In this document: one piece after another, positions 1 to 32,023 of the stretch
How the letters are laid out: each line of letters opens with the position of its first letter
How positions within the stretch are numbered: position 1 is the first letter of the stretch
Source: an uncultured Roseiflexaceae bacterium
GTDB lineage: Bacteria; Chloroflexota; Chloroflexia; Chloroflexales; Roseiflexaceae
Length of the DNA: 32,023 nucleotides
Direction: 5' to 3'
Assembly (NCBI GenBank): GCA_903889425.1
Contig: CAISXI010000032.1
Span: 1 to 32,023 of the forward strand
The notes under the pieces: model-generated
Told to the model about the DNA's origin: nothing
Databases searched by the model: none
What the model saw: only the letters and a program-made list of their open reading frames with translations
Made by a program: the position numbers and the translations under genes

Positions 1-507
1 CATCAGCAAAGTGGCATTCCTACCCGCGCTGAGGTGGTGATGGACGTCGAACGACGCCTGCTGGAGCGCTACGCCGACGTCCATCTGTGCGAGAAACCGG
101 CCGAATTGATGGAACGGGGCGGGGCCTATTATTCAACCGCCGCTGCCGCCTTGATTTGCTCGCTCCATCTCAGCGATGGTGCCACGCATGTGGTCAATGT
201 GCGCAACCAGCAATCGCTACCCGATTTGCCGAGCGATGTGGTGGTCGAAGTGCCCTGTCGCGTCGATCGCACCGGCGCCACCCCCCTCAGTCACGACCCA
301 CTTGCACCGGTGATGCATGGGCTAGCGGCACATGTCAAATCATACGAACTCTTGACCATCGAGGCGGCTGTAACCGGTAGCCACGAACGGGCCATGAGTG
401 CCTTGCTGGCCAACCCGCTCGGACCAGGCGCCGCCACGGTAGAGCAGGTATGGCACGATGTCCTGGCCACCAATCACCAGTGGTTGCCCCAATTTGCGGC
501 GTACTAA
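1..507 (+). CDS. C-terminal part of a family 4 glycoside hydrolase (6-phospho-beta-glucosidase type), cut by the window edge
   Basis: The reading frame is open from the first base and ends at TAA 505-507, so only about 168 C-terminal residues are present. They match the end of GH4 enzymes, which hydrolyse phosphorylated or free glycosides by an NAD- and metal-dependent oxidation-elimination mechanism in the cytoplasm. Visible family features are GGAYYSTAAAALICSL, the VVNVRNQ segment, the VVEVPCRV strand and the helix around KSYELLTIEAAVTGS. The NAD-binding N-terminus lies outside the window, so substrate preference cannot be judged; 6-phospho-beta-glucosidase is the closest subgroup by recall, and alpha-galactosidase or alpha-glucosidase members of the same family are alternatives. 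The next gene follows after 23 bases and could be cotranscribed. Confidence 0.85.
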   Translation, partial: HQQSGIPTRAEVVMDVERRLLERYADVHLCEKPAELMERGGAYYSTAAAALICSLHLSDGATHVVNVRNQQSLPDLPSDVVVEVPCRVDRTGATPLSHDPLAPVMHGLAAHVKSYELLTIEAAVTGSHERAMSALLANPLGPGAATVEQVWHDVLATNHQWLPQFAAY

Positions 508-530
508 GTTTTTATCAAAAGGCTCCTGCA

Positions 531-1289
531 ATGACAACATATGACTGGTTTGTGGGAAGTGCCAGCAAACGCCTAGGACAACAGGGATGGGTGCATGCGA
601 TTGGATTCCGGAGCGAGCAAGGTCTGTTGGCCTTGGTGAGCTGTGATTTGCCTGATATTGCAGGAATTGATGCAACTGCCATCACTGCCCACATTACCTT
701 GCACCCCATCGAGCCCGTCGAAGTAATATTGGTGGCCAACAGTAGTCAATCTGCTATTGATTACGCCACCCTCAATCCAGCTACTAAACACCACGCCATC
801 CATGCCATTGTCGACGCCATCATTGATGCCTTGACGTTTGGCTGCCCGGCCACATTGCGGGTGACGCCCCACGTCCTGCAGTGGCGTAAATTCGACGAAC
901 AACCAATCGCCACCCTGACGCTCCATCCGCGCCAACAGATTATTGATACCGCACTCCACCAGCAACTTACCCACGATTGTGGCGACCCCGTGTTAATGGT
1001 CCACCACGCCTGGGACAATGATGCATGGGACAGTTCCACCATCGCAGCCCAACTCACCACCTGCAGTGCCACGCCGGTCACATCCGTTGATTGGTACCAC
1101 CACGACGATTGTTGGCTACTCCGCATCAATCACACCACGCTTGGGGTTATCCCAGGCACCGTTGCCACAGATCCCCATTGGCCGCACCACTTGATTGCGA
1201 CACGACCACACGTCACCCTCACTGCGGCCCAGACGGAAACAGCACGGTTTTTTTTGCATGAGGCCAATCACGATGTCAACCACGATTGA
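531..1289 (+). CDS. Unrecognised 252-residue His-rich protein
   Basis: I do not recognise this protein. The ATG at 531 is chosen because AAAAGG lies about 8 bases upstream; the frame stays open further 5' but that would run into the GH4 gene. The product looks soluble, with no signal peptide or membrane segment. It is rich in His and Asp, especially after residue 130 (for example WYHHDDCW and the tail HEANHDVNHD), which could suggest metal binding but proves nothing. The N-terminal half looks like alternating strands and helices. It sits between a sugar hydrolase and the tag glycosylase and overlaps the tag start by 17 bases, so it is probably translated as part of that operon. Confidence 0.6.
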   Translation: MTTYDWFVGSASKRLGQQGWVHAIGFRSEQGLLALVSCDLPDIAGIDATAITAHITLHPIEPVEVILVANSSQSAIDYATLNPATKHHAIHAIVDAIIDALTFGCPATLRVTPHVLQWRKFDEQPIATLTLHPRQQIIDTALHQQLTHDCGDPVLMVHHAWDNDAWDSSTIAAQLTTCSATPVTSVDWYHHDDCWLLRINHTTLGVIPGTVATDPHWPHHLIATRPHVTLTAAQTETARFFLHEANHDVNHD

Positions 1290-1845
1290 ACGTTGTCCAT
1301 GGTGTGGCAGTGACCCGCTCTATTGTGATTATCACGACAGCGAATGGGGCGTGCCATTGCATACCACCAATGGCTGGTATGAACGCATCGTGCTCGAAAC
1401 AATGCAGGCCGGCTTGAGCTGGATTACCGTGTTGCGCAAACGCGACCATTACCGCGCCGTCTGCCACCAGTTTGACCCCCACATCGTGGCCAGCTATGGC
1501 GAAGACGACATCACCCGCCTAATGGCCGACCCCGGTATCATCCGTAATCGCGCCAAAATCAGCGCCATGATCCACAACGCCCAGATGTTTTTGACGTTGC
1601 AGGCCAAAACCAGCGCCGTTGATGACTACTTCTGGCGCTACGTCGATGGCCGCCCGTTGCAAGCGCACCGCCAACACCACGCCGAAATTCCAGCGATTAC
1701 CCCCATTGCCACCCAAATGGCCCAAGATTTACGCCAGCGGGGCTTCAAATTCATCGGACCCACCATGTGCTATGCCTTGATGCAAGCCACCGGGCTAGTC
1801 AACGATCACCTGGTCAGCTGTCATCGCCATGCGGCGTTGCGCTGA
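1273..1845 (+). CDS. tag: DNA-3-methyladenine glycosylase I
   Basis: This 190-residue enzyme excises 3-methyladenine from alkylated DNA, the first step of base excision repair. The N-terminus RCPWCGSDPLYCDYHDSEWG and the segment QAGLSWITVLRKR are hallmark Tag sequences, and the Glu of the VLETMQAGLSW segment matches the active-site Glu of E. coli Tag. The structural zinc site looks intact: C8 and H21 at the N-terminus, plus His and Cys in NDHLVSC near the end. Length matches the family (187 in E. coli). ATG 1273 is preferred; ATG 1258 in frame would add five residues. Either start overlaps the upstream gene, and the stop is 2 bases before the XPB helicase start, so the two are almost certainly cotranscribed and translationally coupled. 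Confidence 0.95.
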   Translation: MSTTIERCPWCGSDPLYCDYHDSEWGVPLHTTNGWYERIVLETMQAGLSWITVLRKRDHYRAVCHQFDPHIVASYGEDDITRLMADPGIIRNRAKISAMIHNAQMFLTLQAKTSAVDDYFWRYVDGRPLQAHRQHHAEIPAITPIATQMAQDLRQRGFKFIGPTMCYALMQATGLVNDHLVSCHRHAALR

Positions 1846-1847
1846 CG

Positions 1848-3449
1848 ATGACGAGCGCCGCCCTACAAATCCTCGCGGATGGCAAGCTCATCGTCGATAG
1901 CCAGCACCCCCAGGCCATCGCCACGCTCCAATCAATCCAGTCGTTTAGTCTGGTCGAAGCCTATGTGGGGCGCTATGTACGCTGTCGTCTGCACCGTACC
2001 GCCCTGTGGGGGGCAGCCGGGCGGGGTGTCAGCGCCGCCCAGATTATCGATACCTTGACGACTGCCAGTGGTACCGTGCTGGACGAACGCGTCCAGCACA
2101 CCATAGAAACGTTGCTGGGGCGCTGGGGGCAGGTCACGCTGACAGGCAGCACCACGGCGCTTTTTTTGCAAATCAACGAACCCACTCTGATATCACGGTT
2201 TCTGCACGACCCCGCCTTCGCCGAGTTTTTTGATACACCAACCGCGCATGGCTGGCACATCAATCCCTTGTTGCGGGGGGCGCTCAAACAAGCGTTCTGG
2301 CGCAAGGGGTGGCCGGTCGCTGATCACGCGACACTGCTTGACGGCACAGCCTTTACCTGCACGTGGCGCAATACCATCGCCCTACGCCCCTACCAACAGG
2401 CCGCCGTAGCCGCCTGTGTGGACCACAGCCATGGCGTGGTGGCGTTACCGCCCGGCAGTGGCAAAACCTATATCGGGGTGGCGGTACTAGCCCACATCCA
2501 ACGCGCCACCTTGATTATCACCACCAGCCGCGCAGCAGCCCAACAATGGCGCGACAGCGTACTGGCTGCCACCACCTGTGCCCCCCACGATGTGGCCATC
2601 TATCGCGGCACTGCGGCCACCCTCGCGCCAATTACGATTACGACCTATCAGCAATTAATTGCGCGGGCCAATATCGGTGCTGATGCCGATTGGGGGCTCA
2701 TCCTGTATGATGAAGTACATACATTACCGGCGCCGGTGTTTCGTAGTACGGCGATGCTCAATTCACGGCGCCGCTACGGACTGAGTGCCACCTTGATTCG
2801 CGAAGATGGCCGGATTGGTGATGTGTTTAGTTTGATTGGACCACTGCGCTATAGTGTGCCGTGGCGCCAACTCGAACACCAAGGCTTTATCGCCGCGGCC
2901 CGCTGTATCGAAGTCCGGGTGCACTTGACGGCAAGTGAACGCGCCCGCTACCTCGGGGCACTCAGTCGCCAACACGGCAGCCTCGCAGCCCAAGCCGCCG
3001 CCAAATATGCCGTGGTCCAGCGTATTCGCCAGCGCCATGCCGGTGAAAACATGTTGGTGATTGGGCATTATTTGGCGCAATTACACGCCTTGGCGGCCTT
3101 GACAGGCTGGCCACTCGTAACCGGTGCGAGTAGTAGCGACGAGCGTGCCCATTGGTTTAATGCCTTTCGCGCTGGGCAAATCGATTGTCTGATTTTGTCG
3201 CGGGTGGGGAATCAAGCCTTGGATTTGCCCAGTGCCAGTGTGCTGGTCCAGATTTCGGGGAGCTTTGGGTCACGCCAAGAAGAAGCGCAACGCTTGGGCC
3301 GGGTGTTGCGCCCCAAAGCGAGCAACACGGCGTTGTTTTATACGCTGGTGAGCGCCCAGACCCGCGAAGTGGACGATGCCTGGCAACGGCAACGTTTTCT
3401 GACGGCCCAAGGATATACGTATCAGGTAATCAACGAGGAAGAATTATGA
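1848..3449 (+). CDS. XPB/Ssl2-type superfamily 2 DNA helicase
   Basis: A 533-residue ATP-dependent 3'-5' DNA helicase/translocase of the XPB (ERCC3) family. The N-terminal about 170 residues resemble the helicase-associated domain that precedes the motor in bacterial and archaeal XPB. Motor motifs follow in order: Walker A PPGSGKT with K206, the DEVH box at 288-291 in a context very like eukaryotic XPB (DEVHTLPAPVFR), motif III GLSATL followed directly by the XPB-specific RED motif, and motif VI QRLGRVLRPK. ATG 1848 is 2 bases after the tag stop, and the end overlaps the next gene as ATGA. Bacterial XPB is known from scattered lineages; its role is presumed to be DNA repair, and coupling to tag fits that. 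UvrB or RecG are excluded by the RED motif and length. Confidence 0.92.
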   Translation: MTSAALQILADGKLIVDSQHPQAIATLQSIQSFSLVEAYVGRYVRCRLHRTALWGAAGRGVSAAQIIDTLTTASGTVLDERVQHTIETLLGRWGQVTLTGSTTALFLQINEPTLISRFLHDPAFAEFFDTPTAHGWHINPLLRGALKQAFWRKGWPVADHATLLDGTAFTCTWRNTIALRPYQQAAVAACVDHSHGVVALPPGSGKTYIGVAVLAHIQRATLIITTSRAAAQQWRDSVLAATTCAPHDVAIYRGTAATLAPITITTYQQLIARANIGADADWGLILYDEVHTLPAPVFRSTAMLNSRRRYGLSATLIREDGRIGDVFSLIGPLRYSVPWRQLEHQGFIAAARCIEVRVHLTASERARYLGALSRQHGSLAAQAAAKYAVVQRIRQRHAGENMLVIGHYLAQLHALAALTGWPLVTGASSSDERAHWFNAFRAGQIDCLILSRVGNQALDLPSASVLVQISGSFGSRQEEAQRLGRVLRPKASNTALFYTLVSAQTREVDDAWQRQRFLTAQGYTYQVINEEEL

Positions 3450-4129
3450 GCACACCCAGTACCTGGCAAACCATCCGTACCCTGCTCACCCCCCGGCGCA
3501 TCGTCATGCTCGCAATTGCGGGGGTGCTGTTTTTGGCGATGCTGTGGTGGATCCGCCAATTCATCGATCTCACGCCCCAAGGGTTACGCACGCTGATGGC
3601 ACCGTTTGGTTGGTGGGGCGGTGTGCTCCTCAGTGGCATCATTGCCTTAATTTTGGTAGTACCTATCGCACCCGCCACCATCGCCCAAGTAGGGGCCGGA
3701 TTGTTGTATGGGCCGTGGATTGGTTTTGGCATCACCATGCTGGGGGATGTCATCGGGAGTTTGCTTGGTTTTGCGATTGCCCGGCAATGGGGACGACGGA
3801 CGTTTCTGTATACGCGCTTGTCTGATACCGAAAAAGCCGCTTTTGACCGTTTGTGCCAACAAATCACGCCGCTACGACTCATCGTGCTACGGATTTTGCC
3901 GGGACCAGCCTACACCATGGTGTCACTCGCTGCCGGATGTAGCACATTGCCATGGTGGCGCTACCTGCTAGCGTCGTTGTTGGGGGTGGCACCCGGCTTG
4001 GCGTTGTTGACGTTGGCAGGGGATTTGAGCACCAGCCAGCCGTGGTTGGCGGGGGCGGTAGGGGTTGGTTTTGTGTTGTTAATGCTTTTGTTAAATAAAG
4101 TAGCACACAAATATAACAATTCCTTATAA
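3446..4129 (+). CDS. TVP38/TMEM64 (DedA/VTT superfamily) integral membrane protein
   Basis: A 227-residue inner-membrane protein of the SNARE-associated/VTT domain family, whose members are implicated in lipid scrambling or proton-coupled transport. A short basic cytoplasmic tail (LLTPRR) precedes a first membrane helix at about residues 20-38. The family core is visible: [19 protein letters not shown], then [15 protein letters not shown], then the re-entrant region [17 protein letters not shown]. Two more helices close the protein. The start ATG overlaps the XPB stop (ATGA), so translation is coupled, although a functional link to DNA repair is not obvious. A DedA flippase is the main alternative within the same superfamily. 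Confidence 0.88.
4088..4117 (+). promoter_or_regulatory. Possible promoter for galK
   Basis: TTGTTA at 4088-4093 and TATAAC at 4112-4117 are 18 bases apart, inside the 3' end of the preceding membrane gene. Transcription would start about 40-45 bases before galK. A second TATAAT at 4125-4130 has no clear -35 box. This is a weak motif-based call. Confidence 0.3.
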
Positions 4130-4166
4130 TAACCATTGCATACTGTATACATTAGGGGAGAATGAG

Positions 4167-5342
4167 ATGACGATGATCGATGCCGCCCAGATACATTCCT
4201 TGTTTCAGACACACTATGGGCAGGCGCCTAGCCTGATTGTCCGCGCCCCTGGTCGCGTCAACCTGATTGGCGAACACACCGATTACAACGACGGTTTCGT
4301 ATTACCTGCAGCTATCGATCGAGCCACGTTTATCGCAGCCGCCCCCCGCACCGACCGCCGGGTACGGGTACTCGCAGCTGATCTCAACGAAACAGACGAA
4401 TTTGCGATTGATCATATTGAGCGCAGTGGCATGCGGCCATGGAGTAACTACATCCGCGGCATGGTGCGGGCCTTGATTGGCGCCGGACATCTCATCAACG
4501 GCGCCGACATGGTAATCGCAAGTAGCGTACCACGGGGCGCCGGTTTGTCGTCTTCGGCGGCGCTCGAAGTAGCCACCGGCTACATGTTCCAACTCTTTCA
4601 TAACCTGAATATTTTGGGTGAAGAGCTCGCCCTGATGGCCCAAGCCACCGAAAACCAATTCGTGGGCGTCAATTGTGGCATCATGGATCAATTCATCGTA
4701 ACCCTCGGCAAAGCCAATCACGCCTTGTTGATTGATTGCCGTGACTTGAGCTACCAAGAAGTCCCCGTGCCCGCCAATGCGGCCATCGTCATCTGCGATA
4801 GCCACATCGAACGCACCTTGGCCGGCTCGGCCTACAACCAACGCCGTGCCGAATGTGAACAAGCAGTTGAGCTTCTCAAACCCTTCATCCCCGGCATCAA
4901 AGCCTTGCGCGACGTCAGTAGTGCCCAGTTGGCCAGCAACGGACATGTATTGTCGCCGGTGGTACTCCAACGGGCCCGCCACGTCGTCAGCGAAAACGAG
5001 CGCGTCATCGCCAGTGTGACAGCCTTGGCCGCCGACAATATCACGGAGTTTGGGCGTTTGATGAATGCCTCGCACGCCAGCTTGCGCGACGATTACGCCG
5101 TCAGCATCCCCGAAATGGACGCCCTCGTGGCGGCCGCCCAACGGGTCAACGGCTGTTATGGTTCACGCCTGACGGGGGCTGGGTTTGGCGGCTGTACCGT
5201 CAGTTTGGTTGATATCAATGCCGTCGAGCGCTTCCGTCACGAAGTAGCGGCGGCCTACTTGGCCAGCACTGGGCGCAGTGCCACGATTTATGTGACGCAT
5301 GCGAGTGACGGCGTCAGCCGCATCCGCCCTGATTCGGCCTAA
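4167..5342 (+). CDS. galK: Galactokinase
   Basis: This 391-residue GHMP kinase phosphorylates alpha-D-galactose to galactose-1-phosphate in the Leloir pathway, in the cytoplasm. The galactokinase signature [19 protein letters not shown] is at residues 29-47, the ATP-binding GHMP motif [18 protein letters not shown] near 113-130, the catalytic-Asp segment GIMDQF near 171-176, and the C-terminal GHMP motif [17 protein letters not shown] near 333-349. Length is normal. A strong AGGGGAG ribosome site precedes ATG 4167. No galT or galE is adjacent; instead the two-component genes begin 14 bases after the stop, an unusual partner for galK. Confidence 0.96.
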
Positions 5343-5356
5343 GAAAAGAGGACACC

Positions 5357-6052
5357 ATGCCCACGATTTTGCTCGTAGAAGACGATGCCACGCTCGCAGA
5401 AACGCTTCGCTATAATCTCGAACGTGAAGGCTATACGGTCATTGGTGCAGGCGATGGTGTCACCGCCCTCGAGCTGGCACGGCAAGACAAACCCGACATT
5501 GTGGTGTTGGATGTAATGTTGCCGCGCCTCGACGGCTTTTCGGTCTGTCGCATGCTCCGCAAAGAAAGCGCCATCCCCATCATCATGCTCACCGCCCGCC
5601 AAGACGAAGTCGACCGGATTGCCGGCCTCGAACTCGGCGCCGACGATTACCTTACCAAACCCTTTAGTGTGGGCGAATTGCTGGCCCGTATCCGCGCCAT
5701 CTTGCGCCGGAGCGACCGGAGCAGTGGTGGTGGTACCGACCGTGATATTTTGCATGTCGGCATGATTAAGCTAGACGCCGGTTCACGCCGGATTTGGCGC
5801 AACGACGCCGAAATCCAACTCTCGCAAAAAGAATTCGATCTACTAGCCTGCTTGATGCGCAATCGCGGCTTAGCCTTGTCACGCGATGTCCTACTCGAGC
5901 GGGTCTGGGGGTTTGATTATGTGGGCGATGGGCGCACCGTCGACGTGCATATCCGCTGGCTGCGTGAAAAAGTCGAACTCGACCCCAGTGCCCCCGAATA
6001 CCTGCAAACGGTGCGGGGGATCGGCTATCGTTTTGATTTGCCTACTTCATAA
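5357..6052 (+). CDS. OmpR/PhoB-family response regulator
   Basis: A 231-residue two-domain transcription factor. The receiver domain (about 1-115) has the acidic pocket D9/D10, the phospho-acceptor D52 in VVLDVMLPRLDG, the switch Thr79 (MLTAR) and the conserved K101 (YLTKPFS). The C-terminal winged-helix effector domain (about 130-230) shows the PhoB-type recognition region SRDVLLERVWGFDYVGDGRTVDVHIRWLREK, here noted by its ends. GAGGA precedes the ATG. It lies 14 bases after galK and 21 bases before its sensor kinase, so all three probably form one transcript. PhoB, PhoP, MtrA or WalR-like roles cannot be separated without the target genes; no pst or phoU genes are present here. Confidence 0.95.
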   Translation: MPTILLVEDDATLAETLRYNLEREGYTVIGAGDGVTALELARQDKPDIVVLDVMLPRLDGFSVCRMLRKESAIPIIMLTARQDEVDRIAGLELGADDYLTKPFSVGELLARIRAILRRSDRSSGGGTDRDILHVGMIKLDAGSRRIWRNDAEIQLSQKEFDLLACLMRNRGLALSRDVLLERVWGFDYVGDGRTVDVHIRWLREKVELDPSAPEYLQTVRGIGYRFDLPTS

Positions 6053-6073
6053 AATAAATATGGGAGAGCAGTA

Positions 6074-7264
6074 ATGTTGTTTGATTTGCTCATCCCATGG
6101 GTGATTGCCGCTGCCGCCATTACATGGCTGGTGATTATGTGGCAAAACCGCCCACCTGAACCACCGGCACTGCCACCACCACCGGTGGTGGTAGACCGCC
6201 CCTATGCCCCCGCCGAAATCATCGTATCGGTCATCGACATCGGCATTTTGTTTGTCAATGGTGACGGGATTGTGTTGATGCACAATCCTGCAGCCAGCGA
6301 ATTGCTCAACCTACAACGCGACGGCGTCGGACGTACCTTGATTAGCCTGATTCGTGACCATCAATTCGATGAATTTGTGCGGGATGTGGCCGTGCGTTGT
6401 GAATCCGACGAAATGCTGTTGCCGATGCGCAATCCGGCTCGCACGCTGCGGGTCACCGCCCGCCCCCTCATTCAACCCAACAGCGACGTGATTGTGATTT
6501 TGTTGATCCGTGATATCACTCAGCTCAGTCAGCTCGAACGTTCCCGCCGCGACATGATTGCCAGTGTGTCACACGAATTACGCACGCCCCTGGCCGCCCT
6601 CAAATTATTGAGCGAGACGATTGCCAGTAATCCTCCACCCGAAATCGCCCAACGCATGGCGCGCCGGATTTCGGACGAAGTCGATGCCCTAACCCGCCTC
6701 GTCAACGACTTACATGATTTGTCGCAAATCGAAGCCGGCCGCATCGCCTTGCAAATGGCTCCCACCGATGTGATTCAAATCGTCGAACGGGCCATTGAAC
6801 GCATCCAGCCCCAAGCCGACAGTCATCATATCGAAGTGAATCACACCGTCCTCAGTGGTTTACCCATGATCCTCGCCGACGCCGGACGCATCGATCAGGT
6901 ACTGCTCAATTTGCTCCACAATGCCGTCAAATTCACCCCTGACGGTGGTTATATCACCATTGGCGCACAGTTGATTAACTTGCCCCACGATCATGACGCA
7001 CTCCTCGGCATCCCCGCCGACCATAATGGCGGCGAATGGGTGGCAATCACCGTCACTGATACCGGCGTCGGCATCCCCAGTGAACATGTGCCACGGGTAT
7101 TTGAACGCTTCTACAAAGTCGACCAAGCCCGCACCCGTGGCTCGGGTACCGGCCTGGGATTGGCCATTGCCCGCCATCTTGTCGAGGGACATAGCGGCAA
7201 AATCTGGGTTGTGAGCACCGTTGGGGTCGGTACGACGTTTATTTGTACCCTGCCGACTGCGTAA
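6074..7264 (+). CDS. PhoR-like sensor histidine kinase with one membrane helix and a PAS domain
   Basis: A 396-residue histidine kinase that pairs with the preceding regulator. Residues 3-23 form a single N-terminal membrane helix, with no periplasmic loop, followed by a proline-rich linker (about 27-45). A PAS-like domain (about 48-148) comes next, then the dimerisation/phospho-acceptor helix with H167 in SVSHELRTPLAALK. The catalytic ATPase domain has the N box LLNLLHNAVKFTPDGG, the G1 box VTDTGVGIP, the F region FERFYKVD and the G2 box GSGTGLGLAIARHL. The missing sensor loop means it probably reads a cytoplasmic or membrane signal, as PhoR does through PhoU. The ATG follows GGGAG. Confidence 0.95.
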   Translation: MLFDLLIPWVIAAAAITWLVIMWQNRPPEPPALPPPPVVVDRPYAPAEIIVSVIDIGILFVNGDGIVLMHNPAASELLNLQRDGVGRTLISLIRDHQFDEFVRDVAVRCESDEMLLPMRNPARTLRVTARPLIQPNSDVIVILLIRDITQLSQLERSRRDMIASVSHELRTPLAALKLLSETIASNPPPEIAQRMARRISDEVDALTRLVNDLHDLSQIEAGRIALQMAPTDVIQIVERAIERIQPQADSHHIEVNHTVLSGLPMILADAGRIDQVLLNLLHNAVKFTPDGGYITIGAQLINLPHDHDALLGIPADHNGGEWVAITVTDTGVGIPSEHVPRVFERFYKVDQARTRGSGTGLGLAIARHLVEGHSGKIWVVSTVGVGTTFICTLPTA

Positions 7265-7297
7265 CAACTCGGCCGCGCACCATAACATCTATCGTCT

Positions 7298-7316
7298 GTG
7301 CGCTATTTTAGCGCAC
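7298..7316 (+). terminator. Hairpin after the two-component operon
   Basis: A perfect 8-bp stem (GTGCGCTA/TAGCGCAC) with a TTT loop lies 33 bases after the kinase stop. It is not followed by a T-run, so it may be a weak terminator or a 3'-end stabilising hairpin. Confidence 0.4.
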
Positions 7317-7377
7317 GGGCAGATCAATGCAACGCCACACAACCGGCACGCAGCCGAGATTGGTGTAGGTCTTTATG

Positions 7378-7406
7378 TTGTAAAAAATCAATAATCAGCG
7401 TATTAT
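7378..7406 (+). promoter_or_regulatory. Probable promoter of the glycosyltransferase operon
   Basis: TTGTAA at 7378-7383 and TATTAT at 7401-7406 are separated by 17 bases, a standard sigma-70 layout. An AAAAGGA ribosome site at 7422-7428 precedes the ATG at 7440. Confidence 0.5.
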
Positions 7407-7439
7407 TTTGTTACTATCATCAAAAGGAATAAACCAACA

Positions 7440-8603
7440 ATGCAACATCAGCGCAACGTGCTTTTGTATATAATCGGCCACGAAGCTACTGCGGAAACCT
7501 ACGATTATTTATATAACCTCCTACCGGCAATCAGGCACCTTGCGTATCGCATCGTTATCGTCAATCAAACACCGACGTTTCCTCCAGAGCTTCATTCTAT
7601 TGCGACACAGCACAACGACATCGAAATCATTTCGTTAGATTTGCCAGAAAATGCCACATGGCTCTTGCGCATCCGTACAATGATGGCCTATTTACATGAA
7701 TTGCAACCGACAATCGTGCATTTATTAGCCAATACCGTCGCTAGTGATCGTGATTGCCAGATTGCGATGTGGTTAGCAAACGTATCATGTCGCGTCATGT
7801 CAATAGCAACTACCATACCCAATACACTGGCAAATACATCGTCTTTTTTTGCGAAGTTCATCAATCAACGAATCATCCAAACAATCCACACCATAATTGT
7901 TCCTACTACAACGGTCAAACAAGATATTCAATCAAATTACCAGCTCCCCTCAACTCGTATCGAAGTTATCCCGATTGGCATTGATACGGCGTATTATGCA
8001 TTACATCAAATTCATCGTCGTACCCGTGCAGACTATCAATTACCCGCACAAGGAAGCATAATTGCCGCTATTGGTTCATTTATCCCCAACAAAGGTCATC
8101 CATTCCTGATAAACGCAATGCGCAGTGTATGGCAACAATATCCCGACACACACCTCGTATTGGTCGGTTCTGGGTCAGAACTAAGCAATTTACACGCACT
8201 TGCGCGCAAAAGCAATCACCCAGACCATATTCATTTTTTATCGCCACTCGAAGATGAACGCTATTTATTGGCGTTGGTTGATCTCTATATACACCCGTCA
8301 ATTCAAGAAGGCATGTCGTTCCATTTATTGAATGCCATGGCACTTGAGCGACCTGTAATTGCGAGCGCAATTCCCAACATACAAGAAGTCATCGAAGCCA
8401 ACGCCAGTGGCTTGTTGGTACGTCCAAACGATGCCGATGCCTTGGCATCAGCAATTATACGGGCATTTAATGATCATGAATTACGCATCACCATGGGAAT
8501 GAACGCCCGGACACGGGTTAGTCAGCGCTTCCAGGCAACCCAATGGCACAAGCTCACGATAGATTGCTACCACCAACCATCAAAACCAGCATATCGGGTA
8601 TAG
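7440..8603 (+). CDS. GT4-family glycosyltransferase
   Basis: A 387-residue GT-B fold glycosyltransferase of the group 1 (GT4) type, transferring a sugar from a nucleotide donor, probably at the inner face of the membrane. The N-terminal acceptor half has the HLLANTVAS segment; the donor half begins near residue 200 with IAAIGSFIPNKGHPFLINA, continues with HLVLVGSGSE, and ends with the nucleotide-sugar region HPSIQEGMSFHLLNAMALERPVI, where the EGM-x5-MA pattern replaces the usual EGFG-x4-EAMA. That loss of the glycine may alter donor choice. The gene is visibly richer in A and T than its neighbours, hinting at separate origin. The two following glycosyltransferases lie on the same strand. Confidence 0.88.
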   Translation: MQHQRNVLLYIIGHEATAETYDYLYNLLPAIRHLAYRIVIVNQTPTFPPELHSIATQHNDIEIISLDLPENATWLLRIRTMMAYLHELQPTIVHLLANTVASDRDCQIAMWLANVSCRVMSIATTIPNTLANTSSFFAKFINQRIIQTIHTIIVPTTTVKQDIQSNYQLPSTRIEVIPIGIDTAYYALHQIHRRTRADYQLPAQGSIIAAIGSFIPNKGHPFLINAMRSVWQQYPDTHLVLVGSGSELSNLHALARKSNHPDHIHFLSPLEDERYLLALVDLYIHPSIQEGMSFHLLNAMALERPVIASAIPNIQEVIEANASGLLVRPNDADALASAIIRAFNDHELRITMGMNARTRVSQRFQATQWHKLTIDCYHQPSKPAYRV

Positions 8604-8639
8604 TGCATCTTAACAAAACACTATTTGAGTACATCGCCT

Positions 8640-9503
8640 ATGTCACATCCACGTATCGCCGTCATCATCCCCTGTATTAGCGCCACGGTGCCTGCACCCG
8701 TGCTCACTGCCATCCGCAGCCAAACTCGTCAGGTTGACGAGCTGGTTGTGGTGCATGGCGTCAGCCCCAACGGCCGCGCCCGTAACCAAGGAGTGGCCCA
8801 GAGCAGTGCGGAGTGGTTGTTGTTTGTCGACGATGACGCTGTGCTTGGTCACCCTGAACTCATCGAACGCTTATTCACCGCGGCCCAACAACCAGGAATC
8901 GTCATCGTAGGGAGTGCGCGCATCCTCCCACCTGATGCGCCATCCTTCCAACGAGCCGTCGCCAACCAAGTCGCCCGCATCGTCCATCCTGTGGTAACCC
9001 ATGACACCATCACCAATCCCGACCCACCAAGTTTTTATTGTGATATTACCACCACCTGTTGCCTGATGTCGCGGGCATGGTTTGATGCGGTAGGGGGATT
9101 TGATGCCAATCTAAGTCGCGGTGTCGACAGTGAGTTTTTTGTGCGGGCACGGCGCACCCCCCATCCGGCGGGTACAGGCAATCTGTTGCTCGTCGCCAAC
9201 ACCTGGGTCTATCACCCCGCCCCGGCCACGCTACGCGCACTCTGGCGCAAACATGTGGCCTACGGCATTGGGCACGCCCAAGAAGTCCGCCGTGATCCAA
9301 CTCGTGCGCGGGGTGGGAATTTTTTTTATACCCCTATTCACGCAGCGCTGTGGCTATTTTTTCGTACCATCATCATCCCCATCCACACCGTCATCCCCTA
9401 TTCATATGGGGCGCCCCAATGGCGCATCGGCTGGTACCCGCTCAAAGCATTGGCGTCGTATGCCAGTGCCATCGGCTACGTGATTGGCTGGTACAAGTCA
9501 TGA
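8640..9503 (+). CDS. GT2-family glycosyltransferase
   Basis: A 287-residue GT-A fold transferase. The N-terminus IAVIIPCISATVPAPVLTAI is the standard GT2 entry strand and helix, and the donor/metal motif is visible as LLFVDDDAVLG. The acceptor region has the AWFDAVGGFDANLSRGVDSEFFVRA pattern, which ends at the ED-like catalytic region (here DSEF). The C-terminal about 80 residues contain a hydrophobic, possibly membrane-associated stretch (HAALWLFFRTIIIPIHTVI). ATG 8640 is chosen; an in-frame TTG at 8625 would add five residues, and neither has a clear ribosome site. The stop overlaps the next gene's start as ATGA, so they are coupled. Likely job: assembly of an exopolysaccharide or glycolipid. 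Confidence 0.85.
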   Translation: MSHPRIAVIIPCISATVPAPVLTAIRSQTRQVDELVVVHGVSPNGRARNQGVAQSSAEWLLFVDDDAVLGHPELIERLFTAAQQPGIVIVGSARILPPDAPSFQRAVANQVARIVHPVVTHDTITNPDPPSFYCDITTTCCLMSRAWFDAVGGFDANLSRGVDSEFFVRARRTPHPAGTGNLLLVANTWVYHPAPATLRALWRKHVAYGIGHAQEVRRDPTRARGGNFFYTPIHAALWLFFRTIIIPIHTVIPYSYGAPQWRIGWYPLKALASYASAIGYVIGWYKS

Positions 9504-10597
9504 AGTTGTGTGTCGATTTACGCTATGCCAATGACAAATTTCCTGGTATCGGGCGGATGGTCACCGCCCTCGCCCAAGAATTCGCGCAGCACCCACAAAT
9601 CGATCAACTTGATTTACTTATCAATCCCCACAACAGCAATACCCATCTCGCCATCCCTGCCACCAATCACAAAGTCCATCACCACGTACTCAATGCAACA
9701 CCATTTAGCCTCGCTGAAGCCTGGCAAATACGGCGGATCATTGCCACAACCAACGCAGATTGGTTTTATACCCCATATCTACGAGTACCACTGCTACCAA
9801 TTCCTTGTAAACTCTTAGTCACTATTCACGATGTCATCCCACTCACCACCCCCGCACCATGGTGGCTAAAAATCGGACTGCGGGTGGCGCTTACGCTGGT
9901 GGCATTACGCGCGAACGCCATCACCAGCGTATCAGCGCATGCTGCCCACCAAATCATCACCCAGCTCTGGCCACAGCGCACCGTGCACACGATTGCCAAT
10001 GGCGTGGCAGCCCAGTTTTTTACCCCAAAAAACAATAGCCACCAATTACCACCAGCCATCACGGGACCATTTTGTTTGTGTGTCAGTTCCAATCAAGCAC
10101 ACAAAAACCTCGCCACGCTGGTGGCGGCCTGGGCCGATGCCTATATGCGTGGTGCAATTCCTGCACAGAGTCAGTTAGTATTGGTAGGACAATTTAGCGA
10201 CCACCGGCCACAACCGTGGCGCGACGCACGCTACCAACAGCTCCCCATCGTGGCGATTACTGCGCCCGATGATGTATTGTTGGTCACACTCTACCAGCAT
10301 GCCACTATTTTTGTGTTGCCGTCATTAGCCGAAGGGTTTGGATTACCGCTCGTAGAAGCCTTGGCTAGTCGTGTGCCAATCATCTGCCATCCGCATCCCG
10401 CCATCAGTGCGGTGGTGGGTGAGGCCGCAGTCTTGTGCGATATGCATGACTCCGTACAATTAGCACAACAAATTGCCAGCCTGTGGTACGACCATCCCCG
10501 CCAACAGCAACTGCGTGCTGCGGGCAGTCAACGTGCCCTACTATTTCATTGGCGCACCGCCGCAGATGCCTACGTCCAACTGATGCAGACACACTAA
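9500..10597 (+). CDS. GT4-family glycosyltransferase
   Basis: A 365-residue GT-B glycosyltransferase. ATG 9500 overlaps the previous stop (ATGA), which fixes the start although the frame is open further upstream. The N-terminal domain begins with MKLCVDLRYANDKFPGIGR, typical of mannosyl- or rhamnosyltransferases that start with a G-I-G-R loop, and contains LVTIHDVIPL. The donor domain has CVSSNQAHKNLATLVAAW, QLVLVGQF, and the signature FVLPSLAEGFGLPLVEALAS with its EGFG-x4-E catalytic/nucleotide-binding Glu pair. It closes a three-gene transferase run and is followed at once by a strong hairpin facing the convergent VanW gene. Confidence 0.9.
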   Translation: MKLCVDLRYANDKFPGIGRMVTALAQEFAQHPQIDQLDLLINPHNSNTHLAIPATNHKVHHHVLNATPFSLAEAWQIRRIIATTNADWFYTPYLRVPLLPIPCKLLVTIHDVIPLTTPAPWWLKIGLRVALTLVALRANAITSVSAHAAHQIITQLWPQRTVHTIANGVAAQFFTPKNNSHQLPPAITGPFCLCVSSNQAHKNLATLVAAWADAYMRGAIPAQSQLVLVGQFSDHRPQPWRDARYQQLPIVAITAPDDVLLVTLYQHATIFVLPSLAEGFGLPLVEALASRVPIICHPHPAISAVVGEAAVLCDMHDSVQLAQQIASLWYDHPRQQQLRAAGSQRALLFHWRTAADAYVQLMQTH

Positions 10598-10636
10598 CAT
10601 CCCCCCACCAACAGGTACGGCGTTGGCAGGGGGATG
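10598..10636. terminator. Hairpin between convergent operons
   Basis: CATCCCCC at 10598-10605 pairs with GGGGGATG at 10629-10636, with an inner CCAAC/GTTGG stem. It begins right after the glycosyltransferase stop and lies 16 bases from the end of the convergent VanW gene, so it may serve both strands. There is no clean T-run on either side. Confidence 0.55.
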
Positions 10637-10651
10637 TATGTTCGCGTCAAT

Positions 10652-12637
10652 TTATGGTGTGGTCGTTACTGGCACGATTTTGTCAGCGGCAATATAACGC
10701 ACACCACCATTTGGTGTTTCGTTGGGGGTACGCAAGTTCGGTGATGGCGGCGGCATCGGGATTTGTGGTGCATTACCGACCAAATCAACCGGATTAAAGA
10801 CGTAAATATTTGGCCACGGCTTGAAACGCGTCGTGTATTTATCGGGGTCGCGTGCAGTACCATCAGCTTCAGTCACCGTACGGACAATCTCAATCGTCAA
10901 GCCATCACGGGCATGGTCGCTTTGCTTTACGGCACCGGCAGGTTGCTCCGGGTCTGTCACATACACTGGCGCCGTAGGTGCAGTCACACGATCGCGAATC
11001 ACTTGGGTCATCTCAACTTTGCGCTTGGGTGATGTGCCATACAAGCGCACCGATGCCACGCCGGTTTTGGGGTTGGAGTAGGTTTGCATCAACAACCAAC
11101 GACCAGTATCATTGAGAAACTTCAAATCAGGTCCCCCAGTAAAAATCGTGGCATCCATACCAGTGGGGCCATATTTGTCGTACCAACTAATATAAAACGA
11201 ATGTCCCCAGCGCTCGGTAATCGGCAATCCGGCCCAAAACGCTGCCCGGAAGACTGTCGTGGAGTCTTGGCAAATTCCACCACCAAATTCGAGTTGGGTG
11301 CGTGATTGCACAATCGCATACCCCTTGACAAAGCCATTGGTCTCATCAATATCACCAATGGTATCATCAAAAGAAAACTCATCACCTGGGGCAATCAACA
11401 CTCCATCCAACAACACCAACCCTGCTTGAATGTTGGTCACACGATATGGCGCAGATCCGGTAAAGTCGCTTTTGCCTTCTGACACGAGTTCGGTAATCCC
11501 TAGTGAGGCCAAATTATTTTTGTCAATCGGTACTGCCACATACCGGGGATTGAGCTCAATCGTCCGGATACCTTGGTCGACATTATTCACCAGCAAATCG
11601 CGGCTTTCATGTTTGTTGATGCGCCACCCCGGAGCACCAGCTTTGATGATTTGCAAATCGCCCCCATTCCAGGCTACCCGCGGGTAGACCGGAATGGTCT
11701 GAGTTGTTTCACCAATCACTTCCATGCGCCGTTCGATTTGATAGGGGTTCAAAAATACCTGGTAGCTATCTATGCCGTTTTTGTCTGATTGCTGCACAAT
11801 TTCGATCATGCGTGCGAGGTCTTCGCTACTCCACACAAATTCTTTGTTGTTGACTTTAATTGTCACTGGTTGGCTAATCAAATCAACCACTCGGGCGCGG
11901 GCCGCTTGAATGGCCGCGTTGGACACTCGTGGTGATAATTCACGGGTCGCCACGGTGACTTGTTGTTGGCTCACTAACAACGACAATGTTTCGCGTATAC
12001 GCGCCACCGTCTCGTCGACGAGTAGCATCCGCCCTGGCTTGCCATCCTTCACCACCAACGTCGTCCCCTCCATGTGGAGTTTGGGATCATGGGCTGGGGC
12101 ATCGACGATGGAGGCCAAACGTGCCACACTCGCTTGCGCTTTGGCTTCGTCAACGACAATCAATACCGGCACAGCCACACTTTGTTGCAGTGTCTGCCAA
12201 ATTGTTTGCACGTTACTCATCATGTCCCGGGTACGACCGATTTTGTAGGCTTGTTGGACGCTGTCATGGACACCCATCACGAGACCCAAATCATTGCCCG
12301 ATACCCGCCATGACCGCCCTTCGAAATTCAAAATCACTGGTGCATCGGTAAAGGCCCGAAAATGGTCGGTTATTGCAGCTTCGGCCTCGGCTGGTTGCAA
12401 CCCCCCCACATTTACCCCCAAAATCGATACATTGGGGTAAATCCGTTGCTGATAACGCCGCTCAATCGACAAAAACCACACACCACCGGCGGCAATCAAA
12501 ATCAATACCACCAACAAGCCACTCATCATAAATTGTGCACGCCGCTGAATCTGGCGGCGGCGCACAGTTAAAGCCCGACTCCGTTGACGGTTATTGTTCA
12601 TCGGCAAAGAATCTGTATGTTGATAATCAGGTGCCAC
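10652..12637 (-). CDS. VanW-family membrane-anchored cell-wall protein with peptidoglycan-binding-4 domains
   Basis: A 661-residue protein with an Arg-rich cytoplasmic tail, one membrane helix at about 37-57, and a large extracellular part. Residues about 90-370 resemble repeated PG_binding_4 modules. The VanW domain follows at about 390-560: LIAPGDEFSFDDTIGD, the invariant GGGICQDSTTVFRAAFWAGL, ERWGHS and the GMDATIFTGGPDLKFLND strand. A further about 100 residues follow with a Pro-rich end. YoaR of Bacillus has the same plan; the biochemical function of VanW is unsettled. GTG 12637 is chosen because GGGGAG lies 7 bases upstream, whereas the in-frame ATG at 12601 has no ribosome site. Confidence 0.9.
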   Translation of the reverse strand: MAPDYQHTDSLPMNNNRQRSRALTVRRRQIQRRAQFMMSGLLVVLILIAAGGVWFLSIERRYQQRIYPNVSILGVNVGGLQPAEAEAAITDHFRAFTDAPVILNFEGRSWRVSGNDLGLVMGVHDSVQQAYKIGRTRDMMSNVQTIWQTLQQSVAVPVLIVVDEAKAQASVARLASIVDAPAHDPKLHMEGTTLVVKDGKPGRMLLVDETVARIRETLSLLVSQQQVTVATRELSPRVSNAAIQAARARVVDLISQPVTIKVNNKEFVWSSEDLARMIEIVQQSDKNGIDSYQVFLNPYQIERRMEVIGETTQTIPVYPRVAWNGGDLQIIKAGAPGWRINKHESRDLLVNNVDQGIRTIELNPRYVAVPIDKNNLASLGITELVSEGKSDFTGSAPYRVTNIQAGLVLLDGVLIAPGDEFSFDDTIGDIDETNGFVKGYAIVQSRTQLEFGGGICQDSTTVFRAAFWAGLPITERWGHSFYISWYDKYGPTGMDATIFTGGPDLKFLNDTGRWLLMQTYSNPKTGVASVRLYGTSPKRKVEMTQVIRDRVTAPTAPVYVTDPEQPAGAVKQSDHARDGLTIEIVRTVTEADGTARDPDKYTTRFKPWPNIYVFNPVDLVGNAPQIPMPPPSPNLRTPNETPNGGVRYIAADKIVPVTTTP

Positions 12638-12765
12638 GCGCGTGCTCCCCGTTTAAGTAAATAGCATCGAGAATATTCTTCGTTTATTTTACACTATAAT
12701 TCCCTACCATAATTACCATAAACCCCCTATATATACCTGTTTTTTTACTGAAAAAATCACTCATA

Positions 12766-14085
12766 CTATTTACGGTTTTTACGCCGGGCGCGGCGTGACC
12801 ACGACACCGATAAGCCGCCATGACGACGCAACCGCTCGAGTACGTCGAGATTTAATAAACGCACCCGGCGTGGCGTGCCATCACTATTGGCCTCGCGCCG
12901 GCGTAGCCAATGCGGTACCGTCGGCATAAATGTGCGTTTGGAGGTGATGGGGGGATCAAGCACCAATTGCGCCAAAATAATATCTGCAATCCGCTTGGCG
13001 CCGTCCCGTGGCACCGCATCAGCCAAACGCGCAATCGTCGCAGTATGCACTGCTGGGTCACGCAACGCGGTCACCGCCGCCACAATTTCGGGAATGCGTT
13101 TGGAATATGCGCCTAAGCCACGATCAACCACAAAGGCAATATTACCTTGCTCTTGCATCCCTACGGCTTCGGTAATCACTACCGGACGGCGCATCACCAG
13201 TGCTTCCATCAACGTGCCAGGACCAGCTTTGGTGACCACCACATCACTCGCCGCCATCAATTGCTCCATGTTATCGACAAACCCATAAATATGCACGTGG
13301 GCAGGCATATTCAAGCGTTGTAACTCCGTGCGCAACGCCGCATTACGCCCCGTCACGACAAACAATTGCATGTCGGGGTGGGCGGTATGTAAGGCTACCA
13401 CTAATTCGCGCAAACGCCCCGAACCTACCCCGCCGGCAGTTAATAACACGGTGAATCGATCGACATCAACAGCCAACAAACCACGTGACTCTCGATCTGT
13501 CAATGTACACGCCGTAAATTTGGGGTGAACAGGGAAGCCGGCGTAAACAACCTTGTCGTACGGCATACCCTGCTTGAGCAGTACATCAGCGCCTTCTTGG
13601 GTTGGTGCCACACACAAATCAGCATCCAAATCACCCCACGCCGTGTGTAAACTTACCAAATCAGTGACTACCGTGATAAATCGAAATTGCATATTAAAGG
13701 TGCGCCGGGCATGCCCAATAAACCGATTCGCCAAGGGATGCACCGACACCACCAAATCTGGTTTGAAGGCATCGATGGCCCGCCGGATATTGCGTTGTGC
13801 CGACAAATAGGCGATTTCTGAAATCGTATCGACCCGCCGCCGCCCATTGGTCAACTGATATATCAAATCCCACAACGGCAACCACCGCGTCGACAAACTA
13901 TCATACAACCCAGGAGCATTACGTAAAAACGGCAAACCTGTACTCGTAATTAGGTCAATCGTGCTATATTCCAACCCGTGTGCATCTGGATGTTGCAATA
14001 AGGCCGCATGTAAGGCCGCAGCTCCTGAGCGATGTCCACCGCCAGTATCTGAAATTGCAAAAAGAATACGCTTACGCCGACTCAT
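12766..14085 (-). CDS. MGDG-synthase/UgtP-type glycolipid glycosyltransferase (GT28)
   Basis: A 439-residue GT-B enzyme of the family that adds galactose or glucose to diacylglycerol. The N-terminal MGDG-synthase domain has the Gly-rich loop SDTGGGHRSGAAALHAAL and the strand VVTDLVSLHTAW. The C-terminal GT28 donor domain has LLTAGGVGSGRLRELV, the VVTKAGPGTLMEAL loop and ITEAVGMQEQGN, the usual UDP-sugar contacts. The last about 70 residues are basic and unlike the family core; they could aid membrane binding. A related but shorter enzyme lies at 24683-25846. In Chloroflexota such enzymes make membrane or chlorosome glycolipids; the acceptor is not deducible here. It is followed on the same strand by the VanW gene. 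Confidence 0.9.
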   Translation of the reverse strand: MSRRKRILFAISDTGGGHRSGAAALHAALLQHPDAHGLEYSTIDLITSTGLPFLRNAPGLYDSLSTRWLPLWDLIYQLTNGRRRVDTISEIAYLSAQRNIRRAIDAFKPDLVVSVHPLANRFIGHARRTFNMQFRFITVVTDLVSLHTAWGDLDADLCVAPTQEGADVLLKQGMPYDKVVYAGFPVHPKFTACTLTDRESRGLLAVDVDRFTVLLTAGGVGSGRLRELVVALHTAHPDMQLFVVTGRNAALRTELQRLNMPAHVHIYGFVDNMEQLMAASDVVVTKAGPGTLMEALVMRRPVVITEAVGMQEQGNIAFVVDRGLGAYSKRIPEIVAAVTALRDPAVHTATIARLADAVPRDGAKRIADIILAQLVLDPPITSKRTFMPTVPHWLRRREANSDGTPRRVRLLNLDVLERLRRHGGLSVSWSRRARRKNRK

Positions 14086-14412
14086 ATATGCTCCTACAAT
14101 TAACCATCATATTGTTACCCAGCTGTTTTTGACAAAAGCCATACTTTATTCATACGACTACACACCACTTATCAACCCACCATATCTCTCTGCTTCTATC
14201 CTACCATAACCATTAGCGATATTCTACGTGTTGCGCTGTGTAAAATAACAAACTTCAGCGGCTCTTTTTGTTATCCGGATTTATTTCGCGCACACACCAA
14301 AACAGGGGATGTGTTTTGTGTATTTGGGGGATATAAACTACACACCATTTCTACTATAGTTATCGCATCACCTCACCTTAAATGATTTCACTTACAAAAA
14401 GGAGGTTTTGTG
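14086..14412. other. Divergent intergenic region between the GT28 and BTAD genes
   Basis: This 327-base AT-rich stretch holds no convincing gene. It contains TTGACA at 14129-14134 without a clear -10 partner, a 7-bp inverted repeat (CAAAACA/TGTTTTG, 14298-14318) just before TATAAA at 14332-14337, TATAGT at 14355-14360, and an excellent ribosome site AAAAAGGAGG at 14396-14405. Promoters for both flanking genes are expected here, but none can be fixed. Confidence 0.5.
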
Positions 14413-15213
14413 ATGCCCCACCTATCACCCCGCCCCATGCAATCGCCGGCAACCGCAGCCCTCACCACATTACAGGTGACCACGTTTGGGGAATTTCGCT
14501 GTCAGATTAATCACACCGTGATTACACCGGCACTATGGCGCTCCCAGCGCGCCACCGAATTGTTTTTGTTGTTGATTAGTGCTGATAGTCATACCCTCAC
14601 CCGTAGCCATATCGCCGCCCAACTCTGGCCAGAACTCGACCCTATTGCCGCCAACAATAATGTACGTGTGTCGTTATCGCGACTCCGCCACGCCTTATCA
14701 GACACCACCACCATCAGTCCACTCATCATCGCCGACAATACCCGTATTCAATTACAAATACCACCGCATAGTACGATTGATATCGATGAGTTTCGGCATG
14801 CCGTCAATGCAGCTCGGCGCATTTATGACAATCGCACCGCCCTCCCTCATCTACGCCACGCCGTCGATCTATACCGTGGCGCCTACCTTGCCGACCAACC
14901 CATCGCCGACTGGCAATTGACCTACCGCGAACAATCTGCCAACGAATACACCGAAATCGCCCTCCGCTTAGGTCGTGTCCTCCTCGCACTCAACCTGCAC
15001 CCCGAACTCATTGAACGGATGTGGACGCTGCTGAATCACGATGCCGCCATCGAAGAAGCCCACCGCTTGCTGATGGCGTCGTATCAAGCCACCGGCAATA
15101 CCGCAATGGTGCGCCGTGTCTATCAATCCTGCCAAATCCTCTTGCTCCAACAACTTGGTACTACCCCTCAACGCGAAACCACCGCCATCTACCAACGGGT
15201 CACTGCTGGCTAA
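14413..15213 (+). CDS. BTAD/SARP-like transcriptional regulator
   Basis: A 266-residue regulator with only the two domains that define the group. Residues about 18-100 form an OmpR-like winged helix: LQVTTFGEFRCQINH opens the fold, then WRSQRATELFLLLI and ANNNVRVSLSRLRHAL as the recognition region. Residues about 120-262 form the all-helical bacterial transcriptional activation domain, with the typical ALPHLRHAVDLYRGAYL and AHRLLMASYQATGNTAMVRRVYQ. It has no ATPase or TPR extension, unlike many larger BTAD proteins. ATG 14413 is preferred over GTG 14410 because the AAGGAGG spacing is better. The target is unknown; the isolated position next to envelope genes suggests, but does not prove, local control. 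Confidence 0.88.
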   Translation: MPHLSPRPMQSPATAALTTLQVTTFGEFRCQINHTVITPALWRSQRATELFLLLISADSHTLTRSHIAAQLWPELDPIAANNNVRVSLSRLRHALSDTTTISPLIIADNTRIQLQIPPHSTIDIDEFRHAVNAARRIYDNRTALPHLRHAVDLYRGAYLADQPIADWQLTYREQSANEYTEIALRLGRVLLALNLHPELIERMWTLLNHDAAIEEAHRLLMASYQATGNTAMVRRVYQSCQILLLQQLGTTPQRETTAIYQRVTAG

Positions 15214-15255
15214 CCCGTAGCGCATAAATAAGACTCATCGTGATAAAAATAGTCC

Positions 15256-15284
15256 TACCGCAGGGTGATTGACACCCTGCGGTA
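15256..15284 (+). repeat. Perfect 12-bp inverted repeat between the BTAD and recombinase genes
   Basis: TACCGCAGGGTG pairs exactly with CACCCTGCGGTA around a 5-base ATTGA spacer. It lies 43 bases after the BTAD stop and 43 before the recombinase ATG. It may be a terminator, but the following bases are TAATTACC rather than a T-run, and TATAAT at 15283-15288 overlaps its right end, so an operator or protein-binding site is also possible. Confidence 0.6.
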
Positions 15285-15326
15285 TAATTACCCCAATGAT
15301 TACGACATGATGTGGTAAATACAAGA

Positions 15327-16331
15327 ATGAGTTATCTATTTGCGCAAGCACTCACGGATTGGCAAACCGATCAACGCAAACGTCGCCGCCAATTATCACC
15401 AGCCACCATTGCATCATATAGTGATGCCTGGCAATCATTTAGTACATGGGCGGCGGCGCAACAGCGCCAATCCACCAGTGACATTGCTAATTCCGATTTA
15501 GCCGATTGGATCAACAGTCTGCGCCATTTGGCAGATGGCTCAGTCCAAACGTATAGTCATGGCGTGCTCGCCATTTGTCGCTATCTGGCCGATCGCAAAC
15601 ATCTGACCTGTGACCTTGCGGTGTTGCAAATGCACCTCAGTGACGCATTACCCCGCATGTCACCCGGCCGTGCCCCGGATGTGGCTGATCTACGCCGACT
15701 CGTCACGTTTTATGATGCCGAGCTCCCTGCAGGTCCGGCGCACAGCAAAGACGAACGCGAGCGCCTTAGCGGCTTGCGCAATGCCGCGATACTGCATTTG
15801 TTATTTTCCACCGCCTCTCGTATTTCCGAAATATTAGCACTGGACGTGAGCGATTTACGTGGTGATCATGGCCAGATTGCCAATCGGGCATCGGTCGTCG
15901 GCAAAGGCAACAAACGTCGCACGGTGTTTATTCGTCCGCATGCCCGTACCGCCATCGAACGCTACATCCTCGCCCGGCGTACGACATTCCCCCAGACCGA
16001 GGCCTTGTTTATTTCGCATGGCCCACGTGGTGCCGGGCATCGCCTCAACCGGGTGGCAGCCTGGAGCATCGTCACCCACGCCTCATTGGCACTTGCTGAC
16101 ACCGTCGAGCAAGCCGGGCGCTTCCGCGAAGCAGGTTTGTTGCGTACCACTACGCCACATACGTTTCGTCATTTTGTGGCGATGTGGCTCCTCAACGAAG
16201 GCGTGCAACTCTCTGAAGTATCTGCGTTGCTTGGTCACGCCAACACCCGTATTACCGAGCAATATTATGCCCGCCATACCGACGATCGTTTGGCCGAAGT
16301 CCTCGACCAATTCGCCGCTGACCCAATGTAA
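15327..16331 (+). CDS. XerC/D-like tyrosine recombinase
   Basis: A 334-residue site-specific recombinase. The N-terminal SAM-like core-binding domain spans about 1-105. The catalytic domain has the full set: R165 (TASRISE), K193 (GKGNKRR), H278 and R281 (TPHTFRH), H304 (LLGHAN) and nucleophile Y313 in TEQYYAR. The enzyme cleaves and rejoins DNA strands through a 3'-phosphotyrosine. ATG 15327 is used; a GTG at 15312 in frame would add five residues and neither has a good ribosome site. It is a single-gene unit with no phage or integron genes beside it, so chromosome-dimer resolution and a stray mobile-element integrase are both possible. Length is slightly above XerC/XerD. Confidence 0.92.
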   Translation: MSYLFAQALTDWQTDQRKRRRQLSPATIASYSDAWQSFSTWAAAQQRQSTSDIANSDLADWINSLRHLADGSVQTYSHGVLAICRYLADRKHLTCDLAVLQMHLSDALPRMSPGRAPDVADLRRLVTFYDAELPAGPAHSKDERERLSGLRNAAILHLLFSTASRISEILALDVSDLRGDHGQIANRASVVGKGNKRRTVFIRPHARTAIERYILARRTTFPQTEALFISHGPRGAGHRLNRVAAWSIVTHASLALADTVEQAGRFREAGLLRTTTPHTFRHFVAMWLLNEGVQLSEVSALLGHANTRITEQYYARHTDDRLAEVLDQFAADPM

Positions 16332-16410
16332 ACGAGATGAGCAGTATTTTTTGGGGCGGGATTGCGCCAATACACATACAAATAATCATCATTTATTCAT
16401 CTCCACAAAG

Positions 16411-16440
16411 TTGAAACATAGCATGGTTCCATGCTATACT
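16411..16440 (+). promoter_or_regulatory. Promoter with a 9-bp operator-like palindrome in its spacer
   Basis: TTGAAA (16411-16416) and TATACT (16435-16440) are 18 bases apart. Between them ATAGCATGG (16418-16426) and CCATGCTAT (16429-16437) form a perfect inverted repeat with a TT centre that runs into the -10 box. A dimeric regulator bound here would block polymerase. The next gene is the NlpC/P60 wall hydrolase, with an implied leader of about 170 bases to its ATG at 16620. Confidence 0.55.
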
Positions 16441-16619
16441 CGCCTACAGGGTGATATGTTGCGGTGATATAAGTGAATATTCATCGCATTGTAATGCCTC
16501 GCGGCTAGTATGATTCGTATTATTGGGATAGACTAGACTTAATTAGTAAAATATTTTGGATGTATACCAAGTTTCTGTTTGGCACCATACAATCCATCAC
16601 ATTTGGGAGCACTGACTGC

Positions 16620-18206
16620 ATGGTCGATAATCCACGCCAAATATCACAAAACAACGCCGAACAACGTGAGCTCGTCGCCCGCGCCCAACGCCGTCGCCAA
16701 GATTTTGTGCGCGTTGATGGGATGACAAGTATCACTGATCGCATTCCCACACTCAATTCCATCATCACCAACCCAGAAGCACTCCTCGAACGCATTCCAG
16801 CACGTGTGATAATGCATATTTTGGTGATTGCCATTATTCCCCTCGCGTTGCTGGTAAGCCGCAGTAATATTGTCCAAGTAACCGCAAATCCCATCGTCAC
16901 CACCAATAGCACCACCAATGACTTCACCGTTGAAGTTGCGCCGTTGACCACCGCACCCGGGGCCGAACAAGGTGACAGTCCCATCTCCGAAAGCGAAGAC
17001 CTCCCCGTGCCCTTGTCGGTGGTATCACGCAACCAAGTCATGTCACCAGTCGTTGTGCCCGTAACAGTCCTCGTTGACCGGGCCTTTATGCGCAATGGCC
17101 CCGGCACCAATTACGACCCAATCATCCGCGCTGATGCCGGTGCACCGCTCCAAGTTATCGGCAAATATGGTGACTGGTATCAAGTTCGTGAACGCATCGA
17201 TACCCCAGTCTATTGGATGGCCGGCGAATTACTTTCATTGCCTGATAATGCCGCCAATACGATTTTCGATATTTTTGATAATGAAGTCCCACCCCCACCC
17301 CCGCCGCGCCTCGCTAGTGTGCGCGAAGCAGGCCTGACCGTACGCGACGGTCCCGGCAAAAACTACGTTGCCGTCACCACCCTCACCCTCAATGCCAATG
17401 TCGAATTAATCGAGCGCTACCAAGACTGGTACCACATCGCCGTTGACAACAACACCGATGGCTGGGTACGCGCCGACTTCCTCGATGCCACGCCCGAGGT
17501 CGTAAAGCGCGTTATTAACGCTGAAACCATCCCTGATCCCTCACCCGATTTGATTGGAGTCATCACCGGTGATAAAGTCAATTTGCGGCGCGGGCCTGAT
17601 TCGCGCCATGCCAAAATCGACATGGTCAACAAAGGGCAACGCCTCGATTTGATTGGCAAGTACAAAGACTGGATTCAGGTTAGCTTCAACAAAAAGAAAG
17701 CCTGGATCTTTAAAGACCTGCTGAATGTATCATCACACGTGCTCCGCCGCGTCCCCAATACGACCGACTTCCCCGCCTTGCCCGTCGCACCAGTACGCTC
17801 CAAATACACGAACGTATCAACCAGCAGTGATGTCGCCAATATTGCCTTGCAATTTGTGGGGTATCGCTATGTCTGGGGCGGCACCACTCCCAAAAGTGGC
17901 TTCGATTGTAGTGGCTTGATGCTCTACGCCTTTAAGCAGGTCGGGGTGAGTGTCCCGCGCTTGGCGGCATCACAATTCAATGCCAGCAATGGCGTGCAGA
18001 TTAATGGCCTCGAAAATCTCGCACCAGGGGATATGCTATTTTATGTCCGTACCAGTGGTCGGCGGGGCATCACGCACGTATCGATGTATATCGGCGGAGG
18101 CAAAATGGTCCACGCCATGACCCCACGCTACGGCGTCCAAGTCTCCAATATCTACGATAAGTACTGGTTAGACCATTATTACGGCGCTGTGCGGATTCGC
18201 CGCTAA
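16620..18206 (+). CDS. Membrane-anchored SH3-domain NlpC/P60 peptidoglycan hydrolase
   Basis: A 528-residue wall hydrolase. A cytoplasmic N-terminus of about 60 residues precedes one membrane helix (IMHILVIAIIPLALLVS, about 63-79) and a Thr/Ser-rich linker. Three bacterial SH3 domains follow, each with an R-x-GP motif (MRNGPGTNY, VRDGPGKNY, LRRGPDSRH) and a closing DW strand. The C-terminal NlpC/P60 peptidase has catalytic C430 (FDCSGL), H486 (THVSMYIG) and H498 (MVHA). It should cut stem-peptide gamma-D-Glu-diaminopimelate bonds outside the cell. ATG 16620 is chosen because GGGAG precedes it; an in-frame ATG at 16560 lacks a ribosome site. An intrinsic terminator follows. Confidence 0.92.
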   Translation: MVDNPRQISQNNAEQRELVARAQRRRQDFVRVDGMTSITDRIPTLNSIITNPEALLERIPARVIMHILVIAIIPLALLVSRSNIVQVTANPIVTTNSTTNDFTVEVAPLTTAPGAEQGDSPISESEDLPVPLSVVSRNQVMSPVVVPVTVLVDRAFMRNGPGTNYDPIIRADAGAPLQVIGKYGDWYQVRERIDTPVYWMAGELLSLPDNAANTIFDIFDNEVPPPPPPRLASVREAGLTVRDGPGKNYVAVTTLTLNANVELIERYQDWYHIAVDNNTDGWVRADFLDATPEVVKRVINAETIPDPSPDLIGVITGDKVNLRRGPDSRHAKIDMVNKGQRLDLIGKYKDWIQVSFNKKKAWIFKDLLNVSSHVLRRVPNTTDFPALPVAPVRSKYTNVSTSSDVANIALQFVGYRYVWGGTTPKSGFDCSGLMLYAFKQVGVSVPRLAASQFNASNGVQINGLENLAPGDMLFYVRTSGRRGITHVSMYIGGGKMVHAMTPRYGVQVSNIYDKYWLDHYYGAVRIRR

Positions 18207-18230
18207 CCCGTCAATCCAAGTCACACACAA

Positions 18231-18261
18231 CCGAGTGGGGCCTCTGCCCACTCGGTTTTTT
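18231..18261 (+). terminator. Intrinsic terminator after the NlpC/P60 gene
   Basis: CCGAGTGGG (18231-18239) pairs with CCCACTCGG (18247-18255) around a 7-base loop and is followed by six T residues. It lies 24 bases after the stop codon. Confidence 0.92.
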
Positions 18262-18324
18262 ATGCAGAGTCGCGCATTTCTGTGTACACTATAGGCAATC
18301 ATTATCACGAGCAAAGGATTCACC

Positions 18325-19392
18325 ATGAAGGGTTTGATTTTGAGCGGGGGCAAGGGCACCCGTCTCCGTCCCATCACCTACACCAGTGCCAAACAACTGG
18401 TCCCCGTCGCCAACAAGCCAGTCCTCTTCCGCGTCATCGAAACCATCCGTGACGCCGGCATCACCGATATTGGCATCATCGTCGGCGATACCGCCGCCGA
18501 AGTCGAAGCCGCTGTGGGGAGCGGCGAGCGTTGGGGCGTCAACATCACCTACATCCAACAAGACGCACCGTCGGGTCTAGCCCATGCCGTCAAAATCGCC
18601 CACCCATTCCTCGGTGATGAACGCTTCGTGATGTTCCTCGGTGACAACTGCATCCAAGGGGGCATATCGGGGCTCATCCAACAATTCCAAAACAGCGATT
18701 ACCACGCCCAAATCGTCCTCAAAGAAGTCCCCAACCCCCGCTCATATGGCGTCGCCGAACTCAACCCCGATGGCAGTATTTTGCGCCTCGTCGAAAAGCC
18801 CAAAGAGCCCAAGTCCAACCTCGCCTTGGTAGGCATCTACATGTTCGACAAAACCATCTGGGATGCCATCGACTCCATCAAACCATCGTGGCGGGGCGAA
18901 CTCGAAATCACCGATGCCATCCAAGCCCTTGTCGATAGCCAAAAAACCGTCTTCCCTTACATCCATCGCGGCTGGTGGATCGACACCGGCAAAAAAGACG
19001 ACATGCTCGAAGCCAATCGCCTCATCCTCGAAGAACTCACTGCCCAACAATTGGGCACCGTCGATGAATCGTCACGGCTCATCGGCAAAGTCATCATCGA
19101 GGCCGGCGCTGAAGTCATCAATAGCACCATTCGTGGCCCAGCGATTATTGGCGAAGGCACCCGCATCGTCAATTCATATGTCGGTCCATTTACCGCGATT
19201 TATCATCATTGCACCATCCAAAACAGCGAAATCGAACATTCGATTGTGCTTGAGCATTGTACTATCAACGATTTGCCTGGTCGCCTCTGCGATAGCCTGA
19301 TTGGTCGCCACGTCGAAGTATCACGCTCGACTCAGCGTCCTAGTGCCTACCGCCTCGTACTCGGCGACCATAGCCACGTCGACGTATTGTAA
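18325..19392 (+). CDS. Glucose-1-phosphate thymidylyltransferase, long form
   Basis: A 355-residue nucleotidyltransferase that makes dTDP-glucose from glucose-1-phosphate and dTTP, the entry to dTDP-rhamnose and other deoxysugars. The signature LSGGKGTRLRPITYTSAKQL is at residues 6-25, followed by the MFLGDNCIQGG metal/nucleotide loop, VEKPKEP, and the GWWIDTGKKDDMLEAN region. From about 245 a left-handed beta-helix is visible (repeats such as IIEAGAEV, AIIGEGTRIV, CTIQNSEI), which marks the long-form RmlA group found in archaea, actinobacteria and Chloroflexota. AAAGGA precedes the ATG. No rmlBCD genes are adjacent. A bifunctional sugar-phosphate nucleotidyltransferase is an alternative. Confidence 0.92.
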   Translation: MKGLILSGGKGTRLRPITYTSAKQLVPVANKPVLFRVIETIRDAGITDIGIIVGDTAAEVEAAVGSGERWGVNITYIQQDAPSGLAHAVKIAHPFLGDERFVMFLGDNCIQGGISGLIQQFQNSDYHAQIVLKEVPNPRSYGVAELNPDGSILRLVEKPKEPKSNLALVGIYMFDKTIWDAIDSIKPSWRGELEITDAIQALVDSQKTVFPYIHRGWWIDTGKKDDMLEANRLILEELTAQQLGTVDESSRLIGKVIIEAGAEVINSTIRGPAIIGEGTRIVNSYVGPFTAIYHHCTIQNSEIEHSIVLEHCTINDLPGRLCDSLIGRHVEVSRSTQRPSAYRLVLGDHSHVDVL

Positions 19393-19399
19393 TTAACCC

Positions 19400-19442
19400 C
19401 ACCAACGCCCCGTAGCATATCTGCTACGGGGCGTTGGTGTTT
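19400..19442. terminator. Bidirectional intrinsic terminator between convergent genes
   Basis: An 18-bp perfect stem (19400-19417 with 19422-19439) and a TATC loop lie between the thymidylyltransferase and glpX stops, followed on plus by TTTATT. It fills almost the entire 48-base gap, so it probably ends both transcripts. Confidence 0.88.
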
Positions 19443-20430
19443 ATTCGTTTGGACGATAATCAATCCCAGACACACGCATCAATTTATCCCAACGATGAAA
19501 CGACTCGATATGGCGAATCGTGCCAGTGGTAGCCCTCATCACCACCGAATGCGTCCGGGCGCCAAATTCGCTGTATTGTACCCCACGCAAAAAATCACCC
19601 GAGGTAATACCTGTCGCGACGAAGTAGACATTCTCGCCCTTGACCAACTCATCAGTTGAATACACATGATCGGGGTCTAGGCCTTGTTGCGCCATCAACT
19701 CACGTTCATGATCATCACGTGACCACAACCGGGCGTGAATTTCACCACCGAGACACTTGAGTGCACATGCAGTCACCACCGCCTCGGGGGCACCGCCGAT
19801 ACCCATCAACATGTCAGCAGGCGCATCCTCGACCGCAGTCATCACACCAGCAGCGACATCGCCATGGGCAATCAAGCGAATGCGCGCACCAGCCGCACGA
19901 ATCTCGCGGATGAGCTGATGATGCCGTGGCCGATCAAGTACCACAACCGTGATATCTGATACCCGCCGACGGAGCGCATGCGCTACCGCATTGACGTTCT
20001 CGGCCACACTCGCATTGATGTCGACTTTGCCACGCGCAGCCTCACCTACGGCGAGCTTGTACATGTAGGGGATACCGTTCCAGGCGTGCAATGCACCACG
20101 CTCCGCTACCGCAATCACTGCAATGGCACCGGGCATACCCTCTGCGAGCAGGGTGGTGCCCTCAATGGGGTCGACTGCGATGTCAACAGCCGGGGCAGCT
20201 CCAGTCCCTACCCGCTCGCCTGTATACAACATCGGGGCATTGTCTTTTTCGCCTTCACCAATCACCACCACACCATCCATTACAATGCCGTTCAAGGCAA
20301 AACGCATCGCATCGACGGCAGCCTGGTCAGCAGCGTCTTTGTCACCACGTCCCATCAAGCGGGCGGCGCGTAAGGCGGCGGCCTCCGTACAACGCACTAA
20401 ATCCATTCCCAAATTGCGATCGAGCTGCAT
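19441..20430 (-). CDS. glpX: Class II fructose-1,6-bisphosphatase
   Basis: A 329-residue metal-dependent phosphatase that converts fructose-1,6-bisphosphate to fructose-6-phosphate in gluconeogenesis or the Calvin cycle. It belongs to the Li-sensitive phosphatase superfamily. Hallmarks are the N-terminal RNLGMDLVRCTEAAALRAAR, IGEGEKDNAPMLYTGERVG, the metal motif DPIEGTTLLAEG, the GGAPEAVVTACALKCLGG segment and the C-terminal TGITSGDFLRGV. Length fits the family (about 320-336). AGGGAG precedes ATG 20430. It is divergent from groES, sharing a 226-base region that holds the CIRCE element, so heat-shock control of both directions is possible but not shown. Confidence 0.96.
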   Translation of the reverse strand: MQLDRNLGMDLVRCTEAAALRAARLMGRGDKDAADQAAVDAMRFALNGIVMDGVVVIGEGEKDNAPMLYTGERVGTGAAPAVDIAVDPIEGTTLLAEGMPGAIAVIAVAERGALHAWNGIPYMYKLAVGEAARGKVDINASVAENVNAVAHALRRRVSDITVVVLDRPRHHQLIREIRAAGARIRLIAHGDVAAGVMTAVEDAPADMLMGIGGAPEAVVTACALKCLGGEIHARLWSRDDHERELMAQQGLDPDHVYSTDELVKGENVYFVATGITSGDFLRGVQYSEFGARTHSVVMRATTGTIRHIESFHRWDKLMRVSGIDYRPNE

Positions 20431-20524
20431 CTCTCACTCCCTTGTGATTACTGACTATCCTTGGATACGCACGATGCCGCTCCATAGTTTGTTTTGCAAC
20501 AGTTTTATTAAATCTGCATAAGAA

Positions 20525-20551
20525 TTCGCACTCAAGCCCAGAGAGTGCTAA
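20525..20551 (+). promoter_or_regulatory. CIRCE element, HrcA operator
   Basis: TTCGCACTC, nine bases, then GAGTGCTAA: 17 of 18 arm positions match the CIRCE consensus (TTAGCACTC-N9-GAGTGCTAA). It ends seven bases before the groES -35 box, upstream of the core promoter rather than in the leader. HrcA is expected to bind and repress groESL under normal conditions. Confidence 0.94.
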
Positions 20552-20558
20552 TTTTTGC

Positions 20559-20587
20559 TTGACAAGCGGCGGTGCATTATCTATAGT
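20559..20587 (+). promoter_or_regulatory. groESL promoter
   Basis: TTGACA (20559-20564) and TATAGT (20582-20587) with an ideal 17-base spacer, directly downstream of CIRCE. The implied leader to the groES ATG is about 60 bases and ends with a GAGGGGA ribosome site. Confidence 0.88.
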
Positions 20588-20656
20588 TAGTATAGGTTAG
20601 CAGTTGAGCTGTTTGACTGCTAAATGTATATATCGAAGATGAGGGGAAGCGTCACT

Positions 20657-20962
20657 ATGGCTGCAAACTTCCGCATCCGACCGTTGGCCGACCGCGTCGT
20701 AGTAAAACCGGCCGAGCGCGAGGAAAAGACCAAGGGTGGGTTGTTTATCCCAGACACCGCCAGCAAAGAACGTCCTATGGAGGGCGAAGTTGTCGCCGTC
20801 GGCGATGGTCGCCGCACCGACAATGGCCAATTGGTACCAATGAGCGTCAAGACCGGTGATCGTGTCTTGTTTGCCAAGTACAGCGGTACCGAATACAAGG
20901 TCGACGAAATCGATTATCTCGTATTGGCCGAAAAAGACATCCTTGGCGTCATCGAGGCTTAA
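20657..20962 (+). CDS. groES: Co-chaperonin GroES
   Basis: A 101-residue subunit of the seven-fold lid that caps GroEL. The N-terminal strand [20 protein letters not shown], the mobile loop [25 protein letters not shown] (here given in part; the Gly-Gly-Leu-Phe-Ile-Pro core binds GroEL) and the tail [15 protein letters not shown] followed by ILGVIEA are all standard. ATG 20657 is chosen over an in-frame ATG at 20624 because it gives the usual N-terminus and follows GAGGGGA. groEL starts 38 bases after its stop, forming the classic operon under CIRCE control. Confidence 0.97.
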
Positions 20963-21000
20963 TTTACCCGTACTAGGAAGCACTGAGGAGATTACACTTC

Positions 21001-22635
21001 ATGGCAAAGCAGTTGTATTTTAATGAAGAAGCACGACGCGCCCTCAAACGCGGCGTCGATGCTGTCGCTGATGCGGTCAAAACGACCTTGGGACCCCGCG
21101 GTCGCAACGTCGCCATCGACAAAAAGTTCGGATCACCCGTAGTCACCCATGACGGCGTAACCGTTGCCAAGGAAATCGAACTCAAAGACCCCTTCGAAAA
21201 CATGGGCGCCCGCTTGTTGGTTGAAGTAGCCACCAAAACCAACGACATCGCTGGTGATGGTACCACTACCGCCACCGTGTTGGCCCAAGCCATCGTCACC
21301 GAAGGCCTCAAGATGGTTGCCGCTGGACACAACCCGATGATGATCCGCCGCGGTCTCGACCGTGGTGCCGAAGCCCTCATCGCCCGGTTGCGCGCCATGG
21401 CCACCCCCATCCGCGACCGCGCCGACATTGCCCACGTGGCATCGATTTCGGCCGCAGACCGCGAAATCGGCGAAATCATCGCCGAAGTGATGGAAAAAGT
21501 CGGCAAAGATGGCGTTATCACCGTCGAAGAATCCAAGGGTATTGCCTTTGAAAAGGAATACACCGAAGGTATGCAATTCGACCGTGGCTACATTTCAGCC
21601 TACTTTGTCACCAATTCAGAGCGGATGGAAGCCGAGCTCGAAGCTCCTTACATCCTCATCACTGACAAAAAAATCAGCGCTATCCAAGAAATCTTGCCCG
21701 TGCTCGAAAAAGCCTTGCAAGTAACCAAGAACCTCGTCATCATCTCAGAAGATATCGACGGCGAAGCCTTGGCAACCTTGGTAGTGAACAAGCTCCGCGG
21801 CACCGTCAATGTGTTGGCCGTCAAGGCTCCTGGCTTCGGCGATCGCCGCAAAGCCATGCTCCAAGACATCGCCATTTTGACCGGTGGTACCTTGATTAGC
21901 GAAGAAGTCGGCCGCAAGCTCGACAGCGCTACCATCGAAGACCTCGGCCGCGCCCGCCGCGTGGTGTCAGACAAAGACAACACCACCATCATCGAAGGTA
22001 ACGGCAACGAGAAGGCCATCAAAGCCCGTATCGAACAAATCCGCAACCAAATCGAACAAACCACCAGCGATTTCGATCGCGAAAAGCTCCAAGAGCGCTT
22101 GGCCAAACTGGCCGGCGGTGTGGCCGTCCTCAAGGTCGGTGGCGCTACCGAGCCCGAACTCAAGGAAAAGAAGCACCGCGTCGAAGATGCCTTGTCAACT
22201 GCACGCGCAGCTGTCGAAGAAGGTATCGTCCCCGGTGGTGGTGTCGCCTTGATCAACGCCATTCCCGCCCTTGACGACGTCAAAGTCGCTCACGAAGACG
22301 AAGTCTTTGGTATCCGCATCTTGCGCCGGGCCCTCGAAGAGCCCATGCGTATCCTCGCCCGCAACGCCGGCGAAGAAGGTTCGGTTGTCATCGATGCCGT
22401 CCGCCGCGTCCAAAAGGAAAAGAACGACACCAACTATGGCTACAACGTCATGACCGGTGAGTTTATTGACCTCGTCCGCGAAGGTATCATCGACCCCGTC
22501 AAGGTAACCCGTAGCGCCGTCCAAAACGCAATCTCGATTGCAGCGCTCATCTTGACCACCGATGCCCTTATCGCCGATGTGCCCGAAGAAAAATCCTCAG
22601 CTCCCATGCCTGGTGGCGGTGGCATGGACTTCTAG
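21001..22635 (+). CDS. groEL: Chaperonin GroEL (60 kDa)
   Basis: A 544-residue ATP-dependent chaperonin forming double heptameric rings that fold proteins in the cytoplasm. Visible signatures are the ATP loop [17 protein letters not shown] near residues 30-46, [11 protein letters not shown], the [15 protein letters not shown] phosphate-binding motif with the Asp near position 86, the apical domain segment [17 protein letters not shown], and the [15 protein letters not shown] signature in the equatorial return. The C-terminus ends in the usual Gly/Met-rich tail (PGGGGMDF). GAGGAG lies upstream of the ATG. Codon use is strongly biased to C-ending codons, as expected of a highly expressed gene. 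Confidence 0.98.
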
Positions 22636-22655
22636 TCCATCCCTAAACCATCATT

Positions 22656-22699
22656 ACCGCATCGGTACGCACAATCTGTGCGTGCTGATGCGGTTTTTT
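22656..22699 (+). terminator. Intrinsic terminator of groESL
   Basis: ACCGCATC (22656-22663) pairs with GATGCGGT (22687-22694), with an inner ACGCACA/TGTGCGT stem and an ATC loop, followed by a T-run to 22699. It begins 20 bases after the groEL stop. Confidence 0.93.
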
Positions 22700-22808
22700 A
22701 ATACCATCTTTACACCAAAAATGAGATAATCAATTATACTAACGGTATCTTTAAATCCCTTTTCCTCTATTACACGACGATTCGCCATAAATTAAGTGAT
22801 CCTCATCT

Positions 22809-24719
22809 ATGCGCAAAAGCCGAAATACATTGTATGCCCAAACAGTGGCATTTGTTACCCGCTATACCAACATTTCTATCCCCAGAACCCATACCACGCG
22901 CTGGGTGTTTTGGGTATGTTGTGCGTTTTATCTCTTTACCGCAAGCGGTCATACCTATTCGCCCGATGAAGAAACCATGTACGCCGTCACCCGCTCTATC
23001 GTAGAAAACGGCCGGGTTACCATCGATGCGAGTGCCGATCAACCACTCGCCGCCTTGCGCACCGGGTTTAGCGGTGGGCGCGTTGCACCCTACGGCATCT
23101 TGCCCTCATTTATTGCAGTGCCGTTTTATTTTGTGGGGACCCTATTTACAGAGCCCAACACACTCAAACAATGGGATTTGACCCATTTGCTTGTATCACT
23201 CGTCAATGTCCCCATCTCGGCGGGATGTGTGGCACTATTCATGCGGCTCTTGCAACGCCTGCGCATGCCGCGTACCAGTATCCCCATCCTCACTATTGCC
23301 TATGCGATTGGTTCATTGACGTGGCCATATGCCCGTACATTTTTCTCTGAACCACTCACGGCACTTTTGTTGTTGTGGAGCCTTGAATCAGCAGTCGCGA
23401 GCCACAAACGCCTATCGAGCCATACCAGTAGTATCATATTGAGTGGGTTTATGGCGGGATGTATCATGCCCACACGTATCGCAGCCACAGTCACCATTCC
23501 GATTGTGTTGCTGTATATCGTCTATATGAGTACCCCGCAAAACCGCCTGCGTACATTTATGCTCTGGTGTGCCGGATGCATTCCAGGTGGGGTGTTGTTT
23601 TTGTTCTATAATTTTGCCCGCTTTGATGTGCCGATGGCAACCGGCTATTCGTCTGAAACCAACGCCTTTATCACCCCCATCCTTGTTGGGCTCAACGGTT
23701 TGCTCATCCATCCCGTCACAGGGTTAGTATGGTATATGCCACTGATGCTGTTTGCGCCGATTGGGGCCTGGCGCTTATGGGTGCGCCGCCCCAATGTGGT
23801 AGTGTTGTGTCTCGCCTTAATCACGAGCCATGTAGGGCTTTATGCTGGCTGGAATGCCTGGGATGGCGGCGGTGTGTGGGGACCGCGCTTCCTCGTCCCC
23901 ATCGTGCCCTACATCCTCTGTCTCTGTAGCGGTGTTTGGCGCAAACCACAACTCACATTCCATCATATTGCCTACCCATTACTAGGGGTGAGTATTATCA
24001 TCAATCTCTTGGGCTGTATGGTCAATTTCAACATCGATAGTAATTTACCCGGGCCCCAGCCGACACCTATTATTACCCATCTGTTGTTGGCGGGTCAACG
24101 CCTCACTACCGCAATCACCCCCAATCAGACCTGCACCATTCGTGATGGCTGGTATGCCAGTGAATCAGCGAGTGGGAACTTGGTACAACGCAGTGGCGCT
24201 CGTGGCACCATTGAATGCCGGTTGCCCCGACTAAGTGTGGTGCACTTCACCCTTGATGATCGGCGCCCCGACAACGCCCCCAAATCATACCAAGGGCTCG
24301 TGATTAATACCGCACCTGCAATGAGGATTCCCAACGGCAAAATCCGTCATATCGACTGGTTGATGCAATACGATCATGCCAACCTGATTATCACCAACAA
24401 TACGTGGAATCCCAAGCTCATTGGGTATAGCGACCGTGATGATGAATTAGGCCCAGTATTGACTGACTTAACCGGCACACCCAACCCCATCACCATCCGC
24501 AATGCCACCATTATGCCCATACCAACTCCCCCCAAAGAGCGCTGGGCATGGTACTACAACCCCACCAATCAACATGTAGTTGATTGGTGGGGCTGGTATA
24601 TCCAATTTACGACGCTGGCAACATGGACCTGGTATATCGTCGCAACGTGGGGGGGCTTAATAATCGGGTGTTTGCTTCTCGCCTACCGCCGCGCCACCCG
24701 CGCCCGCAGACCACGCTGA
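22809..24719 (+). CDS. Multi-span GT-C type membrane protein, probable lipid-carrier-dependent glycosyltransferase
   Basis: A 636-residue membrane protein. After a first helix (VFWVCCAFYLFTAS, about 33-46) comes an acidic extracellular loop SPDEETMYAVTRSIVENG, where the acidic cluster matches the catalytic or metal-binding Asp/Glu of GT-C enzymes of the PMT/ArnT kind. Roughly nine to eleven helices follow up to about residue 415, with family-like segments ARTFFSEPLTALLLLWSLE, YNFARFDVPMATGY and GPRFLVPIVPY. Residues about 420-600 form a soluble extracellular domain, and one last helix (WTWYIVATWGGLIIGCLL) closes the protein. Donor and acceptor are unknown. Its end overlaps the convergent gene by 37 bases. 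Confidence 0.75.
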   Translation: MRKSRNTLYAQTVAFVTRYTNISIPRTHTTRWVFWVCCAFYLFTASGHTYSPDEETMYAVTRSIVENGRVTIDASADQPLAALRTGFSGGRVAPYGILPSFIAVPFYFVGTLFTEPNTLKQWDLTHLLVSLVNVPISAGCVALFMRLLQRLRMPRTSIPILTIAYAIGSLTWPYARTFFSEPLTALLLLWSLESAVASHKRLSSHTSSIILSGFMAGCIMPTRIAATVTIPIVLLYIVYMSTPQNRLRTFMLWCAGCIPGGVLFLFYNFARFDVPMATGYSSETNAFITPILVGLNGLLIHPVTGLVWYMPLMLFAPIGAWRLWVRRPNVVVLCLALITSHVGLYAGWNAWDGGGVWGPRFLVPIVPYILCLCSGVWRKPQLTFHHIAYPLLGVSIIINLLGCMVNFNIDSNLPGPQPTPIITHLLLAGQRLTTAITPNQTCTIRDGWYASESASGNLVQRSGARGTIECRLPRLSVVHFTLDDRRPDNAPKSYQGLVINTAPAMRIPNGKIRHIDWLMQYDHANLIITNNTWNPKLIGYSDRDDELGPVLTDLTGTPNPITIRNATIMPIPTPPKERWAWYYNPTNQHVVDWWGWYIQFTTLATWTWYIVATWGGLIIGCLLLAYRRATRARRPR

Positions 24720-25846
24720 CCCGTGATTGGTGCTTGGGTATACAAGCGTTGTACTTCATGTGCCACCGCCACCGCCGCATCAGGCATGCCCAAATGCTGA
24801 GCCGCATGCCCCATGGTGTCACGCATGGCTTGATGGCTGAGCAACATCGTCGCATACGTCACAAACTGATTGGCGTCAGCCGCATGCAAACCAGCACCTG
24901 CTTGCATCGCAAAAATGCGATTGCCTTCCTCTTGACCAGGTGCCTCACCATAAAACACCATCGGCTTACCCGCCGCCATACACTCACTCACTGTCAAACC
25001 ACCTGCTTTTGAGGCAACCACATCAGCCGCATGCAACAAATCAGGCAATGCCACAAAATCATAAATATGCGTCGGGTGTTGCCATGGATATGCCCGTAGA
25101 TCTTTGGCTAATGCCTGATTACGCCCCGCCACAATCACTAATTGATGGGTAGTCGTTGCTGCATCAAGGGCCCGCGCCATCTCAACCACCGGCCCAATCC
25201 CGGCGCCACCACTCAACAACAACAAGGTCGGTAATGATTCATCCCAGCCCAAATTACGCCGCAATAGCGCTTGGGGCGCCCGGGCATACCCAAAGGCCGG
25301 ATTAATCGGCAAGCCCGTATGCACCACCCGCTGCATGTCAATCCCGCACTTAATCGCTTTGTCACGCACGATTAATGATGGGACTGCCACGCAATCATCG
25401 TGGACATTAAACCACGCCCGATGCACATTACCTAAATCAGTGACGACCGTCATTAGTTTGGGTAATTGCCATGGTTTAAAGGTACCCGAAATAATTCGGG
25501 TAAGTAATGGATAAACACTCACGACCACTGTGGGTTGATGCGTCATCAATAATGACGCCAACGAGCGCCGGATCGTCCCCGCTAACGAATATTCTAAAAA
25601 CAAATCGAGCCCCGGCGCATCGGTCAAGCCATGGGCAAATGCATATTGTTCGGGCGAACGATTTACCATGTCCAAATAAAAGCGCTCAGCCCGTTCGAGC
25701 GTCCGTGATGCTAACGGATGATGTGCAGGGTTTACGACGATGGTTTTTGCGAATCCACGAACTTGTTGTTCAATCGCAGCAGCCGCACTACGATGTCCAC
25801 TCCCAGCATCACTGGTCAAAATCATAATCGACGAGGATGTAGTCAT
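24683..25846 (-). CDS. Second MGDG-synthase-like GT28 glycosyltransferase
   Basis: A 387-residue GT-B enzyme related to the one at 12766-14085 but shorter and without its basic tail. The Gly-rich loop is SDAGSGHRSAAAAI, the domain-linking strand VVTDLGNVHRAWFN, and the donor site shows LLLLSGGAGIGPVVEMA, VASKAGGLTVSECMAAGKPMV and the EEGN motif. It should glycosylate a lipid, most likely diacylglycerol, at the cytoplasmic membrane. ATG 25846 is used, with a weak AGAGAG ribosome site; a TTG at 25867 would add seven residues. The gene overlaps the preceding membrane gene tail-to-tail by 37 bases, so either transcript reads antisense into the other. Confidence 0.88.
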   Translation of the reverse strand: MTTSSSIMILTSDAGSGHRSAAAAIEQQVRGFAKTIVVNPAHHPLASRTLERAERFYLDMVNRSPEQYAFAHGLTDAPGLDLFLEYSLAGTIRRSLASLLMTHQPTVVVSVYPLLTRIISGTFKPWQLPKLMTVVTDLGNVHRAWFNVHDDCVAVPSLIVRDKAIKCGIDMQRVVHTGLPINPAFGYARAPQALLRRNLGWDESLPTLLLLSGGAGIGPVVEMARALDAATTTHQLVIVAGRNQALAKDLRAYPWQHPTHIYDFVALPDLLHAADVVASKAGGLTVSECMAAGKPMVFYGEAPGQEEGNRIFAMQAGAGLHAADANQFVTYATMLLSHQAMRDTMGHAAQHLGMPDAAVAVAHEVQRLYTQAPITGQRGLRARVARR

Positions 25847-25877
25847 TGGCACTCTCTTTTTCACCAAAATTCCGTAT

Positions 25878-25910
25878 ACTAAAGCTGTGCAATAAATGCA
25901 CAGGTTTAGT
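25878..25910. repeat. Near-perfect palindrome upstream of the GT28 gene
   Basis: ACTAAAGCTGTGCA and TGCACAGGTTTAGT form 14-base arms with a single G/G mismatch around an ATAAA centre. It lies 32 bases upstream of the minus-strand start at 25846 and 134 bases before the plus-strand methyltransferase. A regulator site in the divergent promoter region is the likely role; no T-run suits a terminator. Confidence 0.5.
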
Positions 25911-26043
25911 GTAGTCTGTTTATGTTAAGATTTGCTGAACGTTTTATAAGATTTTGGTTCAAGTATTGCGATACCAATGATAGCGGCAATAGGTAAGGTT
26001 GTGTAGTACACTGTAAATAATCTCTTTGTTTTTAAGGTTGTAC

Positions 26044-27243
26044 ATGCTTACCCCCAAACTCTTCCGGCAAACAGTAATCAATCATACCCGCCAGACGCCC
26101 CGTATCGACCCCGTATGTCCGCATGCGCCACCCAATGACATGTGTGGTGGGTGTACGTTTCAAGATATTGCCTATGTTGACCAAATCGCCGCCAAAGGCC
26201 AAGCCTTGGCCGATTTATGGCAAACGCAGCTCCCCGCTGATATCCCAACGCCTACGGTCATCGCCTCACCCGACCCATTGACGTACCGCACCCGCATGGA
26301 TTTCATCTCCAGCAAAGGGCGCTTTGGGTTGCGCCGCGGTGGCAAATTCAATTACATCATCGACCTCAGTACCTGCCACCTCATCCCACCAGCCGCCTTT
26401 GACATTGCCCAGCAAACCTGGCAACAAACCCAGGCGTTGGGATTGCCCGACTACAATTTACGGAGCCACGAAGGCTTTCTACGCTACATCATTGTGCGCC
26501 GGAGCCCCGACAATCGTTATATGATTGTGTTGCTTACTAGTGCGCCAACTGATGAATACACCGTCGCCATGGAACAAGTAGCCCAAACCACCTTGGCACA
26601 CCCCGATGTCCACAGCGTGCATTGGCTTCGCAACGATGGTCCTTCCGACGTGTCATTTGGTACTCTCTATCGCCACTGGGGCGAAGCATTATTACCAATG
26701 CGCGTCGGCGATAATACGTTGTTTATCGGCCCAAATACATTTTTCCAAAATAACATCTACTTACTCGATGCCTTGCTCGCTGCCATCAAAACCGCCGTCG
26801 GCAATGCCAACCACGTCGCTGATTTGTATGGGGGCGTCGGCACCATCGCCCTCAGCCTCGCCGCCCACGTCGGACAGGTGCATTGTGTCGAATCAGTGGT
26901 CGAAAGCATTGAGCTCTGCCATCACAATATTGCAGCCTCCAGCCACACCAATGTGACGGCCGAAGTCGCCGATGTGGCAGATTTTTTACGCACGACAACC
27001 CGCACGTTTGATACGATTGTCGTTGATCCGCCCCGTGTCGGATTGGGTGCAGATGTCTGTCGTGAGATTTTGCGCCTCGCCCCGCAAAAATTAATCTATG
27101 TTTCATGTAATCCATTATCACAACTCAGTGATGCCGCCATCCTTACCGAGGGGTATCGCCTAGTATCGTTGCAAGGGTACGATATGTTCCCGCAGACACC
27201 GCATTTTGAAACATTGGCTATTTTTGAGCGCCTTAATACCTAA
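26044..27243 (+). CDS. RumA/TrmA-family RNA (uracil-5)-methyltransferase
   Basis: A 399-residue SAM-dependent enzyme that methylates C5 of a uridine in 23S rRNA or tRNA. It lacks an N-terminal TRAM domain and begins almost at once with the [4Fe-4S] ligands C25, C34, C37 and C111 (CPHAPPNDMCGGC and DLSTCHL); the first spacing, CX8C, is longer than the usual CX5C. The SAM region VADLYGGVGTIALSLA follows, then VVDPPRVGL, the nucleophile C355 in YVSCNP, and the general base E389 in PHFETLAIF. NTFFQNN is also diagnostic. AAGG precedes ATG 26044. The kinase gene begins 12 bases downstream. RlmC, RlmD or TrmA specificity cannot be told from sequence alone. Confidence 0.92.
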   Translation: MLTPKLFRQTVINHTRQTPRIDPVCPHAPPNDMCGGCTFQDIAYVDQIAAKGQALADLWQTQLPADIPTPTVIASPDPLTYRTRMDFISSKGRFGLRRGGKFNYIIDLSTCHLIPPAAFDIAQQTWQQTQALGLPDYNLRSHEGFLRYIIVRRSPDNRYMIVLLTSAPTDEYTVAMEQVAQTTLAHPDVHSVHWLRNDGPSDVSFGTLYRHWGEALLPMRVGDNTLFIGPNTFFQNNIYLLDALLAAIKTAVGNANHVADLYGGVGTIALSLAAHVGQVHCVESVVESIELCHHNIAASSHTNVTAEVADVADFLRTTTRTFDTIVVDPPRVGLGADVCREILRLAPQKLIYVSCNPLSQLSDAAILTEGYRLVSLQGYDMFPQTPHFETLAIFERLNT

Positions 27244-27255
27244 ACAGGATGCCCG

Positions 27256-28725
27256 ATGATTCCGATTCGTCCAGACATTCTCTGCCCACGCTGTCGACGC
27301 ATTAATTCGCGCCGAGCCACCGTTTGCAGATATTGCACCCAGGCCCTCGGCTTTGTCGATGGCAACAACTGTTATTTTTTGGTGCGGGTCATCAAAACCG
27401 GCGGCCAAGCCGTTATTTTTGAGGCCATCGATGACAATAGCCACCGCACCTATGCCATCAAAGAAATCGCCTTGCCCCTCGACCCCGATCAAGCCCTTGA
27501 GGCCTTCCAACGCTGTGCCGTCGAAGCACGATTACTCGCAACGCTGGCACATCCTGGCATTCCTCATTTTTATAGTTGTATTATCGAAAACGGCCGGGTC
27601 TATATCATCATGGATATGGTGCGGGGCACCGACCTCGAAGATGTCTTGCGCCAACGTGGCCAGATGAGTGAACGTGAAGTCCTCTCTATCGCGAGCCAAG
27701 TCTGCGATATTTTGTATTATTTGCACCACCAAGCCAATTCCGTGGTCTTCCGCGATGTCAAGCCATCCAATATTATGTTTGACAGCGATGGGTTTGCGAC
27801 GATGATTGATTTTGGGATTGCCCGCTTTACCAATAGTCAACGTGGGGTCGTGATGGGTACCCCTGGCTATGCGCCACCCGAACAATACCGCGGTGATGTT
27901 TCTGTGGCATCAGATATCTATGCCCTCGGGGCGACCATGCATCATTTACTCACTGGGCGCGACCCGCGTGGCCAAAAACCCTTCTCGTTCCCACCGGTAC
28001 GTGACCTCGCCCCCCAGGTCTCGCAGCTCACCGCTGATGTGGTGCAACGTGCGCTCCAACTCAACCCCAACGAACGCTTTCTCAGTGCACTCGATATGCG
28101 GGCGGCCATCCGGGCAGTCATTCGGAGCGAAGATACCAACATCCTGCCAATCATCCGTGATACTTCCCCCATCCCCACCCGTGCCATCATTAGCGCGAGT
28201 AGTGGCCCCAATATTACCCATGCGCTAGGGGAAGCACAATACACCACCAACGTGATTACGCCATCAGATGCCCAACAACATATCGCTACCAATGAATTAT
28301 CGTTTGTCCCGCAAGAAGTACCGAGTGCCCCGCCATCACCCACACCCAAAGTCAACAATTCCCCGGCGCGGCGGCCAGCATTTTTCACCCAGCGTATCCT
28401 AATTGCAGTCGTATTGCTACTCTGTTTTATCGGCGGCGGGATTTGGTTTTTTCGATCGCCAACCCTCAATTGGCAAGCAAATACGCCGCAACGGATATCG
28501 GTGTCACTCACCGTCGACATTACCGCAGATGCCGATATCGATATTGCCTTCGCCAAAGCCTATAGCGACTATATCCGCACCACCTATGGCACCAATATGC
28601 AAATCACGAGCACGCCCCATTTCCTTGGGCGACCACCCGAAGCAATACGCCAAAATGCCGATGGCACCACCCACTACCAAGGAATTATCGTCGCCGATAT
28701 TGCCCCAAAATCACCACAACCCTAA
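27256..28725 (+). CDS. Zinc-ribbon, membrane-anchored Hanks-type Ser/Thr protein kinase
   Basis: A 489-residue protein. An N-terminal zinc ribbon (C10, C13, C24, C27) precedes a kinase domain at about 37-300. The Gly-rich loop is TGGQAVIF, the ATP lysine is in YAIKEI, the catalytic loop is FRDVKPSNIMFD with Arg-Asp kept but Phe for His, then DFGIAR and the activation segment end MGTPGYAPPEQY. The RD arrangement implies control by phosphorylation. A Pro/Ser-rich linker leads to one membrane helix (ILIAVVLLLCFIGGGIWFF, about 380-398) and about 90 extracellular residues without PASTA repeats. It follows the RNA methyltransferase by 12 bases and overlaps the convergent SRAP gene by 15. Confidence 0.93.
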   Translation: MIPIRPDILCPRCRRINSRRATVCRYCTQALGFVDGNNCYFLVRVIKTGGQAVIFEAIDDNSHRTYAIKEIALPLDPDQALEAFQRCAVEARLLATLAHPGIPHFYSCIIENGRVYIIMDMVRGTDLEDVLRQRGQMSEREVLSIASQVCDILYYLHHQANSVVFRDVKPSNIMFDSDGFATMIDFGIARFTNSQRGVVMGTPGYAPPEQYRGDVSVASDIYALGATMHHLLTGRDPRGQKPFSFPPVRDLAPQVSQLTADVVQRALQLNPNERFLSALDMRAAIRAVIRSEDTNILPIIRDTSPIPTRAIISASSGPNITHALGEAQYTTNVITPSDAQQHIATNELSFVPQEVPSAPPSPTPKVNNSPARRPAFFTQRILIAVVLLLCFIGGGIWFFRSPTLNWQANTPQRISVSLTVDITADADIDIAFAKAYSDYIRTTYGTNMQITSTPHFLGRPPEAIRQNADGTTHYQGIIVADIAPKSPQP

Positions 28726-29190
28726 TTGCTGACGACTCCCCGCCATTGGTACCACTGTCGCTTGATCAATTAACCACGGCATGCGCGGATGGTGTGTCAT
28801 GGCCTGATAGGCAGTATCGGCGGCGGTGGTCAGCATAAATACCCGGTCGGCCACCACGATGCCGTGGATGCCATGGGTAATACCAAACCACACCCCTTGT
28901 TCGTATCCTGCAGTCACGAGGATTTGGACGAACTGGGGGTGATGGTGTTGCCACTTGCCCGCAACCACACTTTCTTTTTGAGCCCACGCGGTGGCTGGTA
29001 ACCCCGCCACTTCGTTGCGATTACCCCAGCGCCACAATGCCAGCCCCCCCGTCGCATCACGTACCGGCAATACCGGCGTCCCTGCCCAGTAGCGCGCTTC
29101 ATATTCCCCAGCCGTTGGCGCTATTGGCGTCGCTCCGGTGAGTAACGGATCGTGCGTATCATGCCAAGAAAAACGGGCCGCACCACACAT
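28711..29190 (-). CDS. Compact, divergent SRAP (YedK/HMCES-like) abasic-site protein
   Basis: A 159-residue protein of the SOS response-associated peptidase family, which crosslinks to abasic sites in single-stranded DNA through an N-terminal Cys. Starting at ATG 29190, rather than the ATG three bases earlier, puts C2 at the mature N-terminus and gives GAGG a better spacing. The family frame is visible: MCGAARFS, ARYWAGTPVLPV in place of RYNIAP, ALWRWGN for MRWG, E97 in TAGYEQG for the GFYEW Glu, and H134 in HPRMP for the HxRMP His. However, W69 (AWAQKE) replaces the conserved Asn of NARxE, and the protein is about 60 residues shorter than YedK. Activity is therefore plausible but unproven. 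Confidence 0.75.
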   Translation of the reverse strand: MCGAARFSWHDTHDPLLTGATPIAPTAGEYEARYWAGTPVLPVRDATGGLALWRWGNRNEVAGLPATAWAQKESVVAGKWQHHHPQFVQILVTAGYEQGVWFGITHGIHGIVVADRVFMLTTAADTAYQAMTHHPRMPWLIDQATVVPMAGSRQQLGLW

Positions 29191-30077
29191 CATTTACCTC
29201 ATCCTAATGCATAAAAATCGTTACTTCGTATAACTTATTACCTACGCCAATCGAGGCCGTACACTGGTTGTTTTACGGTACATTGATCCGTCATTATCGA
29301 TAATCAATTTTACACGCACATTGACCATGCATAGCGCTAGTATGTACCCGTTGGGCACGCGGCGTGGCCCACGTTATGCATTGAAATTATTGCATTTGTG
29401 TGTCACCCTCATGCGCCGTCCGCACACCATAATGGCGAGGAAGATACCGCAATCGATGGTATCTCCACCTATTTTTGGTATTCCCCATCCAGAATATATG
29501 GTATCTGGTAGCCCGTTTAATACTATCGTCGCATAATTTTGTGATGATATAGACCAATAATATTAGGTTATTTCGAGAATGAGAATATTGCCCAAATGCC
29601 GCCAAATGTGCTGTAGCGTAACAACATCTTTCTATTATTTTCGTTTAAATATTTTATTATTTGGGTGTATATTCACTCGAATTCAGACGAGAGCGGGTGG
29701 GTTGATCCTGTTTTGTGTGCTGGTTTGCCCCTCACCGTGGGGTATCTAGGTGCAGTAAAAACGGGATTTACCGCTTGCAAATGCACAATTTGCGTTGTAT
29801 TTTTTTGTGTGCGTTGAAAATAGTAGGCTAATCAAATACACGGATGTGTGTGGTTTTGCAAAAAAATATAGCGTACAAGTGTTTTTTAATAGATGTACGT
29901 GATTAAAAAAATTACAGTATAGTGAGAAAAAAACACTCCAGCAGATAATATTGCACATAGTATTTTGTGGAAAACACAAAAAAAATCGCCAATCGTCGCA
30001 CGTAGCTGGTAGCACATACTACGAGGAAGGGTCTTGACAAAAGGAATAAAAAAGCGCAATATATATACGAATCGACT

Positions 30078-30117
30078 GATTAATTTTACTTTTGGCGGTT
30101 ATATGTAAAAATTAATC
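30078..30117 (+). repeat. Inverted repeat upstream of the rhodopsin promoter
   Basis: GATTAATTTTAC (30078-30089) pairs with GTAAAAATTAATC (30105-30117), 12 pairs with one extra A, around a 15-base spacer. The half-site ATTAATCT recurs in the palindrome over the rhodopsin -10 box, which suggests two sites for one regulator. Confidence 0.45.
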
Positions 30118-30202
30118 TCATTTCAATGTCGATTTGAGTAGGTATTATTTAAGTATGCCAAAATATGCGAGAGTAATCTGCAATTTGGTGTTTGGAGGTG
30201 CG

Positions 30203-30238
30203 TTGACGGACTTAAGTGTCAAGATTATAATTAATCTT
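30203..30238 (+). promoter_or_regulatory. Rhodopsin promoter with a palindrome over the -10 box
   Basis: TTGACG (30203-30208) and a perfect TATAAT (30226-30231) have a 17-base spacer. AAGATTA-TAAT-TAATCTT (30221-30238) is a perfect inverted repeat centred on the -10 box and reaching the expected start point, an ideal repressor site. The leader would be about 115 bases and contains a GTGTGT/ACACAC hairpin before the AAGGAAAG ribosome site at 30338-30345. Confidence 0.65.
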
Positions 30239-30353
30239 AACTACAAATGCTCGCAAATTCCGTACAAACAAATGCGTTAAACAAATGTTACACGCGACAA
30301 GTGTGTGTTTTTCGTAGATACACACAAAAATCACACGAAGGAAAGAAGTTAAG

Positions 30354-31124
30354 ATGAATTTACTGCCCGAATTGTTGTCATCACAGTACTCACTGGTATA
30401 CAACATCCTGAGTTTTACTATTGCTAGTATGGGCGCTTCATTCGTGTTCTTCTTGATGGCCCGCCAACAAGTTGGTGTTACGTATCGTCCAGCCCTTCTT
30501 TTCTCTGCGTTGGTTGTCGGTATCGCTTGTTATCACTACTTCCGGATTTTCGATAGCTTTGAATCAGCATATGCATTGGCTGATGGCGTTTACAAGCCAA
30601 GCGGCAAGCCTTTCAATGATGCGTATCGCTATGTCGACTGGATGTTGACCGTCCCCCTATTGCTGGTGGAATTGGTCGCTGTATTGCATCTAGCCAAAGA
30701 CGTGAGCCGCAAAATGCTCGTGAACCTCATCATTGCAGCTGTTTTGATGATTGGTCTGGGGTATATTGGCGAAGGCGAGCTTACAAACATGACGACTCGC
30801 GCCATCTGGGGCACGTTGAGCAGCATTCCGTTTGTGTACATTCTGTATGTGCTTTGGGTTGAATTGGGCACACAGGTCAAAACCCAGAGTGAGACCGTGC
30901 GTGGTTTGCTCAAAATTACCCGTGTAGTACTCGTTGCGACTTGGGGCGTTTATCCGGTCACCTACTTATTGCCCATGCTTGGTATCGATATTCAATCCTC
31001 AGTGGTTGCGATTCAAGTAGGGTATGCGTTGGCAGACGTGGCCGCCAAATGTGGCTACGGCTTGTTGATCTTTTTCATTGCTCGCGCCAAGAGCGAAGAA
31101 GACGGCAGTTTGCCAGTAGCATAG
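30354..31124 (+). CDS. Xanthorhodopsin-like light-driven proton pump
   Basis: A 256-residue seven-helix microbial rhodopsin of the inner membrane that should pump protons outward on illumination. Helix C reads RYVDWMLTVPLLLVEL: proton acceptor D95, T99 and donor E106 make the DTE triad of proteorhodopsin and xanthorhodopsin. H61 in helix B matches the His that partners the acceptor Asp. L103 is at the tuning site of green-absorbing proteorhodopsin (L105). Helix G has D228 and the retinal Schiff-base K232. In helix E, IWGTLSS aligns with bacteriorhodopsin VWWAIST, so G153 replaces Trp138; in xanthorhodopsin the equivalent Gly156 opens the carotenoid-antenna site. AAGGAAAG precedes the ATG by 8 bases. 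No retinal synthesis gene is nearby. Confidence 0.96.
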   Translation: MNLLPELLSSQYSLVYNILSFTIASMGASFVFFLMARQQVGVTYRPALLFSALVVGIACYHYFRIFDSFESAYALADGVYKPSGKPFNDAYRYVDWMLTVPLLLVELVAVLHLAKDVSRKMLVNLIIAAVLMIGLGYIGEGELTNMTTRAIWGTLSSIPFVYILYVLWVELGTQVKTQSETVRGLLKITRVVLVATWGVYPVTYLLPMLGIDIQSSVVAIQVGYALADVAAKCGYGLLIFFIARAKSEEDGSLPVA

Positions 31125-31136
31125 TCGGTCTCCGTT

Positions 31137-31173
31137 TGAACCTAGGCTTTCACTATATGAAAGCCTAGGTTCA
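31137..31173 (+). repeat. Perfect 16-bp hairpin between the rhodopsin and the small membrane protein
   Basis: A 16-bp perfect stem with a CTATA loop starts 12 bases after the rhodopsin stop. It is followed by ATCGTTTAG rather than a T-run, so it is more likely to protect the rhodopsin message end, or to lower readthrough into the next gene, than to terminate fully. Confidence 0.75.
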
Positions 31174-31195
31174 TCGTTTAGAAAGCAGAATTAGC

Positions 31196-31402
31196 ATGAT
31201 GAGACAACAACCGTGGCTGAGACTATTGGGTAGTGTCGTCGTTGGTGCAGTGCTTGGCGGTTTGTTTGGTGTCGTGTTTGGCTGGATCGCTTCTTGGTTT
31301 TCAAATGGTCCTGATGTATGGCAAGGTATCCGCGAATCTGCGCCATGGTTCGCAGTGATGGGTATCGTTGCAGGGTTCTTGATGAGCATTGAAAAGCAGT
31401 AA
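31196..31402 (+). CDS. Small membrane protein with a four-glycine zipper
   Basis: I do not recognise this 68-residue protein. It has a basic N-terminus (MMRQQPWLRLL), a first hydrophobic helix at about 10-35 and a second at about 48-65 separated by a polar loop with Asn, Asp and Trp. G17, G21, G25 and G29 are spaced exactly four apart, a glycine zipper, a pattern that drives close packing of membrane helices. It may pair with itself or with another membrane protein. It lies 71 bases after the rhodopsin on the same strand, separated by a hairpin, and has no obvious promoter of its own, so it is probably cotranscribed. ATG 31199 is an equally possible start; the ribosome site is weak (AGAAAG). 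Confidence 0.7.
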   Translation: MMRQQPWLRLLGSVVVGAVLGGLFGVVFGWIASWFSNGPDVWQGIRESAPWFAVMGIVAGFLMSIEKQ

Positions 31403-31507
31403 TGTTGATAATTGGCAAAAAATATCCTCCGTGCACTGAAACAGTAATTAATCAACGAAAAATACAATACCTACGCTAAAACCCCAGCCCACCACGTCAT
31501 TCCATGC

Positions 31508-31556
31508 CGGTTGCAATGGCAACCGTAGAGACGTAGCAGGCTGCGTCTAAATTTTT
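31508..31556 (+). terminator. Double hairpin and T-run ending the rhodopsin operon
   Basis: CGGTTGC/GCAACCG (31508-31525) is followed by AGACGTAG/CTGCGTCT (31529-31548, one G-T pair) and then AAATTTTT. The second hairpin with its T-run fits an intrinsic terminator. The GTAGAGACG...GCGTCT shape also resembles dispersed palindromic repeats found in several environmental bacteria, so it could be a decayed repeat copy. Confidence 0.5.
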
Positions 31557-31582
31557 GGATTAACCCAAACTCAGGGTATACT
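31555..31582 (+). promoter_or_regulatory. Possible dnaE promoter
   Basis: TTGGAT (31555-31560) and TATACT (31577-31582) with a 16-base spacer, 46 bases before the dnaE ATG. The -35 match is only partial and overlaps the end of the preceding terminator. Confidence 0.35.
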
Positions 31583-31628
31583 AGTATATAGAGAAACAGG
31601 CCTACGTTTTGATATTAACGGTACTACA

Positions 31629-32023
31629 ATGAACGATTTTGTGCATCTTCACGTCCATTCCGAATACAGCCTGCTAGACGGCTATGCCACTATCAACGGC
31701 ATCGTCAAACGTGCCGCCGAGCTGGGCATGGATAGCATTGCCGTCACTGACCACGGGGTCATGTACGGCGCCATTGATTTTTATAATGCCGCCAAAAAAG
31801 CCAACGTCAAACCGATTATCGGGCTCGAAGCCTATATCGCACCAAAAAACCGATCCGACCCCACCCAACGCGGCTCACGCAACTATAATCACCTGCTCTG
31901 CTTAGCCACCGACATGACCGGCTACCGCAATTTGGTCAAACTCACCACCAAAGCCCACCTCGAAGGAATGGGCTCCAAGGGGATTTTTGCGCGGCCGCGT
32001 ATCGACCGCGAATTGCTCCTCAA
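31629..32023 (+). CDS. dnaE: DNA polymerase III alpha subunit, N-terminal part, cut by the window edge
   Basis: The first 131 residues of the replicative polymerase catalytic subunit, open to the window end. They form the start of the PHP domain: FVHLHVHSEYSLLDG with the metal-ligand His residues, then AVTDHGVMYGAIDFYNAA, KPIIGLEAYIAP and the HLLCLATDMTGYRNLVKL segment. These are highly typical of DnaE, and the kept His and Asp ligands suggest an intact metal site that could support proofreading or structure. PolC is excluded because its PHP domain is not N-terminal. The ATG at 31629 gives the standard N-terminus; no strong ribosome site is seen. Confidence 0.96.
   Translation, partial: MNDFVHLHVHSEYSLLDGYATINGIVKRAAELGMDSIAVTDHGVMYGAIDFYNAAKKANVKPIIGLEAYIAPKNRSDPTQRGSRNYNHLLCLATDMTGYRNLVKLTTKAHLEGMGSKGIFARPRIDRELLL

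Follow-up and report, generated by a model that had tools for sequence, protein, structure and literature searches.

The xanthorhodopsin (XR) Kin4B8 requires Gly153; binding of zeaxanthin depends critically on Ser208, and Tyr209 assists energy transfer (PMC12308411). Positions 204, 205, 208 and 209, which form the floor of the carotenoid pocket, read Y A S Y in Kin4B8, Y M M A in Salinibacter XR and Y L M L in Gloeobacter rhodopsin (GR; PMC12308411). Antenna-capable XRs have been proposed for freshwater Chloroflexi, in which as many as 10 of the 12 residues that contact salinixanthin are conserved (PMC6169038). Dual phototrophy has been reported for Roseiflexus (PMC7762795, PMC5459899, PMC7701988), and Roseiflexus strains produce 4-keto-myxocoxanthin glucosides and fatty-acyl esters (PMC3368417), compounds that are close to salinixanthin. 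Roseiflexus with an XR also has a gap in its retinal enzymes, for which an unknown cleavage enzyme or community-shared retinal has been suggested (PMC5459899). UBA965 is a lake genus listed among the genera known to contain pufM (PMC10103773).

The window analysed here, the whole 32,023-nucleotide stretch, is contig C32 of a 3.63-Mb metagenome-assembled genome (MAG; 90% complete) of an uncultured Roseiflexaceae bacterium. The product of the rhodopsin gene that it carries shares 99% identity with the rhodopsin of Roseiflexaceae bacterium UBA965 (L002). The protein is of a well-described kind, an XR, and the idea of an antenna-capable XR in freshwater Chloroflexi is already in print and not new. 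What is added is a keto prediction, which corrects the carotenoid class, and a linked small gene. Taken as a whole, the locus is rather more probably than otherwise that of a green-absorbing XR proton pump with a 4-keto antenna, acting beside a reaction centre and with a small accessory protein. The features are collected in Table 1.

Table 1. Features of the rhodopsin region, in positions of the window
Feature	Position	Strand	Basis
Possible sigma-70-type promoter, TTGACG-17-TATAAT, 11/12 consensus	30203..30231	+	consensus match only
Ribosome-binding-like GAAGGAAAG before ATG of rhodopsin	30337..30345	+	read directly
Xanthorhodopsin-clade proton pump (predicted), 256 aa plus stop	30354..31124	+	translation, alignment, Pfam, AF2 model
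D95 codon (counterion / proton acceptor)	30636..30638	+	residue positions, alignment
T99 codon	30648..30650	+	
E106 codon	30669..30671	+	
G153 codon, fenestration Gly equivalent to XR Gly156	30810..30812	+	gap-free alignment
Y204-L209 codons; Y204, L205, M208 and L209 = carotenoid pocket floor, as in GR	30963..30980	+	alignment, published rule
K232 codon	31047..31049	+	
15-bp perfect inverted repeat, 5-nt loop, between pump and small gene	31138..31172	+	
68-aa Gly-rich two-helix membrane protein (predicted), linked to XR across phyla	31196..31402	+	

The rhodopsin reading frame matches Pfam Bac_rhodopsin at 5.9e-39. The residues named in the preliminary description (H61, D95, T99, L103, E106, G153, D228 and K232) all stand at those positions in the translation, and the DTE triad, the TM2 His and the Schiff-base Lys are those of the XR clade. 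The closest solved relatives are psXR, XR, GR and Kin4B8, at 55-56% identity. The equivalence of G153 to XR Gly156, also put forward earlier, is borne out by an alignment without gaps, in which G153 falls on Gly153 of Kin4B8 and the equivalent Gly of GR, psXR and TR as well. The fenestration thus has Gly and no bulky residue; bacteriorhodopsin has Trp at the corresponding position. Together with Y204, a Tyr at the position of XR Tyr207, G153 provides the residues expected of an antenna-binding XR (rule from PMC12308411). The AF2 model, built from 47 homologues (pLDDT 93.6), has the predicted seven-helix fold of the clade and superposes on 9wfa, 7ytb, 6nwd, 8i2z and 3ddl with Z of 33-35. For example, Z is 33.3 at 1.6 A against XR (3ddl) and 34.6 at 1.5 A against zeaxanthin-bound Kin4B8 (8i2z).

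Among the 53 rows compared, D95, T99, L103, E106, H61, D228 and K232 are invariant (53/53); at position 153, G stands in 40 rows, F and W in 6 each and S in 1. As judged by sequence, the match to the DTE triad plus fenestration Gly is far beyond chance, yet it is a clade-wide feature. The combination, singled out at first as notable, is therefore widespread, and an earlier study had put it forward for freshwater Chloroflexi (PMC6169038). Between the window XR and that of locus L003, dN/dS is about 0.14, indicating strong purifying selection. Sigma-70-type sites such as the one upstream are no more numerous in the region than in shuffles, and an Rfam search of the window gave no match.

GR (6nwd) and psXR (9wfa) share with the window XR the 55-56% identity, the Y L M L floor, the Gly and the triad; the window XR nevertheless groups apart from them in the tree and has a small downstream gene that most XR loci examined lack. 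Salinibacter XR (3ddl) is alike in Gly156, Tyr207 and the hydrophobic floor equivalents, the triad and the fold. It differs in its Y M M A floor, against Y L M L here, and neither Blh nor a PF05834 cyclase was detected in the window's genome. Kin4B8 (7ytb, 8i2z) shares the Gly, the fold, the triad and a C-terminal AKSE-DGSLP motif, but its floor is polar, A/S/Y as against L/M/L in the window XR. Kin4B8 also binds 4-ketocarotenoids.

The floor of the window XR, Y L M L at 204/205/208/209, is the same as in GR and psXR. Hydrophobic residues at Kin4B8 positions 208/209 mark the 4-keto subtype and polar ones the 3-hydroxy subtype of Kin4B8 and KR1; the window XR has M208 and L209, that is, the former and not the latter. 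Because the floor equals that of GR, the pocket should suit a 4-keto ring under this published rule, which rests on few proteins. Profile searches of the window's genome found CrtB, CrtI-family and CrtD-like desaturases, CruF and a putative CrtO-type ketolase. CrtO is the best NCBIfam family for the ketolase, at 389 bits, below the equivalog cut-off of 1000, and the protein shares 72% identity across 528 aa with an ORF of the Roseiflexaceae genome G013. No CrtZ-family hydroxylase was detected in the window's genome, and none of the UBA965 genomes has a convincing PF05834 lycopene cyclase; G013 has one. Pocket and gene content point to a 4-keto monocyclic carotenoid (4-keto-gamma-carotene or a salinixanthin-like 4-keto-myxocoxanthin glycoside) as the most likely native antenna, and not to a 3-hydroxy xanthophyll. 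Of the preliminary description, the DTE proton pump with an open fenestration in a host with carotenoid genes is supported, but its hydroxylated carotenoids are probably wrong, given the hydrophobic TM6 floor of GR/XR type, the putative ketolase and the lack of a CrtZ-family hit. Whether a few fenestration-floor residues predict the carotenoid of an XR becomes testable, the prediction here being keto against a first guess of hydroxy. Beside crtB in the same genome lies a gene for a MerR plus B12-binding regulator with a CarH/LitR-like domain set (L124, 12950-13924, minus strand), which may make carotenoid synthesis light-dependent.

In such a system the green-absorbing XR would pump protons outward, with K232 carrying the Schiff base, D95 together with H61 serving as counterion and acceptor and E106 as donor. 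G153 would open a side fenestration in which a carotenoid is held alongside the retinal ring; this pigment would take up blue-green light and pass the energy to retinal. The pump would act in the same cell as a bacteriochlorophyll type-II reaction centre. It would be inherited, and perhaps expressed, with the 68-aa protein encoded just downstream of the hairpin, which might aid assembly, carotenoid loading or oligomer packing.

The tree places the window XR with those of its genus, then with L005 (Candidatus Tanganyikabacteria) and with L006, L007, L009, L010 and L012 (Bdellovibrionota), with clade support of 98/98. The XRs of the family members G013 and G014 fall elsewhere, beside GR. Vertical inheritance of XR within Roseiflexaceae was rejected on these placements. 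Since the G013 and G014 XRs fall apart from that of UBA965, we infer that the family acquired XR at least twice.

The XR cluster of L010 contains genes for a polyprenyl synthase, CrtI, CrtB, a CrtW ketolase, CruF, an acyltransferase, a glycosyltransferase and a lycopene cyclase-Blh fusion, a set that, by its annotation, could make a salinixanthin-type acyl glycoside plus retinal. Genes matching this carotenoid cluster are also found in L007, L009 and L012. Keto-carotenoid clusters around the XRs of relatives thus support a keto antenna in the predicted pumps of this subclade. The fusion gene of L010, an Oligoflexales locus, encodes a 681-aa protein in which the lycopene cyclase is joined to a Brp/Blh retinal-forming dioxygenase (L010, 10809-12851, minus strand, beside XR).

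The same clusters, and the putative ketolase encoded in the window's genome, weigh against a plain proton pump whose fenestration is empty or filled with lipid, the Gly being ancestral and unused. That the Gly is clade-wide (40/53), that binding has been demonstrated for few members (PMC12308411) and that the congener XR of L004 has lost Tyr204 all speak for such a pump. In other clades, however, W or F closes the site, so descent by itself does not account for the Gly, and we regard an unused fenestration as unlikely. Residues other than Tyr at 204 occur in 4/13 closed-fenestration rows versus 1/40 open rows of the 53 (Fisher p 0.01, uncorrected for phylogeny).

The congener just mentioned, G010, has F204 and I208 in place of Y204 and M208 in its XR (L004, 10001-10762). 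No match to the CrtO-type ketolase was seen in the G010 genome, which is 98% complete, and a joint loss of the keto antenna is possible there.

A 3-hydroxylated xanthophyll (zeaxanthin or lutein, for instance), bound as in Kin4B8 and perhaps scavenged from algae, is a poorer candidate for the antenna and, in our view, improbable. Both classes fit beside the same Gly, and 3-hydroxy xanthophylls work well as antennas in Kin4B8, KR1 and others (PMC12308411); against this, the floor of the window XR has no polar equivalents of Ser208 and Tyr209, and the search for a CrtZ-family hydroxylase in the genome was negative. That the protein lacks retinal in its native cell and stays in the apo form, or is a decaying horizontally acquired gene, as the lack of any Blh or CCD hit and an XR in only 4/11 genomes of the genus might suggest, is very improbable in view of a dN/dS of about 0.14 against L003, which marks strong purifying selection between species, and of the same retinal gap published for Roseiflexus (PMC5459899).

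The preferred reading, a 4-keto antenna pump, places the XR in a cell with further phototrophic equipment. The window's genome encodes a fused PufLM (type-II reaction centre), and type-II reaction centre genes and a proton-pump rhodopsin occur together in it and in G009 and G010. On gene content (PufLM plus XR) the organism could be a dual phototroph. The four UBA965 genomes with XR are the window's own (G000), G008, G009 and G010, loci L003 and L004 belonging to G008 and G010, respectively. Contamination as the origin of the XR contig was rejected, with orthologues in three other MAGs of the genus and flanks shared in G008. The public MAG titles Singulisphaera (L003) and Thermoflexus (L004) look wrong; match positions make both UBA965-genus genomes. 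G008, which is 94% complete, has the XR and no PufLM match, and may be a member of the genus that relies on rhodopsin alone.

Neither Blh (PF15461) nor CCD (PF03055) was detected in G000, G008, G009, G010, G013 or G014; of other XR genomes, three gave a hit in the Blh search and one in the CCD search. The window's genome, at 90% completeness, accordingly has no recognizable enzyme for its own retinal synthesis, although one may lie in the missing part. Two neighbouring genes were considered as retinal or carotenoid enzymes and rejected: the amine-oxidase-like gene near the G010 XR is oriented oppositely, and its surroundings have just XR and the small ORF in common with the window; the OYE-like flavoenzyme downstream of the G013 XR matches FadH/OYE families. 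Dual-phototrophic Roseiflexus (RS-1 and mat populations) and the window's organism are alike in family, fused PufLM, XR and the absence of a detected retinal oxygenase. They differ in that the UBA965 XR belongs to the Bdellovibrionota/Tanganyikabacteria subclade, apart from the G013/G014 XRs, and has the small partner gene. A freshwater genus thus joins the retinal-source problem of the dual-phototrophic Chloroflexota.

A conserved small gene adjoining the rhodopsin gene was missed in the preliminary description. Helices are predicted in its product at residues 6-32 and 41-66 (model pLDDT 90.3), and the invariant residues include G21, F24, G25, F28, G29, A32, F35, G38, P39, G44, W51, F52 and G56. 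The gene is found near XR, always on the XR strand, in all 10 subclade members (window, L002-L007, L009, L010 and L012) and in L020 (Ignavibacteria); it is absent from every other XR locus fetched, the loci extending up to 10 kb on either side. Its position varies: it is just upstream of XR in L007, beside crtB in L009, and in L010 its start overlaps the CrtW stop. The flanks of the window, L004, L006 and L020 have only XR and the small ORF in common. These also seem to be the sole shared genes in L005, a weaker comparison, an antisense frame having been called over XR there. Between the window and L003 the small gene shows dN of 0.082 and dS of 0.495, i.e., purifying selection.

No Pfam or NCBIfam family matches the small protein at its cut-off, there is no plasmid or viral match, and a structure search returned generic two-helix matches only (the best with Z 8.1 at 3.6 A across 67 residues). 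No description of this XR-linked gene was found in the literature searched. From conservation and linkage we propose that the protein is a pump or antenna accessory. More specifically, and tentatively, it could be a dedicated partner of this XR subclade, with a role in, e.g., carotenoid loading, insertion or oligomer packing, transferred with the pump across phyla (Chloroflexota, Tanganyikabacteria, Bdellovibrionota and Ignavibacteria); this is a real possibility, short of an even chance. If true, a rhodopsin photosystem would have an accessory subunit not described before. With a small gene linked to this pump or its pigment genes in several phyla, the question of protein partners for some rhodopsin pumps becomes testable.

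Intercistronic hairpins occur in operons such as puf. The strong hairpin between XR and the small gene in the window has positional counterparts in L003, L004, L005 and L006, although their sequences differ. If the two genes are co-transcribed, the hairpin may, by analogy with such operons, set a high pump-to-partner ratio.
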